A stretch of 64,000 bases of DNA. Source: Chitinophaga sancti. Its GTDB lineage: Bacteria; Bacteroidota; Bacteroidia; Chitinophagales; Chitinophagaceae. The notes below the pieces were generated by a model. It was given only the letters and a program-made list of their open reading frames with translations. It was not told the DNA's origin and made no database searches. This document shows positions 1 through 64,000 of the stretch, piece by piece. The position numbers and the translations under genes are program-made. The DNA lies in contig NZ_CP139972.1 in the NCBI RefSeq assembly GCF_034424315.1, positions 4,650,001 through 4,714,000 of the forward strand, in the 5' to 3' direction. Numbering within the stretch: the stretch's first letter is position 1; every line of letters begins with the position of its first letter.

Positions 1-843
1 ATCCAGCGCAGCTTCCATCACAGCCACCGGCGTTTTTAACTCATGCGTCATATTGCTCGTAAATGCAATCCTCGCCTGAGCATATACCTGCTGATGCTTC
101 ATTAACCTAAACACAAAATAAAAAGCTGCCCCGGTTAATAACAACATAAAAAATGAAGACAACAAAAAATACCGCATCCTATAAAACACAAACTCCCGCA
201 ACGAAGGTACCACCAACTGAAAGTTATTATACAAGCGGATATTATAACTAAACTGCTCACTATGATAATCCGCTTCACGCACCTCCGCCGCCGTATGATT
301 ATTCCGGATCGCCCCCGTTTCCCAATCATACTTCATAATAAAGAAATGCACCTTTATCTGGCTCTTCAGCAGCTCCTGTTCTACCAGGCTATCCAACCGG
401 TTATACTCCACAGCATCCATATCCAGCTGCTGCTGCATCGTTTCATCTTCGCCAAAGATTCGTTCTACCTTATGCTTTTTCCGCTCATATTTCTTGTTAG
501 GGATCCTGATACTAATATCCACAATAGAGCTATCGTCCTTTACATTCGATTCAAAACGGCTCGTTACCTTATGCCCTCTCATCCTGCTATACGCCTCCTT
601 AAACTGAATCCACTCCGGCGACTGAAAGAAATCCAGGAAATTCTTATTCTCCTCGTTCCCCGGCAGCATACTCAGGTAATTACTACTACTCACCACACGC
701 GCCACCACCTCATCCAGGTCACGCTTTACCTGCACCTGCTGCGAACTATATAACTGTCGCAGCCACACTACCTGCAACAACACGCTGACGATCATGGCCA
801 CTACCACTAAAGGATATGCATATTTTTTAGAAAACCATTTCAT
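1..843 (-). CDS. Sensor histidine kinase, N-terminal 281 residues (cut by left window edge)
   Basis: The reading frame is open from an ATG at 843 to the window edge with no stop, so only the front of the protein is visible. Seen: a membrane segment at about residues 8-28, a roughly 200-residue charged sensor region outside the membrane, a second membrane segment at about 238-262, and then the start of a HisKA domain with the H-box residues MTHELKTP (phospho-acceptor His at about 267). Family knowledge: this is the layout of a two-component inner-membrane kinase that phosphorylates a response regulator. The catalytic ATPase domain and probably the partner regulator lie left of the window. It is divergent from the outer-membrane protein gene at 953, with a direct-repeat operator-like sequence between them, so the kinase may control that gene. 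The stimulus is unknown. Confidence 0.9.
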   Translation of the reverse strand, partial: MKWFSKKYAYPLVVVAMIVSVLLQVVWLRQLYSSQQVQVKRDLDEVVARVVSSSNYLSMLPGNEENKNFLDFFQSPEWIQFKEAYSRMRGHKVTSRFESNVKDDSSIVDISIRIPNKKYERKKHKVERIFGEDETMQQQLDMDAVEYNRLDSLVEQELLKSQIKVHFFIMKYDWETGAIRNNHTAAEVREADYHSEQFSYNIRLYNNFQLVVPSLREFVFYRMRYFLLSSFFMLLLTGAAFYFVFRLMKHQQVYAQARIAFTSNMTHELKTPVAVMEAALD

Positions 844-892
844 GCTACAAAGATGGGTAGTTTTTTATTGTACAAGTGCCCCGAAAATACGA

Positions 893-919
893 TTTAACCT
901 TATTTAACCTAGTTTAACC
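893..919. promoter_or_regulatory. Three TTTAACC direct repeats at 10-bp spacing (candidate response-regulator operator)
   Basis: TTTAACC occurs at 893, 903 and 913, exactly one helical turn apart, in the 109-bp gap between the divergent histidine kinase and beta-barrel protein genes. OmpR/PhoB-type response regulators typically bind such phased direct repeats. That the partner of the adjacent kinase binds here is inference. Confidence 0.55.
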
Positions 920-940
920 GGCCTTAATATCACATGGAAG

Positions 941-948
941 TATGTTTG
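941..948 (+). promoter_or_regulatory. Bacteroidota -7 box TATGTTTG
   Basis: The sequence matches the TAnnTTTG -7 consensus of the Bacteroidota primary sigma factor and lies 4 bp before the ATG at 953. If used, the mRNA would have an extremely short leader. Confidence 0.4.
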
Positions 949-952
949 CTTT

Positions 953-3295
953 ATGAAAACGATCCACATACTCCTCCTGACATTACTGCCTCTTTTTGCA
1001 GCCGCACAGTCCAACATTACCGGCACTGTTACCGATGCCGAAGGTCATTTGCTCGATGGCGTAACTATTACCCTTAGCCAGCAAAATAAATATATCGCCA
1101 CCGCCATTACCGACCTTGGCCATTTTACCCTCAAAGGCCTGGCCAAAGGGAACTATACCCTCGCCGCCATGTCCATGGGCTATCAATCCTATACCCAAAC
1201 GCTTTCAGTACCCACTGATTCCATCACCATTCTACTGCAACCTGATCATAAACAATTACAAGGCATCACCGTTTCCGCTGCCAAACCAGTGATCGAGCGC
1301 AAAACCGACCGCATTGTCTTCAATGTTGAAAACAGCATCATTGCCAACGGCGGCACCTCCTGGGATGCCCTGAGCAAGGCCCCCGGTGTGACTGTAAACG
1401 CTGATAACTCCATCTCCGCCTACCGCAAAGGCGTGGAAGTATATATGGATGGTAAACCCCTCCACCTCTCCGGCGATGACCTGGTGAGCTACCTGCAGGG
1501 CCTGCCTTCCTCCACGATCACCCGGATCGAAGTGCTCACCAATCCACCCGCCAGTTTCGAAGCACAAGGTGGCTCCGTGATCAACATTGTCACTAAGAAA
1601 GTAAAGAAACAAGGCCTCAACGTAGCACTGAATGCTAACTACATCCAGGGCATCTACGGCTCCTACAATGGTAGCGCTACCTTCAACTACCGACAGGGTA
1701 AAGTGAACATCTACGGCAACTATGGCTATGGCCATAAACACACCTATATGGATAATAAAACCGACATCAATTTCGGTGACTCCTACTGGAGAACCAATGA
1801 TCATAATATACAGACCTCCAACACGCATAACTATCGCCTGGGCCTGGACTACCAGTTGACCGACAACCAGATCCTCGGTGTACTCGTTACCGGTAATAAC
1901 CGCGCTGGCCAAAGTGATGGCGACATCCCTACCCATATCTACAGTGCTGATAAATCTACGATCGACTCTACCTTACAAACCAATTCTACCGATAAAAAAG
2001 GTGGTAGCGGTTATACCTATAATATTAACTACAGCCTGAAAATGGATAGTGGCAAACGTAGCTTAAACCTTGACCTGGATTATGCCCCCTACGAAACCAG
2101 TAGTTATGCACATGTGAACAGCACCTCTTCTTCCGCCAGTGACTACCACATTTACACACCTACTACCCAACACATCAACATCCTCTCCGGAAAGGCTGAC
2201 TATACCTATACCTTAGGTAAATGGAATGTGAGCTCCGGTCTTAAATACAGCAGCATCAAAAGTGATAATAAATTTACCTTCATAGAAGGTGATGTACTGA
2301 TGCCTGATAAAAGCAATCACTTTGAATATACTGAAAATACATCCGCACTATATACCAATCTCTCCGCCACTTTCAATAAACTGACGGTACAAGGCGGTCT
2401 AAGAGCTGAATACACAAATACCCGTGGTTATTCTATCACACTCGATTCGTTGAATAAACGCAGCTACTTCAAACTGTTCCCGACCTTATTCTTACAATAC
2501 AAACTCAATGACAACAACCAGTTACAATTAACATACGGCTATCGCATAGACAGACCTGAATATGCACGGATGAACCCTGCAAGACATTATTCATCTCCTT
2601 ACAATTACTATGTGGGTAACCCCGCACTACAACCAGCCTTTGTACATAACCTGGAACTAGGCTACACTTACAAAGAAAATTATACCATCACGGCGAACTA
2701 TACCTCCATCAATAATATATTCACTAACGTGACAGTGCAGGATAATACTACTAAGAACTACTACATCACCCACCAGAACCTGGGTTTAAGTATGAATGCA
2801 GGCATCCGTATTGCTGCTGCTTTCCACCCAACTAACTGGTGGGATATCAATGCAGAAGCAGGCGGATATTATCAACAGGAAAAATCAGCCTACCTGCAGG
2901 GTCATTACAATCTGAAAATGTTCACGTACGATGCCCGCTTAAATCAAACTTTTACCATCAATAAAAAGCATGGTATCGCGGCTGAAATCACCGCACAGTT
3001 CATTGGCCCTGGCATTCAGAACATCTACCATTATGAAAGTCTGAGTGAAATAGACCTGGGGATGAAAGCAAATGTATTGAAAGGCAAAGGAACGATTCGC
3101 CTCACCGCTAATGATATCTTCAATGCATTCACCTACCGTGTAAATATCAATTACCTCGATCAGCAAAGTTTCTTCTATCATAAAACAGAATCAAGACTGG
3201 CTACACTGAGTTTCTCTTACCGTCTGGGTAAAGATATCAAGGCTGCGAGAAGCAGGAATACCGCTAGTGAAGAAGAAAAACAACGTGCACAGTAA
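953..3295 (+). CDS. TonB-dependent-receptor-like outer-membrane beta-barrel protein
   Basis: 780 residues. Seen: a signal peptide (residues 1-18, cut before Gln), a CarboxypepD_reg-like domain at about 20-100 (GTVTDAEGHLLDGVTITL), a TonB plug-like region at about 115-215 (VYMDGKPLHLSGDD and ITRIEVLTNPPASFEAQGG), then a long aromatic-rich barrel to about 765. The barrel resembles the outer-membrane beta-barrel family common in Bacteroidota rather than classical SusC, and no SusD partner follows. A role in uptake or envelope sensing is inferred; the substrate cannot be told. It is divergent from the histidine kinase, and the repeats at 893-919 suggest two-component control. The last residues are a charged tail (EEEKQRAQ). 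Confidence 0.88.
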   Translation: MKTIHILLLTLLPLFAAAQSNITGTVTDAEGHLLDGVTITLSQQNKYIATAITDLGHFTLKGLAKGNYTLAAMSMGYQSYTQTLSVPTDSITILLQPDHKQLQGITVSAAKPVIERKTDRIVFNVENSIIANGGTSWDALSKAPGVTVNADNSISAYRKGVEVYMDGKPLHLSGDDLVSYLQGLPSSTITRIEVLTNPPASFEAQGGSVINIVTKKVKKQGLNVALNANYIQGIYGSYNGSATFNYRQGKVNIYGNYGYGHKHTYMDNKTDINFGDSYWRTNDHNIQTSNTHNYRLGLDYQLTDNQILGVLVTGNNRAGQSDGDIPTHIYSADKSTIDSTLQTNSTDKKGGSGYTYNINYSLKMDSGKRSLNLDLDYAPYETSSYAHVNSTSSSASDYHIYTPTTQHINILSGKADYTYTLGKWNVSSGLKYSSIKSDNKFTFIEGDVLMPDKSNHFEYTENTSALYTNLSATFNKLTVQGGLRAEYTNTRGYSITLDSLNKRSYFKLFPTLFLQYKLNDNNQLQLTYGYRIDRPEYARMNPARHYSSPYNYYVGNPALQPAFVHNLELGYTYKENYTITANYTSINNIFTNVTVQDNTTKNYYITHQNLGLSMNAGIRIAAAFHPTNWWDINAEAGGYYQQEKSAYLQGHYNLKMFTYDARLNQTFTINKKHGIAAEITAQFIGPGIQNIYHYESLSEIDLGMKANVLKGKGTIRLTANDIFNAFTYRVNINYLDQQSFFYHKTESRLATLSFSYRLGKDIKAARSRNTASEEEKQRAQ

Positions 3296-3325
3296 ACGGA
3301 GCTTTTTAACAGGACTTAAATAAAC

Positions 3326-3396
3326 TGCCCACTTTTTCTCCTTTACCGCTGGCAAATAAGATGACTGCCAGCAACGTACCGGGGGAAAAGTGGGCA
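3326..3396. terminator. Compound hairpin downstream of the beta-barrel gene
   Basis: Outer arms TGCCCACTTTT and AAAAGTGGGCA enclose a second inverted repeat GCTGGCA/TGCCAGC. It starts 31 bp after the stop at 3295. It may terminate transcription, although the nested two-stem form is larger than a plain intrinsic terminator. Confidence 0.5.
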
Positions 3397-3449
3397 TACA
3401 TGATGGAAGAAGAAAGTTCAGTTAAAAATTACTAACTTCCCGTATCAAC

Positions 3450-4193
3450 ATTCACAACTACATACCGTCTCCAGCCCTGCAGCCTTACATAGATGGTTTC
3501 CGCATCATCGAAAGTGAGGCACTGGTTATCAACAGGGTATTACCGGGCATCGTTCCCGTGCTGGCGCTGCGCTTAAAAGGAAGTACTTCGTCAGAGAACG
3601 CATCCCTGCCTGAATTTATGGTTTCAGGATTAAGAAAAACACCCCGCCTGATTCAATACAATGCAGGCACCACCAATCTGCTGATATTATTTAAAGAAGG
3701 AGGGATCAATGCATTTTTTAACATCCCTGCAAACGAGTTGTTCAATGAAAGTATTTCACTGGACCACCTGGCAGAAATCTCTTTCTTAGAAGATCAGTTA
3801 GGCAATGCGCAAGACAATGATCAATGCATAGCCATCGCAGAAAAATTCCTTCTGCAACAATTCAGATCCTCCAGCACTGACCTTTTAATAAAGGAAGCTA
3901 CATCCGCTATCAGGCAGCAGCAGGGCAATCTTTCCATTACCCAACTCGCCTCTTCTCTCTACATCAGCCAGGATGCCTTCGAAAAACGTTTTCGTAAAGT
4001 GATCGGCACTACTCCCAAACAATTTGCGACCCTCGTGCGCATGCAGGCCATCGTAAAAAGCCCCGTTCCAAAGGACCTCACCAACCTTGCCCTGGAAGCT
4101 GGTTATTTCGACCAGGCACATTTCAACAAAGCATTCAAACAATTCACCGGACTCACACCATCCGGGTTCTTCAAGTCGCCCCCTCAGTGGTAA
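3450..4193 (+). CDS. AraC-family transcriptional regulator with unclear start
   Basis: C-terminal AraC double helix-turn-helix at about residues 150-240 (LAEISFLE..., ITQLASSLYISQDAFEKRFR, AGYFDQAHFNKAFKQFTG). The first conventional start is a GTG at 3558. The open frame reaches back to a stop at 3423 and its translation from 3450 (HNYIPSPALQPYIDGFRI) fits the usual N-terminus of AraC proteins with a DUF6597-like sensor domain. No ATG, GTG or TTG lies in that stretch, only ATT at 3450 and CTG at 3477 and 3522. I therefore set the start at 3450 as a rare ATT codon; the alternative is a gene that has lost its start. It is followed after 51 bp by a YCII protein gene, a frequent pairing that suggests local regulation. 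Confidence 0.7.
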   Translation: MHNYIPSPALQPYIDGFRIIESEALVINRVLPGIVPVLALRLKGSTSSENASLPEFMVSGLRKTPRLIQYNAGTTNLLILFKEGGINAFFNIPANELFNESISLDHLAEISFLEDQLGNAQDNDQCIAIAEKFLLQQFRSSSTDLLIKEATSAIRQQQGNLSITQLASSLYISQDAFEKRFRKVIGTTPKQFATLVRMQAIVKSPVPKDLTNLALEAGYFDQAHFNKAFKQFTGLTPSGFFKSPPQW

Positions 4194-4244
4194 ATCAATG
4201 ATTTTTTACAATTTCCCTGCTGCTTAGCAACGCATCTTTGCTTC

Positions 4245-4652
4245 ATGAAACACTTATTCATCGCATTGCTGCTCTTAACAGGTGCAGCCCACGCACAAAC
4301 CAAACAAACCATGAAAGCATTTGTCCTGCTGGTAAAAGTACCTTCCACTTACACAACAGCCTTAGCAAAATCAGTGAACCCCAAATGGGAACAAGCCATT
4401 GCTGACTGGAAAGCCTCCGGCCATTACATCACCAGCTTTGCCTACCCGGGAGAAAGCAGAACTATCAATCAACAGGCAACAAAGGAAAATGAGCGGCAGG
4501 TAAGCAGCATCCTGCTCCGTGCAGAAAATATAGAGGAGGCCACTGAACTGGCGAAAGCCTGTCCTGTATTAGCATACGGAGGTAGTGTAGAAATCAGGGA
4601 ACTTCCGAAAGGCGTACCCCAGATCTTTGAACCAGTAGCCTCCGCTCAATAA
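4245..4652 (+). CDS. Secreted YCII-domain protein
   Basis: 135 residues with a signal peptide (about 1-17, ...AAHAQ) and a YCII-like ferredoxin-fold domain at about 24-120 (MKAFVLLVKVPSTYT, ILLRAENIEEATELAKACPVLAYGGSVEIREL). YCII proteins are small, poorly characterised ring-cleavage-like proteins that bind small ligands; an exported version is a little unusual. It sits between two AraC regulators, both on the same strand. The start ATG is unambiguous because the signal peptide begins there. Function unknown beyond the fold. Confidence 0.8.
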   Translation: MKHLFIALLLLTGAAHAQTKQTMKAFVLLVKVPSTYTTALAKSVNPKWEQAIADWKASGHYITSFAYPGESRTINQQATKENERQVSSILLRAENIEEATELAKACPVLAYGGSVEIRELPKGVPQIFEPVASAQ

Positions 4653-4667
4653 AAGGTTTGATTTTCT

Positions 4668-4675
4668 TAACTTTG
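4668..4675 (+). promoter_or_regulatory. Bacteroidota -7 box TAACTTTG
   Basis: TAnnTTTG match ending 4 bp before the ATG of the AraC gene at 4680, implying a very short mRNA leader if it is used. Confidence 0.4.
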
Positions 4676-4679
4676 CAGA

Positions 4680-5564
4680 ATGGCAACAAGCACTTTTTCC
4701 AGCATACCCACCTGTATTGGGGCAGACTTAAAATCCAAAGGTTTCAAAGTACAGGAGGTATCTGGCATCATTCCGGCTGCTGAAATTCACGCAAGAAGAG
4801 ATTATTTTAAAATAATCATGGTAAGGGGGGATTTCACGCTCAGGTTCGGAGACAAAAGTATAGCAATGGATGGTACCTATCTTTTCTTCGCCAATCCAAA
4901 AGTACAGCATACCATCATCCCCCGTTCCCAGGAGCGCTCCGGCTATGCCTGCGTGTTCACCGAAGATTTTGTCGCCGGCAGGGAACTGACCGAGCTCCTG
5001 CAAAATTCCCCCTTATTCCGCTCTGCAGAATTTCCGGTACTGGCACTCAATGAAGACCAGGTCGGGTTTCTAACAGGGATCTTTAAAAAAATGCTTGCTG
5101 TTTATGACAGTGATTATGAACACAGAGATGACCTCTTCCGCAACTGCATTGAACTCATCATTCACGAAGCCCTCCAGATCCAACCCGTGAACCTGGACCT
5201 GAGAGAACACAATGCAGCAGCCCGCATCACCCGGTCCTTTTTAGAACTCCTGGAAAAACAGTTCCCGATCGACAATCCTGCAGAGCCACTCAAACTACGT
5301 ACTGCACAGCACTTTGCCCAATCACTATCAGTACATACCAATTACCTGAACCGTACAGTCAAAGCAGTCACCGGCAAACCCACCTCCGTACTCATTGCCG
5401 AAAGGATCACTGCCGAAGCCAAAGCCCTGCTTCAGCATACCAACTGGAGCGTAGCGGACATCGCTTATGGCCTGGGCTTTGAATACCCCACTTATTTCAA
5501 TAACTATTTCAAAAGGATCACCGGCACTACCCCAAACGCAATCAGGTTTGAAAATCATAAATAA
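4680..5564 (+). CDS. AraC-family transcriptional regulator
   Basis: 294 residues. The N-terminal half (about 1-180) is a cupin-like sensor region; the C-terminal 100 residues carry two helix-turn-helix motifs (AQSLSVHTNYLNRTVKAVTG, then VADIAYGLGFEYPTYFNNYF followed by KRITGTTPNAIR). This is the standard AraC/XylS DNA-binding unit in which the second motif makes the conserved GF-x5-F contacts. The ligand is unknown. It reads convergently with the GH29 gene at 5917, and a large hairpin lies between the two. Confidence 0.88.
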   Translation: MATSTFSSIPTCIGADLKSKGFKVQEVSGIIPAAEIHARRDYFKIIMVRGDFTLRFGDKSIAMDGTYLFFANPKVQHTIIPRSQERSGYACVFTEDFVAGRELTELLQNSPLFRSAEFPVLALNEDQVGFLTGIFKKMLAVYDSDYEHRDDLFRNCIELIIHEALQIQPVNLDLREHNAAARITRSFLELLEKQFPIDNPAEPLKLRTAQHFAQSLSVHTNYLNRTVKAVTGKPTSVLIAERITAEAKALLQHTNWSVADIAYGLGFEYPTYFNNYFKRITGTTPNAIRFENHK

Positions 5565-5916
5565 GCCTGCTTATATTACTTCGCATGAAATATGCCTAAA
5601 TGAGGGTATCCTGCATTGATAAATAATCCTTAGTCCATTCGGGGCTGACTGAAACGTAAAGTGAAAGCGCTGGGAATTGCGTAAAAGCCATTCCGTCTCC
5701 ATCACCCACCCCGAGAGGGAATACCCTTTTTAGTCGACCCAACATGCAAGGCTTGAGATCTATGACGCTCTCACCCGAAAACTAATGCTACTTTATCACT
5801 AAACCGGTACTTTTATATCACGATAAGTACACCTCAATATCCTTTGGATAATGAAGTGTACTTATCGTGTACTTATGGTGATCTTTTAATGTAGGTATCC
5901 CTTCGAGTTCGGGGGC
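5565..5916. other. 352-bp convergent intergenic region
   Basis: Lies between the 3' ends of the AraC gene (plus) and GH29 (minus). I see no coding sequence. Its one clear structure is the 51-nt hairpin at 5819-5869. Confidence 0.6.
5819..5869. terminator. Long imperfect hairpin, 24-bp arms with 3-nt loop
   Basis: The left arm begins CACGATAAGTACAC and the right arm ends GTGTACTTATCGTG. Pairing continues inward through TATCC/GGATA to a TTT loop, with only two mismatches in 24 bp. It lies between convergent genes. It could be a bidirectional terminator, but it lacks a good T-run, so a repeat element or protein-binding palindrome is possible. Confidence 0.5.
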
Positions 5917-7218
5917 CTAATAGAGTGCTACCAGTTTAATATGCAGCGGCCCCGCATTCCCGGTGATCATTAAGCGCCATTCCTCACCAGCCACCGGGTT
6001 AAAGGTCTGTAAGCGCTTATGCCCTACAGATTCCCCGGTAGCTACCTCCTTCCAGTCATCATGCACCTTTACCTGCAGACTATAAGACAGGATATTCTCT
6101 CCATACTCCAGGTCCTCCATTATCATTAGTTCTCTGACAGCCTTTCCGCTCCTGTTTTTAAGCTCAATAATGGATCTGGTCAAATCACTGCGCTGGGCCA
6201 GGGGAGCTGAAAAACCATGCTTTAAATGGCGGCCAAAGCTATCAAATACCAGGGAGTCTGCTTTGGGTATTAACCCACTTGTATCTACCACCATTCCAAC
6301 CAGCATATTTGTATTGCGGCCCACACTCTTATAATATTTCTCCACCAGTTCTTTTACTGAAAACAGGTCCTTGTCTTCCCCCGCTTTCCACAACCAACCG
6401 CCATTCCAGGCATAGTTTTTACGGATAGGAAAATCAGATTCTCCCGGGCACCAGTATTTACCTTCCGGATCACCATGCAAACCATCTATTTTCACGGCAC
6501 CATCAGAAGCTGTCGTTTCATTTGCCCGGCTCCATTGTGGATAAGCAGCAAAACCATCTTCATTACCGATCCAGCGAATGGTATTTCCGGCTTTTAATGG
6601 GCCCTGGAATAGAATGGCCTGTGGTTGTTTTTCACGGATCATCTTTAATACGTCTGCTTCCAGCCCATCCTGTAAACCGCCATCAAACCAGATTTCGAAC
6701 ATAGGACCGTAGTTACTCCAGATCTCATTTAATTGCGCCAGTACGGCTTTATTATAGGCTTCATCGTGTTGGGTGCCGAGATACGTGTTGGTATTAGTGT
6801 TATAATACAGGCCAGGTTGTAGCCCATACTTCTTACAGGAAGCAATAAATGCCTGCAGAATATCTTGCTGGTAAGGTGTATGGCCTACATTATATGCATG
6901 CACGGCAGAAGGCCAGAGGCAAAAGCCCGTACCATGCTTCACCGTTAGGATGGCATACTTAGCACCTGCAGCTTTTGCAGTCTTTACCCATTGGTCTGTA
7001 TTGAGTTTGGAAGGGTTGAAAACCGATAATGGAGGAAGCGTTTCTTTCTTTTTATAATCAAAGGATGCAGGTGCAAAGATGTTGATATCCAGGTGGATAA
7101 TTACACCTATCTCGGCATCTGCCCATGCTATCTGGTCTTTAGAGGGTAGAACCTGTTGAGCGAAAGATGGCAGCTGGGCAACAATGACGAGTATCAAGAT
7201 AACGGACAACCTCTTCAT
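5917..7218 (-). CDS. GH29 alpha-L-fucosidase
   Basis: 433 residues with a signal peptide (about 1-20, ...SFAQ). The (beta/alpha)8 domain shows GH29 landmarks: KHGTGFCLW at about 94-102, and EIWFDGG at about 175-181, whose Asp179 matches the catalytic nucleophile. A C-terminal beta domain (about 340-433) follows. The acid/base residue is not conserved between GH29 subfamilies and I do not assign it. GH29 enzymes release L-fucose with retention of configuration, probably in the periplasm here. The gene stands alone, not in a SusCD locus. The very similar GH29-like esterase or fucosidase-related groups cannot be fully excluded without alignment. Confidence 0.85.
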   Translation of the reverse strand: MKRLSVILILVIVAQLPSFAQQVLPSKDQIAWADAEIGVIIHLDINIFAPASFDYKKKETLPPLSVFNPSKLNTDQWVKTAKAAGAKYAILTVKHGTGFCLWPSAVHAYNVGHTPYQQDILQAFIASCKKYGLQPGLYYNTNTNTYLGTQHDEAYNKAVLAQLNEIWSNYGPMFEIWFDGGLQDGLEADVLKMIREKQPQAILFQGPLKAGNTIRWIGNEDGFAAYPQWSRANETTASDGAVKIDGLHGDPEGKYWCPGESDFPIRKNYAWNGGWLWKAGEDKDLFSVKELVEKYYKSVGRNTNMLVGMVVDTSGLIPKADSLVFDSFGRHLKHGFSAPLAQRSDLTRSIIELKNRSGKAVRELMIMEDLEYGENILSYSLQVKVHDDWKEVATGESVGHKRLQTFNPVAGEEWRLMITGNAGPLHIKLVALY

Positions 7219-7464
7219 AACGAATTCCTAGTTTCTATAAACTTACCTAATTTTGTTACTTTATCCTATATATTTATGGCTGTTTATTAACCCAATGAGT
7301 TTGTTTTAACCTTTCTTTATTAGGGTAAAAGGAAATATTATCCATATGGAAATTACAAATTATCGGCTGCGCCCTGTTCCACAAAAATTACCATTAAGAA
7401 AATCGGCTACATCCTTCCGCCTATTGGCTACTTTTTGAAAAGCTGCCTGTCTCACCTTTGTACG

Positions 7465-8265
7465 ATGAAAGTTACATTGATCACAGGTGCCTCCGGCGGC
7501 ATCGGCGAAGCCTTCGCCCGGCAACTGGCCAAAGAAGGCCACAATTTATTGTTGATAGCAAGGTCTGTCAATAAACTAAAATCCCTCTGCGGGGAACTCA
7601 GCCAACAATACAAGATCACCGCACACTATCTCCCCATCGACCTCGCACAGCAGGGCAGTGATGCACGCATTGCTGCCGAAGTACGTGATAAAAACCTGGA
7701 GGTAGACTGGCTGATCAATAATGCCGGCATTGGTAGCGGGGGCGATCTGCTGGAATATACCATGGATGAATACCGCAACATGATGCACCTGAATATGGAT
7801 GCCATGGTAGCCCTCACACATCAGTTCCTGCCGGCCATGCGTGCACGAAAAAGCGGTACCATTATCAATGTAGGTTCTATGGCAGGGTTTAATGGCATCC
7901 CTTATATGAATGTATACGCAGCTACCAAAGGATTCGTGATGTACTTTACGGAAGCACTCTGGGAAGAGAATAGGCTGTACAATATTCATGCGATGCTCTT
8001 ATGCCCGGGTGCGACAGCAACAGGTTTCTTTGATGCCGCCAAAATAGGCAGTGAACGCAAAAGCAGTTTCTCCACTAAAAAAATGGAAACACCGGAACAG
8101 GTGGTTGCTGCTGCCATGAAAGGATTGCAAAAGAAATCCATGCTGACCATCAGCGGTTTTCAGAATAAGGTAATGAAAGCGCTGTTGAGGTTCATTCCTG
8201 TAAAAGCAGGCATGAAAATGTATGGAAATATGATGCGGAAAAATCTGAACTTAGAGATAAAGTAA
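7465..8265 (+). CDS. Short-chain dehydrogenase/reductase (SDR)
   Basis: 266 residues from the ATG at 7465; an upstream in-frame TTG at 7435 would add ten residues that do not belong to the fold. Rossmann motif TGASGGIG at residues 7-14, NNAG at 85-88, and the catalytic Ser138, Tyr151 and Lys155 (YAATK), all at the usual classical SDR spacing. NAD(P)H-dependent reduction or oxidation of an unknown substrate is expected. The AraC gene starts 3 bp after the stop, so the two form an operon and the regulator may answer to the same metabolite. Confidence 0.9.
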   Translation: MKVTLITGASGGIGEAFARQLAKEGHNLLLIARSVNKLKSLCGELSQQYKITAHYLPIDLAQQGSDARIAAEVRDKNLEVDWLINNAGIGSGGDLLEYTMDEYRNMMHLNMDAMVALTHQFLPAMRARKSGTIINVGSMAGFNGIPYMNVYAATKGFVMYFTEALWEENRLYNIHAMLLCPGATATGFFDAAKIGSERKSSFSTKKMETPEQVVAAAMKGLQKKSMLTISGFQNKVMKALLRFIPVKAGMKMYGNMMRKNLNLEIK

Positions 8266-8268
8266 GGT

Positions 8269-9165
8269 ATGCTACACATTAAAAGCATTTCACAATACTA
8301 CGCGGCCACCAATTTGGGTAAACCGAAACATCCCCTGATCGGGATATACCAGTTCCACGAAATGCCGGAATTTGAGATTGATGAAAACCTGCGTTTTACA
8401 CTTAGCTACTACGTGATCACGATCAAATACAATTGCGAATGCAAATCACAATATGGCCAGACCAATTATGATTTTGATGAAGGCGTAATGGGTTTTACAG
8501 CGCCGAACCAGGTAATGGGTGTGAATAAGGACTTTGCTTTCCCAAAAGCAGGATGGTGCCTGATGGTGCATCCTGATTTACTACAGGGTACAGCGCTGGC
8601 GCGGAAAATAAAGCAATATGATTTCTTTCATTATGAAGTGAACGAAGCGCTGATATTATCGGCAGATGAAGAACGGGATGTGGAAGAATTATTCAAAAAG
8701 ATCCGGCAGGAGATCAACAGACCAATTGATAAATTCAGCCAGGATGTACTGATCGCACAATTAGATCTCTTGTTAACTTACAGTAATCGTTTTTATGACA
8801 GGCAGTTCATCACCCGGCGACCATTGAACAATACCCTGCTGTCTTCATTTGAAACATTGCTGGAAGATTTTTTTGCGAACAAAAGTACACATGCAGGCTT
8901 ACCGGCAGTGAGTTACTTTGCAGATCAGTTGCACCTATCAGCTAAGTACTTCAGCGATATGCTGAAACAACTTACCGGCTTGACAGCACAACAGCATATA
9001 CATGAAAAAGTGATTGAAAACGCGAAAGAGAAATTGTCTACAACGGCTTTATCTGTCAGTGAGATCGCTTATGAACTGGGCTTTGAGCACTCACAGTCAT
9101 TTAGTAAATTCTTCAAAGCAAAGACACAGCAAAGTCCACAGGAGTTTAGACAATCTATCAATTAA
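8269..9165 (+). CDS. AraC-family transcriptional regulator
   Basis: 298 residues. The C-terminal double helix-turn-helix at about 195-295 is typical (ADQLHLSAKYFSDMLKQLTG; VSEIAYELGFEHSQSFSKFF). The N-terminal part is a cupin-like sensor as in other Bacteroidota AraC proteins that follow SDR genes. It lies 3 bp behind the SDR gene and is almost certainly cotranscribed with it. Ligand and targets unknown. Confidence 0.9.
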   Translation: MLHIKSISQYYAATNLGKPKHPLIGIYQFHEMPEFEIDENLRFTLSYYVITIKYNCECKSQYGQTNYDFDEGVMGFTAPNQVMGVNKDFAFPKAGWCLMVHPDLLQGTALARKIKQYDFFHYEVNEALILSADEERDVEELFKKIRQEINRPIDKFSQDVLIAQLDLLLTYSNRFYDRQFITRRPLNNTLLSSFETLLEDFFANKSTHAGLPAVSYFADQLHLSAKYFSDMLKQLTGLTAQQHIHEKVIENAKEKLSTTALSVSEIAYELGFEHSQSFSKFFKAKTQQSPQEFRQSIN

Positions 9166-9182
9166 GTTGTAGCTTTAACCAT

Positions 9183-9572
9183 ATGCCACTCAAAAGAATT
9201 TCTGAACAGAACTCCTACACAATCGAAGAGGATTTTATTTATCTCACGAAAAGCGACTCGGACTTCCAACAAGGGGTTGGCAAAGCAATGCTGGCAGTCA
9301 TTCATCTGTTAAATCAGCACTTTCCTGATGAGACGATCTGGTGCATGACCTCTCATGACAGGGTGATTCTATTAAAGCAGGATGACTGGCAAACGCCGAA
9401 GTATGTTATCTTCAGTGCCCTCGACATCAAGCAATACTCCATTGAGTACCGCATGCCTGCAGAGATCAGCCCCTGGCAAGGCGCCTATGTAAGAGGTAGT
9501 GCCAATTCACCTGATCAGGCATTGGAATACATCCTGATTGCCCTGAATAATTCCGATTACTGGGCATCCTAA
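9183..9572 (+). CDS. Hypothetical protein (129 aa)
   Basis: Small acidic soluble protein with no signal peptide or membrane segment, starting MPLKRISEQNSYTIEEDFIY and ending NNSDYWAS. It begins 17 bp after the AraC gene on the same strand, so it may be the last gene of the SDR-AraC operon. It converges with a GNAT gene, the two coding ends overlapping by 4 bp. I do not recognise the family. Codon use and length look like a real gene. Confidence 0.65.
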   Translation: MPLKRISEQNSYTIEEDFIYLTKSDSDFQQGVGKAMLAVIHLLNQHFPDETIWCMTSHDRVILLKQDDWQTPKYVIFSALDIKQYSIEYRMPAEISPWQGAYVRGSANSPDQALEYILIALNNSDYWAS

Positions 9573-10012
9573 TGCAATACTAAATCACAATTAATCTCCA
9601 CATCATCTACCACAGCTCCCATTTTCTGGTAAAACTCAATGGCATTCCTGTTCCAGTTAGATACCTGCCACCTGACCTTTTTACAATTCCGGGATCGGGC
9701 CAGTTCTATCAATGTCTGTAGCAATGCCTTGCCTATACCTTGCTTCCTATAGCCTGGTTGCAGGTACAGGTCATCCAGGTAAAGGGCCTTGCCACTCCAT
9801 GAATAATAAGACCAGAAGAAAGTGGCAAACCCGACAATGACACCATTGGACTCTGCAACAAATGCCTGGAACAGGTCTTTGTCAGCCGCCATCTGGGCAG
9901 GCGTAATACTCACTTTATCTGATGATTGCTGAAACGAGGCGAACTCGCGGATTAACAAAAATATAGCGGGAAAATCTTTCTCCCCTGCGAGCCGGATAGA
10001 AAATGCTTGCAT
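9569..10012 (-). CDS. GNAT-family N-acetyltransferase
   Basis: 147 residues from the ATG at 10012 (MQAFSIRLAGEKDFPAIF). A longer start at 10045 adds 11 residues that are not part of the fold and would run into the divergent small ORF, so I prefer 10012. Acetyl-CoA-binding motif A is clear (LYLQPGYRKQGIGKALLQTL), followed by motif B (WNRNAIEFYQKMGA). It resembles the diamine/thialysine acetyltransferase-like branch of GNATs. The acceptor is unknown, perhaps a small amine. Confidence 0.85.
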   Translation of the reverse strand: MQAFSIRLAGEKDFPAIFLLIREFASFQQSSDKVSITPAQMAADKDLFQAFVAESNGVIVGFATFFWSYYSWSGKALYLDDLYLQPGYRKQGIGKALLQTLIELARSRNCKKVRWQVSNWNRNAIEFYQKMGAVVDDVEINCDLVLH

Positions 10013-10044
10013 AATTTTGTGGTCTGAAATTTTGAAAGGTACCA

Positions 10045-10215
10045 ATGAAAGGTAATAAAATTAAGCGCATGATCGCCTTATTTTTCTGCATCGCATTATC
10101 TGTATTTTGCTTAAATACCCGCATGATAGCCATTGATTGGATGGGCAGTTTGTGTATCTTGGCTACGGTATTCCTGCCCAGCTACCAAAAACGGATTGCC
10201 GCCCACGTTCAATGA
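10045..10215 (+). CDS. Small hydrophobic ORF (56 aa) overlapping the GH39 start
   Basis: An ORF from ATG 10045 to TGA 10213-10215, with two hydrophobic stretches (about residues 9-23 and 31-45) and basic ends. Its TGA overlaps the ATG of the GH39 gene at 10212 (ATGA), the geometry of translational coupling. It may encode a small membrane peptide or act only as a coupled leader ORF. No homologue comes to mind. Confidence 0.4.
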   Translation: MKGNKIKRMIALFFCIALSVFCLNTRMIAIDWMGSLCILATVFLPSYQKRIAAHVQ

Positions 10216-11879
10216 AATTCAGATCACTGTTAACGATTTGTTGCCTGTATACGATTGTCGCTGTTGGCCAGACAGCCATCCAGGTAGATCTTAAAAATGA
10301 AAAAGGTCCGCTGAAACCCATCTGGGCCTGGTTTGGCTATGATGAGCCGAATTATACCTATATGAAGGATGGGAAGAAACTGTTGTCAGAACTGGCGGCA
10401 CTGAGCCCCGTTCCTGTTTATGTGCGGGCACATAACCTGATGAATACAGGCGATGGAGCAGCTGCCCTGAAATGGGGCTCTACCAATATGTATACGGAAG
10501 ATGCCAATGGGAATCCTGTTTATAACTGGCGGATCGTTGATTCTATTTTCGACACCTACATCTCCCGGAAAATGAAACCACTGGCGCAAATTGGCTTTAT
10601 GCCGGAGGCCTTATCCACACATCCTACGCCTTACAGGCATTACTGGCAACCCGGCCATGATTACAAAGAGATTTGTACCGGCTGGGCGTATCCTCCAAAG
10701 GACTATAATAAGTGGGAGGAACTGATCTATCAATGGGTAAAACATTGCGTAGCGCGCTATGGAAAGGCGGAAGTAGAAAGCTGGTATTGGGAGCTCTGGA
10801 ACGAGGCAGATGGATATTATTTAATGGTGGATGATAAAATTCCGACTTATTGCAAGATGTATGATTATGCTTCAGCGGGCGTAAGGCGGGCATTGCCAAC
10901 AGCCAGGATTGGTGGTCCTCACGCCACAGGAGGAGCAGGTGAGTTTATGCGCAGGTTTATTATTCATTGTCTGAAAGAGAAGAATGCAGCTACCGGGCAG
11001 ATTGGGGCACCCTTAGATTTCCTGGCATTTCATGCAAAAGGGGCACCGGTATTTACAGAGAACAAAGTGCGGATGGGCATGAATAACCAGTTGAAAGATG
11101 TAAATCGTCATTTGAAAATCATCTCTTCTTTCCCTGAGTTGAAGAACATCCCTATCATCATTGGGGAATCAGATCCCGAGGGTTGCGCGGCCTGCGGTAT
11201 GAAAACGGATCCGCAGAATGCGTATAGAAACGGTACGATGTATGCCAGTTATACAGCAGCTTCTATAGCCCGGATCATGGAATTGAATGACAGCTATGGT
11301 ACCAATATCATTGGAGCGGTGAACTGGTCTTTTGAATTTGAAAACCAGCCCTGGTTTTATGGATTTAGAGAATTGGCAACGAATGGTGTGGATAAACCGG
11401 TGTTGAATGTGTTTAGGATGATGGGGATGATGAGTGGGAACCGGCTGGTGATAGGAGGTGACCTGGCGTATGATGCGCAGGCAATTATGGCCAATGGGGT
11501 GAGAGGAGAGAAGACGGATGTCAATGCATTAGCGGCTGCATCTTCTAAAGCAGTTTCAGTGTTGCTCTGGAACTATCATGATGATGATATTACTACAGGA
11601 GAAGTGATCGTAACATTAAGCCTTGCAAACATTCCAGCCACGAAAGCGGTGTTACACCATTATCGCATCGACCAGGAGCATAGCAATGCGTATGAGGTGT
11701 GGAAGAAAATGGGATCACCGGCAGCACCAACTCCTGCACAATATACCACGCTGGAAAAGGCGGGGCAATTAGCGGAGCTGGGCATGCCTCAAAGAATAAA
11801 AATCGGCGCCGGTGCGTATAAAATGAAAATCACCCTGCCCAGGCAGGCGGTATCACTCATCAAAATTACCTACGAATAA
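10212..11879 (+). CDS. GH39-like glycoside hydrolase (beta-xylosidase type)
   Basis: 555 residues from the ATG at 10212. The frame stays open to a TTG at 10137, but those 25 residues are not a signal peptide, whereas MKFRSLLTICCLYTIVAVGQ is. The catalytic domain shows WYWELWNEAD at 191-200 with acid/base Glu198 and IIIGESDPEG at about 316-324 with nucleophile Glu319, the clan GH-A pair typical of GH39. A C-terminal beta region follows from about 420. Family members cleave beta-xylosides or alpha-L-iduronides; I expect a periplasmic xylosidase. The translational overlap with the small ORF at 10045 is noted above. Confidence 0.85.
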   Translation: MKFRSLLTICCLYTIVAVGQTAIQVDLKNEKGPLKPIWAWFGYDEPNYTYMKDGKKLLSELAALSPVPVYVRAHNLMNTGDGAAALKWGSTNMYTEDANGNPVYNWRIVDSIFDTYISRKMKPLAQIGFMPEALSTHPTPYRHYWQPGHDYKEICTGWAYPPKDYNKWEELIYQWVKHCVARYGKAEVESWYWELWNEADGYYLMVDDKIPTYCKMYDYASAGVRRALPTARIGGPHATGGAGEFMRRFIIHCLKEKNAATGQIGAPLDFLAFHAKGAPVFTENKVRMGMNNQLKDVNRHLKIISSFPELKNIPIIIGESDPEGCAACGMKTDPQNAYRNGTMYASYTAASIARIMELNDSYGTNIIGAVNWSFEFENQPWFYGFRELATNGVDKPVLNVFRMMGMMSGNRLVIGGDLAYDAQAIMANGVRGEKTDVNALAAASSKAVSVLLWNYHDDDITTGEVIVTLSLANIPATKAVLHHYRIDQEHSNAYEVWKKMGSPAAPTPAQYTTLEKAGQLAELGMPQRIKIGAGAYKMKITLPRQAVSLIKITYE

Positions 11880-11892
11880 TTTTGTCTGCTCA

Positions 11893-12774
11893 CTACAGAT
11901 CCCCTTTATTATCAATCTTTCCTTGCGTTAGATCTATCGCGGCATCCTGCCATGCAGTATCTTCCGGGTAAAAGGCCGTTCGCAGATAAGCCCATGTCAA
12001 TTGCTGTACAGCTGCTACTCTTTCCGGGTTCTCATCAGAAGTCTCCACAACATGGTAACCGGAAATTCCTCCCAGCAAATGCTCGCCACCATATAAAGTC
12101 AGCAATGATTTAGGCCCCGGACTCATGGTATAAGGATCCGTAAACCAATCCCAGCCACGCACCGTTAGTGGTGAAATATCTTTATCGCCCGCCACCACTA
12201 ATGCCGGTTTCTTCATGCCACTGAAATCAGGATTCATGAAGGGGTAATTTGCTGCTGCAAAAGGGCTCAGATCCGCACCACCATTACCGGCGGCTGTCAG
12301 CAGAACACCTACCTGGACGCGTGCATCAGACATATCATCCTCTTCACCTATCACACGCATTCCTAATAACAAGCCACTGGTGTGTGCACCAAAAGAATGT
12401 CCAACCGCTGCAATGCGAGAAGTATCCACACGCTCCTGCAATCCTGGCACTACATCGATAATATCATCCAGCTGATCCAATACCTGTTTCATATCGGCTA
12501 CACGAATTTTCCAGATATCAGGTGTTCTGGGGTCATCCGGACTTACACCTATTCTTTTGGAATCGAGGAAACTGGGTTGTATAACCACAAAACCACGAGC
12601 TGCCCAGTAATTTACCAATGGGGCATAGCCATCCAAAGAATTACCAAAACCATGTGCGAATAAAATAACAGGGAGCTGTGCACCTTTTATTGGCGCTGAA
12701 ATCCGAACCTGTAGGTCTATACCACGTCCGGGTGCAGGAAGCACAACAGGACTAACTGAAATAACTTGTTCCAT
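11893..12774 (-). CDS. Alpha/beta hydrolase (chlorophyllase / PAF-acetylhydrolase-like)
   Basis: 293 residues from the ATG at 12774 (MEQVISVSPVVLPAPGRG); a longer start at 12825 adds 17 poorly fitting residues. Oxyanion-hole motif HGFG at 41-44, nucleophile elbow GHSFG with Ser127, and the catalytic His in a late GGEHL segment. This matches the dienelactone/chlorophyllase/PAF-AH branch of alpha/beta hydrolases, which cleave esters or lipids. There is no signal peptide, so it is likely cytoplasmic. It is convergent with GH39, with only 13 bp between the two stops. Confidence 0.82.
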   Translation of the reverse strand: MEQVISVSPVVLPAPGRGIDLQVRISAPIKGAQLPVILFAHGFGNSLDGYAPLVNYWAARGFVVIQPSFLDSKRIGVSPDDPRTPDIWKIRVADMKQVLDQLDDIIDVVPGLQERVDTSRIAAVGHSFGAHTSGLLLGMRVIGEEDDMSDARVQVGVLLTAAGNGGADLSPFAAANYPFMNPDFSGMKKPALVVAGDKDISPLTVRGWDWFTDPYTMSPGPKSLLTLYGGEHLLGGISGYHVVETSDENPERVAAVQQLTWAYLRTAFYPEDTAWQDAAIDLTQGKIDNKGDL

Positions 12775-12964
12775 GAATTTTTTTTTGCAAAGCTCCGGCG
12801 AAATTCGGCATGTCTGATATGACAATCAAACCAATCATTAAGATTTTCAAACCCCTGCTTTCCTTTTTTCAAAATGATGGACTATGCACAGGGAAGATGG
12901 TCCGCTGTTAAATAAACTGTGATTTACTATCTTTACGAACAGATCACTTACAACATCGTCGTAA

Positions 12965-13054
12965 ATGAAATTCGTAATAACTGTCGTGCGACTTTTAACT
13001 CTTAGCACATCAGTATTTACCCAAACTGAAAATGATGAGGGTGCAAATGCTTAG
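12965..13054 (+). CDS. Possible 29-aa leader peptide overlapping the Crp/Fnr gene start
   Basis: ATG 12965 to TAG 13052-13054. It encodes a basic, hydrophobic, signal-like peptide (MKFVITVVRLLTLSTSVFTQ, then ten polar residues). Its stop overlaps the preferred Crp start in the string ATGCTTAG. It could be a truncated secreted protein or a coupled leader; the evidence is only positional. Confidence 0.25.
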   Translation: MKFVITVVRLLTLSTSVFTQTENDEGANA

Positions 13055-13598
13055 AGACCATATTGAAAAAATACTCCCCCTCACAGATGAAGAATTTTCA
13101 TTTGTGCAGACGTTCTTTACCACCAGGAAGTATAAGAAACACCAGTACCTGATACAGGAAGGCGACGAAGTAAAGAATTGTTACCTGGTCATTTCCGGGC
13201 TCTTAAAACTGGTCTATAATGATGATAACGACAAAGACCATATCGTGTCCTTTGCCATGGAAGACTGGTGGGAGAGTGACTATTATGCGTTTTATACCCA
13301 ATCGCAGGCCACCATGTCTTTAACGTGTATAGAAGACACGGAAGTCTATTGTTTCTCCTTCGAAAATTATAAAAAGCTCTGTGCAGCGTTGCCTAAAATG
13401 GAACGGTTCTTTTTACAGAAATCTACTTTTGGTTTCCTGGCAGCACAGCGGCGTATCCTCTCCCTCCTGACATCTAATGCTAAAGAAAGATATGAGCAGT
13501 TGCTCAAACAACATCCCTCTTTATTACAAAGGGTGCCTAAAAGTCTGCTGGCGAAATATCTTGGCGTATCCCGGGAAACCCTGAGTCGCCTGGTGTGA
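13047..13598 (+). CDS. Crp/Fnr-family transcriptional regulator
   Basis: 183 residues from the ATG at 13047 (an in-frame ATG at 13032 is possible). N-terminal cyclic-nucleotide-binding-like beta-roll at about 20-120 (YLIQEGDEVKNCYLVISGLLKL) and a C-terminal winged helix-turn-helix ending in VPKSLLAKYLGVSRETLSRL. No Cys cluster is present, so it is not an Fe-S FNR. The basic arms of the cAMP pocket are not obvious, which is common in Bacteroidota members of unknown effector. It precedes a RidA gene by 68 bp on the same strand. Confidence 0.88.
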   Translation: MLRDHIEKILPLTDEEFSFVQTFFTTRKYKKHQYLIQEGDEVKNCYLVISGLLKLVYNDDNDKDHIVSFAMEDWWESDYYAFYTQSQATMSLTCIEDTEVYCFSFENYKKLCAALPKMERFFLQKSTFGFLAAQRRILSLLTSNAKERYEQLLKQHPSLLQRVPKSLLAKYLGVSRETLSRLV

Positions 13599-13666
13599 CC
13601 TACATCACAGGATAATAGTGAGGTATGTCAAGGGGGTGTTTCCCTAGCAATGCTGAGCTTTGCGGT

Positions 13667-14056
13667 ATGGAAATAAGAAACATCAATCCCTGGACCTGGC
13701 AGGATGAACGCAGTTACGTACAGGCCGTAGAAGTAAAGAACGTAAACAGTACATTGTATTGTGCAGGACAAGCCGCCGTATTTCCGGACGGCAGCTCCAG
13801 TACCGAAGACATGAAAGGCCAGTTGACCCACGCGATCGCCAACCTGGAACAGGTGATCCTGGCAGCCGGATATGAGCCGAAAGGCATCGTCCGATTGAAT
13901 ATCTACACAACCTCCTCAGCCGCGCTATGGCCTCATTTTTCCATACTCCAGGAGTGGATAGCAAAACATGGCATCCGGCAGGCGTCCACCTTATTTGAGG
14001 TAAAATCTCTTTTCGAAACATTGCAGGTAGAACTGGAGGCTACAGTAGTAAAATAA
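13667..14056 (+). CDS. RidA/YjgF family protein
   Basis: 129 residues from the ATG at 13667 (MEIRNINPWTWQDERSY); an upstream in-frame start at 13625 gives a non-homologous tail. The sequence shows the YjgF/YER057c fold: LYCAGQAAVFPDGSSS, TEDMKGQLTHAIANLEQVI, VRLNIYTTS, and a C-terminal VELEATVV strand. RidA proteins deaminate reactive enamine/imine intermediates from PLP enzymes. The usual active-site Arg near residue 105 is not evident here (ASTLFEVKSLFETLQVELEA), so this may be a RidA-like subfamily without deaminase activity. Probably cotranscribed with the Crp/Fnr gene. Confidence 0.82.
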   Translation: MEIRNINPWTWQDERSYVQAVEVKNVNSTLYCAGQAAVFPDGSSSTEDMKGQLTHAIANLEQVILAAGYEPKGIVRLNIYTTSSAALWPHFSILQEWIAKHGIRQASTLFEVKSLFETLQVELEATVVK

Positions 14057-14059
14057 TCC

Positions 14060-14067
14060 TAATTTTG
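14060..14067 (+). promoter_or_regulatory. Bacteroidota -7 box TAATTTTG
   Basis: TAnnTTTG match ending 5 bp before the ATG at 14073. Confidence 0.4.
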
Positions 14068-14072
14068 TGCCT

Positions 14073-14687
14073 ATGAGTTACTACATCCGTATATTGGGCA
14101 CACAAGACCCGGACATTCATCTCGATGATATTTCAGAAGAGCTGGACGCAGAAGCGCTGACGGCTCAATTTGGGGTTCCTAAAAATGAGAAACCTGAAAA
14201 ATGGACGGCTTTCGAATTGAAGAATGAGAAAGGTAAACTCCTGGCAACGGTGGAAAGGAATCCGGTGACGACAGAAGGTATTGGCAAAGAGGAACTGGAT
14301 GAATTCAAACAGAGCATCCTGGAGTTCCAGCCTGCTTCAGCAGCTAAGTGGCTGAACGATTACTTTGACACGGTGAAAGTGATATATGCAATAGAGTTAT
14401 TGCCAATCGGTCTGGAGCCGGAAAACTATCATATCATTACTACGACGCAGGGCATTATCTGGGAACTGGTCAATGGTATTTTGCAGGCGGACGAGGAAGG
14501 ATTTACCAATGAAGAGGGCTATCATATATTGTGGCAGTTTCCTGATGATGCAGATGGAGAATGGAATTGCGCGGTGCTGAATGAGAAAGGGGAATGGGAG
14601 AATTTCAATATGGATCTGGCAGATGGAAAACAGCGAGAGGAGTTTAAAGCAGGGAAGGTGCCGGCGGCGGCAAAAAGACTGAAATAA
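14073..14687 (+). CDS. Hypothetical acidic protein (204 aa)
   Basis: Starts MSYYIRILGTQDPDIHLDDI at 14073; a GTG two codons upstream is less likely. Strongly acidic through most of its length with a basic C-terminus (AGKVPAAAKRLK). No signal peptide or membrane helix. The aromatic-rich middle (WELVNGILQADEEGF, YHILWQFPDDADGEW) suggests a small globular domain. I do not recognise the family. It follows RidA by 16 bp with its own -7 box. Confidence 0.65.
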   Translation: MSYYIRILGTQDPDIHLDDISEELDAEALTAQFGVPKNEKPEKWTAFELKNEKGKLLATVERNPVTTEGIGKEELDEFKQSILEFQPASAAKWLNDYFDTVKVIYAIELLPIGLEPENYHIITTTQGIIWELVNGILQADEEGFTNEEGYHILWQFPDDADGEWNCAVLNEKGEWENFNMDLADGKQREEFKAGKVPAAAKRLK

Positions 14688-14797
14688 GTTTTATCATCTT
14701 CTTAACAGGAAGAGGAGATGCCAGCCACAGTTTTACAATAGCCATAAAATAAAGCCGGTTAATTTTCATAAAAGTAGTTCATCCAACTTTTACGTTT

Positions 14798-14959
14798 ATG
14801 AAAGCATTTTACCTGCTTTCTACCTTGCTGCTTGCCGGCTTATTTTCTCAGGCCCAATCATTCACGCTGAAAATCAGTTTACCGGATAGCTTTCCTATAG
14901 AAAAGCTGGTGGTGAATGATGGGGATGGTTGGAATGATGAAGATTTGTTGGCTTTATAA
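14798..14959 (+). CDS. Short exported ORF (53 aa), probably a truncated gene
   Basis: ATG 14798 to TAA 14957-14959. It encodes a good signal peptide (MKAFYLLSTLLLAGLFSQAQ) followed by only about 33 residues (SFTLKISLPDSFPIEKLVVN, then an acidic end). The mature part resembles the N-terminus of larger exported proteins, which points to a gene cut short. It overlaps the upstream alternative start of the CHAD gene but not its preferred start. Confidence 0.4.
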   Translation: MKAFYLLSTLLLAGLFSQAQSFTLKISLPDSFPIEKLVVNDGDGWNDEDLLAL

Positions 14960-14996
14960 CGTCATAAACCGGCATGCTTTTTCCGGTATTAATATT

Positions 14997-15713
14997 ATGA
15001 AAAAGAAACGGGTGCTGAAAATAATTCGCCGGTATTATAATCGACTCGACAAGAAGAGCCGGCAGATGTCACCTGGATATGCCCCGAAAGTCATTCACCA
15101 ATTCAGGACAAAATATAAGCAACTAAAAGCCTTTTTGCACATGGTGCATGTGCCTGGTATTCCAGGGAAGTTAAAAGACTTTTATCACCAGCTTGGTATA
15201 CTGCGCGACCTGCAATTGCAGGAGCAGTATACCAGGAATGATGCCCCTCATTTACCCAGTTATAGAAAGATAATACACAAGCAGGCAGAACAATCTAAAT
15301 CACAGTTGGCCGATATACTTGTTAAAAAACCGGTAAAAAAAGCGCGGAAGAAGACCTTGATAGCAGTGAAAAGCGGTTTCAGCCATAAAAGGTATCAACG
15401 GTATTTAGAAAGCCAAACGGCTGCGGTGCAGGAAATACTGCAACCGGTGAGTTATAGTGACGCGGATCTGCATACGATCAGGAAATTATTTAAGGAATTA
15501 TCGAATAATGAGCAGCTGAAAAAATCACCTTTGCAGGATCAGCTGGGTGCATTCCAGGATAAGCGAAATGCATTGCGCTTGTTCAGGCAGTATCACCCTG
15601 CCCGGATGTCGAAAAAAGAAAGGGTTTATTTAGAAAAGAAAGAGAAAGCTTTGGTAGCGGAAAAGAAGACGATGAAGGCACAATTGATCAGGGAGTTAAA
15701 GTCAATTTTATAA
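14997..15713 (+). CDS. CHAD-domain protein
   Basis: 238 residues from the ATG at 14997 (MKKKRVLKIIRRYYNRLDKK); an earlier in-frame start at 14916 would add 27 atypical residues. Very basic, all-helical. It carries the CHAD signature His and Lys/Arg pattern (VIHQFRTKYKQLKAFLHMV) and the second half motif (LHTIRKLFKELSNNEQLKKS, LGAFQDKRNALRL). CHAD domains bind inorganic polyphosphate through conserved His/Lys/Arg residues and can sit on polyP granules. There is no CYTH/triphosphatase partner here. A role in polyphosphate storage is inferred. Confidence 0.85.
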   Translation: MKKKRVLKIIRRYYNRLDKKSRQMSPGYAPKVIHQFRTKYKQLKAFLHMVHVPGIPGKLKDFYHQLGILRDLQLQEQYTRNDAPHLPSYRKIIHKQAEQSKSQLADILVKKPVKKARKKTLIAVKSGFSHKRYQRYLESQTAAVQEILQPVSYSDADLHTIRKLFKELSNNEQLKKSPLQDQLGAFQDKRNALRLFRQYHPARMSKKERVYLEKKEKALVAEKKTMKAQLIRELKSIL

Positions 15714-15877
15714 TTTCTCAATACGGATTGCATTTTCATATTACAAATTGAATTTTCATCTTACGGATTCCACTTCTCTAATCATGGATTGAGTTTCTCT
15801 TATCACGGATTGAATTTTCATCTTACGGATTCCATTTCCCTTATCACGGATTGAATTCTATTATCACGGATTGCATT
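15714..15877. repeat. Eight-copy degenerate tandem repeat, 20-21 bp period
   Basis: The core ACGGATT (variants ACAAATT, ATGGATT) recurs at 15723, 15743, 15763, 15784, 15805, 15825, 15846 and 15866. Spacings are 20-21 bp, two helical turns, so every core faces the same side of the DNA. Best-preserved units read TTATCACGGATTGA. The array fills the gap between the CHAD stop and the promoter of the helicase gene. Confidence 0.8.
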
Positions 15878-15895
15878 GGCCCCAGGTTTGATATA

Positions 15896-15903
15896 TAGCT
15901 TTG
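15896..15903 (+). promoter_or_regulatory. Bacteroidota -7 box TAGCTTTG
   Basis: TAnnTTTG match 21 bp before the ATG of the helicase gene and 19 bp after the last unit of the repeat array, so the array would sit immediately upstream of the core promoter. Confidence 0.45.
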
Positions 15904-15924
15904 TAACCAATAGTAAGAATAATC

Positions 15925-17421
15925 ATGGGAAACAATAGTTTGTACCCGTACCAGGAACGTGACCTCAATATCCTATTTGATAAACTCTCTCATGCATCCA
16001 AAGGCTATAGGATTCTTTATCAATTACCAACGGGTGGAGGCAAGACAAGGATCTTTTCTGAGATTGCCAGGTGGTATGTGGAAAACTTTCATAAACAGGT
16101 AATGGTATTGACGCACCGGACCGAACTATGTAAGCAGACGGCGACTACATTGACAAGGATCGGGATCAAAAACAAAGTGATCAATAGCACGGTGAAGCAA
16201 TTGCGTAAACGGGAAGAACATGCCTGTTATGTGGCGATGGTAGAGACCTTGCGAAACCGTTTGAAACAGGGGATTATTAATCCTGCCAATATAGGATTGG
16301 TGATCATTGATGAAGCACATCACAATGCATTCCAGAAATTGTTGAATAAATTCCCGCGTGCGATCGTGGTGGGTGTTACGGCAACACCACTGAGTTCAAA
16401 TGCAGATCTGCCAATGAACAAAACTTACCAGGAATTGATTGTGGGCGAGAGCATCAGCGGTCTGATCAAACAGCGCTACCTGGCAAAGCCGGTGAGCTGG
16501 CGGTATGATGTGGAATTGAATTCACTGAAGACAGGGATCTATGGAGATTTCACCATCAGTACTTCGGATGAATTATATTCATCCAGGGCAATGCTGGAAT
16601 TACTTTTACATGCTTATGAAACGCATTCGAAAAATAAGAAGACGCTGATCTTTAACAATGGGATCTTTACCTCCAGGAATGTGTGTAAAATGTTCCAGGA
16701 CGCGGGGTATCCGATCAGGCATTTGGACAATCGTCATTCGCCGGCGGAGCGGGAAGAGATTTTGAAATGGTATAAGAAAACGAAAGCTGCGATCCTGACA
16801 TCTGTCTCGATCCTGACGACGGGCTTTGACGAGCCATCGATACAAACGATTATTCTGAATCGTGCCACGACATCATTGACATTGTACCACCAGATGATTG
16901 GGCGTGGGTCGCGGAGTTTGCCTAAGAAGAAGAATTTTACCATCATCGATTTGGGAAATAATATAGATCGGTTTGGAGAGTGGCAGGCACCGATGGATTG
17001 GCAATTGATCTTTGAAAGACCGGAGGCGTATATAGAAAGTATGCATTACTTATCTACAACGGAAGCGCGGGTGATATCTTCGGATCTTCGTTCTAAATTT
17101 CCGAATACATTGCAGTTATCATTTGATATACAGGAGGCGCATCAGCGTGTGATAGAGGCGGGGCAGAAGCCATTGACGGTGATCAGGGATGCGATCCGGC
17201 AACATGCGATAATGTGTATAGAGAATAGTGATACGATTAGCCAGGCACTGGAACTGACTGAATTATTGGATCAGGAGATACAGTGGCGGGTGAAGCAGTA
17301 TGGGAAGTGTTTGGGCAAGGTGACGAGGAATTATACGGATTGGCTGGTGGCGGATTATAAGGAGCGGTTGAAGACATTGATTCAGAAAATTATGCAGAAA
17401 GGGAAGCCGAAGGCGGCGTAA
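15925..17421 (+). CDS. Superfamily II DEAD/DEAH-box helicase
   Basis: 498 residues. Motif I PTGGGKT at 35-41, DEAH at 128-131, motif III-like VTATP, and motif VI QMIGRGSR at about 325, all in the order expected for two RecA-like domains of the SSL2/RAD25-like type. An N-terminal YPYQ aromatic/Q-motif precedes motif I. The C-terminal 130 residues are a helical extension without a recognised nuclease domain. Such stand-alone helicases occur both in DNA repair and in defence islands. No partner nuclease or methylase lies next to it, so the role stays open. The phased repeat array upstream may regulate it. Confidence 0.85.
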   Translation: MGNNSLYPYQERDLNILFDKLSHASKGYRILYQLPTGGGKTRIFSEIARWYVENFHKQVMVLTHRTELCKQTATTLTRIGIKNKVINSTVKQLRKREEHACYVAMVETLRNRLKQGIINPANIGLVIIDEAHHNAFQKLLNKFPRAIVVGVTATPLSSNADLPMNKTYQELIVGESISGLIKQRYLAKPVSWRYDVELNSLKTGIYGDFTISTSDELYSSRAMLELLLHAYETHSKNKKTLIFNNGIFTSRNVCKMFQDAGYPIRHLDNRHSPAEREEILKWYKKTKAAILTSVSILTTGFDEPSIQTIILNRATTSLTLYHQMIGRGSRSLPKKKNFTIIDLGNNIDRFGEWQAPMDWQLIFERPEAYIESMHYLSTTEARVISSDLRSKFPNTLQLSFDIQEAHQRVIEAGQKPLTVIRDAIRQHAIMCIENSDTISQALELTELLDQEIQWRVKQYGKCLGKVTRNYTDWLVADYKERLKTLIQKIMQKGKPKAA

Positions 17422-17501
17422 ATTGTTTTGAAATCACACGCAACTATAATAAAACATGCCAGTTTAAAATCAATATAACACGCAGAAAATCATCACAAAA
17501 A

Positions 17502-17529
17502 AAGACCTGCAGCAATTGCTACAGGTCTT
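17502..17529 (-). terminator. Intrinsic terminator for the minus-strand lipoprotein gene
   Basis: AAGACCTG and CAGGTCTT arms around a nested AGCAA/TTGCT palindrome. An A-run at 17497-17504 becomes a U-run on the minus strand. It lies 36 bp past the stop of the gene at 17566. Confidence 0.75.
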
Positions 17530-17565
17530 CTCTCATATCGGCATAGTCTTACAACTTTCCGAAAA

Positions 17566-18108
17566 TTACTCTACAGTGATCGTCACTTCATTCACCTTCG
17601 TCAGCCCACTCACACCTTCACCCTGATACACTACTTTGTAAGTACCTGGGGTCTCAATCTTGTAGCCCATCAGCAAATCGATTTCAGCAGACACACTACC
17701 TTTCGCAGGCACTTTGATATAAGTATCTGCCGGTGGAGGCGTTACTCTCTTCGCCATTGCACCTTTGTACTGTACTGCCTCGCCTTTGCTGTTAGTCACT
17801 TCGAAGAAAGAATTTAAAAACCTTTGTTCGAATGGCGTATGCCATTTACAAAATGCCTGCTCTTTGGTGGTAGGGTTATTCACAGTAAACTTCACCAGAA
17901 TGGGTTTACCTGCTTTTACCTTTGCGGGCGCAAACATTACTGTTTCCAGTACAGGAATACTGCTATCAGCAGCTACAGGTTCAGCTACGGCAGCAGTGGT
18001 TTCCTGCACCTGTTGGGTCGTATTATGTTGTGTACTTTGAGACTGCTGGCATGCAGTGAAAGAAAATACAGACAGTATAACTGCCATTGCGATGAACTGG
18101 TTTTTCAT
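17566..18108 (-). CDS. Lipoprotein with M35-protease-prodomain-like beta domain
   Basis: 180 residues. Lipobox FTAC at about 17-20, a Gln/Thr-rich linker, then a beta-sandwich domain at about 50-180. The segment with FCKWHTPFEQRFLNSFFEVT, YKGAMAKRVTPPPADTYIKV and PGTYKVVYQG resembles the N-terminal non-catalytic domain of bacterial/fungal M35 (deuterolysin-type) peptidases. No HExxH zinc motif is present, so it is not itself a protease; a protease-inhibitor or matrix-type role is a guess. Probably anchored in the outer or inner membrane facing the periplasm. Confidence 0.75.
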   Translation of the reverse strand: MKNQFIAMAVILSVFSFTACQQSQSTQHNTTQQVQETTAAVAEPVAADSSIPVLETVMFAPAKVKAGKPILVKFTVNNPTTKEQAFCKWHTPFEQRFLNSFFEVTNSKGEAVQYKGAMAKRVTPPPADTYIKVPAKGSVSAEIDLLMGYKIETPGTYKVVYQGEGVSGLTKVNEVTITVE

Positions 18109-18130
18109 TTAGATCATTTATAGGGGGAAA

Positions 18131-18544
18131 TTAATCCTTTTTGAACACAAGAATATATTTCCTGAAGAAATACTTCCATGGCATCGCGATAACGGGCAAA
18201 GGCACCAAAGCAAATACCATAAACATACCACTTGCAGGAGAATCCATTAAGTGGCCTGCCTGCCATAACGGCAACGCCACTATGATGAGCCAGATGGATT
18301 TGTACAAAATCTCCAGCATGACGATAGCCAGCATTCTAAGTGGTTGAAAAATACCGAAAAAAGATAATAGGGAATAAGATGCCCAGATGGAAAAATTCAT
18401 TGCTTCCGCTGGATCCCATGCTCCTTTATGTGTGAAAATAAAGGTCCAGGCATCCTTGCCGAGAAATACGAACATCAAAACATACAATAATCTTAATAAA
18501 TAGATTTTGTAAATGGGAACGCCTTCCCAACGCTGACTGGTCAT
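18131..18544 (-). CDS. Small membrane protein (DoxX-like, four helices)
   Basis: 137 residues with four hydrophobic segments (about 13-29, 47-65, 70-95, 103-123) and a basic C-terminal tail (YFFRKYILVFKKD). The shape resembles DoxX/MauE-like four-helix membrane proteins, but I see no diagnostic residue. The gene lies 22 bp upstream of the lipoprotein gene on the same strand, so the two may be cotranscribed. A palindromic repeat element (18631-18700) sits 86 bp upstream of its start. Confidence 0.7.
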   Translation of the reverse strand: MTSQRWEGVPIYKIYLLRLLYVLMFVFLGKDAWTFIFTHKGAWDPAEAMNFSIWASYSLLSFFGIFQPLRMLAIVMLEILYKSIWLIIVALPLWQAGHLMDSPASGMFMVFALVPLPVIAMPWKYFFRKYILVFKKD

Positions 18545-18864
18545 AATGGAAGTATAGGTTGAATGAAAAACTGGTTTTGAATTTATAGGTGATCTACACG
18601 GGTAAAAGGTTGCAAAGGCAGTTTATAACTGGCACTCATTTCATAAATAGGATTTCCAACTGATAATCAATGCATAAATAGTAATTATAAAATGAGTTCT
18701 ATTATCCTTTTTTATCGCTATTACAATAAGCACATCCTAAATTAAATGCCCTCCATGATTACAGCTACAGGCAAGCAGGCCATTACAATGATTACTGAAA
18801 AACATTTCCCTTCATGATTACTGCTACATATATACTGTCATTGTACTACCAATCCAGTCATACA
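18545..18864. other. 320-bp intergenic region with repeats
   Basis: Holds the palindromic element at 18631-18700 and a further direct repeat, CATGATTAC(A/T)GCTACA, at 18754-18769 and 18813-18828. I see no gene. Confidence 0.6.
18631..18700. repeat. Palindromic intergenic element, copy A (~70 bp)
   Basis: Ends ...ACTCATTTCATAAATAG and ...TTATAAAATGAGTTCT are inverted repeats. The centre contains TGATAATCAA. A second copy lies at 56511-56581 with the same ends and centre (AACTCATTTCATAAATAGG and TTGATAATCAAT are identical or nearly so). In both cases the element stands upstream of a minus-strand membrane-protein gene. Confidence 0.8.
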
Positions 18865-19224
18865 TCACAAAGACTGCTGAAACACAATACAAACCGTAGT
18901 TGGATCCAACACTGCAAACTCCTTCAATCCCCATGGCTGCTGCTTCACATAATTCAGATTCGGATGCAGAATATCTGGCCGCCTTGCTTTAATATCCGCA
19001 TACACCGCTTCAATATCATCAGTAGCAATCCTGATTTCAGGCCTGCTATCTTTAGCAGCCAGCTCCGGTTCTACCATTAATTGAAAAGTAGCATTATCCC
19101 TGTTTACGATATACAATACTTCATCATGGTATCCTAATTCAAACCCCAGCCCATCAATAAAGAAATCAAGCGCCTGCTGAATGTCTGCATAAAAAACTTT
19201 GGGTAATACGGCGATCAGGCTCAT
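18865..19224 (-). CDS. VOC-family (glyoxalase/bleomycin-resistance-like) protein
   Basis: 119 residues in one beta-alpha-beta-beta-beta vicinal-oxygen-chelate pattern repeated twice (LPKVFYADIQQALDFFIDGL; IRIATDDIEAVYADIKARRP; FAVLDPTTVCIVFQQ). Members bind metals and act as lyases, dioxygenases or drug-binding resistance proteins. The usual metal-binding His/Glu set is incomplete, which leans towards a binding or resistance-type member. It stands alone with no partner. Confidence 0.82.
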   Translation of the reverse strand: MSLIAVLPKVFYADIQQALDFFIDGLGFELGYHDEVLYIVNRDNATFQLMVEPELAAKDSRPEIRIATDDIEAVYADIKARRPDILHPNLNYVKQQPWGLKEFAVLDPTTVCIVFQQSL

Positions 19225-19401
19225 ATAGTTAACAATTTAAACGAGCTACAATATAATATTAATTCAACACATTGTTTTAAGCGGCTAAGATCGGCAAGGA
19301 CGGTCCACAATTATTTAAAAACTTATGTAGAAAAAGCCGGAAAATGCACAAACCCAGAATAGCAAGGGTAATTTTAACCGGGAGCATCATCAGCCTCCCA
19401 A

Positions 19402-19803
19402 CTACCTCTCTGGCAACACGGCCTCCACCGGCTTCTCAAACTTCTCCGCATTAAAAATCCGCGCCCGGTGCTGCAATCCCCAATCCGCCAAACTATCCGT
19501 CAACTCCTTCAAGGTCTTCCCATATTGCGATAATTTATAAGTCACCGTCACCGGCTGTGTCTCTGACACCTCCCTGATAATCAGCCCATTCATCTCGAGA
19601 TCCTTCAATTCCCTGCTCAGCACCTTCCCTGCTATCCCATTCAAATCTTTCAACAATTCTGAATACCGCATAGGCTTATAACAAAGATGCGCAATCAGGA
19701 TCACCTTCCATTTTCCACCCAGAATATGAAGCGTATCATCAATCGCGCGCACTCTTTTCATACACTCGCTGAATGTCGGATATCCTAAATTCTCATTTTC
19801 CAT
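19402..19803 (-). CDS. HxlR-family transcriptional regulator
   Basis: 133 residues from the ATG at 19803 (an ATG two codons upstream is possible). A winged helix-turn-helix with the HxlR hallmarks ILGGKWKVILIAHL, PMRYSELLKDLNGIAGKVLS, and the wing VTYKLSQYGKTL. HxlR proteins often control divergent redox or detoxification genes. Here the divergent neighbour is a nitroreductase 115 bp away, so it is very likely its regulator. Confidence 0.9.
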   Translation of the reverse strand: MENENLGYPTFSECMKRVRAIDDTLHILGGKWKVILIAHLCYKPMRYSELLKDLNGIAGKVLSRELKDLEMNGLIIREVSETQPVTVTYKLSQYGKTLKELTDSLADWGLQHRARIFNAEKFEKPVEAVLPER

Positions 19804-19893
19804 ATACAAAATTGGTTACTTTTTTGTCACCTGATGTCCCGTATGTCACCATCAATAAGCCCCCTAAAGTTACTTAATTACCGAAAGTGAATT

Positions 19894-19901
19894 TACATTT
19901 G
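19894..19901 (+). promoter_or_regulatory. Bacteroidota -7 box TACATTTG
   Basis: TAnnTTTG match 17 bp before the nitroreductase ATG, inside the divergent HxlR/nitroreductase promoter region where the regulator would bind. Confidence 0.45.
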
Positions 19902-19918
19902 TTGAAAATTGGACGAAT

Positions 19919-20617
19919 ATGAGTTTAATAGACGATTTACAATGGCGCTATGCCACTAAAAAGATGAATGGTGCGAAAGTACCTCAGGAGAAATTAGATT
20001 ATATTCTGGAAGCGGCGCGCCTGGCACCCTCTTCTTCCGGTTTACAGCCGTATAAAATCATCGTAATTTCCGACAAGGCATTACTGGAAAAAATAAAAGG
20101 TATCGCATTTAATCAGAGCCAGATCGCCGACTGCTCTCACCTGCTGGTTTGGGCCGCCTGGGATGGATATAGTGATGCAAGGATCAGCAATGTATTCAAT
20201 GCAACGATGGATGAGCGTGGATTACCACATGACACCATGGACAACTATAAAAGCGTGATATTAAACATGTATGAACCAAAGGGCCAGGATTGGCAGGCTC
20301 ATCATGCGGCAAAGCAGAGTTATATCTCCTTTGCAATGGCTATTGCAGCAGCTGCAGAGCAGAAAGTAGATGCGACACCGATGGAAGGATTTGTGCCTGA
20401 GCAGTTAGATGAACTGTTACAATTGAATGGTACAGGGTATAAGAGTACGGTGATCCTGCCTTTGGGATATAGAGAAGCAGCGAATGACTGGCTGGTGAAT
20501 ATGAAGAAAGTGCGTACGCCTAAAGCGGATTTCATTACTGAAATGACGACTGCAGATGCTGCGCAGACAGATGGTGCACCTGTTACACTGAATCTGGAAA
20601 CGATCGTAAAGAAATAG
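19919..20617 (+). CDS. Nitroreductase-family protein (NfsB-like)
   Basis: 232 residues. FMN-binding fold with the N-terminal helix MSLIDDLQWRYATKKMNG, the phosphate-binding AARLAPSSSGLQPYK, a central helix rich in Ala (SFAMAIAAAAEQKVDATPME) and a late VILPLGYREA. These enzymes reduce nitroaromatics or quinones with NAD(P)H and a bound FMN. It is divergent from the HxlR regulator and followed by a good terminator, so it is a single-gene transcript, probably induced by reactive electrophiles. Confidence 0.88.
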   Translation: MSLIDDLQWRYATKKMNGAKVPQEKLDYILEAARLAPSSSGLQPYKIIVISDKALLEKIKGIAFNQSQIADCSHLLVWAAWDGYSDARISNVFNATMDERGLPHDTMDNYKSVILNMYEPKGQDWQAHHAAKQSYISFAMAIAAAAEQKVDATPMEGFVPEQLDELLQLNGTGYKSTVILPLGYREAANDWLVNMKKVRTPKADFITEMTTADAAQTDGAPVTLNLETIVKK

Positions 20618-20625
20618 AATTTAAT

Positions 20626-20660
20626 AGGGCTATCTGTTTATTTTCAAATAGATAGCCCTT
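20626..20660 (+). terminator. Intrinsic terminator of the nitroreductase gene
   Basis: AGGGCTATCT and AGATAGCCCT arms, starting 8 bp after the stop and followed by TTTAAAA. Confidence 0.75.
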
Positions 20661-20684
20661 TAAAACTGTTCATATTATATTCTC

Positions 20685-20910
20685 TTCAATTCAAAGGTCC
20701 ACTACCCCAGGTAAACAATTCCTACAGCGCCGTCACTTTATCAACTCATACACCGGTAACCTTCAAATACCGCAGCCCTGGTATCCCGATTTGCTACAGC
20801 GCCATTACTTCACCAACTCATACACCGGTAACCTTCAAATATCCACAGCACCTGGTATCCCAATTTCCTACAGCGGCATCACTTTATCAACTCATACACC
20901 GGTAACCTAT
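20685..20910. repeat. Tandem triplication of the GH31 3' end (72-74 bp period)
   Basis: CTACAGCG occurs at 20722, 20794 and 20868, and each is followed by a copy of the CAACTCATACACCGGTAACC block that encodes the last residues (RLPVYELI) of the GH31 gene. Only the copy at 20879-20910 is within the gene. The other two lie downstream as untranslated duplicates, with a weaker partial unit at about 20690. Confidence 0.85.
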
Positions 20911-22450
20911 CCAATGGCACCGTCTGCTCAATCGTTCCCGGCCCCTTCAACACCTCTCCTTTATCACTCCTCCACTTCCCCTTCGGCAACACGACAGACT
21001 GCTTCCCATCCTTCGTCATCACAGGCGCCACCAGGTACTTATCCCCTAACATAAACTGCCCCTTCGCGGCTGCAAACCCCTGCCCCGGAAACTCATACTC
21101 CATACTCCTCACAATAGGCACCCCGCTCACAGCAGAAGCCTTCGCCAACTCCAAAATATAAGGCGTGTACTTTCCCCTGATCTCCACCGTTTTCTTCACC
21201 ATCGCAAGATGCTCCTTACTCAACACCCTCCACGGCGCCACTGAAAACTGCATCATCGGCATCAATGCAGAACACTGTGCAGAACGTACCACTAGCTCCT
21301 CATCCAATTTATCTCTCCCAATAAAAGACCCAAACTCCCCACCGCCAATCATATCCGGACAGGTAAAATTATACCCCAACAAACCCGCCAGCGTAATATG
21401 CGGAATCAGCTTCTGCAAATCCACCCACGTATGCTGCTTATCCCTCAAGCGCTGCACAAGCGGTTCTCCCCCCATCTTCCACATAGCCCGATACTCATTC
21501 AATGCATAATGCAGGCCTATTTCTCCCCACAAACGACTTTGCTCATTAGGCGTAGCCTTCGCAAAGGAAACCGCATCAGCCGGATAAAAATCAGCATCCC
21601 CGGCATCCAACTTAAAACCATCCAGGTGATAAGTCTGCACCATATAATCCAGTCTGCCGCTAAACCACTCCTTTGCAGTGGGATTCGTGAAATCCATCAC
21701 CGCGCTATATCCATTCCACCAGCTCAGGATCGCAGGGTTCACCGTATCCTTCATCAACAGCAACTTCTTGCTCAACAGCTCCCTGAATACTTCTGTATCC
21801 GGAGACACAAAAGGACTTATCCACAGCATCACCTTAAAACCCATCTTATGCAAACTATCCACCATCGCCGCCGCATTCTCAAATCGATCTTTTCTAAAAT
21901 CAAACCTGCCGTAATAGTCTCCCCAGTTATCATCAATCATCAGTACACCGGCAGGAAAACCGTTGGCAAGAATGGCATTTGCATACCTAAGAATATCAGC
22001 CTGGTTCTGATTATATACCAGTTCAATCCACGTATTGTACTGAGGTCTGGTAATCAATAATGTATCCGGCAATTTTCCCTTCGCAGGAAAATGTTTCTTC
22101 GCCGCATTGGAAAAAGCATCTTTCAGGTTGTGCCCCAGCGAATCCACTTCAACAGGCGCAATTGCATTTGAAATCTCCAATACATTGCCATGTACTGCAA
22201 ATTGAAAAGGCTCATCACTCCAGATATACCGCCCACTGCTGGACAGCAAAAGAGGAGCTGCCTGGTTCCCACCTGTATTCGCAAAGAGGTTAAATGAATA
22301 ACCATCTTTCAGCGGCATCTGCTGCCCTTCGGTAACAGCGCCTCCGTACCAGTGTTCTCCGTTCTTAATTTGAATAGTTTTCGTTTGTGCGTATACGCAA
22401 TTACAGATACTTGCGATTAGAATGGCTGAAATAACTTTTCCCAAGGGCAT
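20879..22450 (-). CDS. GH31 alpha-glycosidase
   Basis: 523 residues with a signal peptide (about 1-21, ...CVYAQ). N-terminal beta domain to about 130, then the (beta/alpha)8 barrel. ILANGFPAGVLMIDDNWGDY at about 161-180 and the catalytic region HLDGFKLDAGD at 275-285 (nucleophile Asp282) are the GH31 signatures; the RS/CS-type second motif and a C-terminal beta domain follow. GH31 covers alpha-glucosidases, alpha-xylosidases, alpha-galactosidases and sulfoquinovosidases. The exact specificity cannot be set from sequence alone. It is a lone gene whose 3' end has been duplicated twice downstream. Confidence 0.87.
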   Translation of the reverse strand: MPLGKVISAILIASICNCVYAQTKTIQIKNGEHWYGGAVTEGQQMPLKDGYSFNLFANTGGNQAAPLLLSSSGRYIWSDEPFQFAVHGNVLEISNAIAPVEVDSLGHNLKDAFSNAAKKHFPAKGKLPDTLLITRPQYNTWIELVYNQNQADILRYANAILANGFPAGVLMIDDNWGDYYGRFDFRKDRFENAAAMVDSLHKMGFKVMLWISPFVSPDTEVFRELLSKKLLLMKDTVNPAILSWWNGYSAVMDFTNPTAKEWFSGRLDYMVQTYHLDGFKLDAGDADFYPADAVSFAKATPNEQSRLWGEIGLHYALNEYRAMWKMGGEPLVQRLRDKQHTWVDLQKLIPHITLAGLLGYNFTCPDMIGGGEFGSFIGRDKLDEELVVRSAQCSALMPMMQFSVAPWRVLSKEHLAMVKKTVEIRGKYTPYILELAKASAVSGVPIVRSMEYEFPGQGFAAAKGQFMLGDKYLVAPVMTKDGKQSVVLPKGKWRSDKGEVLKGPGTIEQTVPLDRLPVYELIK

Positions 22451-22699
22451 GAATTGGTTGTTTTACATTCTAAAATAACCTTAATTAGGGAGAGTGTTGC
22501 TACGCAACCGGTTGTGTAAATTTATAGTATATTTAAATGAAGATTGTAGACGTAAAAAAGAAGTAGCAGGACAATTGAAAAAAGAGGATGAAAACAAAAA
22601 TACATTCATTCTCAATCCGATAACTGCACAATCATTTAAAAATCAATTACTTGTTCCCTCCAAAAAGTCTTAGTAACTTCATAACAATCACTAATTATT

Positions 22700-23821
22700 A
22701 TGTTACATAGCAATGAATTCCTTACGCCACGTTTAACGGGTAAGCGCTTTGACGACCACACAATTCCATTGGATTTGCTGGAAGACTTTGCCGCACTGGA
22801 AGAGTTGTTCATAGAAGTAGCTAAATGGATCTACCTGAATGAAAATCCAGATAGAAAACGCGTTCCGAGAGGGTTTACCAATGAAGTAGCATTAAAATTA
22901 TCATCGATCGAAAATGGCAGTGCTGTTCCAAAAATCATGCTTGTTACTTCATTCATAGGCCTATTTCCTAACAATAATTTTGAATACTACGAAAAAGCCA
23001 GGGAGAATATTTTAAAATCAATAGATGCTGCAAACAGAGGTGAAGAGGTAACAAGATATATTCCGGACAACCTACTGGTTTATTTCAATCGTATAGGAAA
23101 ACGTCTTAGAGATGATGAAACGATTGATTTTAGTCCAGGTTCCGGATTGCAGGCTAAACTTAATAGAACTACCCGTAGAAAGCTGGTGCTCGCATCATCG
23201 AATATTCATGAAGTGACCATTGAAACTATGATCCGGGGTACCATCCCTGAAGCTGATAAAAGCAAAAAAACGTTCACACTTATGACTAATAGCGGTCAAA
23301 GAATCCTGGCTAAATTGCAGGGAGTTCATTCAACTACAATACTGGATGCCTTTAACAGCTATGAATCAAAAACAAGGGTAATGATATCCGGGCTCGGACG
23401 TTTTGACAAACAGGATAGGTTAGTCAGCTTTGAATCTATAGATCATATTTCTGTTCTTGATCCTTTAGATGTTCCGTCCAGGTTAGAAGAACTTGCCAGT
23501 TTGGAACCAGGGTGGTTAAATGGAGAAGGAATAGCATTGCAGAAAGAAAACCTGGATTGGTTTGCCGAAATATTCGAAACTAATTACGATCCAGCATTAC
23601 CACTGCCTCATTTATATCCCACTCCTACTGGTGGAATTCAGGCTGAATGGTCTTCTTTCACTCATGATATAAGTTTAAATATTGATCTACCTAAGAAATC
23701 TGCATTTTACCAATCATGGAATCGTATTAGTGACGAGCTTGACGAGCTGACATTAAAACTATCAGAGGACAGTGACTGGCAATTGCTTAATCAAAAGCTT
23801 ACACAACTTTATAAAGAATAG
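22700..23821 (+). CDS. Accessory two-gene module, first protein (373 aa, function unknown)
   Basis: No signal peptide or membrane helix. Three parts can be seen: a helical N-terminus (1-150), a small beta-rich middle (about 165-255, with VTIETMIRGTIPEADKSKKT, GQRILAKLQGVH and RVMISGLGRFDKQDRLVSFE, OB/SH3-like), and a C-terminal part with the motif LYPTPTGGIQAEWSSF followed by an acidic helix. I recall this C-terminal motif from bacterial proteins encoded beside a small second protein like the one at 23825. No function is established to my knowledge. Its stop is 3 bp before the next ATG. The gene is more A+T-rich than its glycosidase neighbours, which suggests transfer. Confidence 0.75.
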   Translation: MLHSNEFLTPRLTGKRFDDHTIPLDLLEDFAALEELFIEVAKWIYLNENPDRKRVPRGFTNEVALKLSSIENGSAVPKIMLVTSFIGLFPNNNFEYYEKARENILKSIDAANRGEEVTRYIPDNLLVYFNRIGKRLRDDETIDFSPGSGLQAKLNRTTRRKLVLASSNIHEVTIETMIRGTIPEADKSKKTFTLMTNSGQRILAKLQGVHSTTILDAFNSYESKTRVMISGLGRFDKQDRLVSFESIDHISVLDPLDVPSRLEELASLEPGWLNGEGIALQKENLDWFAEIFETNYDPALPLPHLYPTPTGGIQAEWSSFTHDISLNIDLPKKSAFYQSWNRISDELDELTLKLSEDSDWQLLNQKLTQLYKE

Positions 23822-23824
23822 TAA

Positions 23825-24229
23825 ATGCACCAAACCACTTTATTATTAAGACAAGTTCATCCATCTTTTGTACAAGCCAACAAAATATCGTCACAGGTAT
23901 TTAGCATAACATCCCAGGTATTTAGGCCGACGCCAAAGGATCAGAACCAGCTTTCCGTTTACAACAGCAATAAATATACTCCCCAGGAGTCTCATGCTCA
24001 TTTCACTGCTATTGATACCAGCTATAAATCTCATGGAGTAGTTGCCGTAAGCGTGCAGGAATGTGATATGGAAGGCCTTAAATGCGAAGAAAACAATATT
24101 CCGTTTGATGGCCATTCTTTCATTGATTTCAATATGCTTTCAGGTAGTCAAATTGAGAAGAAAGCGAAAAAGTTAAGGAACTACGCAATGGAAAGAGGCT
24201 GGCTATACGAACAAAGTGGTGAAAATTAA
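23825..24229 (+). CDS. Accessory two-gene module, second protein (134 aa, function unknown)
   Basis: Soluble protein opening MHQTTLLLRQVHPSFVQANK and containing VFRPTPKDQNQLSVYNSNKY and HGVVAVSVQECDMEGLKC. These three blocks are the recognisable core of a small family I know only from two-gene accessory loci. It is translationally coupled to the 373-aa gene. Size, tight coupling and A+T-rich sequence fit a toxin-antitoxin-like or defence-type pair, but nothing catalytic is identifiable, so this is inference only. Confidence 0.75.
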   Translation: MHQTTLLLRQVHPSFVQANKISSQVFSITSQVFRPTPKDQNQLSVYNSNKYTPQESHAHFTAIDTSYKSHGVVAVSVQECDMEGLKCEENNIPFDGHSFIDFNMLSGSQIEKKAKKLRNYAMERGWLYEQSGEN

Positions 24230-24240
24230 GCGTTAATTAT

Positions 24241-24350
24241 AAAGAGGTTGTTTCAATAGTAATTTGAAGGCATTGAGAATTGCATTAATTAAACTCTCCG
24301 CCAGGTATCCTCATTAATCCGGGGAATTTTACTTTTGATACAACCTCTTT
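24241..24350. ncRNA. Structured repeated element, copy 1 (~110 nt)
   Basis: Read on the minus strand it begins GAGGTTGTATCAAAAGTA and ends TTGAAACAACCTC, closing a long stem. Conserved internal blocks are CGGATTAAT, ACCTG-GGAGAG, TTCTCAATG and TTCAAATTA. The second copy at 51397-51505 keeps all of these blocks while the stem changes GAGGTTGT/ACAACCTC to GAGCTTGT/GCAAGCTC, a compensatory G-C to C-G swap. Both copies follow the stop of a minus-strand gene. It is an RNA-structure or mobile-repeat candidate; type ncRNA is tentative. Confidence 0.5.
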
Positions 24351-25131
24351 AATCATACAAACTATCATACCAATCATCCTGCTGCGCATTCCCATCCTTT
24401 ATAATAAATGGCTTCAAATTAATTCTATAATATCTCGCCAACACCACCATTACCAATTCAGCAACCAATTCCTGCGCATCTTTCAGAGACATCATATCCT
24501 GGATCTCCTCATGCCTGATTCTGCGCTGATGGGCATCCATGGCCTGTGTAAAGCGAGCCAATGTTGCTTCTGAAAAACCAGATAAGATCAGCTCATCACC
24601 TTTCTCCATCAAAAATGCAAGTACATGATCATACGCTTTCCGCAAACTCTTCACATCCATACCTTCGCTAAGCGCCAATAACAGCTCTTTTATAAACACA
24701 TCTCCCGGCACCAGTTTCAACAGGTGCGCAGCCGGGTGTTCATCTTCTTCAATTGGTGAACGGTAAGCAGAAAAATCAATATCAACATGTGCTTTAACAC
24801 CTCTTTCTACATTCGCCATTCTAAACGTATTCACATCAATCACCGATGTGAAACTGATCTTATTCACCTTATCCTTATTTTCAAAAAGCAGGTACGATAC
24901 CCCATCAATAAACTTCACCAGGTAACAGGCCTGTTCATATACCTGTGAGTCCGCAGTGGAGGCCAGGTATGCGGAACTAAAAACATACAGGGGTTGCCCG
25001 TCATTGTAAAAACACCAGATCCTGAAACCTTTATCAGTCAGGGTTTCTGTTAACCCAACAATGAAATTGTCAGCGATATCTATTTCGAATGCCCAATTTG
25101 CCATTGCATTGAATGAATTAGTCTGCATCAA
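24349..25131 (-). CDS. Hypothetical protein (260 aa)
   Basis: Starts MMQTNSFNAMANWAFEIDIA. Acidic, soluble, with a beta-rich first half (FRIWCFYNDGQPLYVFSSAY, SYLLFENKDKVNKISF) and a helical second half (VFIKELLLALSEGMDVKSLR, HQRRIRHEEIQDMMSLKDAQ). No signal peptide. I do not recognise the family. Its stop codon touches the structured element at 24241-24350. Coding potential is good over the whole length. Confidence 0.65.
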   Translation of the reverse strand: MMQTNSFNAMANWAFEIDIADNFIVGLTETLTDKGFRIWCFYNDGQPLYVFSSAYLASTADSQVYEQACYLVKFIDGVSYLLFENKDKVNKISFTSVIDVNTFRMANVERGVKAHVDIDFSAYRSPIEEDEHPAAHLLKLVPGDVFIKELLLALSEGMDVKSLRKAYDHVLAFLMEKGDELILSGFSEATLARFTQAMDAHQRRIRHEEIQDMMSLKDAQELVAELVMVVLARYYRINLKPFIIKDGNAQQDDWYDSLYD

Positions 25132-25480
25132 ATGTACAGAAATCAGGAATAGCCCTTGCCATTTTACTGTTTATAGCCGGAGTGCGATCCCTGTTTTTCA
25201 TTTACGCCATGATCCAACGGGCAAGCGGACCAAAAGGGAAAAGCTGGCTGGAGAATACAGCGCTACCTGGGTGATTAGAATGGAACAGACGGGCTTATTA
25301 TCAACAAGTTTGAGGAGTTTATGAGAGAGGTAAAAAGGAGACAACAATGTTAGTACAGATGAGTGATGACGATGATAATTCTATATTCACGCTTCATGTG
25401 GGGGATTTATAACGGGAGCATTAGAAAAATATCCATAAAAAAAGGGGATCAGTTACCTGATCCCCTTTTTCATAAACTTA
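25132..25480. other. 349-bp region with a membrane-protein fragment
   Basis: On the plus strand, about 25139-25276 translates without a start codon to a single membrane segment (IALAILLFIAGVRSLFFIYA) plus a short basic tail before a stop. It is followed by further short open pieces up to 25410. This looks like debris of a decayed small membrane-protein gene. The terminator at 25439-25470 closes the region. Confidence 0.35.
25439..25470. terminator. Bidirectional terminator, 14-bp perfect stem
   Basis: AAAAAGGGGATCAG and CTGATCCCCTTTTT around a TTAC loop. T-runs on both strands; it lies 10 bp past the GH84 stop. Confidence 0.85.
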
Positions 25481-27445
25481 CTACTTCTCAATCGCAATCA
25501 TTTTCGGCGCACTCGCCACAAACTCATCCAACACCCCGTCCGCAATCTTAATCGCTCCACCAAAACGCGTCGCACCAGGTATCGTCTGCATCGCCGCCGC
25601 TTCTGCAGCCAACTTCTTCGCATTCGCAAAATAACGACCCGCTGCATTACTTCCATGATCAGCAGCTTCCAGCCCTGCAGCTGTCAACTGCAGCGCTCTT
25701 CCCCACAACTGCATCGCATCCAGCCATGGACGTGCATCCACAGCAAAAGATGTATCCACTATCCCAGCCCTGATAATATCAGGTGCACTTGCAAACACCG
25801 CTGCATGCCTGATCAGATCTGCAATCGCCTGACGCCTGGTAACCACATCGCCATTTGCAATGGCATCCCGCACACCATCCAGCATCGCTTTCAGCTTTGG
25901 AGCCTGCTCCTGCCATGGCTGACTACCAAAAGTCGGCGCCAGATGCTGGGTATCAAAGAAAGTAAGCAGTGCGGCAGTCGTCTGCTCATCACCACCCGCC
26001 AGTTCTCTTGCAGCAAAAAGCCAGGTCCGCTCCGCATCATATCCTTTATCATTCCAAGCAAAGGCAACTACCCCAGTTACTGCAGCACGGCTTGGTGCCT
26101 CCTGGTTCATTGGGTTGGACAGGATACCTTCCAGCTCTTTAGATAAACCCGCTTCACGCTTTACATAAGGAGCTACCAATAAACGACCTACTGATTCACC
26201 ATAGTCATTCACCGGATAGTTATCCCATAACAGTGTCTTACGACCAAAAGCCTTTGTAGCCGCTTTTGCATCAGGCACAGAGATGGCAGGTGGCACAACA
26301 TCAGTACCCGTCCATTGCACAACTACCTGTGAATCCAGGTTTTTACGTAATGCTGCTTTGTACGGAGATTCTTTTGCATCATAATATTCTGTTGGCACCA
26401 TAATTAAATCAGGTGCAGTCGGATCAGCTTTCTTAATGCTGGCCTGCAATGCATTCAGCAGTTTTGCCTGCGCAATACCTGCTGCTTCAGCACTTGAAGG
26501 ACCAAAAGTTACCTTGTCAAGGTCGCAATTCCACTTTTTATATTCGATATCATCGAGGGCTACATAAAAACTATGTACACCAATAGCACGCAGGGCATTG
26601 AACTTGCGCACCAGTGTCTGCAGATCGCTGGTGTCAGAGAAACAAACGGTAGGACCAGGTGAAATCGCATACACAAAGTTGATATGGTTCTTAGCCGCAT
26701 TCGCCACCAGTTTACCCAGCTCAGTCAGGGTTGCAGCGGGATAAGCATCGCGCCAGCGATCCCTGGCATAAGGATCATCTTTTGGACTATAGATATATGT
26801 ATTGGCTTTTACAGTAGCGAGGAAGTCGAGATGCTTCGCACGATCAGCCATAGACCATGGTTTTCCATAGAACCCTTCAATCGTACCTCGGATCGGCATC
26901 GCAGGATGATCTTTGATCACCAGAGCAGGAATAGCAGCACGCTGCACGAGTTGACGTAAAGTCTGGGCAGCATGGAATAAACCATCCGCATCATAGCCGG
27001 CAAGGGTTATCAATGCGCCATTGCCTATCACAGTGCTGGCAATCGTGTAACCTTCAACATTACTATCCAGCACAGCGCCACTCTTAGAAAGCGCAGTACG
27101 TACGATCGCCGCATCGCCCGTTCCGAGAACAATGTGCGGGTAGTCAAATACCTGTGGCAACTGCCGTGCATTCGTTACAGTTTCAACGCCTGCAGCCATC
27201 AGTAACTTACGCACCAGTGTTGTAGTGGCAGTATCTACGCCGGGAGCAGTAATCAGTACAACCGATTTCCCCAGTGTGAAGGCACCTTTTCCAAGTTCGA
27301 TGGATACCGGGGCCGGGAAAATAGCAGGTAAGGTAGCAGCTTGCGCAAATGCCGGACTGGCTTGCGGAGAATGTTGAACCGTTTGAGCCAAAGCAGCGCT
27401 GCAGCCGAACATCACAACGGTTAAACAGGTGAATAACATTTTCAT
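25481..27445 (-). CDS. GH84 beta-N-acetylglucosaminidase
   Basis: 654 residues with a signal peptide (about 1-21, ...ALAQT). An N-terminal GH20b-like alpha/beta domain (about 40-180) precedes the GH84 catalytic barrel, marked by RGTIEGFYGKPWS at 186-198 and the paired catalytic carboxylates in VALDDIE (Asp298/Asp299). A helical C-terminal domain follows. Bacterial GH84 enzymes remove beta-linked GlcNAc from host-type glycans by substrate-assisted catalysis and are relatives of human O-GlcNAcase. It probably acts in the periplasm or at the cell surface. Confidence 0.92.
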   Translation of the reverse strand: MKMLFTCLTVVMFGCSAALAQTVQHSPQASPAFAQAATLPAIFPAPVSIELGKGAFTLGKSVVLITAPGVDTATTTLVRKLLMAAGVETVTNARQLPQVFDYPHIVLGTGDAAIVRTALSKSGAVLDSNVEGYTIASTVIGNGALITLAGYDADGLFHAAQTLRQLVQRAAIPALVIKDHPAMPIRGTIEGFYGKPWSMADRAKHLDFLATVKANTYIYSPKDDPYARDRWRDAYPAATLTELGKLVANAAKNHINFVYAISPGPTVCFSDTSDLQTLVRKFNALRAIGVHSFYVALDDIEYKKWNCDLDKVTFGPSSAEAAGIAQAKLLNALQASIKKADPTAPDLIMVPTEYYDAKESPYKAALRKNLDSQVVVQWTGTDVVPPAISVPDAKAATKAFGRKTLLWDNYPVNDYGESVGRLLVAPYVKREAGLSKELEGILSNPMNQEAPSRAAVTGVVAFAWNDKGYDAERTWLFAARELAGGDEQTTAALLTFFDTQHLAPTFGSQPWQEQAPKLKAMLDGVRDAIANGDVVTRRQAIADLIRHAAVFASAPDIIRAGIVDTSFAVDARPWLDAMQLWGRALQLTAAGLEAADHGSNAAGRYFANAKKLAAEAAAMQTIPGATRFGGAIKIADGVLDEFVASAPKMIAIEK

Positions 27446-27581
27446 TCCTCTTACGTGTTTAGAGACCTATAATGATGGTAAGATAGTAACTGGAATGGCA
27501 AAAAATGCCTTTAGCGCCTGCCTGGAATGGAAATGGGCAAAATGATATAATGATTGAACAATTAATCATCAAAGCCTCCCC

Positions 27582-28352
27582 TTACTTCCCCAGGTAATTC
27601 ACAATAATCTTACTAATAGTATCCGCCTTATTAAAAACCATCAAATGTCCACCGCCTTTAATTTGGTAATCCGGATGCACCCGCCTGGTAGTAATCACCC
27701 TGTCAGCAGTTCCATTTATTTGAATCGTCCTTTCCGGCGGCACCTTATTATTCCAATAAGCAATACTCTTCAATGCCCAACGGAAAAAATTGACATCCGT
27801 GTCTTTTAATAAATTCGTCAATGTCTCTTTATCATTAGGCGACCAGGCGCCAAAATATCGATAGGTGAGAAAATTAGTCCGCTGTATTAAGGCTCCCGGA
27901 ATAAGATGATAAAAACCCAGTTTCATCCAGAAAAACTGTATCCTGTTCAATTCATTCTTAGTTCTGACGGAAGAAATCAGCACCATTTTATCCACCTTCA
28001 CCAGCTTCGCCACTTCCACAGCAACAATCCCACCAAAGGAAAGTCCGATGATATCCGGGTTTTCTTCAGTAACCTGGGGCCTGATCCTCGCTGCATACTG
28101 CTCAATGGTTTCATGTCGCAATGCAGGGATCCAGTTTATATAAACTTTATGATACCCTGGCAATTCAAGGTTCATAAATATACTTGAGTCTGCCCCTATA
28201 CCACTAAAAAGGTAAACAGTTTTCTGTGCTTTATGAGCTGTATCCTTCGGTATTTGCCCCTTCACCAGGAGGCTGGTGAGCATACAAAAACCAACAAAAA
28301 TCACTTTCACACTGTGCGCCATAGATCTTCTTCCTTCTTGCCTGACAGGCAT
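27582..28352 (-). CDS. Alpha/beta hydrolase, exported
   Basis: 256 residues, or 246 if translation starts at the second Met (28322), which places the signal peptide (VKVIFVGFCMLTSLLVKGQ) nearer the N-terminus. Nucleophile elbow GLSFGG (Ser105 in the longer form), an oxyanion-hole-like FSGIGADSS, and the late catalytic pair Asp in NGTADRVI and His in KGGGHLMV. A lipase/esterase-type hydrolase of unknown substrate. It stands alone, downstream of the accessory tract. Confidence 0.8.
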   Translation of the reverse strand: MPVRQEGRRSMAHSVKVIFVGFCMLTSLLVKGQIPKDTAHKAQKTVYLFSGIGADSSIFMNLELPGYHKVYINWIPALRHETIEQYAARIRPQVTEENPDIIGLSFGGIVAVEVAKLVKVDKMVLISSVRTKNELNRIQFFWMKLGFYHLIPGALIQRTNFLTYRYFGAWSPNDKETLTNLLKDTDVNFFRWALKSIAYWNNKVPPERTIQINGTADRVITTRRVHPDYQIKGGGHLMVFNKADTISKIIVNYLGK

Positions 28353-28935
28353 TTTTAATACGGTGTTATTTAAATCGTTCAGTCTACATAGTATACTTAC
28401 ATACTGTAGCCTGCTGTAGTAGAAGTCCCTTTAGGATAGTAAACATATTATTTATTGGAAGGGTTCCACAGGAACTCCCCACGGGAGCATTACCTATGGC
28501 AAGTTTGGTACCATTTTCTTACATGGGATCTATCTAAAGCTTTTTGGGAGAAGTTATCAGGTGATTTAAGGGGGGAATTAAAAAAAGTGCCGTCGAATTA
28601 TTGATTTGAAGACGCTTCCATTTAGTCGGGCACTTTTTCGAACGCGCTGATAGAATATTAATTTTACTAACCAATATTTACGCAATTTATTATCAAAAAG
28701 ACAATAACAGTTAAACCATAAAAATATAATAATCAATTATTTAAAAACTAATATTTCTCTTTGTTCAGAGAAAAGAGATATTTTATTTGCCTGAGTTAAC
28801 GAGGACATTAATGGATCCGGTGTGGAGATCATTTTACAAGAATAAGCAAATACATATCTATAAATGCTTCTCACTAATAATGCTGTATAAAATCGAAAAT
28901 AAAAAACATTACTTTTATTTTTGACAAACAGCATA
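28353..28935. other. 583-bp A+T-rich intergenic region
   Basis: Divergent spacer between the hydrolase (minus) and the duplicated-domain protein (plus). The only clear structures are an inverted repeat AAAAAGTGCC / GGCACTTTTT at about 28581-28637, ending in TTCGAAC like the repeats near 31600 and 61060, and a weak hairpin near 28748-28782. No gene seen. Confidence 0.5.
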
Positions 28936-29985
28936 ATGAAATTTAACTTATTCAATCGAAAATCGGGTAAAATGATTACCCCTTCGACAAAAGTCTATAG
29001 AAAGCAAATAATCGAAGGATTTTCAATTCCTGCAATCATTCATAATAGCAATTATTTTTTTGTCGACCTAGATGTTTATGAAAACGGCCGGGTTCAATGC
29101 TGGAACTTTGAGGACTTTGAACATTTTAAGAAAGACGTTCAACGCGGCTGGGTTTCCTTAAACGTTCCGGACAATGAAGAAATTTCAATTCATGGTTTAG
29201 GAAGTTGGACAATACAAAATGGAAATTGGCAATTTAATAAGGAGACCTTTCTCGACTACGTAAAAGAGTTAATCAAGTATCTTAACCCAAGGTTAGAAAA
29301 CATTTATACATACAGTGAGAAAAAAATCAACGGTGTCAGGATCGGTGAAAACGGAAACGGAACGATTTACAAAGAAAAGACGCCAAATGACTTTTTTTCA
29401 AACAAAATAGATGGCGAAAGCGTGAATCTATTTTACAAAACAAACGATGTATTTAATTTAGTAAAAGCAAATGTCTTTGCAGATGGAAGTTTGGAGCTTT
29501 CACGACTAGAGAGCCCAATAACTTTAAATATTGAAGAATTTGAAAGGCTTGTACACGAAAGTGTTTTATTAACTGACATTCCAATTGGTTCGATAGTTCA
29601 CATTTATGGGCTTGGAAAATTCTCCATTCAAGAAACGCATTACATTACATCAATTCAAGACAAACTATTAGAAATAAAAGATATTCAAAAACAATTGAAA
29701 GGAGAACCGACAACAATAGAGTTTTGTCGACAAGTCCACCAAAAGTTTTTAGCCAGTCCGACAAAAAATGCCAAAGAGGAATTACGGATTGCTTACGAAA
29801 GTATACCAACCCACCAGAGAATGTATGTTGGGGACATGGATACAAAAGATATTGAAGTGCGAATGATAATTTATGGAGACCAGGAAATTGAGAATTGGTC
29901 TCATTACATATTAGCAAAAGAAAGGGGGGAAGAACTGCCAACGATTATAGTTCCGAAACCCAATGATGAACAAAACGACGGATAA
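28936..29985 (+). CDS. Hypothetical protein with internally duplicated domain (349 aa)
   Basis: Start ATG at 28936; a TTG at 28921 is also in frame. Two copies of a ~95-residue beta-alpha unit can be aligned by eye. The first (about 25-115) carries VDLDVYENGRVQCWNFEDFE and ISIHGLGSWTIQ. The second (about 145-240) carries VKANVFADGSLELSRLESPI and VHIYGLGKFSIQ. A third segment (about 290-349, with RMYVGDMDTKDIEVRMIIYG) is different. No signal peptide. A+T-rich compared with flanking core genes. This architecture is reminiscent of immunity or anti-phage accessory proteins, but no known family is identified. Confidence 0.65.
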   Translation: MKFNLFNRKSGKMITPSTKVYRKQIIEGFSIPAIIHNSNYFFVDLDVYENGRVQCWNFEDFEHFKKDVQRGWVSLNVPDNEEISIHGLGSWTIQNGNWQFNKETFLDYVKELIKYLNPRLENIYTYSEKKINGVRIGENGNGTIYKEKTPNDFFSNKIDGESVNLFYKTNDVFNLVKANVFADGSLELSRLESPITLNIEEFERLVHESVLLTDIPIGSIVHIYGLGKFSIQETHYITSIQDKLLEIKDIQKQLKGEPTTIEFCRQVHQKFLASPTKNAKEELRIAYESIPTHQRMYVGDMDTKDIEVRMIIYGDQEIENWSHYILAKERGEELPTIIVPKPNDEQNDG

Positions 29986-30076
29986 CTATCCGTGAGGCGA
30001 ACCAAATAATCCTTTTTTTAACAGGTTAAAGAATTTTAGAAAGGTCTGGCGCCTGAACTGCATTTCAGAAAGTGAT

Positions 30077-30120
30077 AAAAACGAGACAAGGCAGCAGAAA
30101 TGCTGCCTTGTCTCGTTTTT
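30077..30120. terminator. Bidirectional terminator, 20-bp perfect stem with GAAA loop
   Basis: AAAAACGAGACAAGGCAGCA pairs perfectly with the right arm around a GAAA tetraloop, with T-runs on both strands. It lies between the 3' ends of the convergent genes at 28936-29985 and 30190-30732. Confidence 0.9.
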
Positions 30121-30189
30121 AGTTGAATCCTACAACATCCAGCCACAATTTATAAACACACTGTTGGCTGTAGTTTAATTCGATATTGA

Positions 30190-30732
30190 CTAAAGTTGCT
30201 TAGTATTAATTTGGTACAAAATGTGACGTCTAAGCCTACTATTTTGTTCAACCTTGGGATGGTCAAATTCCCCTACGTAGTTCATACCAATTCTTCTCAT
30301 TACGTTTTCTGACTTCACATTTATTATTGAAGTAAATGAAACGACTTTATCAAATTCCAGAATGTCAAAACCATATTTCAAACAAGCATTAGCGGCTTCT
30401 GTTGCAAAGCCTTGTCCCCAAGCTTCTTTTTTATATCGCCAACCAATTTCAACACAGGGAGTAAAAAATGCGTCAAATGTTGGAACAGCAAATCCGGTAA
30501 AACCAATAATTTTTTTTGTTAGTTTGTTTTCAACTGCAAAGAGCCCAAATCCATTTTCGTCAAAATGCAATTTGATTCTTTGCACCATTTCTGATGTTTC
30601 CCTATCTGTCAAGCTTTTAGGGAAAAACCTCATTACGTCTACGTCTTTGTTCATCTCTGCAAATGGTTGGATGTCTGAATCAAGCCACCGTCTTAAACCA
30701 AGTCGTTCAGTTGTTAGTATATAATCGCTCAT
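30190..30732 (-). CDS. GNAT acetyltransferase, RimJ/RimL type
   Basis: 180 residues opening MSDYILTTERLGLRRWLDSD, the usual N-terminus of RimJ/RimL-like acetyltransferases. Motif A reads WGQGFATEAANACLKYGF and is followed by VKSENVMRRIGM. Acts on protein N-termini, ribosomal proteins or small amines; the substrate is not predictable. A+T-rich like its neighbours in this tract. Confidence 0.87.
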   Translation of the reverse strand: MSDYILTTERLGLRRWLDSDIQPFAEMNKDVDVMRFFPKSLTDRETSEMVQRIKLHFDENGFGLFAVENKLTKKIIGFTGFAVPTFDAFFTPCVEIGWRYKKEAWGQGFATEAANACLKYGFDILEFDKVVSFTSIINVKSENVMRRIGMNYVGEFDHPKVEQNSRLRRHILYQINTKQL

Positions 30733-30805
30733 TTTATTTCTCTATAAGACCTCTTACGAAGTTGTCAAATTATAGCCAACTCATAAATTTAAGTAATAGT
30801 CGTAC

Positions 30806-30849
30806 ATTTCTTCTACAGTGAAAGATAATACTTTCACTGTAGAAGAAAT
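30806..30849. repeat. Perfect 19-bp inverted repeat with 6-nt loop
   Basis: ATTTCTTCTACAGTGAAAG, loop ATAATA, then its exact reverse complement. It lies in the gap between the divergent GNAT gene and the gene at 31011, an odd place for a terminator. It may mark the end of the decayed gene seen on the minus strand at about 30850-30945. Confidence 0.7.
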
Positions 30850-30945
30850 ACTTCTTACCAAATTTTCGGAATATCCGGTTGAGTAACAAAATTGCCGTGA
30901 GAAATCCTGCTATAAAACTGATTATTATGGAAATAATGCTTTATA
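30828..30945 (-). pseudogene. Possible remnant of a membrane-protein C-terminus
   Basis: On the minus strand a frame without start codon encodes ISIIISFIAGFLTAILLLNR and then a basic stretch (IFRKFGKKYFFYSES), the look of a last transmembrane helix plus cytoplasmic tail. No upstream part of the gene is present. Function cannot be assigned. Confidence 0.3.
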
Positions 30946-31010
30946 ATTGGGAGAATTGAGAACCTTTGATAAGGTACAAAGGGGAGTTTTATTAGCTTTT
31001 AATAATCAGT

Positions 31011-31553
31011 ATGATTGAGCCAAATGCATTAAAGATAATTGTTGAAGATGAAAATATATATTTTACTCAGAAAGATCCCTCTAAGGTAATATCCCGGGAG
31101 CTTTTAAGAGATTTAGTGCGAGAGTATTTTAGTATTACGAATACATTAATAGTTACCTGTTTTGTGTTTGACAGCCTTGATTTGGCTATAGGGGAAAAGA
31201 TTAATACATTAATGCACACTTTAAGGGCCAACACTTACAAAAAGCATAAATCTGATTTTGGACTGTATTGGAAAATTGACATTCATCAGTTGGAAGATGC
31301 CCTTCAGCTATGTATGGAGCTTTGGAGCTGTTATGAATTTGTAGGGCTTGATTTCTTTTCCCTCGCAGATCAGGAGGAGCTTGACAGATTAATAACATTT
31401 AACGGCTATCGGAACGAACAGTTGAAAAACTTTAACGGTTATGCAGTGATTTATATTCGCGATGATGCTTATGAGAAGGTAGTAGGTGTATTGAAAAGCC
31501 CAACATTAAGGTATCCTGATTGGTATTATGGAATAAAAAAGACAAGTTGGTAG
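31011..31553 (+). CDS. Hypothetical protein (180 aa)
   Basis: Soluble, mildly acidic, alpha/beta, starting MIEPNALKIIVEDENIYFTQ and ending YPDWYYGIKKTSW. No signal peptide. It is the first of three isolated orphan genes on the plus strand, each separated by hairpins. Not recognised; size and context resemble immunity proteins of accessory loci, but that is only a resemblance. Confidence 0.6.
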   Translation: MIEPNALKIIVEDENIYFTQKDPSKVISRELLRDLVREYFSITNTLIVTCFVFDSLDLAIGEKINTLMHTLRANTYKKHKSDFGLYWKIDIHQLEDALQLCMELWSCYEFVGLDFFSLADQEELDRLITFNGYRNEQLKNFNGYAVIYIRDDAYEKVVGVLKSPTLRYPDWYYGIKKTSW

Positions 31554-31564
31554 GAGATTTCACA

Positions 31565-31640
31565 AAAAAGGAGACCAATTACCTGATCTCCTTTTTACCG
31601 GTTTTTTGTCGGGGTGACCGGACACTTTTCGAACTTTTTG
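31565..31640. repeat. Terminator plus tRNA-3'-end-like repeat, copy C1
   Basis: A hairpin (AAAAAGGAGA / TCTCCTTTTT) is followed by CCGGTTTTTTGTCGGGGTG and CACTTTTCGAACT. The same string recurs at 60993-61067, almost unchanged. The order (terminator, GTCGGGG, TTCGAAC) matches the true 3' end of the tRNA-Pro gene at 33146-33213. Confidence 0.75.
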
Positions 31641-31775
31641 GTCGAAGATTTGGCCAAAATCCACCAATTCCACCCAAAGATCAAAACATAAATCTGGCAA
31701 ATCATATAACATAAGCTGATCCTACAAACGGCCTATTTAAAATTATAAACATTAATTTGCCTTCAAACAATTTTT

Positions 31776-32087
31776 ATGACAAGTGATATACAGGGAAAAT
31801 TCGAAGTAATTGAAAGTTTTGGTATTGCCAGCAGAAATGAATTTTATATGATCGGACAATTAAAGGAAGGAGAAATTTTTGAAAACTGGTTTGTGCGTAT
31901 CCATTTGAATTCATCTCTTAAATTAACGTTGAGAATTAAGGCAGTTGAAGAAATTGCACTGGCTAGTGATGGTAGCAAGTATAAATTGATTATAATTGAT
32001 ACGCAGGAACATGATAGCCAAGACTTTTTGTTAGGTTTAGGAGTAGGAAGCGAAATGGTCGAAATTGGAATAGAAGGAGAGGATTAA
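31776..32087 (+). CDS. Small hypothetical protein, EF-Tu-domain-2-like beta barrel
   Basis: 103 residues. MTSDIQGKFEVIESFGIASR followed by FYMIGQLKEGEIFENWFVRI gives the alternating pattern of a translation-factor domain 2-like barrel (phrases such as F-x-I-x-x-R-x-x-x-G-x-I-x-x-G). The C-terminus is acidic (EIGIEGED). No GTPase domain is attached. Function unknown; possibly an orphan of a contact-dependent or immunity locus. Confidence 0.6.
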   Translation: MTSDIQGKFEVIESFGIASRNEFYMIGQLKEGEIFENWFVRIHLNSSLKLTLRIKAVEEIALASDGSKYKLIIIDTQEHDSQDFLLGLGVGSEMVEIGIEGED

Positions 32088-32524
32088 GACATGGTGATAA
32101 CAAAATCAAACAAAAAATGGTATAACCAAGCATTACCTGACTTATTTATACCATTCTTTACATTGTCGGGGTGACCCGACAATGTAAAGAACTTTCTAAT
32201 AGCAGATTTAAACATAATTGAGCAATTATGTACTAAAAGCAACATCATTAATTCGAAATAAACAAATTAACCTGTTGCCCCATAAGTAGCATCAAAATAT
32301 TCTTTTAGGTTTGGACCTTTTACATGGGCTGACATTATGCGCTTAAATTTGTACACGAAGCTTTAAGTGATGGTTTGAGGATTGAAGTGAAACAATTGAG
32401 CTATCCTTTTTTGTAAATTGAGCCGAATAACCCTATAATATTTGAAAATTTGGATAATCAGTGAAAGTGATCTGTTAAAAACCTCCCAAATGGGTTTATA
32501 ATCATAAAATTCATAATCAAATAA
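32088..32524. other. 437-bp spacer with hairpin and gene debris
   Basis: Contains the perfect inverted repeat at 32154-32191 and, on the plus strand at 32336-32416, a start-less frame ending ALKFVHEALSDGLRIEVKQL before a stop. That fragment reads like a real C-terminus whose upstream part is frameshifted or lost. Confidence 0.4.
32154..32191. terminator. Perfect 17-bp inverted repeat, GTGA loop
   Basis: TTCTTTACATTGTCGGG, loop GTGA and its exact complement. It shares the core TGTCGGGGTG-CCCGACA with the repeats at 31612 and 61041. It lies 66 bp past the stop of the 103-aa gene. Confidence 0.75.
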
Positions 32525-32989
32525 ATGTCAGACCAAACAAATGATTTTAGATTTAAAATAATTAACAATAGCATCAGATGTTTTGCCATTGTCAATATTG
32601 ACGTGTCACCCAATTTATCCGGTCTAAATGAAATAATAGAAAACTATTCCGGGAAGGGGTTTTATAGTCAGGGTTATATCGAAGAGGTTCCAAAATCCGG
32701 CTATCAATCCTGGAAACATGCAGCAATAAAGGGTTTAGAATTTGCCTTTTCAATTGTTGATACAAATTGGACAGTTCAAATAAATAAAATAGCGGGACTA
32801 AGCTTCACAGATACAAACCCGGCTATAGTAGGTTATACTATAATGATGGCCTTCTTTGACAAAATAGGCTTGCAGTTTGACATTGAGCAGATGGGTAAAA
32901 TTGAAGATTTAATTTCAAGAAGCTGGAACAAACCGTATAAAGAACTTATCCCTGATTTTTTCAACCTGACATTTACAGAATATAAATAA
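32525..32989 (+). CDS. Hypothetical protein (154 aa)
   Basis: Starts MSDQTNDFRFKIINNSIRCF. Soluble alpha/beta protein with a Trp-containing middle (SGYQSWKHAAIKGLEFAFSI). No signal peptide. A+T-rich. Third of the orphan genes in this accessory tract. Not recognised. Confidence 0.6.
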   Translation: MSDQTNDFRFKIINNSIRCFAIVNIDVSPNLSGLNEIIENYSGKGFYSQGYIEEVPKSGYQSWKHAAIKGLEFAFSIVDTNWTVQINKIAGLSFTDTNPAIVGYTIMMAFFDKIGLQFDIEQMGKIEDLISRSWNKPYKELIPDFFNLTFTEYK

Positions 32990-33099
32990 ACCTGAAAATC
33001 CTGAATAAACTAATGATCGTATTATAGCATGTAATATTGCCTAAAACTTATAATTAATAATGATAGAAGAAGAAATTAATTAATTGCGCTGTCATTAAG

Positions 33100-33180
33100 A
33101 TTTTTCCATACGTCCGGATTATAACAAACCCAATATACCAAAAACAAAAAAGGAGATCAATTGCTTGATCTCCTTTTTTC
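33100..33180. repeat. Repeat block C3 ending in a terminator next to tRNA-Pro
   Basis: About 75 bp (TTTTTCCATACG, GATTATAACAAACC, AATATACCAAAA, then the terminator) match 60945-61030 at well over 80% by eye. Here the block ends at the 3' end of tRNA-Pro. Confidence 0.75.
33146..33179. terminator. Terminator, 14-bp perfect stem, beside tRNA-Pro
   Basis: AAAAAAGGAGATCA and TGATCTCCTTTTTT around ATTGCT. It lies 8 bp beyond the tRNA 3' end on the minus strand and has T-runs on both strands. Confidence 0.85.
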
Positions 33181-33187
33181 CGATTCG

Positions 33188-33261
33188 TCGGGGCGGCAGG
33201 ATTCGAACCTGCGACCTCCTGCTCCCAAAGCAGGCGCGATACCGGGCTACGCTACGCCCCG
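33188..33261 (-). tRNA. tRNA-Pro (TGG anticodon)
   Basis: Read on the minus strand: acceptor CGGGGCG pairs with CGCCCCG, D-arm with AGCCCGGTA, anticodon stem CCTGC/GCAGG with loop CTTTGGGA holding TGG, T-loop GGTTCGAATCC, discriminator A. CCA is not encoded. 74 nt. The A+T-rich orphan tract ends beside it, the usual position for an integration site. Confidence 0.97.
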
Positions 33262-33422
33262 AAAAAGGACATCCATATCATGAATACCCCGTTGGGAGCG
33301 CAAACCTAACAAATTTTTTGAAAACTTACCACATTCCTATTCTATTTTTTTTCAAAATAACCCCAAAAACCCGGTTTACCTGCCTATCAAACATTCAAAA
33401 ATCCGCCCTGCCTGCAAAAAAT

Positions 33423-33452
33423 AAGCTTGCAGATGTGATTATCTGCAAGCTT
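33423..33452 (-). terminator. Terminator of the 1543-aa surface protein gene
   Basis: AAGCTTGCAGAT and ATCTGCAAGCTT around a 6-nt loop, followed on the minus strand by TATTTTTTG. It lies 34 bp past the stop. Confidence 0.85.
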
Positions 33453-33486
33453 CTCTAAAGGTCTCAATAAACGGTCGATTAAATAT

Positions 33487-36400
33487 TTAGTTCTTAGAAA
33501 CAAGTATCTTCTTCACATAAAAATCTCCATCATTATCCACCACTTTTAACAACACCACTCCTTTTAAAGTCACCGGAAGATTGATCCGGCATTCATCCCC
33601 AGGATTAAATAATTTCTGGAAAACCACCTCACCCAGGATATTTGACAGCGAAACCGCCCGGATATATTTATTCGTATAATCCCCCATTTTATGACTTAAA
33701 CTTAAGTTGATGACATCAATTGCCGGATTAGGATAAGCAGCCACTTCAATCAACTTCTCTTCCTGTTGGTAAGATTGTATAGTATTGGTAACGCTATTGG
33801 TCATCACAGGTTTATACTGATCAAACTGAATGCTGGCAGCATTTACCAACGTCGTTCCCGCCATTATTCCCTTATCAGGCGAAACTGAAAAAGAGATATA
33901 CCCCTGGCTACCATTCGCATCTGATACCGAATCAGTCAGATAAATGTTCTGGAAATGGAAAGTCAGCCTGTTCCCAGACAATGCCATACTTACCCCCGGA
34001 TGACTGGATGCAACGACCTTCAGCGTTGAAAGATCCAGGCCCTCCGGCAGTTCGTCTATAATATAAACGTCCGAAGCCGGATGATTCCCTATATTCTGGA
34101 ACTTGATTGTATAGGTTAACACATCAGATGACATGATATAGCCACCCTTACCATACCCAACCGGAGCCACTTCCATCTCGTTGGGATCAATAGCCCCCAC
34201 AACAGTGTAAGTGGCCTTACTTTGATTATTTGAATAGTCGCAATCGTTAACGGCCCCGTCTATCCAGGCATTAAAAGTGATCGTATCCCCGATATTTACA
34301 GTTGAACTTACTGAATGATTAAAACTGATCAACCGATCCTCATATGCGCCCATATCGCTCAGATTCCAGGAAACAATTACATATTTAATCCCATTCTCAG
34401 TAACGGTCTCTGTTTTAGAGAATGGCTGGGATGCTTGTGATATTGATACCGTAGCCGGCATTTTCAGTTTGGCTACCAGGAACGGAATCTTACTAATCCC
34501 TTTATTCGAAACCATCCAGGTAAACTGGTTATTCGTATACCCTTTACGAATAGCTGTACTACCAAAGATTACAGCAGGATCACTACCATTGCAGGAAAGT
34601 ATTATTGGTAACCAAACAGTATCTGGCTGCTTGCCCAGGGCAATAGTTACATTCATCTTACTGCAGGCAGGTACAACGTTTTTCCCGGGCAATGGCACAA
34701 TTGTATATGCACCAGCATTTAACCTTGTATAAAAATAGCCTGCTTTATCAGAGAAAATATTATAACTATTATTTACCCTTACACTTCCTTCAGGCACCAA
34801 TGGCTCCCCGGCATCCCTATGACAGTTATTATTCAGATCATTGTACAACGCGCCAACCAATTTTACAGACTGTGGTTCAGTGACCTGAATTATCTGCCTC
34901 GGCGCCACATTCACGATATATTGAATAATACCGCCCGGCCATTTCACCATTATTGAATCGACAGTAGTCGCTTTCCCCAAACCAAAATGTTGTTTATAAC
35001 TGTTCTGCCCACCAAAACCTGACTGTGAATTTACTTCCCGCATCTGCCAGATGTTGTTTGCTTTTACGAAAACATCGGCACCCACAGCGGACTTATTAGA
35101 CACTGTACCAGTGAGCTTGATTTCCAACCAGGCATTGCTGTTGCCATTATTAGTAAAAAACCCGTTCACCTGGCCGGAGTGTGTGCTTACGAAAAGATCA
35201 AGATCTCCATCATTATCATAATCACTCCATGCAGTTCCCATCGCTTTACCAAAATTGAAGGCAGGTAATTCATCGGTCTTACGCGTAAAATTACCCTTCC
35301 CGTCATTTAGGTAAAGAAAAGAACCATTCGAATCGTTAGCTACATATAAATCCTGGTCTCCATCGTTATCAATATCTGCAAACCCACATCCGTGCGAAGT
35401 TCCTTTGTCCTTCACCACCACACTATTTACTACTTTAGTAAAGTTGCCGCCACCATTATTGATGTACAGGAAATTCCCCTTCGAGTTAGCATTTGTGACA
35501 AAAAGGTCCAGGTCACCGTCATTATCTATATCACCCCAACAGCTTCCTACAGATTGTCCACCATCATTTGAAACTGCATTATCAACCCGGGAGAATTTAC
35601 CATTCCCCTCATTATGAAACAGTGAATTCTTATAGCCATTCCCGTTAGGAACAAACAAATCCGGGTAACCATCCGCATCATAATCAGCCCAGGTAGGTCC
35701 TACTGATTGATTTGCCTGCATTGGAATAACATCATCCAGCTCTTTTTCATATCCACCACTACCAGTACTATGGTATAATTCATTGTAACGGGTAGGGAAA
35801 TAATTGCAGAGGAAGAGATCTGCTTTGCCATCCTTATCATAATCAGCAAATGCAGCCCCATGATAATAAGATACATTTTTCACAAAAGGCAGATCATTGT
35901 TTCTAACAAGCGTACCATTATTATTTACATAAAAAGCATTGGGCTTCCTTGTATTATTGATGACCAACAAATCCAGATCCCCATCATTATCAGCATCCAC
36001 CCAGGAACCTGCCATTGAAATCGCTGTATCTTTTACAAACGAGTTGGCTGTATGCCGGGCAAAACCACCTTTTTTATCATTGAGATAAAGCAAACAAGGG
36101 AAATTACTTCTCCTGTCAGGCACAAAAAGGTCATCATACCCATCATTGTTAACATCCACCCAGTTAGCCGTCCAGGAATCAGTAGAATCCTTGCTAACAA
36201 GGTTATCGCTAAAATTTGAAAAGATTAATTTCGAAGCATTCAGCGGATTTACATTCACTACCTCTGTGGTTGACGACTGCTGTAATTGCCCATTTACCAT
36301 GCCTGTTACAATTGTCTCCACGGTGGAATTCACTGCCTTTTTAATCGGTGCATTCTCATTATCATTCGCAGCCGCGATCATCATCGTTTCTACCTTATAC

Positions 36401-38118
36401 TGACCACCACTTTTCAGGTTGGGTGTATTATCAAATTCTGCTGTAATCTTGTCTTTATCAACATTGATAGTACCGGAGATAGTGGGTGTAGCAGGTCCTG
36501 AAAAAGTAGAATTAACAATCTTCAGACCATCTTCTACAATCACCTGTACTTTTGTGCCGGCAACGTCACTTCCTGCATTTATATAAGCAGTTACTTTTAC
36601 TGTATCTGCAGGTATCGCATTAGAATTGGAAGTGATCGAATATTCGGTAAAGCTTTGTTCAAGGGGAGTTCCAGTGTAACACATCCAGTTATCCTGGAAG
36701 TTGGAGTTCATAACAGATATATTGTTATCACTTTCTATCAACAAATAAGGTCTTTCCGGTCCTGATGGAGTGCCGGTACCATTATATATACTCTTCCAGT
36801 CACTTAAGGTTAAATAGCAATCCGCATACCGCCCTGGTGCGATTTTGAACACCCGGTTAATTTTCTTGCCTCCAGTATAAGCATCCTTTACAGTCACAAC
36901 AGCGCCCTTGATTGAAAACATGTAAACATGTGTAAGCAGCTGGCCAAAAGCCTTACCTGTAAACGGATCAACTACGTTATTTTCACTACTCGGAGGGGCC
37001 ATATAGCTCAGGAACTTGTTCCCCGAAGTCGTTCCATTCTCCGCACTTACCATCGTTGCCATATCACTGGTACCGGGTGCACCGGTTTCAAACCAGTTCC
37101 CTTCAAAAACCGACACTCTTTTACCTGCAGTACAGGTAATACGAAATACAGTTGAATAACTGACATTCCCTTCAGTCTTTCCCACCCAATCATTCGCCTG
37201 TAAGCGGTTGAGCGTAAAACTTTTTACCGCCACCCAACTACCATTATTATACCGTTCCAGTTTCACAGCATTGGCATCATCCCAGCTAACGATCCTGATT
37301 TCCTGCTCACCCCCACTCTGATAGGGTACAGCAAAGTACATCAGCTCTCCCGAAGAACTTCCATTAGATGTGGGTACATATCCGCCACCATCTCTTTCAT
37401 TACCATACAAGGCACCATATTGAACGGTAATGGGTTTATCGGATATAATCATATAGGTTTCGCCCGCACCCATTATATCTCTCCCATTGGTATACTTGTA
37501 GATAATGTCCTCCCCTATATTCAGTTTCCGGGTGAATACAACGCTGTCCTGACCCATTTTGACATCAGTGAACCCGGTATTGGTCTTAGGCTGTGTACTA
37601 ATCTTTTTGAAAATAACAGTTGTATTATTATCATAGGGAAAAACATTGATATCCCTTTTGGAAGAAGAATACGGAGGGGAGTAAATAATGAATTTCTGAC
37701 CAATGGATTTTTTATCAGTAGAAGGTACCCAGTCATGCTGCCAGTCACTATTTGTGGATTGAGAAGCATACACAAGTTTATTGCTCTTTACAATAAAGTA
37801 ATCTCCATCCCATTTAAGGATGCCTCCGGATGCATACCGGGCATCATCATTTATACCATTATCCCTGATATAAAGCACATAACTTTGCCCGGCCATCAGT
37901 ATGCCGCTTTTGCTATCATCCGTATCGCCGTCAGCGCCATCGTCAATGATCTCAAAAGTGGTGCTATCATAAATAGCAGTGACAATTAATGCCACATCCC
38001 GTCGCACAGCATCATTGTTTGGTGGTACGTATATTTGAAAATAAGTAGAAGGTTCGCCTGTAGCGAATAATTTGTTTATTAACAGTATGAGTATAAAAAG
38101 TAAAATTCCCTTCTTCAT
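33487..38118 (-). CDS. Giant T9SS surface protein with VCBS/FG-GAP repeats
   Basis: 1543 residues. Order seen: signal peptide (about 1-20); a large N-terminal region resembling the IgGFc-binding-like module of Bacteroidota adhesins (about 25-490); seven D-x-D/N-x-D-G-x-x-D-L calcium motifs of FG-GAP/VCBS repeats (about 650-1015); an ASPIC/UnbV-like segment (QHFGLGKATTVDSIMVKWPG); an SdrD-B-like Ca-binding unit (LYNDLNNNCHRDAGEPL); a DUF11-like beta domain (LTYTIKFQNIGNHPASDVYI); and a C-terminal T9SS type A sorting domain (AAYPNPAIDVINLSL). It is secreted through type IX secretion and probably attached to the cell surface, with a likely adhesive role. The next gene upstream is another T9SS substrate, so the two form a surface-protein pair. 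Confidence 0.92.
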   Translation of the reverse strand: MKKGILLFILILLINKLFATGEPSTYFQIYVPPNNDAVRRDVALIVTAIYDSTTFEIIDDGADGDTDDSKSGILMAGQSYVLYIRDNGINDDARYASGGILKWDGDYFIVKSNKLVYASQSTNSDWQHDWVPSTDKKSIGQKFIIYSPPYSSSKRDINVFPYDNNTTVIFKKISTQPKTNTGFTDVKMGQDSVVFTRKLNIGEDIIYKYTNGRDIMGAGETYMIISDKPITVQYGALYGNERDGGGYVPTSNGSSSGELMYFAVPYQSGGEQEIRIVSWDDANAVKLERYNNGSWVAVKSFTLNRLQANDWVGKTEGNVSYSTVFRITCTAGKRVSVFEGNWFETGAPGTSDMATMVSAENGTTSGNKFLSYMAPPSSENNVVDPFTGKAFGQLLTHVYMFSIKGAVVTVKDAYTGGKKINRVFKIAPGRYADCYLTLSDWKSIYNGTGTPSGPERPYLLIESDNNISVMNSNFQDNWMCYTGTPLEQSFTEYSITSNSNAIPADTVKVTAYINAGSDVAGTKVQVIVEDGLKIVNSTFSGPATPTISGTINVDKDKITAEFDNTPNLKSGGQYKVETMMIAAANDNENAPIKKAVNSTVETIVTGMVNGQLQQSSTTEVVNVNPLNASKLIFSNFSDNLVSKDSTDSWTANWVDVNNDGYDDLFVPDRRSNFPCLLYLNDKKGGFARHTANSFVKDTAISMAGSWVDADNDGDLDLLVINNTRKPNAFYVNNNGTLVRNNDLPFVKNVSYYHGAAFADYDKDGKADLFLCNYFPTRYNELYHSTGSGGYEKELDDVIPMQANQSVGPTWADYDADGYPDLFVPNGNGYKNSLFHNEGNGKFSRVDNAVSNDGGQSVGSCWGDIDNDGDLDLFVTNANSKGNFLYINNGGGNFTKVVNSVVVKDKGTSHGCGFADIDNDGDQDLYVANDSNGSFLYLNDGKGNFTRKTDELPAFNFGKAMGTAWSDYDNDGDLDLFVSTHSGQVNGFFTNNGNSNAWLEIKLTGTVSNKSAVGADVFVKANNIWQMREVNSQSGFGGQNSYKQHFGLGKATTVDSIMVKWPGGIIQYIVNVAPRQIIQVTEPQSVKLVGALYNDLNNNCHRDAGEPLVPEGSVRVNNSYNIFSDKAGYFYTRLNAGAYTIVPLPGKNVVPACSKMNVTIALGKQPDTVWLPIILSCNGSDPAVIFGSTAIRKGYTNNQFTWMVSNKGISKIPFLVAKLKMPATVSISQASQPFSKTETVTENGIKYVIVSWNLSDMGAYEDRLISFNHSVSSTVNIGDTITFNAWIDGAVNDCDYSNNQSKATYTVVGAIDPNEMEVAPVGYGKGGYIMSSDVLTYTIKFQNIGNHPASDVYIIDELPEGLDLSTLKVVASSHPGVSMALSGNRLTFHFQNIYLTDSVSDANGSQGYISFSVSPDKGIMAGTTLVNAASIQFDQYKPVMTNSVTNTIQSYQQEEKLIEVAAYPNPAIDVINLSLSHKMGDYTNKYIRAVSLSNILGEVVFQKLFNPGDECRINLPVTLKGVVLLKVVDNDGDFYVKKILVSKN

Positions 38119-38269
38119 ATTGCTTAATTTTCACTAAGCAATACCAGTTTCAATCCAGATTTACAAATATCTGAAAATCAAACACTTACAAAAATGGCAT
38201 GGACGTTTTTTTTCCACCAGGTGGAAGAATAGTTTCAATTGGGGATAAAATCTTTATAGGGAAAGGGGC

Positions 38270-41143
38270 TTATTGCTTTATAAACCATTGCGCTGATATG
38301 CCAGACGAAGACCTGATTATTAGTAAATACATACCAGGCATCAATTTTTGTACATCTACGACCGTTTTCGAAACAGCCTTCTTATCCTGGATCTTTTTCC
38401 CCTGCGCATCATAAATACTCAACAAGGCATTGTCGGCAATATTCACTGTCAGGTAGTCATGTGCAGGATTCGGGTATATAGCAATTGTTTTCTTAGCCTC
38501 ATCTTTCATCAATGCCATCATCACCTCCAGCTCATCCGCACCAATAGTAGGAACCGGATGCCGCTCATCACCATCATAATCGTCTGTAACAGGAGTGGAA
38601 GAGGTACCCGCAACTAATGCACTGTTTCCGCTTAATAAATGCAGATCGGCAGTTGTCGTATCTACAAAAGATACAGGTACAGAGATCGAATGAGCATCCA
38701 TATTACTGCTATCTTTAAAATCAGCGAAACTGAGTGGTTTATTGTACCATAATCCCACAGTGGCCGGATTTACACTATACAAATCATTATAGTTAGATAA
38801 TATCCATTCCTGTGCAGGCATGGGCCTTTCATTCACCAGTGCATAATGTTTGCCGGTACCGCCGGTTCTGGTATTATAATAGACATTATTCACGGAAGTA
38901 ACAGTCGTACCTGTAAACCTTGATTTTCTAAACGCAGCAGAAATGTTAGTACCAGTAGCAGTTCCACCAATTGAAATGCTATTGAAATAAGCGGTAACTG
39001 CGGTAGAAATTTGCAACAGGTTAATACCATACACTTCCGTCTTAGCCGGCTCCAGCCTGATCATATTGTTTTGAACAGTAAAAGATCCTGCACCAGATGC
39101 GCCGTTTAACAACACACCGCTCACATTACCTGAGCTTGCCAAAGGTGTTCTCAGATCATATATCCTATTTTTGAGCACCTGCAAAACATTGGTATTGCCA
39201 CTATGCAGGCAGGTGATGCCCGCCACATAAGCCACAGAAGTAGCCGTGTTTTCCAGGTCATAAATCATATTGCCCTGTATTCGCACAGGAGCATTTCGTG
39301 GACCCCTGGCACTTATTCCCTGCACAGCAGGAGAATACTGCGTACCTGAATAGGCAGCAGGGTTATGCAGGGAATGAATAGTATTAGTATCCACATAAAA
39401 ATACTGGTAATAAGTGTTCGTGTTCTCTATGCCTGTTACGATAGCAGCAGTATTCGTGCTGGTAGTATATAAATCATACACATGATTTCGCCTGATAGTA
39501 TTATTCATATAGGCACTTGCTGATCCGGTTCCAATTACATTATCAGAAAAGATACCCCTTACAGATCCGTTTACGGCACCATTATTATTATACAATCCAT
39601 ATACCTGGTTATCTTCAATGATATTATTGGCGGTAAATGCACCAGCACTGTTCAACCTGAAAGCATAAATCCCGTTTATATTTACATTTGAAGATAAATC
39701 ACTGACAGTACTATTCCGGCAAAATACCTGCTGATAATTGTTATGAATAAGGGCTATTCCGGCTACAGCGCCACTATCTGCATGAATAGCAAACTGGCGT
39801 ACGGCGCAATGTTCTATCAAGACAGAATCAGTACCAACATCCTTTGAAATCCCTTTTACCTGCGCGTTAGCCAAGGGTGCATCCGCACTGATTCCGCCTA
39901 CCTCCATGTTCCTTAATCGCAGGGCAGATTGGCTGCCAAGAGAAAGGTTACTCAATAAAACACCTGTAATATTCATGGCGGTACAGCCAGGGCATTCCAC
40001 ACGTATTACACCGGTATCAGTGACTGATCCAACAATATTCTTTTTTGATTCACCAATTAAATCATTGGTGCGGGAAAATACCATGCCGGTAAATCCCACA
40101 CTACCTGTGGAAGACAGGAGCTTAAAATTAGTAACTACATTCCCATCAACCTGTCCGCGATTTCTGTTTGAATTACTTCCATCATATAAACCCGTAATAC
40201 TGATATTATCTCCTGAATAATAAGCAGGATGTCCGCCCGCTTGCGCAGCGCTGCCACCTATATAGTTATCTTTGTTGATATTCCAGTTGGCCGTAGGTTC
40301 CAGGTACATAAAGTACTGGCTCTGGTTGATAGTATCTGTCTGGTAAATACTATTCCCGCTCACGGTGATGAAGCCTTCGTGATAGGTGAGATAAATACCT
40401 GCGGTAAAAGGGATATCTATGTTTGCAGTATTGTAATTATAAAAACCGTGTACCAGGTTATTGGAAAAAGTATTGTAATAATTATAACCGAGGTTTTGAA
40501 GGATAAACCTACCCAGGATACCATATAGCATTCCTCTATTGTTTGCCGGCCTGATATCGTTGTGATCTATTACATTATAGGCGTTTTTAAGCGTAGTATT
40601 GACCGCTGTTTCACCCAATACGATGTTCCCGCTTTCTTTCGTTTGTCCGGAGCCCTCAATATTACAATATCGGATGGTGTTCCCCTGGGCGCCATTAATA
40701 AAACGGATGGTAGAACTGCGCACAGTCAGGCTACTATGGATATTGGTAATTGTCAGGCTTCTGACGGTATCTGAATCATGGATTCTGCCATCAATAATCA
40801 CACTATCGGCACCATTCAGGTCAATCATGGCTGAGGGCAGATTACCCCGAAGTGAACAAACGACAGTGGGGCGGATCTTTATGGTAACATAATTGGAAGT
40901 GCCTCCGCTTGCATTGAGTTTAGCGGTACTTGTTTCTGTAGTAGAACCTGTGATGGATATATTAATGACACCCTGATGGGTGCCGGCGTTAATGGCGTCG
41001 AATGCTCTTTTAAGCGTGGAATAAGTGCTGTCTGGTAAACCAATGCTGGCATTTACTGAAACCTGGGCATGCATGCAAAGCGTACTTATCAGTGATAGTA
41101 TAAGAAGGAGGTAGCATTTGTACATGGAATAAAGGTTTAACAA
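38270..41143 (-). CDS. T9SS surface protein with parallel beta-helix
   Basis: 957 residues. After an N-terminal signal segment (about 1-27, with CYLLLILSLISTLCMHAQ) come many short repeats of the right-handed beta-helix type, seen as recurring N-x-I and N-x-V turns such as GNTIRYCNIEGSG, ENTNTYYQYFYVDTNTIHSL and VQNNMIRLEPAKTEVYGINL. The C-terminus is a T9SS type A domain (IAIYPNPAHDYLTVNI, then IYDAQGKKIQDKKAVSKTVV). Such beta-helix proteins are adhesins or polysaccharide-binding/lyase-like proteins. No catalytic residues can be named. It lies 151 bp upstream of the 1543-aa gene on the same strand. Confidence 0.88.
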   Translation of the reverse strand: MLNLYSMYKCYLLLILSLISTLCMHAQVSVNASIGLPDSTYSTLKRAFDAINAGTHQGVINISITGSTTETSTAKLNASGGTSNYVTIKIRPTVVCSLRGNLPSAMIDLNGADSVIIDGRIHDSDTVRSLTITNIHSSLTVRSSTIRFINGAQGNTIRYCNIEGSGQTKESGNIVLGETAVNTTLKNAYNVIDHNDIRPANNRGMLYGILGRFILQNLGYNYYNTFSNNLVHGFYNYNTANIDIPFTAGIYLTYHEGFITVSGNSIYQTDTINQSQYFMYLEPTANWNINKDNYIGGSAAQAGGHPAYYSGDNISITGLYDGSNSNRNRGQVDGNVVTNFKLLSSTGSVGFTGMVFSRTNDLIGESKKNIVGSVTDTGVIRVECPGCTAMNITGVLLSNLSLGSQSALRLRNMEVGGISADAPLANAQVKGISKDVGTDSVLIEHCAVRQFAIHADSGAVAGIALIHNNYQQVFCRNSTVSDLSSNVNINGIYAFRLNSAGAFTANNIIEDNQVYGLYNNNGAVNGSVRGIFSDNVIGTGSASAYMNNTIRRNHVYDLYTTSTNTAAIVTGIENTNTYYQYFYVDTNTIHSLHNPAAYSGTQYSPAVQGISARGPRNAPVRIQGNMIYDLENTATSVAYVAGITCLHSGNTNVLQVLKNRIYDLRTPLASSGNVSGVLLNGASGAGSFTVQNNMIRLEPAKTEVYGINLLQISTAVTAYFNSISIGGTATGTNISAAFRKSRFTGTTVTSVNNVYYNTRTGGTGKHYALVNERPMPAQEWILSNYNDLYSVNPATVGLWYNKPLSFADFKDSSNMDAHSISVPVSFVDTTTADLHLLSGNSALVAGTSSTPVTDDYDGDERHPVPTIGADELEVMMALMKDEAKKTIAIYPNPAHDYLTVNIADNALLSIYDAQGKKIQDKKAVSKTVVDVQKLMPGMYLLIIRSSSGISAQWFIKQ

Positions 41144-41222
41144 TTGAGGGATAACATCTTTATTAAATTAAGGAATAAAGTTGTTACAAAAACTACTTGA
41201 CATAGTAGGATAGAGGAGGGTG

Positions 41223-41897
41223 TTAAACGCATGCTATAAACTTGTATCCGCTGCCGTAGACAGACTTAATGCGATACCCTTCGGATACTAATTTCCGTTT
41301 CAGGTTTTTAATATGCTCATATATGATATCATAGCTCTCCGGATGAATAGCAGATTGTCCATTCAGGTGTTCAGCAATTGTATTTTTAGCAATTACGTTT
41401 CCTTTATTAATAATCAGGAATAGAAGCAACTCATATTCTGTTTTCGTAAGACAAATATCGCGATCTGCTATATACACAGCTCTTGATGCTGTATCAATTT
41501 TTAATTGCTGGAATACAATGTGAGTAGCTGCTTTCAAAAACCGACTGCGGGTCACAGCTTCAAACCTTGCACTGAGTTCTGCCAAATGAAATGGCTTGGA
41601 CAGATAATCATCTGCACCTGCTTTAAGAGCCATCACCTTGTCTTCCAAGGAATTTTTTGCAGAAATAACAATCACCCTATCTGATCCTTTTCCTCGTCTA
41701 AGATCTTGTAATAAACGCAGTCCATCCTCTCCGTAAAAACTCAGATCTAATAATATACAGTCATAACTGAATTGACCGATCAATGATCGACCTTCATTCA
41801 TATCAGCAGTCAGTTCACAAAGATTATCCTCTTGTTCCAGGTAACGGCGGATATCCTGTGCGAGCTGCATTTCGGCTGTTACAATTAAAATCTTCAT
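41223..41897 (-). CDS. OmpR/PhoB-type response regulator
   Basis: 224 residues from the ATG at 41897 (MKILIVTAEMQLAQDIRRYL). The frame runs 32 codons further upstream, but those residues are not part of the receiver. Receiver domain with phospho-acceptor Asp51 (CILLDLSFYGEDGL), Lys about 102 (DDYLSKPF), and a C-terminal winged helix (LTKTEYELLLFLIINKGNVI, VYGSGYKF). No histidine kinase sits beside it, so it is an orphan regulator. It may control the T9SS genes downstream on the same strand or the divergent PepSY gene; both are inference. Confidence 0.92.
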   Translation of the reverse strand: MKILIVTAEMQLAQDIRRYLEQEDNLCELTADMNEGRSLIGQFSYDCILLDLSFYGEDGLRLLQDLRRGKGSDRVIVISAKNSLEDKVMALKAGADDYLSKPFHLAELSARFEAVTRSRFLKAATHIVFQQLKIDTASRAVYIADRDICLTKTEYELLLFLIINKGNVIAKNTIAEHLNGQSAIHPESYDIIYEHIKNLKRKLVSEGYRIKSVYGSGYKFIACV

Positions 41898-42005
41898 TTG
41901 ATATAAAGATTCGGGGCAATTCTGAATAAATTCTGTGTTACAGTTATCCGGATTATTCCCAGATTCGGAAAATAGATTCGCTTTTATCAACAAAACTTAA
42001 CTTTT

Positions 42006-42410
42006 ATGATAAAGTCAAATGCACTACTGTTAGTAGCACTACTACCTGTATTATCATTGTTTGCACAGGATGCACCTAAGCCGGCTGTGAGTGCGTTTCA
42101 AAAAAACTTTCCGGCTGCAACTAAAGCGAAATGGGAAAAAGAGAAGAATGATTACGAGGTAATATTCAATTATGAGGCGAAAGAGATGTCTGCAGTGTTT
42201 ACAAAATCCGGCCAATTCCTGGAGAAGGAGGAAGTGATCACGGCACAACAGCTACCGGCAAAAGTAAGTGCTTATTTGAAGCAACATTACAATAATGCTG
42301 TAATCAAAGAAACTGCAAAAATAACGAAGGCGGATGGAAGTATCCAATATGAAGCAGAGGTGAATAAAAAGGATTTGATCTTTAACGGGGAGGGAGAATT
42401 GGTGAAGTAA
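42006..42410 (+). CDS. Exported PepSY-like protein
   Basis: 134 residues: signal peptide (about 1-20, ...SLFAQ) and a PepSY-like domain of the type often annotated as putative beta-lactamase-inhibitor-like (AVSAFQKNFPAATKAKWEKE, YEVIFNYEAKEMSAVFTKSG, YLKQHYNNAVIKETAKITKA). These small periplasmic proteins are common in Bacteroidota near two-component systems and may buffer cell-envelope stress. Divergent from the response regulator, 108 bp away, so probably its target. Confidence 0.85.
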   Translation: MIKSNALLLVALLPVLSLFAQDAPKPAVSAFQKNFPAATKAKWEKEKNDYEVIFNYEAKEMSAVFTKSGQFLEKEEVITAQQLPAKVSAYLKQHYNNAVIKETAKITKADGSIQYEAEVNKKDLIFNGEGELVK

Positions 42411-42433
42411 TAAGAGGCTTTCCTGTTAATATA

Positions 42434-42468
42434 AAAAGCGCTTTCAGGCTTTATCTGAAAGCGCTTTT
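42434..42468 (+). terminator. Terminator of the PepSY-like gene
   Basis: AAAAGCGCTTTCAG and CTGAAAGCGCTTTT, perfect 14-bp stem with a 7-nt loop, 23 bp after the stop. Confidence 0.85.
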
Positions 42469-42613
42469 AAAGATATTTCTATTCATTAGTAACAGTATTC
42501 CAATACCTGAATTCTTAAGCAGTCAATTTCATTCCCCAGCTTATCCCTTACCAGCTACATTCCTGCGTCATAACATCATCCTTCCCAATGGCAGCAGTTC
42601 ATTTTAAGCCATA

Positions 42614-42817
42614 CTATTCCACATATTCCAAAATATCCCCCGGCTGACAATTCAACACCTTACATATTGCCTCAAGCGTTTCCAGTCTGATAGCCTTTGC
42701 TTTACCGGTTTTTAAAATTGAGAGATTGGACATCGTAATGCCTACTTTTCCACTTAGCTCAGTCAGAGACATCTTACGCCTGGCTAGCATTACATCTATG
42801 TTTATGACAATTGGCAT
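42614..42817 (-). CDS. XRE/Cro-type HTH regulator (67 aa)
   Basis: Start ATG at 42817 (MPIVINIDVMLARRKMSLTE); the frame extends upstream into non-homologous sequence. A single Cro/C1-type helix-turn-helix (LTELSGKVGITMSNLSILKT, ending ICKVLNCQPGDILEY). It starts 2 bp after the stop of the DUF2975 gene. DUF2975-HTH pairs are widespread in Firmicutes and Bacteroidota, where the small regulator is thought to control its own operon. Confidence 0.9.
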   Translation of the reverse strand: MPIVINIDVMLARRKMSLTELSGKVGITMSNLSILKTGKAKAIRLETLEAICKVLNCQPGDILEYVE

Positions 42818-42819
42818 AA

Positions 42820-43449
42820 TTATACAGTTAAGTCGTTGTATGTTTGTAATTCTACTCCACGTTGATATATCACTGCTACTACCCATGTAATCGCACCGAT
42901 AACAAATCCACTACCAACCTCGGATTCCAGTTTAAATGCCAAAGCCGGAACCTGTTGATGCAGATACTGGTTGAAGATGATATTATTGATCACGTTTACG
43001 ATATCGGCAATTACGAATACAGCAGCTACATTTTTCAAACGTCTTACAATCTTTCCGTTAAATGGAGCATCCAGCTGGAGTTCTTTCAGGATTTTCCTGA
43101 ACGTCCAGAGCGTAAAGATCCCCATAAGAAAGTGGATTAAAGTCATGAACATTGTATAATATCCAAAAGGAGTCGATGGTGTTATCTGCACATTGTATTC
43201 ATTTTCAACCAACTGGTAACGCAGCTGTTTGTCTGCTGAAAACACCACTTCAGAAAGGCTTTTCGCTTTGTTAACACCAAAGGCCATTACCTTATAATTA
43301 TTACTGGTAAACGCAGAATGATTCAATGGGTTATTAGCTGTTATATTTACAATCGAGAAAAAAGAAAAGACGATCGTCCAGCAAAGGAGAAAATAAAACC
43401 CTATCGTGGTAAGCACCTTGAAAATTGCGATGATATTTTTAGGTTTCAT
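42820..43449 (-). CDS. DUF2975 membrane protein
   Basis: 209 residues. A membrane helix at about 8-30, an exported loop, then three further helices (about 98-115, 138-160, 178-198) in the DUF2975 arrangement with the conserved LWTFRKILKELQ-type loop. The protein is the membrane partner of the small HTH regulator that follows after 2 bp. Its biochemical role is unknown. Confidence 0.88.
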   Translation of the reverse strand: MKPKNIIAIFKVLTTIGFYFLLCWTIVFSFFSIVNITANNPLNHSAFTSNNYKVMAFGVNKAKSLSEVVFSADKQLRYQLVENEYNVQITPSTPFGYYTMFMTLIHFLMGIFTLWTFRKILKELQLDAPFNGKIVRRLKNVAAVFVIADIVNVINNIIFNQYLHQQVPALAFKLESEVGSGFVIGAITWVVAVIYQRGVELQTYNDLTV

Positions 43450-44851
43450 GAGGTTATAAATTTAGACAAAGAAAAGGAGAGTTTATTGGATTGCAAAATT
43501 TATTTATCGTTTTACAATAAATAATTATTGAGAATAAGCAAACTCAAGTGGTTTATTCATTTGACCAGGCAGTTCGATTCTACAAGCTGGATCGAAATTG
43601 AATATCTGTTAAAGAGGAATTTTCCGGAACATCATATAATGACAACCAGATAGTAATGGAAGGGTTCTTCAAAGAGAAAGTCGGGTCATTTAAGTCAATC
43701 AGGTACCTAATACTGAATGATTATAATTATTCATACCATAAAACCTTTGAATATTATATTCAAATTTACCATTACCGTTTAAAGTTAGTTTCCATTCTTT
43801 CGACTCTCCATCTGCACCACTATATCCAGCTTTCCCGACATAAGTTCCTGATATGCCAAACTGAAAACATGGGAACATTGCTAAAGTGTCAAATATTTCA
43901 TCACAGAACATCGATTAGAACTTTAAGGCACCAAAAATCACTACTAATTCCTTCCCATTCCAAAGACAATCCACCCCACCAATAAACCTATACGATCGTA
44001 TCCAATCTCTGCAAAGTCGCCTCCTGAATTACCCGAGCATACGCCCGCCGAAAAAACCAGGATCAGATCTTACAATTAAGGAAAGCCACAAGATCAATTA
44101 AATAGGCTCGCAAATGCATCTCCATTTAATATAAACCCAACCCAGCCCCCAGGAGAATCAATTCTTTTTAATATCCCGCATTCATTACCTCCCGCCATTT
44201 TGTGGCCTATCACTAATCAAATAAACAAAGACTACACAACGGACAAACATTTTGCGATATATGTTTGTTTGATATCTGAACGCTTAACTATAAAGTCTCA
44301 TTTAGCAGGATTGGCTCCGGGCACTGGGTTTATTTGAGTGTAATAAAGAACATTTCCATATATCCTACGTTTAACAGGAACAATAAGGACACAGAAAGCC
44401 TTATTTAGTCACATTCAAATTTGCTTAATATCTCCTTCCTGTACAACCATCGTTTATCCGTTGCTGTAAATTGAATAAACAAATAAGAACCCAATCAGCC
44501 TGGAACTACTGAAATAAACAATATGCCTGGCTATTCAATTAGAATACCGCTGATAATAAAAAAATTAAAGAAAATAAACTGAAATCTTTACTAGATTTAT
44601 ACATTCCAAATGTTGTGGCTCCTAAATCCATCTAACTATAGGTAATCTTTGGTGTGAATTAGGATATCTTAAAAAGTGTCATATCTTTAACCTGCATATA
44701 GCCCTTACGGTTGCCTACCTCCGGGGATCTAATATTTCAAATTGGTGTTCGTAATTCAGTGAAGCTAAATATTCAGAAAATACGTAATTGCGCGGTGTTG
44801 TACTCCTTAGGATAAATAATCTTGATGTCTTACCTTAAATAACAATTAAAA
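43450..44851. other. 1.4-kb largely non-coding stretch before the nos operon
   Basis: One gene remnant is visible (43580-43911, minus). The remaining ~900 bp (43990-44851) have frequent stops in all frames and no clear RNA gene. The nos promoter must lie at the right end, before 44852. No FNR or NnrR palindrome is obvious to me there. Confidence 0.6.
43580..43911 (-). pseudogene. Frameshifted small exported-protein gene
   Basis: From 43911 the minus strand encodes FGISGTYVGKAGYSGADGES and LTLNGNGKFEYNIQRFYGMN, a beta-barrel lipocalin- or NlpE-like pattern, and then hits a stop at 43699. In another frame it continues DLNDPTFSLKNPSITIWLSL to a stop at 43580. Both halves read like one protein broken by a frameshift near 43705-43715. 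The N-terminus (signal peptide) is also missing. Confidence 0.5.
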
Positions 44852-45337
44852 ATGAACAAGTACCTCTACACAGCAGTCCTATTGGCAATAGCCGTGGCCT
44901 GCTCTAACAACAGTAAACCACCCAAAGAGGATTCCACATCATCAGTAGTTGAAGACAACAGCCTTTCTGGTTCCACAAGTTCTTCCTCATACGATTCATT
45001 AAGGGGATCGGGTAAATTTAAGAATGTAGAATTAAGCCCAACCTTGGATCAAAAAATGATTGCAGCAGGCAAAAGCGTGTATGAAGTAAAATGCGCAGCC
45101 TGCCATAAGTTGACCACGGAAAAGTTAGTAGGGCCAGGATGGAAAGGTGTTACCACGAGAAAATCTCCAGAATGGATTATGAACTTCGTGACAAATACAG
45201 ATGAGATGATTGACAAAGATCCTCGTGCGCAGGCAATGCTGGCAGTTTGTATGGTTCGCATGCCCAACCAGCACCTTTCTGACGAAGAAACAAGAAATGT
45301 ACTCGAATTTATGAGAAACAATGATTCATCTAAATAA
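44852..45337 (+). CDS. Lipoprotein c-type cytochrome of the nos operon
   Basis: 161 residues. Lipobox-like VAC at about 15-17 and a Ser-rich linker, then one haem-binding CAACH motif at 81-85 and a probable axial Met at about 137 (CMVRMPNQHL), the fold of a class I cytochrome c. It is the first gene of the nos operon and ends 8 bp before nosZ. By position it probably donates electrons to NosZ, a role filled by similar monohaem cytochromes in clade II nos clusters. It would sit in the periplasm on a lipid anchor. Confidence 0.9.
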   Translation: MNKYLYTAVLLAIAVACSNNSKPPKEDSTSSVVEDNSLSGSTSSSSYDSLRGSGKFKNVELSPTLDQKMIAAGKSVYEVKCAACHKLTTEKLVGPGWKGVTTRKSPEWIMNFVTNTDEMIDKDPRAQAMLAVCMVRMPNQHLSDEETRNVLEFMRNNDSSK

Positions 45338-45344
45338 TTTTCAT

Positions 45345-47306
45345 ATGCGCTTATCCTCAATTGCAGTACTACTGCTTGCCATCTCATCCTGCAAGCCTCG
45401 CAACGAAGCAGGTGCCATCACTGCCGGCGCTGCTGAAAAAGTGTATGTGGCACCGGGTAAATACGACGAGTTCTACAACTTCGTTTCCGGTGGTTTCAAT
45501 GGCCAGGTGGCTGTTTATGGACTCCCCTCCGGCCGTCTGCTCAAAATTATCCCTGTATTCTCTGTAATGCCTGAAAATGGCTATGGTTACAGCGAAGAAA
45601 CCAAGCCCATGCTCGAAACATCTCACGGTTCCCTGCCATGGGATGACCAACACCACCTGGAACTGTCACAGAAAGATGGCAGCCCCGATGGCCGCTGGCT
45701 CTTCGCAAATGCAAACAATACGCCAAGGGTAGCACGTATCAACCTCGCTACTTTCAAAACCGAAGAGATCATCGAGCTGCCAAACAGCGCCGGTAACCAC
45801 TCTTCTCCTTTCTGTACCGAAAATACAGAATACGTTGTAGCCGGTACTCGTTTCAGTGTACCTATTGGCGACAAACAAGATGTGCCTATTGCTGATTACA
45901 AAAAATCATTCAATGGTACTATCAGCTTTATTAAGGTTGACAGCAGCAATGGTCGTATGTCCCTGGCTTTCCAGCTGCTGACCCCTGCTATCAACTTTGA
46001 CCTGAGCCATGCCGGTAAAGGTAAAAGCCGCGACTGGTTCTTCTTCTCCTGCTATAACGTAGAACAGGCACATACCCTGCTTGAAGTAAACGCTTCCCAG
46101 CGTGATAAAGACTTCATCATGGCAGTGAACTGGAAGAAAGCTGAAGAATATATCAAAAACAATAAAGGTGTCCTGAAGAACTCCCGTTATGCACACAACG
46201 TGTATAATGAAACGACTCACAGTGCGACCTCTACTATCGAAAGCAAGGTGCTGACACTGGATCCTACCCAACTGAAAGATTTCGTGTACTTCATTCCTTG
46301 TCCTAAATCTCCACATGGTTGCGATATCGACCCAACTGGTGAATATATCGTAGGTAGCGGTAAACTGGCTGCACTGATCCCTGTATTCTCTTTCGACAAG
46401 CTGATGGCTGCGATCGAAAAGAAAGACTTCGATGGCGACTACCAGGGTATCCCTGTTGTTAAATACGAATCCGCCCTGTACGGTGAAGTGCAGAAACCTG
46501 GCCTTGGCCCATTACACACCGAGTTCGACGGAAAAGGTAATGCTTATACCTCCTTCTTCGTTTCTTCCGAAGTAGTGAAATGGAACATCAAAGACCTGAA
46601 AGTACTCGACAGGAAACCTACCTTCTACTCCGTAGGTCACCTGTGCATTCCAGGCGGTGATACCAAAAAACCATACGGTAAATACCTGATTGCATACAAT
46701 AAGATTACTAAAGACCGCTATCTGCCTACTGGTCCTGAGCTGGCACAAAGTGCACAGCTGTACGACATCTCCGGCGATAAGATGGAACTGTTGCTGGACT
46801 TCCCTACCGTGGGTGAACCTCACTATGCACAGGCACTTCCTGCTGACCTGATCAAGAATAACTCCGTGAAGTATTTCAAGATCGAGGAAAACAAACATCC
46901 TTTTGTAACAAGGGGTGAGAAAGAAGCGAAAGTAGTACGTGAAGGTAACAAGGTACATGTGTATATCACTGCTATCCGCTCCCACTTCACACCTGATAAT
47001 ATTGAAGGTGTACGTGTAGGCGATGAAGTATATTTCCACGTTACTAACCAGGAACAGGATTGGGATATTCCTCACGGCTTTGCTGTGAAAGGCGCTGCAA
47101 ATGCAGAAATCCTGATCATGCCTGGCGAAACCTGTACACTGAAGTGGATACCAGATACCGAGGGCATATTCCCTATCTACTGTACTGACTTTTGTAGCGC
47201 ACTGCACCAGGAAATGCAGGGTTATGTAAGAGTATCCAAAGCAGGTGCAAACACACCGCTGAAGTACGGTACAAACCTGCCTGACAGTGCAGTAGCCAAA
47301 AACTAA
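45345..47306 (+). CDS. nosZ: Nitrous oxide reductase, clade II
   Basis: 653 residues from the ATG at 45345 (MRLSSIAVLLLAISSCKPRN); an in-frame start at 45321 would overlap the cytochrome gene. The seven-bladed propeller holds the CuZ ligands (WDDQHHLELS, HSSPF, SPHGCDIDPTGEYIV, LGPLHTEF), and the C-terminal cupredoxin holds the CuA site: an upstream His in DIPHGFAV, then CTDFCSALHQEM at 613-624 with both Cys, His and Met. It reduces N2O to N2 in the periplasm. The Sec-type, lipobox-like signal, rather than a twin-arginine one, identifies the atypical clade II form. The following genes encode its maturation system. Confidence 0.97.
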   Translation: MRLSSIAVLLLAISSCKPRNEAGAITAGAAEKVYVAPGKYDEFYNFVSGGFNGQVAVYGLPSGRLLKIIPVFSVMPENGYGYSEETKPMLETSHGSLPWDDQHHLELSQKDGSPDGRWLFANANNTPRVARINLATFKTEEIIELPNSAGNHSSPFCTENTEYVVAGTRFSVPIGDKQDVPIADYKKSFNGTISFIKVDSSNGRMSLAFQLLTPAINFDLSHAGKGKSRDWFFFSCYNVEQAHTLLEVNASQRDKDFIMAVNWKKAEEYIKNNKGVLKNSRYAHNVYNETTHSATSTIESKVLTLDPTQLKDFVYFIPCPKSPHGCDIDPTGEYIVGSGKLAALIPVFSFDKLMAAIEKKDFDGDYQGIPVVKYESALYGEVQKPGLGPLHTEFDGKGNAYTSFFVSSEVVKWNIKDLKVLDRKPTFYSVGHLCIPGGDTKKPYGKYLIAYNKITKDRYLPTGPELAQSAQLYDISGDKMELLLDFPTVGEPHYAQALPADLIKNNSVKYFKIEENKHPFVTRGEKEAKVVREGNKVHVYITAIRSHFTPDNIEGVRVGDEVYFHVTNQEQDWDIPHGFAVKGAANAEILIMPGETCTLKWIPDTEGIFPIYCTDFCSALHQEMQGYVRVSKAGANTPLKYGTNLPDSAVAKN

Positions 47307-47316
47307 ACAAACTAAA

Positions 47317-48276
47317 ATGCAAAGAAAATTGTCAACCCGCTTTCGGGCAGTCATTTTCATGCTTTCATTGGCGATGGTGGCAGTGCTCTATTTTCCGATA
47401 TGGAAAATAGAGCTGGCCGCCCCCCAATACCCGGAAGGCCTTACGTTGAAAATTGCTGCTAATGGATTAACTGGGGATGTCGATATCGTGAATGGACTAA
47501 ACCATTACATAGGTATGCAGACATTACATACAGAAGATTTCATTGAGTTTAAGGTTTTACCCTTTATCATCGGCGGACTGGCGCTGCTGGGTTTTGTGGT
47601 AGCGGTGATGAATAACAGGAAACTGTATTATGCCTGGGTTGCCTTGTTCCTGCTGGTAGCCATTGTATCGATGGTGGACTTTTACAGGTGGGAATATAAC
47701 TACGGGCACAACCTGAACCCGGAAGCACCGATCAGGGTACCGGGTATGGCGTATCAGCCACCATTGCTGGGTTATAAGCAATTGTTGAATTTCGGGGCTT
47801 ATTCAATTCCTGACATAGGTGGATGGATCTTTATTGGTGTAGGGGCGATCCTGGTATTGCTATCTTTTAAGTTTAAGAAAGGATTCTTTTTAATAGGCGG
47901 TTTGATACTAGGCTTACAAAGTTGTAGCAGCGGACCGGCTCCTATTAAATACGGACAGGATGCCTGTGATTTCTGTAAAATGGGTTTTTCAGATAAAAGA
48001 TTTGGTGCAGAGATCGTAACAAAGAAGGGGAAAGTATTTAAGTATGATGATGTGCATTGTTTGCTGGCGGCAGTAAAAGCTGGCGGAAAGGAGATCGGTG
48101 GGATCTATCTGCTGGACTTTACAGATGGACAGTGGATCAAAGCGGAAGAGAGCAGGTTATTGCATAGCACTTCATTCCATTCTCCAATGGGTAGTGACAT
48201 CGCAGCTTTTGCAGACAGCGTGAAAATGAAGTCGTTTAACGGAGAATCACTCACATGGAAAGAGCTATATCGATAA
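47317..48276 (+). CDS. nosL: NosL-domain copper chaperone fused to a four-helix membrane domain
   Basis: 319 residues. The first 200 contain about four membrane helices (10-28, 81-97, 105-121, 168-196) and a long periplasmic loop. At about 198-203 an internal lipobox (LGLQSC) is followed by a NosL domain whose Cu(I)-binding CDFCKM is at 217-222 and whose DDVHCLLAA and HSPMGSD blocks match NosL. NosL delivers copper to apo-NosZ. The internal lipobox suggests that an ancestral lipoprotein NosL was fused to a membrane protein encoded just upstream. It starts 10 bp after nosZ and its end overlaps nosD by 22 bp. Confidence 0.92.
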   Translation: MQRKLSTRFRAVIFMLSLAMVAVLYFPIWKIELAAPQYPEGLTLKIAANGLTGDVDIVNGLNHYIGMQTLHTEDFIEFKVLPFIIGGLALLGFVVAVMNNRKLYYAWVALFLLVAIVSMVDFYRWEYNYGHNLNPEAPIRVPGMAYQPPLLGYKQLLNFGAYSIPDIGGWIFIGVGAILVLLSFKFKKGFFLIGGLILGLQSCSSGPAPIKYGQDACDFCKMGFSDKRFGAEIVTKKGKVFKYDDVHCLLAAVKAGGKEIGGIYLLDFTDGQWIKAEESRLLHSTSFHSPMGSDIAAFADSVKMKSFNGESLTWKELYR

Positions 48277-49475
48277 TATTAATGTGGTTGTTGCCGCTGC
48301 AGGCATGGGCAGGTGTATGGACTGTAAAAAGTTCAGTGAAGGCGACCTTGCAGCAGGCAAAAGCAGGTGATACAATCATAGTACCCGCCGGCGTGTATTA
48401 TGAAAAAGGCCTGGTAATTGACAAAGCCATTTATCTGAAAGGTGTGGGCAAACCAGTGCTGGATGGTGAGAGTAAATATGAGGTGGTATTGATTTTATCC
48501 AGCCATGTTACACTGGAAGGATTTGTGATCAGGCATTCAGGCTTTTCTGACTGGAAAGACCTGGCGGGTATTAAATTGGGGAATGTACGCCATGTGACGA
48601 TCAAAAACAACGTGCTGGAAGAAACCTTTTTTGGTATCTATTGCCAGCAGTCTGATAGCTGTGTGATAACCGGTAATACACTAAAATCCAACGCAAACCA
48701 GCGTGTACAGTCAGGCAATGGCATTCACTGCTGGCATTGCGATGGGATGCAGCTGATCGGTAATACAGTAACACAGCACAGGGATGGGATCTACTTTGAA
48801 TTTGTAACGAATTCACTGATCAAGGGGAATCATAGTTTTAAGAATGTGCGCTATGGCTTGCACTTTATGTTTTCGCACAATGACCACTATGAAGACAATG
48901 TGTTTGATCATAATGAAGCAGGTGTATCAGTGATGTTTTCACATGGTGTGGATATGAAGCGGAACAGGTTTGCAGGTAATCAGGGTGGCGGTGCGTATGG
49001 GATTTTGCTGAAGGAGATTACAGACAGCAGGATGGAACAGAGCCACTTTGAAGACAATACCGTGGCTATTTATATGGAAGGCACTACAAGAGTGCAGGTA
49101 TCGGAAAATGTATTCAAAACAAATGGTTGGGCGATGAAGGTACAGGCAAGTTGCGCTGAAAACAAGATCACGCACAACAATTTCTTTGGTAACACATTTG
49201 ACGTAGCGACCAATGGCTCACTGGTACTAAACCATTTTGACAACAACTACTGGGATAAATATGAGGGCTATGACCTGAACAGGGATGGAAAGGGAGACGT
49301 GCCATATCACCCGGTGAGCTTATATGCAATGGTAGCAGATAAGAACCCGGCTGTGATGATGTTATTCCACAGTTTTATGGTAAGTCTGCTGGACCGTACA
49401 GAAAAAGTAATGCCGGGTATCACGCCTGTGAACCTGGTGGATCGTGCACCTTTTATGAAACCTATTACACTATGA
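48255..49475 (+). CDS. nosD: NosD, periplasmic copper-site assembly protein
   Basis: 406 residues with a signal peptide (about 1-19, ...LPLQAWA) and a right-handed beta-helix of the CASH type shown by repeated turns such as IKNNVLEETFFGIYCQQSDS, LIGNTVTQHRDGIYFEFVTN and FEDNTVAIYMEGTTRVQVSE. NosD works with the NosFY ABC transporter to assemble the CuZ [4Cu:2S] centre. Overlaps nosL by 22 bp and nosF by 4 bp (ATGA). Confidence 0.96.
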   Translation: MERAISIILMWLLPLQAWAGVWTVKSSVKATLQQAKAGDTIIVPAGVYYEKGLVIDKAIYLKGVGKPVLDGESKYEVVLILSSHVTLEGFVIRHSGFSDWKDLAGIKLGNVRHVTIKNNVLEETFFGIYCQQSDSCVITGNTLKSNANQRVQSGNGIHCWHCDGMQLIGNTVTQHRDGIYFEFVTNSLIKGNHSFKNVRYGLHFMFSHNDHYEDNVFDHNEAGVSVMFSHGVDMKRNRFAGNQGGGAYGILLKEITDSRMEQSHFEDNTVAIYMEGTTRVQVSENVFKTNGWAMKVQASCAENKITHNNFFGNTFDVATNGSLVLNHFDNNYWDKYEGYDLNRDGKGDVPYHPVSLYAMVADKNPAVMMLFHSFMVSLLDRTEKVMPGITPVNLVDRAPFMKPITL

Positions 49476-50179
49476 TTTCTTTTACAAACGTCTATAAACG
49501 ATTTGGCCGGCTGCAGGCGCTGGACAATATTAATCTGTCGTTTTCAGCAAGCAAAAGTATAGCTCTAATTGGGCCTAATGGCAGTGGCAAGACCACCCTG
49601 ATCAAATGTTTATTGGGAATGGTGGTACCTGATAAGGGGAGCATTTCTATTAAAGGGAAAGAAATTTTAGGCACCTGGTCATACAGGGAAAATATTGGTT
49701 ACATGCCGCAAATAAGCAGTTATCCCGAAAATATGACCATCTCCCAGGTGTTAGAGATGATGAAGGATATACGGCAATATAACCAGCTTGATGAAGACCT
49801 GGTACAGGCATTTAAGTTGCCACAGCTGGCTAATAAACCGATGCGGACATTATCCGGAGGTACGAGGCAGAAAGTAAGTGCCTGCCTGGCATTTTTATTC
49901 AATCCTGAAGTACTTGTCCTGGATGAACCTACAGCGGGCCTGGATCCGGTGGCCTCAGGGATTTTGCAGGACAAGATCCTGCAGGAAACAAAGAACGGGA
50001 AGCTGGTACTGATCACCTCACACATCCTGTCAGAACTGGATGACCTGGTAGATGAGGTAGCATACCTGCAGGATGGAAAGCTACAGTTTCATAAACAGGT
50101 GGCAGAGTTACAGGCAGAAACGGGAGAGCAAAAGTTAGTACGCGCAATGGCTCGTATCATGGAAAACGGAGGACTATGA
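49472..50179 (+). CDS. nosF: NosF, ABC transporter ATPase
   Basis: 235 residues. Walker A GPNGSGKTT at about 34-42, signature LSGGTRQKV, Walker B VLVLDEPTAGLDP, and a switch His in ITSHILSEL. It powers the NosDFY complex that supplies sulfur and helps CuZ assembly. Four-base overlaps with nosD and nosY. Confidence 0.96.
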   Translation: MISFTNVYKRFGRLQALDNINLSFSASKSIALIGPNGSGKTTLIKCLLGMVVPDKGSISIKGKEILGTWSYRENIGYMPQISSYPENMTISQVLEMMKDIRQYNQLDEDLVQAFKLPQLANKPMRTLSGGTRQKVSACLAFLFNPEVLVLDEPTAGLDPVASGILQDKILQETKNGKLVLITSHILSELDDLVDEVAYLQDGKLQFHKQVAELQAETGEQKLVRAMARIMENGGL

Positions 50180-50943
50180 AAAAGATTATTAAATACGTAG
50201 TGCTGGATATATTACGCAACAGGATATTGGTAAGTTATACGGTGTTGTTGCTGGTTGTATCAATGTTGTTGCTGTGCCTGACTGACAATGGAACAAAAGC
50301 CTTACTGAGTTTATTGAATATCGTGCTGATTGTATTGCCACTGGTGAGTATTATCTTTTCAACGATCTATTATTATAATGCATCTGCATTTATAGAATTG
50401 CTGGTATGCCAGCCTTTGCGGAGAACCAAGATCCTGCTGAGTGTGTATATCGGTTTAGCTTTGTCATTGCTGATTGCATTTTGCATAGGCGTGGGCTTGC
50501 CCTTACTGATCTTTGACGGGAGTATGACGGCGGTGTTATTGATATTGGTGGGGATGGCGCTGACAGTGATCTTTTCAGCACTGGCGATATTAGGATCTGT
50601 GATGATGAGGGATAAGGCGAGAGGAATTGGTGTAGCGATCCTGTCCTGGTTTTATTTTTCGCTGTTGTATGATGGTCTGGTACTGTTTCTCTTGTTCCAG
50701 TTCAGCGATTACCCGCTGGAGAAACCGGCAATAGTAATGGGTGCTTTGAACCCGATCGATTTAGGTAGAATCATTGTTTTATTAAGACTGGACAGTTCTG
50801 CGATGATGGGGTATACAGGCGCGGTGTTTGCCTCATTTTTCGGAAGCGTGGGAGGTATGCTTACGGGGTTCGTACTCTTGTTAACATGGATGATTTGGCC
50901 CCTATTCTGGGCGCTGCGGCGATTTAATAGAAAAGACCTGTAA
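50176..50943 (+). CDS. nosY: NosY, ABC transporter permease
   Basis: 255 residues with six membrane helices (about 15-33, 45-70, 88-115, 118-145, 155-180, 220-248), the ABC-2-type permease shape expected for NosY. It forms the membrane part of NosDFY. It is the last gene of the operon. No nosR, nosX or nosB is seen; the c-type cytochrome at the front probably takes the electron-donor role. Confidence 0.95.
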   Translation: MKKIIKYVVLDILRNRILVSYTVLLLVVSMLLLCLTDNGTKALLSLLNIVLIVLPLVSIIFSTIYYYNASAFIELLVCQPLRRTKILLSVYIGLALSLLIAFCIGVGLPLLIFDGSMTAVLLILVGMALTVIFSALAILGSVMMRDKARGIGVAILSWFYFSLLYDGLVLFLLFQFSDYPLEKPAIVMGALNPIDLGRIIVLLRLDSSAMMGYTGAVFASFFGSVGGMLTGFVLLLTWMIWPLFWALRRFNRKDL

Positions 50944-51093
50944 TCATCAAAGCAATCCTTATTGCTCTTGAAGAGTCTATGCAGCATATACTGTACTGTC
51001 AGCTGCGGTAGCTTGCATTGCAGATCAGATTGTCGGCACTAGCCAATAGCCAGTTCTTCAAAACTCAGCCACATCAATCACCTGAAATAATGA

Positions 51094-51138
51094 AAGGGTA
51101 TAATAATCAACAGTACTTTGTTGATGTATTATACCCTT
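51094..51138 (+). terminator. Probable terminator of the nos operon
   Basis: AAGGGTATAATA and TATTATACCCTT with an inner TCAACA/TGTTGA pairing and a short loop; it lies 150 bp after nosY and is followed by GTAAAAAATG. Confidence 0.65.
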
Positions 51139-51396
51139 GTAAAAAATGCTTTCGTCGCGTTAAATAACGGAAATTTATTAGTAATTAAAATGAATAGAAA
51201 AACAGGCTTTCCCTTGCCTGAAAGACACAGCAAATAATAAAAAACAATCAAAATATCTATGAAATAATATATGGAATGACAACCGTGTTATAACATCTAA
51301 TCTAACTCAAGTAATCGAGATTTCCAAATAAAATGTTAACTAATCTTGAATTATCAATCCCCCGTTGACGGCAGTAGTCTCTCATTAAAAACAAAT

Positions 51397-51505
51397 GGAG
51401 CTTGCATCAAAAATAATTTGAAAACATTGAGAAATTCATCAACAAAAATTCTCTCCATCAGGTACCCGGATTAATCCGTGTAATTCTACTTTTGATACAA
51501 GCTCC
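51397..51505. ncRNA. Structured repeated element, copy 2 (~109 nt)
   Basis: Same layout as 24241-24350. On the minus strand: GAGCTTGTATCAAAAGTA at the 5' end, CGGATTAATCCG, TACCTGATGGAGAG, AATTTCTCAATG, TTCAAATTA and the closing TTTTTGATGCAAGCTC. It ends 5 bp from the stop codon of the Calx-beta gene, matching the placement of copy 1. Confidence 0.5.
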
Positions 51506-51509
51506 TGTT

Positions 51510-53282
51510 TTATCTAATAATAACCAGTTTACCTCTATAGATCTTTTTTCTCCCCCTTTCATTCACCTCCAGTATATAACTATACAATCCTGGGCCAGCC
51601 CTACGTCCATCCCAGCTATTATCATAATTATCCGACCTGTAAACAAGCACGCCACCACGCAGCAAGTTAAAAACAGAAAGTCTTGAACCAGGATAATTCT
51701 CCAATCCCCGGATCACGAACAAATCATTCCTGCCATCTCCATTTGGCGTAAACACATTAGGAATACACAGCCGGATATAACTGGAATCATTATCTGCAAT
51801 TGAGATCACCACTACACTATCCGAATTAACAGGATAAAACGCACTATCTCCATTTCCGCCATCAATCTGGAGGTTCAAATATTCTGTCGGCTCCACCTGG
51901 TTATCATCCAAAATATTAATTGGCAGTGTAGCACTGTGTTGTCCTGCAGGAATAAGCAGGGGAGGCATTGTATAATCAACACCTGCGGTTGCAGTAGTGC
52001 CGGTTGCAATAACATGATAATTAACATGTACATCTTCTGCGGCTACAAGGCTATCCGGGTAGGATAATGTCAGGCTCGCTGCAAGCCCCCCTTCCCGGCC
52101 ATCGGTCGCGGCAGAGATAGCAATAGATCTTCTATCAAAATCATCGTCATACAATGGAACAGTAGCTGCTGGGTTATTATTATAAACGGTGATAGGATCA
52201 CCTGTTGGCGTGCTTGCACTGACGAGAACGACGTGAATATATTCGTCACCTTCTATGACCTTATCATTAATAGGGTGAATGGGCACTGTTACAGTACCAT
52301 TATTATACTTTGAAACAGGAATGACAATACTATCCACCGGAAGATAATCTATACCTTCAATCGCAGTTCCTTCCATTTGGATTTTAACAGTGATAGGCTG
52401 TATGACAAAATCATCTCCCGTAGGAATTGTATAGAGGGAAATGTACCCATCTACCTGGGGATCTGCCTCCCTTGGACTACCCACATAATTAATGAAGACA
52501 TTTGCACTTCTTACAGGCTCAATAGTATCGTTATTATCAAATACATAAATAGGTCCATAGGTTGCACCATCATACATCATCTCGAAATCACCGCTGACAA
52601 TACCTGTGATATCAAAGTATATTAATTCAGTATCTTCCTTCACCTGGTCATCAAGCACGTTGATCACTGCAACAACGTTATGTTGCCCGGAATCAATCCG
52701 CAACGTAGGCCCGTCAATATCCCTAAAACCAGCAGTTGTACCGGTACCAAAACTGGCAGATACCCAAATGGGCTGACCTGCTATATAATCGCTGGATAAG
52801 CTGGCGGTAATTGTTGCATCAGGCCCGCCTTCCGTTCCATTTGTTGAACCGGTGAATGAAATGATTGCATTTATCAGGTCATCATCGTAAATTCTGAGGG
52901 TAGTTGGCGTGGCATCTACTTCCACGCTATCCGACTTATTTGTTGTTGCACTTTGAATTGAGAGTACAACATCAGCATAGTCTTCAACGATCCTGTTTTG
53001 GACAGGAATGACCGGGAAAGTGAAGCTGCCATTACCATCTGTAACGGGGATTTTAATACGCTGTGGGAAAGCCTGGTAATGCACACCCGGTACAGCGGTT
53101 CCACTGGTTATAAAGTCGACGCTAACCGTATCTGTACCGCTGGCAGTGCCGGTAACGGTGATGGTATAACTACCTCCGGGAAGGCTTTCGTTGGTATTTG
53201 CATGATTAGTGATGGCTACGTGATAGTCGGCAGCGGATACAGCGGGGGCACCAACTACTAACATGAGTAGTAATAGTTTCAT
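51510..53282 (-). CDS. Calx-beta surface protein with T9SS type B (gliding-associated) C-terminus
   Basis: 590 residues. Signal peptide (about 1-18, ...AVSAADY). Four Calx-beta domains (about 20-130, 135-250, 265-390, 395-500) are marked by repeated DGREGG/NGTEGG openings and late DDD, DDQVKEDTELIYFD and EGDEYIHV blocks that bind Ca2+. The final 85 residues are the gliding-motility-associated domain (CIPNVFTPNGDGRNDLFVI). It is exported by type IX secretion and anchored at the surface, probably as an adhesin or matrix protein. Confidence 0.93.
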   Translation of the reverse strand: MKLLLLMLVVGAPAVSAADYHVAITNHANTNESLPGGSYTITVTGTASGTDTVSVDFITSGTAVPGVHYQAFPQRIKIPVTDGNGSFTFPVIPVQNRIVEDYADVVLSIQSATTNKSDSVEVDATPTTLRIYDDDLINAIISFTGSTNGTEGGPDATITASLSSDYIAGQPIWVSASFGTGTTAGFRDIDGPTLRIDSGQHNVVAVINVLDDQVKEDTELIYFDITGIVSGDFEMMYDGATYGPIYVFDNNDTIEPVRSANVFINYVGSPREADPQVDGYISLYTIPTGDDFVIQPITVKIQMEGTAIEGIDYLPVDSIVIPVSKYNNGTVTVPIHPINDKVIEGDEYIHVVLVSASTPTGDPITVYNNNPAATVPLYDDDFDRRSIAISAATDGREGGLAASLTLSYPDSLVAAEDVHVNYHVIATGTTATAGVDYTMPPLLIPAGQHSATLPINILDDNQVEPTEYLNLQIDGGNGDSAFYPVNSDSVVVISIADNDSSYIRLCIPNVFTPNGDGRNDLFVIRGLENYPGSRLSVFNLLRGGVLVYRSDNYDNSWDGRRAGPGLYSYILEVNERGRKKIYRGKLVIIR

Positions 53283-53460
53283 AATTGGGGGCTTGGGTGG
53301 TTAAAAGGATTGCTTACAGTAGGAAATGGCTATTTATAACTGGGCCTGTCTGATGATAGGAAAGATACAATTTTATTGTGTGTGTTTTTACTTCTTTTGT
53401 TATGTTCCTTATTAAGCATTAAAAAGGTCTTTCTGTCAATATGATTACATCGAAATCTAC

Positions 53461-53499
53461 AATAAGAAAACCCGGTCAAAGCGACAGGGTTTTCTTATT
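53461..53499 (-). terminator. Terminator of the three-gene minus-strand group
   Basis: AATAAGAAAACCC and GGGTTTTCTTATT, a 13-bp perfect stem, 79 bp past the stop of the gene at 53578. Confidence 0.75.
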
Positions 53500-53577
53500 T
53501 ATTATATACAAATGATTTTAACTCTAAAATCTATTCTATGGCCCTTAAAACTTACTCCCATACTTTACTACATAGAC

Positions 53578-53904
53578 TTATGATTCAATTAAATCAATCA
53601 ACCTAAACTTCATATCATCTTGCTCTTGTACAACTAATTGAACAAGATCAGGTGCTTCCCACTTCACATTGTTCCGCAAAAAGCCCAAGAAAAGCTGTAA
53701 ATCCAAATAGTTATATGCCCCTATAAGAATATTACATTCCAAACACCTTGTACCTCCATACCAATTCTGAGGTAAGCGCACATCATTAACAGATACTATA
53801 TGAAAACCAGCATCACCTTTGACAAACCCTTTCATCTCTGCAATCACTCTTTCCTCGTCTTCCAAATTGCTAAATGTGATTATTAAGTTAGTTACCTTAC
53901 TCAT
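53578..53904 (-). CDS. Hypothetical protein (108 aa), third of an orphan trio
   Basis: Soluble alpha/beta protein starting MSKVTNLIITFSNLEDEERV, with three Cys close together in RCLECNI. No signal peptide. The third gene of a same-strand group (54397, 54013, 53578) with spacings of 36 and 108 bp. The first part (ITFSNLEDEERVIAEMKGFV) looks like a ferredoxin-fold domain. No family recognised. Confidence 0.6.
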   Translation of the reverse strand: MSKVTNLIITFSNLEDEERVIAEMKGFVKGDAGFHIVSVNDVRLPQNWYGGTRCLECNILIGAYNYLDLQLFLGFLRNNVKWEAPDLVQLVVQEQDDMKFRLIDLIES

Positions 53905-54012
53905 ATTGTTTAATTAATCTTTCTTAGTCTTAACAGTGTCCTTAAAATCAAACCCATCACCGACAATTCTAAAATTTGTATTCTTCTTAACTTTCCCCCT
54001 AAATCTTTTCTC

Positions 54013-54360
54013 CTAAATTTTAACCATTATAGTATCAGGACCCCGCTTATAATAACCGGTGTCACTTACCACTAATTTCAACAAACTATCGCCCACTAAA
54101 CTAGCACCTAAGAAATTATTGTATTCTTCAATGTTTTTCACAATTTCAACACGCCCATCATCATATAACTTTCTAATCTGAATAACATTATCTGTTGTTG
54201 CTCCTGTAGAAACATAAGTTACGTCGAGACTAAAGTTCTTCCCTTTGACTGGATGTCTCGACAGATTAATACGTTCCACCGGGAATAATGTAAAATTACC
54301 AACCTGCCAAATAATAACTAATGCAATAACTATAATAGTTATTAAAATAAACTTCTTCAT
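54013..54360 (-). CDS. Small membrane-anchored hypothetical protein (115 aa)
   Basis: One N-terminal membrane segment (KKFILITIIVIALVIIWQVG) and a beta-rich exported part (GKNFSLDVTYVSTGATTDNV, VSDTGYYKRGPDTIMVKI). It lies 36 bp after the 133-aa gene. An anchored periplasmic protein of unknown role, possibly the immunity half of an effector/immunity set given its neighbours, but this is inference. Confidence 0.6.
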   Translation of the reverse strand: MKKFILITIIVIALVIIWQVGNFTLFPVERINLSRHPVKGKNFSLDVTYVSTGATTDNVIQIRKLYDDGRVEIVKNIEEYNNFLGASLVGDSLLKLVVSDTGYYKRGPDTIMVKI

Positions 54361-54396
54361 TTCAATTTTAATTCTTTTTTCCTTTGTTGTATTCCT

Positions 54397-54798
54397 TCAT
54401 ATATAAGAAGCGGCTTTTGTGCTGTCCTTCATCTCGTTAAACATGGTCTTCATACGTGCCATACCAGCCGCACTCCTGCCAGATTCAAGATATTGAGTAA
54501 ATGTACTTTTGGCAGAAGTGTTCATGCCACCCAAGCCCAATTTGTTGAAGGGAATGCTATCAGGAACGCGCATACTTTCAGAGCTGCTATTAGGTCCTGC
54601 CCGCTGGTTAACAGCCAGGATCACGGCTTGCTTTAAGGCAGGTTGATTTAACAATGCCCGATTCCGAAGATCAGTAGGGAGGGTGTCTGGGCTAACGGAT
54701 ATTCTTACCTGGCATGGCTCGCTGGCTAACGCACGATGCCCGAACACCATCAGTATGCTATAAAGTACCGGTAATGCCACTTTCAGCATTTTACACAT
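54397..54798 (-). CDS. Exported hypothetical protein (133 aa)
   Basis: Signal peptide (about 1-25, ...GHRALASEPC). The mature part opens EPCQVRISVSPDTLPTDLRN and ends in a basic helical stretch (SAAGMARMKTMFNEMKDSTK). First gene of the orphan trio. The mature N-terminus has a Cys that could be lipidated, but the lipobox is poor. Family unknown. Confidence 0.6.
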   Translation of the reverse strand: MCKMLKVALPVLYSILMVFGHRALASEPCQVRISVSPDTLPTDLRNRALLNQPALKQAVILAVNQRAGPNSSSESMRVPDSIPFNKLGLGGMNTSAKSTFTQYLESGRSAAGMARMKTMFNEMKDSTKAASYI

Positions 54799-55170
54799 GT
54801 TTTAATGGTTCAAACGGTAAAGGGAATCATTCAATTCCACAAAAGCTCTTGAATAATAATTAAATACTGTAGTTAATTATGGTACAAACAAAATAGCATA
54901 GATTATCACAGAATATCCCAAGATCAGGGATATCGTACAAAATCTTTGATATTAACTTGGGCTATCTTTCCATAGGTATACCTTTATTATTGAATGCAAT
55001 TAACAACAAAAATCGAAACAGTTATATTATTATACGCATGTTTCTTATAATGATTCATATCATGTTGACACCCCACAAATGGTAGAAATTCAGACTTTTA
55101 TAGCTGAGGCGCTTTGATACAGCTGGCACCAGCTGAACCCTCCTTTCTCTTTTACCAGTATAGTCCGGGT
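54799..55170. other. 372-bp intergenic region
   Basis: Only a short inverted repeat (ATATCCC/GGGATAT at about 54913-54932) stands out. It serves as the upstream region of the orphan trio and the downstream region of nhaA. Confidence 0.5.
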
Positions 55171-56472
55171 TTATTTAATCCTCCTCAATACAACCAAACC
55201 AATAGCTCCTGCAAAAAATGATGCCACCAGGATACCGTATTTCGCCTGGGTAACAAATGTTTCCTGAGCAAAAGCCAATCCCGTAATAAAAAGAGACATG
55301 GTGAATCCAATTCCCGCAAGAATGGCTATTCCGCAGATATGCATCCATTTAGCATTTAAAGGCAGGCTAGCCATCTTCATTTTAACCATCAGCCAGGTAA
55401 AAGAAAATACACCAATAAATTTACCACACACCAGGCCAAACATAATCCCCAGGCTAACCGGATTAACTAATGATGAGAAAAAGTCATTGCCTATTACCAT
55501 TCCGGAGTTGGCTAAAGCAAATAGTGGCATTATAATAAAAGCAACCCATGGGTGGAGAATATTTTCTATTTTCTGCAGGGGAGTTTCAGCATCCAGGCTT
55601 AACTGTTTTATCTTCTCTAATGCACCTAACTGCTCCTGGGAGATTAATGAGCCATCCTGTCTCAGCGCTACTTCAAACTCATCCGCATAACAACGTGCAT
55701 CCCTTAAAAACTCATCTTCATCAATCTTAGGACGCGCGGGAATTGTGAAAGCTACCAATACGCCTGCTATTGTAGCATGTACACCAGACATTAAAAACCC
55801 ACCCCAGACAACAATACCCAGAATTAAATAGAAAGCGGTATGCCGGATTCCCAATAAATTACCAATGATCATAAGCATCAATACCCCACCAGCAATCACT
55901 AAAGGGAAAAAAGCAATATTTGCTGTATAGAAAAATGCAATAACCAATACAGCACCTAAATCATCTGCAACGGCAAGTGCGGAAAGAAAAACCTTGACAG
56001 AAGGGGGAATACGATTACCAGCCAGCGACAATAAGGCCAGGGAAAAAGCAATGTCTGTCGCCATAGGAATTCCCCAACCACCAGCTGATGGCAATCCTCC
56101 GTTAATTGAGACATAAATCAAAGCAGGTACTAACATTCCCCCCACAGCAGCAACCATTGGTAGTGTTGCCTTTTTCACTGAAGAAAGTTCTCCAGCCATA
56201 AATTCACGCTTTAATTCCAGCCCAATTACAAAAAAGAACAAGGCCATCAGCCCATCATTGATCCAAATATGCAAAGGCTTATCAAATGCCATGTTATTAA
56301 AACCGACCGATAGGTTTGTCTCCCAAAGGTGCAGGTAACTTTCCCTTGCAGGTGAATTAGCCCATATAATTGCGACTATTACACTTACAAATAAGACGAT
56401 CCCCCCGGTAAATTCCTGGTGAATAAACCGGCTCACAGGTTTCAGTAAATGATCTATCGGAGTCTTTGCCAT
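55171..56472 (-). CDS. nhaA: Na+/H+ antiporter NhaA
   Basis: 433 residues with about 12 membrane helices. Signature TM regions are present: PMATDIAFSLALLSLAG, the ALAVADDLGA motif with the two Asp residues that bind Na+/H+, and VHATIAGVLVAFTIP. NhaA exchanges H+ for Na+ and regulates cytoplasmic pH and sodium. It has a longer cytoplasmic loop than E. coli NhaA (about residues 240-290, with FEVALRQDGS), common in Bacteroidota. The palindromic repeat at 56511-56581 lies 38 bp upstream of its start. Confidence 0.95.
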   Translation of the reverse strand: MAKTPIDHLLKPVSRFIHQEFTGGIVLFVSVIVAIIWANSPARESYLHLWETNLSVGFNNMAFDKPLHIWINDGLMALFFFVIGLELKREFMAGELSSVKKATLPMVAAVGGMLVPALIYVSINGGLPSAGGWGIPMATDIAFSLALLSLAGNRIPPSVKVFLSALAVADDLGAVLVIAFFYTANIAFFPLVIAGGVLMLMIIGNLLGIRHTAFYLILGIVVWGGFLMSGVHATIAGVLVAFTIPARPKIDEDEFLRDARCYADEFEVALRQDGSLISQEQLGALEKIKQLSLDAETPLQKIENILHPWVAFIIMPLFALANSGMVIGNDFFSSLVNPVSLGIMFGLVCGKFIGVFSFTWLMVKMKMASLPLNAKWMHICGIAILAGIGFTMSLFITGLAFAQETFVTQAKYGILVASFFAGAIGLVVLRRIK

Positions 56473-56510
56473 CCTTACAGTTTTTATAAATGGTAACTGG
56501 AAATAAATAT

Positions 56511-56581
56511 AGAACTCATTTCATAAATAGGTATTTTGAATTGATAATCAATCTCTAAATGATAATTACGAAATAAGTTCT
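56511..56581. repeat. Palindromic intergenic element, copy B (~71 bp)
   Basis: Ends AGAACTCATTTCATAAATAG and TTACGAAATAAGTTCT are inverted repeats; the centre TTGATAATCAA is itself palindromic. See copy A at 18631-18700. Confidence 0.8.
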
Positions 56582-56647
56582 AATAGAATTTATAAGCGGC
56601 CCCATTTGTTATATTAGAATAAAAACAACCTGCAATATATCTTATTA

Positions 56648-56746
56648 TTATTTTATAATCACTTTAACAGGCTCCTTTTGAGTCTCGCCTTTGATCAATC
56701 CTTCAAATTCATCTGTTCCGATCTTTCCAACGATTTTCAAAATCCA
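56648..56746 (-). pseudogene. C-terminal remnant of an unknown gene
   Basis: A minus-strand frame without start codon encodes ILKIVGKIGTDEFEGLIKGE and ends TQKEPVKVIIK before a stop. It is clearly protein-like, but its upstream part is absent. Family not recognised. Confidence 0.35.
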
Positions 56747-56883
56747 TTAAATCAATGTTAGTAAAGCTTTTTCTTAATATTCAGTACAAGGATTTAATAA
56801 TTATTCCTGGCCCCTCTTTAATTTTTTTTCAAATCCTGTAAGGAAAACGCTTTTTCTCCGACCAAAGGGGAAAACGCTTAAAA

Positions 56884-58185
56884 ATGTATCTGACTACAAC
56901 ATTTAAATCAATTGCCCTTGCTGCAATCCTTCCTTTTTCCCTGGCAGCTTGCAATAAAGACGACAACAATACCAACTCTTCCAGTCAGGTAACCCTTACT
57001 GTCGAAAACGTACTTCAGTCCAGGCCCCTGGTAGAATCAGGCACCTTCCAGGGTAGTGGATCACCTGCTGTTATTCAGCCAGGACAGTCAACAACCATCA
57101 CCTTTTATGCCGCAAAAGGAGAGGCTTTGTCCTTTGCAACTATGTATGGCGCTTCAAATGACCTGTTCTTTGCACCTGCCAATCCGGGCATCCTGGTATA
57201 CGATAACATGGGTAATCCTATTGAAGGAGATGTTTCTGACCAGGTAAAATTGTGGGATAATGGTACACGCGTCAATCAAAAGCCAGGCGCAGGTGTTACC
57301 CATCCCGGCGTCGCGGAAAGTAAAAACATCACCGAAGTTACGACCCTTGACGCTGAAGGCAATACCTACCTTGCCGCCTCAAAACTGGTAACAGCCTCCT
57401 TAAAATACAATGGAAATTCTTCCTTCACCCTTACCCTCAAAAACACATCTGGTGGAACTGCAAACGAGACACCGCTCAGCCCTGGAGTATGGAGTATATC
57501 ATATATTGCAGGGGGGAATTTACTGGCTCCCAATCCTCTGTACCAATCAGGAAAGCCCACTGCCAATGGGTTGACCGATATCGCCGAGGCAGGAAACAAC
57601 AGCACTTTAGCCACTTATATTCAATCCATTACTGGCATTTTCACCCCTCTTTCACCCATTCTCGTAGTAATATACAATGGCATCGACAATCCTATTTATA
57701 AAACCGGCCAGGTAGATGCCGGAAAAGGACTGATGCTACTGGCACAAAAAGGTAACGCTGATACACTTGCAGCCTATTTGAGAACAGTGAAGGGTGTAAA
57801 AGCAGCTTACGTTTTACCGGCGCCATCCACGACCGTTCTGCTTCCACAGATTTCCGGGGCAAAGGGCGGAATGGTGTCCATGCAGATAGATGTCACTACC
57901 GGTGATCGACTGGCCATTGCAACGATGTATGGCTTCTCCAATGACTGGTTTTTTGCATCGGCAGGTAATGGTGTGGATGCTATGCAAAAAGGGGATATCT
58001 CTAATACCATCCAGCTATTTGATGATGGTACAGCAGTTAATCAATTTCCGGGTGCCGGGGTCACACAAGTTAATCTGGCTGGTACTCCATTGAAAGAAAG
58101 CCTGCCAATAACGGCCGTTCCAAATCCAAATGCGTTCACTACCCTTCCGGATATTGCCGGTATTATCAAGGTAAACCTGCAATAA
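56884..58185 (+). CDS. Spondin-domain lipoprotein with two spondin units
   Basis: 433 residues. Lipobox LAAC at about 19-22. Two spondin-N-like units, each with the block FATMYG-S-NDLFFA (about 83-96) and IATMYGFSNDWFFA (about 355-368), and matching VKLWDNGTRVNQKPGAGVTH / IQLFDDGTAVNQFPGAGVTQ. Spondin_N in bacteria has no established role; lipid anchoring suggests an outer-membrane protein. It stands first in a same-strand group with a peroxiredoxin-like gene and an ECF sigma/anti-sigma pair, a pattern that suggests stress-responsive control. Confidence 0.87.
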   Translation: MYLTTTFKSIALAAILPFSLAACNKDDNNTNSSSQVTLTVENVLQSRPLVESGTFQGSGSPAVIQPGQSTTITFYAAKGEALSFATMYGASNDLFFAPANPGILVYDNMGNPIEGDVSDQVKLWDNGTRVNQKPGAGVTHPGVAESKNITEVTTLDAEGNTYLAASKLVTASLKYNGNSSFTLTLKNTSGGTANETPLSPGVWSISYIAGGNLLAPNPLYQSGKPTANGLTDIAEAGNNSTLATYIQSITGIFTPLSPILVVIYNGIDNPIYKTGQVDAGKGLMLLAQKGNADTLAAYLRTVKGVKAAYVLPAPSTTVLLPQISGAKGGMVSMQIDVTTGDRLAIATMYGFSNDWFFASAGNGVDAMQKGDISNTIQLFDDGTAVNQFPGAGVTQVNLAGTPLKESLPITAVPNPNAFTTLPDIAGIIKVNLQ

Positions 58186-58266
58186 GTTAACCATTCATGA
58201 CCAGGTTGCTCCCATAAGCAGCCTGGTTCCTTTCCAATTATTCAATAGCTACAATCAACATCAATA

Positions 58267-58941
58267 ATGAAATCTATAATGAAATTTCTTGCCTTGCTAA
58301 TCGTTTCCTGCATATCCTGCATATCAGTGGATGCCTCTTCCCTAAACACTTATATAACCGATACAACTGGAAATAATCAGTATCCCATGGATCCTTCAGA
58401 CATTAGTCCTTTGCTGATCGGCGAAAAAATCCCAATAGTCCGTATTCCATCAGCGGAAGGGGTTTTATTTGATCTGAATAGTCATATCATGCAGCAGAAC
58501 ACCATCTTAATATTTTATCGCGGCGGTTGGTGCCCCTACTGTAACAAGGCTCTTTCCGGTATACAGGAAATTCAGGATAGTCTTATTAAAATGGGTTACC
58601 AGATCATAGCCATCAGTACTGATAGTCCGGAAAATTTAAACATAACAGCCGTCAAACATAAATTGAGGTATACACTTCTTTCTGATGCAGATCTCAACAT
58701 TGCAAAACAATTTGGTATTGCATTTCAGGCTCCTGAAGGTTATTTAAAAATGCTGGCCCAAAGCACCGGGGGAAAGGATGTCGAACAACTATTGCCGGTT
58801 CCTTCCGTTTTCATCATTGACACAAAAGGCATCATCCAGTTTGAATACATCAATCCCGATTTTAAACAACGTATTAGCCCGGATCTTTTACAGGCAGTGG
58901 CATCAGCATTAAAGCAAAAGCATTCAGCACAACACATGTAA
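58267..58941 (+). CDS. Exported peroxiredoxin-like (AhpC/TSA) protein
   Basis: 224 residues. N-terminal signal-like segment (about 5-23), thioredoxin fold with the motif GGWCPYC (Cys89, Cys92), then SVFIIDTKGIIQFEYINPDF. The CxxC makes it closer to the TlpA/ResA-like thiol:disulfide side of the AhpC/TSA superfamily than to classical 2-Cys peroxiredoxins. It may repair oxidised surface proteins such as the spondin lipoprotein encoded 81 bp upstream. Confidence 0.82.
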   Translation: MKSIMKFLALLIVSCISCISVDASSLNTYITDTTGNNQYPMDPSDISPLLIGEKIPIVRIPSAEGVLFDLNSHIMQQNTILIFYRGGWCPYCNKALSGIQEIQDSLIKMGYQIIAISTDSPENLNITAVKHKLRYTLLSDADLNIAKQFGIAFQAPEGYLKMLAQSTGGKDVEQLLPVPSVFIIDTKGIIQFEYINPDFKQRISPDLLQAVASALKQKHSAQHM

Positions 58942-59056
58942 ACAAATGATAGGTAATGATTAATACAGTGCAGTAATTTTTTTATATTTATTTTGTAAGG
59001 ATTCCCTTTGCTTCCCGACTAAGCCGGAATTATATCGTAAATGAAAAAATACAATT

Positions 59057-59662
59057 ATGCCGAGGGATTCTGATGCAAATATTTTAGATGGGTCCGTAGC
59101 CCAAAATCATCTTGCCCCCGAAAATTGGGTCAGACTTCATGCTGATTTTTTATATAATTATGCCATAAACCGGTTGAATAGTGACGAACTTGCCCGGGAG
59201 TTGGTACAGGAAACATTTCTCGCAGCACTTGAAAGATCTGCCAATTTCCGGGGTGAAAGCACCGAAAGAACCTGGTTAACGGCGATCCTCAAACATAAGA
59301 TCATAGACATTTACAGAAGTAGAGCTGCCCGGTTTCCTGCTACTGACAAATGGGGTACCCCTTCCAATGAACCTGAATGGTTTGACCCGGATCTGAATAA
59401 TTGGAAAAAAGAACACTGGCCAGCTCCATTTAGTGTAAAGGATGATGATTTGTTAGACAACAAAGAATTCATGAAAGTACTGCAGGCTTGTTTAAGTAAA
59501 CTACCCCCACTTTGGATGTCGGTGTTTAAACTGAAACATATGGAGGACGAGCAGACAGCTACTATCTGTAAACATATGAGACTGACAACCGCTAATTTCT
59601 GGGTGATCATTCACCGGGCAAAGGTAAACCTGCGCTCATGTTTGCAAAAAAACTGGATCTGA
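59057..59662 (+). CDS. ECF-type RNA polymerase sigma factor
   Basis: 201 residues. Region 2 (about 30-100) has ARELVQETFLAALERSANFR and RTWLTAILKHKIIDIYR; region 4 (about 140-200) has CLSKLPPLWMSVFKLKHMED and WVIIHRAKVNLRS. The linker is long for an ECF factor, which fits the Bacteroidota group that includes WFDP-type linkers. It directs expression of a small regulon, very likely including the spondin and peroxiredoxin genes upstream. Followed after 1 bp by its probable anti-sigma factor. Confidence 0.88.
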   Translation: MPRDSDANILDGSVAQNHLAPENWVRLHADFLYNYAINRLNSDELARELVQETFLAALERSANFRGESTERTWLTAILKHKIIDIYRSRAARFPATDKWGTPSNEPEWFDPDLNNWKKEHWPAPFSVKDDDLLDNKEFMKVLQACLSKLPPLWMSVFKLKHMEDEQTATICKHMRLTTANFWVIIHRAKVNLRSCLQKNWI

Positions 59663-59663
59663 T

Positions 59664-59951
59664 ATGAAAAAGGAGTTAAAAACTGAGGAAGAAAGGATAG
59701 CCTATAATTGCAGAAAGGCGACATTGCTCATTGAAAAAAAGCAAAGCATTGAACTGACCAGCAGAGAAAAAATGGAATTACAATTACATCAGGCGGGCTG
59801 CTATATCTGCAGGGTGTATGAACATCAGAGCATTTTGATAAACAAAATGATGCATAAAATTTTCAATCCTGCTGGTACTGAATCGAGATTAGATGATGAA
59901 TTTAAAGCCACGATGCAGCAGAAAATTGATCAAAAACTAAACGATTTATAA
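59664..59951 (+). CDS. ZAS-type anti-sigma factor candidate
   Basis: 95 residues. The motif H-x3-C-x2-C (HQAGCYICRVYEHQ, His42, Cys46, Cys49) is the zinc-binding anti-sigma signature; the rest is helical. It starts 1 bp after the sigma factor gene. It likely holds the sigma factor inactive until a redox or zinc signal releases it. No membrane helix, so a soluble, redox-sensing type is expected. Confidence 0.8.
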   Translation: MKKELKTEEERIAYNCRKATLLIEKKQSIELTSREKMELQLHQAGCYICRVYEHQSILINKMMHKIFNPAGTESRLDDEFKATMQQKIDQKLNDL

Positions 59952-60178
59952 AGTAAAGCCCTTTACATCCGGGGTTCTTAAAACCGTAGACGTAGTCATT
60001 GGATCAATTTTAGTATGAGAGGATAAAACGATTTGAGTAACGTTTTCCTGTCGTAAAAACAACCAATGAATACTTGCCATTAGAACATATTGGGAATGAG
60101 TGAGGTCATATTTTAGCACCGGGGATTTAAACGGGCAACGGATTATCAACACGTATGAATTTGTTTTAACTTTATAAA

Positions 60179-60580
60179 ATGCGAAAAGAAAAAAAACCTC
60201 ATGTCATTTTAAAAATCTTCAATAGAAATGGGGGAGAAGGTGAGTTTACAAAAATAATCACTGAGGAAAATCAATCTAGTTATACAGCTCAGCTCAAAGG
60301 CCTTCCGGAGGAAGAGAAAGGCCTGATCATTTACAAAAAAGATGAAAATAACTGGTTTTTAATTACCAAAAGTAGGGTCAGATTTGCGAGCGAGGGGATA
60401 GGATATGAACTATTTCTGGAAGATGTGGATAGTGTTGGTTATTGCAGGGAAAGTTTTGAAGCTTATAGTACTAAGTTTAGACTGTCAGACAAGAACGGTC
60501 ACGATTATATAGTTCATTTTGACAAAAAGGATGATTTTATAACTATGACACAGACTATCTATTTTTGGAACCAGCGATAG
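60179..60580 (+). CDS. Hypothetical protein (133 aa)
   Basis: Starts MRKEKKPHVILKIFNRNGGE. Basic N-terminus then beta-rich (NNWFLITKSRVRFASEGIGY, KFRLSDKNGHDYIVHFDKKD). No signal peptide. A+T-rich, lone gene between the sigma operon and a decayed tract. Not recognised. Confidence 0.6.
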   Translation: MRKEKKPHVILKIFNRNGGEGEFTKIITEENQSSYTAQLKGLPEEEKGLIIYKKDENNWFLITKSRVRFASEGIGYELFLEDVDSVGYCRESFEAYSTKFRLSDKNGHDYIVHFDKKDDFITMTQTIYFWNQR

Positions 60581-60944
60581 AAATTAACGAATGAAAACTA
60601 AAAGGAACCAGTTCATTTTTTTAAAACAATGAAGTATACTATAAGAATGTCATTCATAAGGCTGGACATTGTGTGCGAAGATGTTTTATGGCAAACTTAA
60701 CCAGACAGTATAATTCGCAAGGAGGCCTGGAGGCCGGTAAATACACCAAATTGGCCCCTCAATATAGATGTGAATGATTTTTTTCGGGCACAAACATATG
60801 CCTGATTATATCCGGAAGCTGCTGAATGAAATCTGATGAATCTATGAAACTACCTATTATAATGATTGTTTTGCTGAAGATGCCGTTGTTGAAGAGACTT
60901 AAACTCAAAGTCCATCTCTTTAATACCCACAAGATTCTGAATGC

Positions 60945-61070
60945 CGAATTTTTTCCATACGCCAGGATTATAACAAACCAAATATACCAAAACCGGAAAA
61001 AGGAGACCAATTACCTGATCTCCTTTTTCCGGTTTTTTGTCGGGGTGCCCCGACACTTTTCGAACTGTTT
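60945..61070. repeat. Repeat block C2 (shared with 33100-33180 and 31565-31640)
   Basis: The left half (TTTTTTCCATACG, GATTATAACAAACC, AATATACCAAAA) matches the sequence beside tRNA-Pro; the right half (terminator, CCGGTTTTTTGTCGGGGTG, CACTTTTCGAACT) matches C1. C2 therefore joins both, and it contains a perfect GTCGGGG-TG-CCCCGAC hairpin at 61040-61055. Confidence 0.8.
60993..61032. terminator. Terminator within block C2
   Basis: CCGGAAAAAGGAGA and TCTCCTTTTTCCGG, 14-bp perfect stem around CCAATTACCTGA. No gene ends immediately before it on either strand. Confidence 0.75.
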
Positions 61071-61181
61071 TATGAATGATTTAAATATTATTTCACAACA
61101 TTTGATAAAATTTGGCTAGCCTAATTCCATTTCCCAACTATTCGAAAAATTCGAGTAGTTCAAACACAAATGTTTCAACTA

Positions 61182-61286
61182 TTAATAGCTATCAGTATCG
61201 TGCATGGTATGACTATTATTGCCGTGCTGTTGGGCTAGAACTGCCAGCGGAAGCATGATTACTATCCATAAAGACAAACGTTTCAT
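61182..61286 (-). CDS. Truncated exported protein at the end of the copper cluster (34 aa)
   Basis: ATG at 61286 to TAA at 61182-61184. A clear signal peptide (MKRLSLWIVIMLPLAVLAQQ) is followed by a short His/Met-rich tail (HGNNSHTMHDTDSY). It starts 12 bp after the haem-binding gene on the same strand. The place and His/Met-rich start match the multicopper oxidase or copper-resistance gene that often follows in Bacteroidota copper clusters, so this is probably the front of a deleted gene. Confidence 0.5.
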   Translation of the reverse strand: MKRLSLWIVIMLPLAVLAQQHGNNSHTMHDTDSY

Positions 61287-61298
61287 ACGATTTATGAT

Positions 61299-61772
61299 TT
61301 AGTGTAGATTATCAGTTCCAGCTATGTTTAGCGTGCTGTCAATCCACTTTGCAATCAGCTCCTTTTGGATGGTTGTCAATTTTGCGTTCCGGTGAATCAA
61401 TGTGTAGGAACTGAGCGGCATTTTACCTTCCATTACCTGCTCTTTCATTCTCTTCATTTTATTACGCTGTCTTTTGGCAGAATAAGTTCTATACTCATCA
61501 AGATTAAGTTCCTCTTTTCCATGTTTGATATGCCCAGCCATAAACCAGCCCACAGGCTGAATATTCACGTACCAAGGATAACGCGTATTATTACTATGAC
61601 AATCATAACAAGCAACCTTGAGTATGGTTTGAACATCAGTCGGAATGTGGTATACCGTCGTTATATTACCTTGGCTGCTTTCGCTGCTGTTCCTATTTTT
61701 AGCTGGTTGAAAAAATTGCATAGCAATAAAAATAATCAGTGCAGAAACCAGAACGACCCGGAATTTTCTCAT
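61299..61772 (-). CDS. Haem-binding domain protein (Haem_bd type)
   Basis: 157 residues. N-terminal membrane anchor (about 4-20) and a haem-binding CYDCHS at 55-60 (C-x2-C-H), followed by NTRYPWYVNIQPVGWFMAGH and GKMPLSSYTLIHRNAKLTTI, the pattern of the Haem_bd family. It likely binds one haem in the periplasm. It is encoded in a copper cluster downstream of the DUF3347 lipoprotein, 86 bp away. Confidence 0.88.
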   Translation of the reverse strand: MRKFRVVLVSALIIFIAMQFFQPAKNRNSSESSQGNITTVYHIPTDVQTILKVACYDCHSNNTRYPWYVNIQPVGWFMAGHIKHGKEELNLDEYRTYSAKRQRNKMKRMKEQVMEGKMPLSSYTLIHRNAKLTTIQKELIAKWIDSTLNIAGTDNLH

Positions 61773-61858
61773 AAAGAAAGTTTGGATTAGTTATGCTAAA
61801 CGGATAGTCGTTTCCCGTAGAGAAACAGGGCAGGCTGTTTTCCACGGGAAAATTCGGT

Positions 61859-62494
61859 TTATTGAATCACTTCCTTAACGTAGCCGCAAGTAGGCATTTT
61901 AGCACCGAAATATGGGTTCTTCACTTCTTTGGTTTCACTCAGCCACAGCGCACCTTTATTATTGTCGTACATTGGACAATGGTAATGGTATATTGCCTGT
62001 CCGCCACCGAAAGCCTTTACTAGTGTATATACATCCTCACTCATTTGGGCAAAGTGTTCGCGCTGATGTTCGATGTTGCCTTCGTTTTTACCTATATGCT
62101 CCGCATGTTCCCTTAAATCATCTTCGTTTTCAGCATAAACCTTTTGCTGCTCTGGCGTCATGGCGGCTTTATCCACTTTACTCATTGCTTCCACCATGGC
62201 TTTCCCTCCGTTTGCAGCCTCTGCAGAGTTATCTGCAGTCAGTCCGTTTTTTATATGCAGGTAATGCTGCACAACAGCTTTGATAGATGCCACTACTTTA
62301 GCATCTACATTGGTGAATTGAGGTTTTACGGCTGCTACAGAATTATCTACCGCAGGAGTTTCTTGTTTCGCGGTTTCACCGGCCATAGCGGCAGTGTCGT
62401 GATCATGTCCTTCATGTGATTGATTACCACTATTGTTACAGGCAGTAAAAGCAACGGTGGCAACAACAAGAGCGCCGATGATGATCGTTTTCAT
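61859..62494 (-). CDS. DUF3347 lipoprotein (copper cluster)
   Basis: 211 residues. Lipobox FTAC at 16-19, a His/Asp-rich linker (GNQSHEGHDHDTAA), then the helical DUF3347 domain (about 60-170) and a metal-binding-like C-terminus (IYHYHCPMYDNNKGALWLSE, GAKMPTCGYV). DUF3347 proteins accompany CusA/CusB or CopB systems in Bacteroidota and probably hand copper or another soft metal to the efflux system. It lies 27 bp after the P-type ATPase on the same strand. Confidence 0.9.
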   Translation of the reverse strand: MKTIIIGALVVATVAFTACNNSGNQSHEGHDHDTAAMAGETAKQETPAVDNSVAAVKPQFTNVDAKVVASIKAVVQHYLHIKNGLTADNSAEAANGGKAMVEAMSKVDKAAMTPEQQKVYAENEDDLREHAEHIGKNEGNIEHQREHFAQMSEDVYTLVKAFGGGQAIYHYHCPMYDNNKGALWLSETKEVKNPYFGAKMPTCGYVKEVIQ

Positions 62495-62521
62495 TTTCGA
62501 AGTTTTGATTGGTTATAAAAA

Positions 62522-64000
62522 TTATTTCACTTTTAACAGTTTCGCATTGATCGCGACGATGATAGTGCTAAGGCTCATTAATACCGCTCCCATTGCAGGG
62601 CTCAGCATGAACTTCGGATACAGTATACCTGCCGCGAGTGGAATAGCGACCACATTGTATCCTACCGCCCATATCAGGTTCTGGATCATTTTTCGGTAGG
62701 TTTCCCGTCCAAAGGAGATCATCTGTACAACGTCTTTTGGATCACTGTTTACCAGGATAATATCCGCTGTTTCCGCTGCTACATCCGTACCCGAGCCAAT
62801 GGCGATTCCAACATCTGCCATGGCGAGCGCCGGGGCATCATTAACGCCATCACCCGTCATAGCTACCACTTCTCCTTTGTCCTGAAATTCCTTCACCTTG
62901 TTTTGTTTTTCATGAGGAAGCACATTTGCCAGATAACCGTCCATATTGAGTTTGTTGGCAACAGCAGCAGCCACTTGCTCATTATCACCGGTAAGCAGAA
63001 ATGATTTTATGTTCATGGCTTTCAAAGCGGCAATTACTTCAGCGGCGGATTCCCGGATGCTATCTGCCAGTGTAATGATACCAACTGGTGTATTTTCTAT
63101 CAATACGAAATTGACAGTATCGGTGGACTGGTCCACATCCGCAGGAATGGGAGGAAGGGTTTTGTTTTCCTGTTTGAAATAATTGGGCCCTGCTGCCACC
63201 ACGGTTTTACCATTTACTAAGCCGGTAACGCCCACGCCCTGCATGTATTTAAAATCAGTTGAAGGCCACAGTACAAGGTTTTTCTCCCTGAGTTTCTTCA
63301 TGATACCATGGGCGATATGGTGTTCGGAGTTTTGCTGCAAAGCAGCGGCATATTGTAATATCTCGTCAGCGCTGTAGTCATTCCCCAACGGTATCACTTG
63401 TTGTACCTCATGGGAGCCTTTGGTAAGCGTGCCGGTTTTATCGAAGATAACAGTTGTAATTTTATGGGCGTTCTCGAATGCTGTCCGGTTACGGATCAAT
63501 AACCCATGTATGGCGGATAAGGTAGTGGATATCGCTACTACCAGGGGGATAGCTACTCCCAGTGCATGAGGGCAGGAAGTTACCATCACTGTTACCATTC
63601 TTTCGAGGGCAAAGGAAAGCTCTTTGCCGGCGGATAACCACACGATGAATGTGATTACTCCTACACTGATGGAAATGATCGTCAGCCATTTGGCGACCTG
63701 ATTGGCAAGGTTCTGTGTTTGGGATTTTGCGCCCTGAGCGGATTGTACCATGTTTATGACCTTATTCAAGTAGCTGTCATTTCCGGCGCCGGCAACTTGT
63801 ATCCGCAATGCACCATCACCATTTACAGCGCCGCCTATTACCTTATTATCCTTGCTTTTCTTTACAGGTACACTTTCCCCGGTGAGCATGCTTTCGTTGA
63901 TATCGGATTTACCTTCCAGGATCAGTCCATCGGCTGGAATCTTTTCTCCCGGTTTGACGAGGACAATATCCTTGTTCTGTAAATCCTGTAAAGGAATATC
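62522..64000 (-). CDS. copB: CPH-type P1B heavy-metal ATPase, C-terminal part (cut by right edge)
   Basis: 492 residues visible; the N-terminal part lies outside the window. From the edge inwards: the actuator domain with PGEKIPADG and LTGESVPV, the metal-binding helix motif SCPHALG (CPH, the P1B-3/CopB type rather than the CPC of CopA), phosphorylation site DKTGTLT, HP-like motif SEHHIAHGI, and hinge GDGVNDAPALAMADVGIAIG. It drives export of Cu(I)/Cu(II) or Ag from the cytoplasm. It is followed by the DUF3347, haem-binding and truncated genes, which together form a copper-handling operon. The symbol copB is by class, not by close orthology. Confidence 0.88.
   Translation of the reverse strand, partial: DIPLQDLQNKDIVLVKPGEKIPADGLILEGKSDINESMLTGESVPVKKSKDNKVIGGAVNGDGALRIQVAGAGNDSYLNKVINMVQSAQGAKSQTQNLANQVAKWLTIISISVGVITFIVWLSAGKELSFALERMVTVMVTSCPHALGVAIPLVVAISTTLSAIHGLLIRNRTAFENAHKITTVIFDKTGTLTKGSHEVQQVIPLGNDYSADEILQYAAALQQNSEHHIAHGIMKKLREKNLVLWPSTDFKYMQGVGVTGLVNGKTVVAAGPNYFKQENKTLPPIPADVDQSTDTVNFVLIENTPVGIITLADSIRESAAEVIAALKAMNIKSFLLTGDNEQVAAAVANKLNMDGYLANVLPHEKQNKVKEFQDKGEVVAMTGDGVNDAPALAMADVGIAIGSGTDVAAETADIILVNSDPKDVVQMISFGRETYRKMIQNLIWAVGYNVVAIPLAAGILYPKFMLSPAMGAVLMSLSTIIVAINAKLLKVK

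Follow-up and report, generated by a model that had tools for sequence, protein, structure and literature searches.

Within the IS1182 family, IS1272 is reported to replace the inverted repeats of its targets without generating duplications (PMC5678879), and TnSha1, which is built on IS1272, deletes parts of hairpins, several of which were confirmed as terminators by RNA-seq (PMC4923244). One repA terminator was entered by TnSha1 in both orientations (PMC4923244). An IS survey reports IS1182 as over-represented between convergent genes (PMC9208149). Terminator formation is offered as a possibility in a review of prokaryotic MITEs, which also mentions ERIC, BOX and the terminator-like SPRITE (PMC10969869). 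BrickBuilt and other MITEs of Porphyromonas are intergenic and carry ends that resemble those of resident IS elements (PMC4596501).

The element described here resembles the staphylococcal IS1272/TnSha1 elements in its inverted-repeat targets, which include terminators, in the probable removal of the stem-loop and in the absence of target duplications (PMC5678879, PMC4923244), and the IS of Chitinophaga polysaccharea (genome G002) with which it shares its ends belongs to the IS1182 family as well (NF033551). IS1272 and TnSha1, as described in these reports, carry a transposase and measure 1-3 kb or more, whereas the present element is non-autonomous, only about 110 nt long and present in high copy number, and its whole body forms one branched hairpin in the place of the terminator. 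SPRITE from Streptococcus pneumoniae is likewise a small dispersed repeat resembling a rho-independent terminator; hairpin replacement is not described for it in the passages of the review that were considered (PMC10969869), and the two are set apart by description, not by sequence. The Porphyromonas MITEs, although from the same phylum, differ in having IS5-type ends, target duplications in three of four intact copies and a minisatellite, and the terminator stays in place in the case described (PMC4596501). The literature searched, a scope that left most subscription journals aside, contained neither an IS1182-type MITE that replaces terminators nor this repeat in Chitinophaga. What is apparently new is therefore a non-autonomous, high-copy family of terminator-swapping MITEs with a conserved branched core; the hairpin-replacing mechanism is already known for autonomous relatives. 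ERIC, BOX and REP-type repeats are dispersed intergenic palindromes, as is the present element (a likeness of description, not of sequence), and to our knowledge they have no IS1182 link and do not replace terminators.

Taken as a whole, the element is with high probability an IS1182-family MITE whose arms double as transposase inverted repeats and as a hairpin stem and which replaces terminators, and not a dedicated RNA gene. Several parts of this reading can be taken directly from the sequences: identical cores at unrelated sites, IS1182-like ends, the lack of target duplications, the place directly after stop codons and the presence of terminator hairpins at orthologous empty sites.

The window, that is the entire 64,000-nucleotide stretch of Chitinophaga sancti DNA that was analyzed (NZ_CP139972.1, positions 4,650,001 to 4,714,000), contains two copies. 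A duplicated element of about 110 nt on the minus strand had been proposed in the sequence-only reading of this DNA, and both the duplication and the strand hold: the copies are 78% identical over query positions 4-107 (E=4.2e-17, BLAST, 8.42-Mb genome). Copy 1, a covariance model match of 110 nt (24241-24350, minus strand, 96.1 bits), has a GAGG..CCTC core at 24244-24347; the 5' arm of its outer stem, consisting of the terminal inverted repeat plus AAA, lies at 24329-24350 and the 3' arm at 24241-24262. Copy 2 (113 nt, 51395-51507, minus strand, 101.6 bits) has a GAGC..GCTC core at 51398-51504 and outer-stem arms at 51486-51507 (5') and 51395-51416 (3'). The conserved blocks that had been named do follow each other in the same order; their spacing, stated to be the same, is nearly but not exactly so, since a single 3-nt gap separates 110 from 113 nt. 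Both of the stem changes pointed out earlier are real: the G-C of copy 1 at pair 7 corresponds to a C-G in copy 2, a true compensatory exchange, and the U-A of copy 1 at pair 11 to a U-G in copy 2. Both copies had also been said to begin at a stop codon, which is correct for copy 1 (TAA at 24351-24349 on the minus strand, core from 24347); copy 2 begins 5 nt past its stop codon (TAA at 51512-51510, minus strand, core from 51504). On the minus strand the two copies fold considerably better than dinucleotide shuffles (z=-5.1 for copy 1 and -5.4 for copy 2), and all six copies folded on both strands beat their shuffles, with z between -4.2 and -9.2. Each of the window copies is flanked by ORFs pointing inward, a feature that the sequence-only reading does not mention, the second ORF being 11 nt away from copy 1 and 451 nt away from copy 2. 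The ORF ending at copy 1 (24349-25131, minus strand, 260 aa) is without Pfam match and has relatives in three of 59 other genomes searched; the ORF running towards the same copy and ending 11 nt from it (23825-24229, plus strand, 134 aa) is without Pfam match as well. The ORF ending at copy 2 (51510-53282, minus strand, 590 aa) encodes CHU_C type IX secretion and Calx-beta domains.

With copy 1 as the query, BLAST gave 40 matches in its own genome (G000). A covariance model built from 31 copies recovered 51 places scoring at least 58 bits in this 8.4-Mb genome; the full list of 105 rows also contains weaker matches and readings of these palindromes on the reverse strand, which were left out. 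The element is thus short (about 110 nt) and has many copies, as is usual for MITEs. A search of related genomes had been suggested as a check, and the model matches 31 of 36 genomes from the same genus among the 59 genomes searched, with none of the 23 genomes from other families of the same order giving a match. Copy numbers vary widely, with at least 63 matches in G031, 49 in G002, 31 in G012, 23 in G033 and 0-15 in the others, numbers that may include reverse-strand readings. An exact core pattern was found in 24 stretches from named species, 22 of them from Chitinophaga and one each from [Flexibacter] sp. ATCC 35208 (37 bits in the model) and Pseudoflavitalea rhizosphaerae (53 bits); the element family is therefore not confined to one genus.

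In C. sancti the copies have diverged to a mean identity of 69% (89% for the best pair) and no two cores are identical, as would be expected for an old, vertically inherited family of regulatory repeats that has not moved recently. That such an explanation holds is extremely improbable in view of C. polysaccharea, where seven of the 20 copies examined (L092-L098) share an identical 108-nt core while their 300-nt flanks do not have a single 16-mer in common. A second common core occurs in L106-L109 and a third in L102-L103. A copy number ranging from zero to about 60 among the 36 genomes of the genus and the existence of empty orthologous sites likewise speak against mere inheritance. Mobility is thus evident from comparison, namely from identical cores at unrelated C. 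polysaccharea sites together with empty orthologous sites.

A likely partner for this mobility is encoded in the same genome. C. polysaccharea contains four intact elements of 1778 bp encoding an IS1182 transposase (NF033551 with 459 bits at a cut-off of 270, PF13751, PF05598, PF01609). The left end of one of them (L152) is identical to the MITE 5' end over 19 nt and the other copies, including L150/L151, have one mismatch; at the right end, IS and MITE differ at three of 19 positions. No derivation of the MITE interior from the IS was seen, and ends common to the MITE and an autonomous IS were found in C. polysaccharea only. The C. sancti genome is without an intact IS1182 transposase and has one remnant of 167 aa, and no match at 1e-10 was obtained in G031, G033 and G012, which carry about 60, 23 and 31 copies of the element, respectively, and of which G033 is a single contig. 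Seven of the 36 relatives have a match above the IS1182 family cut-off, and copy number does not follow the presence of the IS. These organisms may have lost the transposase, or another enzyme may be involved. The best-scoring copies L082, L086 and L089 (from G014, G028 and G020) have ends of the GGCTGACCAAAAAG type, as does the IS1182 element of G010 (L267); such ends are absent from L080, the best copy in G010 itself. That one core is combined with several kinds of ends suggests an exchange of the partner IS.

Flanking target-site duplications had been put forward as the mark of a plain MITE. None are present: over lengths of 2-12 nt, the identity of the two flanks equals that in a control with mismatched copies, and this holds in three genomes, so that a MITE with target duplications is not supported. 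As a hairpin-replacing mode is known in IS1182 relatives, the absence of duplications is compatible with mobility. What the flanks do exhibit is complementarity. The triplets directly outside the core are complementary in 18 of the 20 C. polysaccharea copies (AAA/TTT in 12 copies, GAA/TTC in two, furthermore CAA/TTG, AGA/TCT, AAG/CTT and ATA/TAT), and the left side has seven different sequences. Position by position, complementarity amounts to 95-100% in this genome as compared to 68-90% between different copies; for the older copies of G031 and C. sancti the corresponding values are 61-87% and 49-69%.

This complementarity is explained by orthologous sites without the element, at which a hairpin is found instead and the A/T tracts are the same as at the occupied site. 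Where C. polysaccharea has AAAGAGG..CCTCTTTTTTG at L094, G004 reads AAAAAGCGGATAGC..GCTGTCCGCTTTTTTG, and the L092 site of G004 also bears a strong terminator hairpin; in four more distant relatives, the L092 gap contains no obvious hairpin by eye. The gene preceding copy 2 is followed in G014 by AAAAGAAGGGTCGGCA-GAA-TGCTGACCCTTCTTTT, an intrinsic terminator hairpin in the place of the element. In this comparison, which is anchored on the gene side only, G035 and G074 have a hairpin with a T-run (by eye), G069 has one arm only and nothing clear is visible in G031. For copy 1, orthologs in G014 and G069 have no clear terminator, and near this site G031 carries an element 12 nt further on. When 16 of the 51 C. 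sancti sites were queried against three relatives, at least one relative held both flanks close together in eight cases. Among these eight, L017 and L024 are occupied by the element in G031 too, L005, L007, L019 and L026 have a terminator hairpin in relatives and L013 and L022 give no clear picture. The L005 hairpin is seen in G031, and G014 and G069 have a small hairpin of end-like arms instead; the right flank of L019 aligns at a distance of 69 nt. Altogether, replacement of a hairpin appears supported at seven sites, i.e. L092, L094, copy 2, L005, L007, L019 and L026, with one flank loosely or not aligned at L019 and copy 2, and not at copy 1; L095, L097 and L098, whose orthologs were anchored by a single side, were left out of the empty-site count.

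Complementary flanks would also arise if the MITE preferred the middle of palindromic targets and inserted there without replacing anything. A few flanks are indeed complementary over longer distances (13 nt at L102, 10 nt at L099), L096 (G002:C3:654260-654373) by eye occupies the centre of a further long inverted repeat (..CTGATTTTGATGAT..ATCATCAAAATCAGC..), and in G014 four IS1182 copies of another subtype lie in the loops of terminators, where both arms persist and 9-bp duplications are present. On the other hand, complementarity ends at exactly 3 nt in 11 of the 20 C. polysaccharea copies, which weakens insertion into long palindromes as a general rule, and comparison with the empty sites shows that the arms of the target hairpin are gone in the occupied allele. 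We consider simple insertion into palindromes very unlikely and prefer replacement of the hairpin. The four G014 copies just mentioned (L268, L277, L282 and L285) are 1745-bp IS1182 elements with GAGGGCACTGAA ends inside the loops of terminator-like hairpins, and their 9-bp direct repeat is made of the loop region; they represent a second mode of insertion within the same IS family and the same genus. Long near-perfect palindromes with AAAGC-rich arms and folding energies of -70 to -100 kcal/mol (L231, L236, L233 and L238 in G034, G060, G018 and G019, respectively) were noticed after the ortholog of the gene that precedes L094.

Most copies lie close to the end of a gene. A stop codon lies within 25 nt, in either orientation of the element, for 109 of 131 copies (51 from C. 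sancti, 60 from G031, 20 from C. polysaccharea) as compared to 191 of 24091 control windows from the same loci (0.8%; 14% of the intergenic ones). Based on mechanically called ORFs of at least 80 aa, 75 copies lie between convergent and 51 between tandem genes; two are in divergent arrangement, two inside a called ORF and one is unassigned. Between tandem genes, the element points in the direction of the gene in 31 of 51 cases (p=0.16), and eight sites occupied in both C. sancti and G031 divide evenly into four with opposite (L115/L020, L123/L137, L165/L003, L017) and four with the same orientation (L128/L141, L162/L134, L173/copy 1, L024), L165 and L173 being aligned by one flank and the offset pair L119/L144 being left out of the count. 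Sites shared in opposite orientation imply that the two genomes acquired the element independently or that the terminator was replaced a second time. Runs rich in T follow the stem on both strands, with a mean of 5.7-6.3 T in 9 nt forward and 4.9-6.1 reverse as opposed to 2.4-2.9 further on. The element thus has the form of an intrinsic terminator, i.e. a stable hairpin directly followed by a T-rich run behind a gene, and from the way it folds and where it lies, transcription arriving from either side would be expected to end there.

Covarying stems, which the sequence-only reading had taken as typical of structured RNAs, are clearly present in the larger family. Both partners vary in 24 of the 41 pairs of the alignment of 31 copies, as compared to 11.3 (sd 2.1) in shuffles and 10-15 with slid partners, and the covariation score of 0.229 exceeds those obtained after shuffling (0.144) or sliding (0.063-0.083); because of the relatedness of the copies, shuffles overstate the significance. 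The signal is concentrated in the 22-bp outer stem, which contributes 17 of the 24 pairs (17 of its 22) and is paired in 91.8% of cells. In the two inner helices, the structure of which was drawn from single-sequence folds, both partners vary in two of eight and five of 11 pairs, with about 82% of cells paired. An alternative register of the inner helix did not raise covariation. Compensatory change in situ between orthologous copies could not be shown in pairs from G031 and C. sancti: in seven pairs whose sites match or lie close together, ranking of the 51 C. sancti copies by identity puts the orthologous one at 14, 43, 1, 50, 31, 4 and 49, so that common descent of the paired copies is in doubt.

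Strong covariation together with an interior conserved across species would fit a structured RNA in 3' UTRs, either a small RNA or a stabilizer of mRNA 3' ends, that acts on one strand, has its stems selected as RNA and spread only secondarily. A weak excess of G.U over A.C pairs on the forward strand of the outer stem also speaks for it: C. sancti has 55 against 33 (p=0.025) or, without the outer three pairs, 40 against 26 (p=0.11), and the corresponding counts in G031 are 35 against 25 (p=0.25) and 30 against 14 (p=0.023), a weak sign of selection on one strand. The G.U excess of the inner helices was not counted as evidence, since their structure had been selected on the forward strand and then served to fit the alignment. 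An RNA of this kind is nevertheless improbable, given the opposite orientation at half of the shared sites, the lack of a clear preference between tandem genes and the identical cores at unrelated sites. In addition, no known RNA family matches: Rfam 15 yields only a tRNA at gathering scores for the window and no match at E<=1 for the element at five loci. Three possibilities had originally been listed, and two of them, an unusual terminator and a mobile palindromic repeat, appear both to be right, whereas the third, a strand-specific 3' UTR RNA, is weakly supported.

According to the preferred reading of a terminator-replacing MITE, the arms of the approximately 108-bp core would serve as terminal inverted repeats for an IS1182-type transposase and at the same time as the stem of a large hairpin. 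Transposition would excise an intrinsic terminator's stem-loop as far as the base of the stem and put the element in instead, the A-tract and the T-tract of the target being kept, and the new hairpin would together with the T-tract end transcription from either side. Insertion may be cheap for the host because hairpin and T-tract would stand in as a terminator. Pairing of the stem would be maintained by two demands, the fit of both ends to the transposase and termination by the hairpin, and template switching between the arms may possibly aid pairing. The stem probably represents transposon ends and a substitute bidirectional terminator in one, and this double role would explain the covariation of the outer stem and suffice for it.

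A more far-reaching proposal, which we regard as unlikely but worth stating, is that of a "terminator parasite": one branched core would ride on ends of different IS1182 subtypes, take and re-take the same terminator slots within a genus and be selected as a one-strand RNA, which might for example set the 3' ends of host transcripts or attract the transposase. If this were true, a mobile element would be an exchangeable part of the host termination system. Even in the simpler form of a terminator-replacing MITE, this mobile element would spare its host by taking over the role of the very structure that its insertion destroys, and natural pairs of occupied and empty sites offer a means to measure the effect of a terminator swap. 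A caution follows for dispersed repeats in general: strong covariation of a stem need not signify a structured RNA gene because transposon ends that must match, together with a replaced terminator, produce such a signal as well.

Other repeats were noticed in the course of this work. A further repeat, about 55 nt long (TTTGAAAATGGTTTTCATGCC..GGTGAATTCCCGCTTTCATGAATG) and likewise dispersed, occurs in the flanks of L010, L004 and L013 and at the L026 and L007 sites of G014/G069; it often adjoins elements or sits in their slots and in places (G069, G014) has a spacing of about 55 nt, like tandem arrays. Small hairpins of end-like arms (e.g. GAGGCTGTATCATAAGTCCGATACAGCCTC) are found at G000:C1 97337, 100092, 924342 and 7858108, among other places, and also in G014. 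The pattern TGTATCN{4,14}GATACA is present at 32 places in the C. sancti genome versus six in the reversed control, and at 71 versus three in G014. Within the window, a 42-66-nt repeat (TGATAATCAAT..) with direct and inverted copies lies at 18652-18717 and 56509-56598, and a terminator-like hairpin (AAAAAGGAGACCAATTACCTGATCTCCTTTTT) recurs at 25439-25480, 31565-31606, 33147-33188 and 60997-61038, some copies of which also have longer flanks in common.
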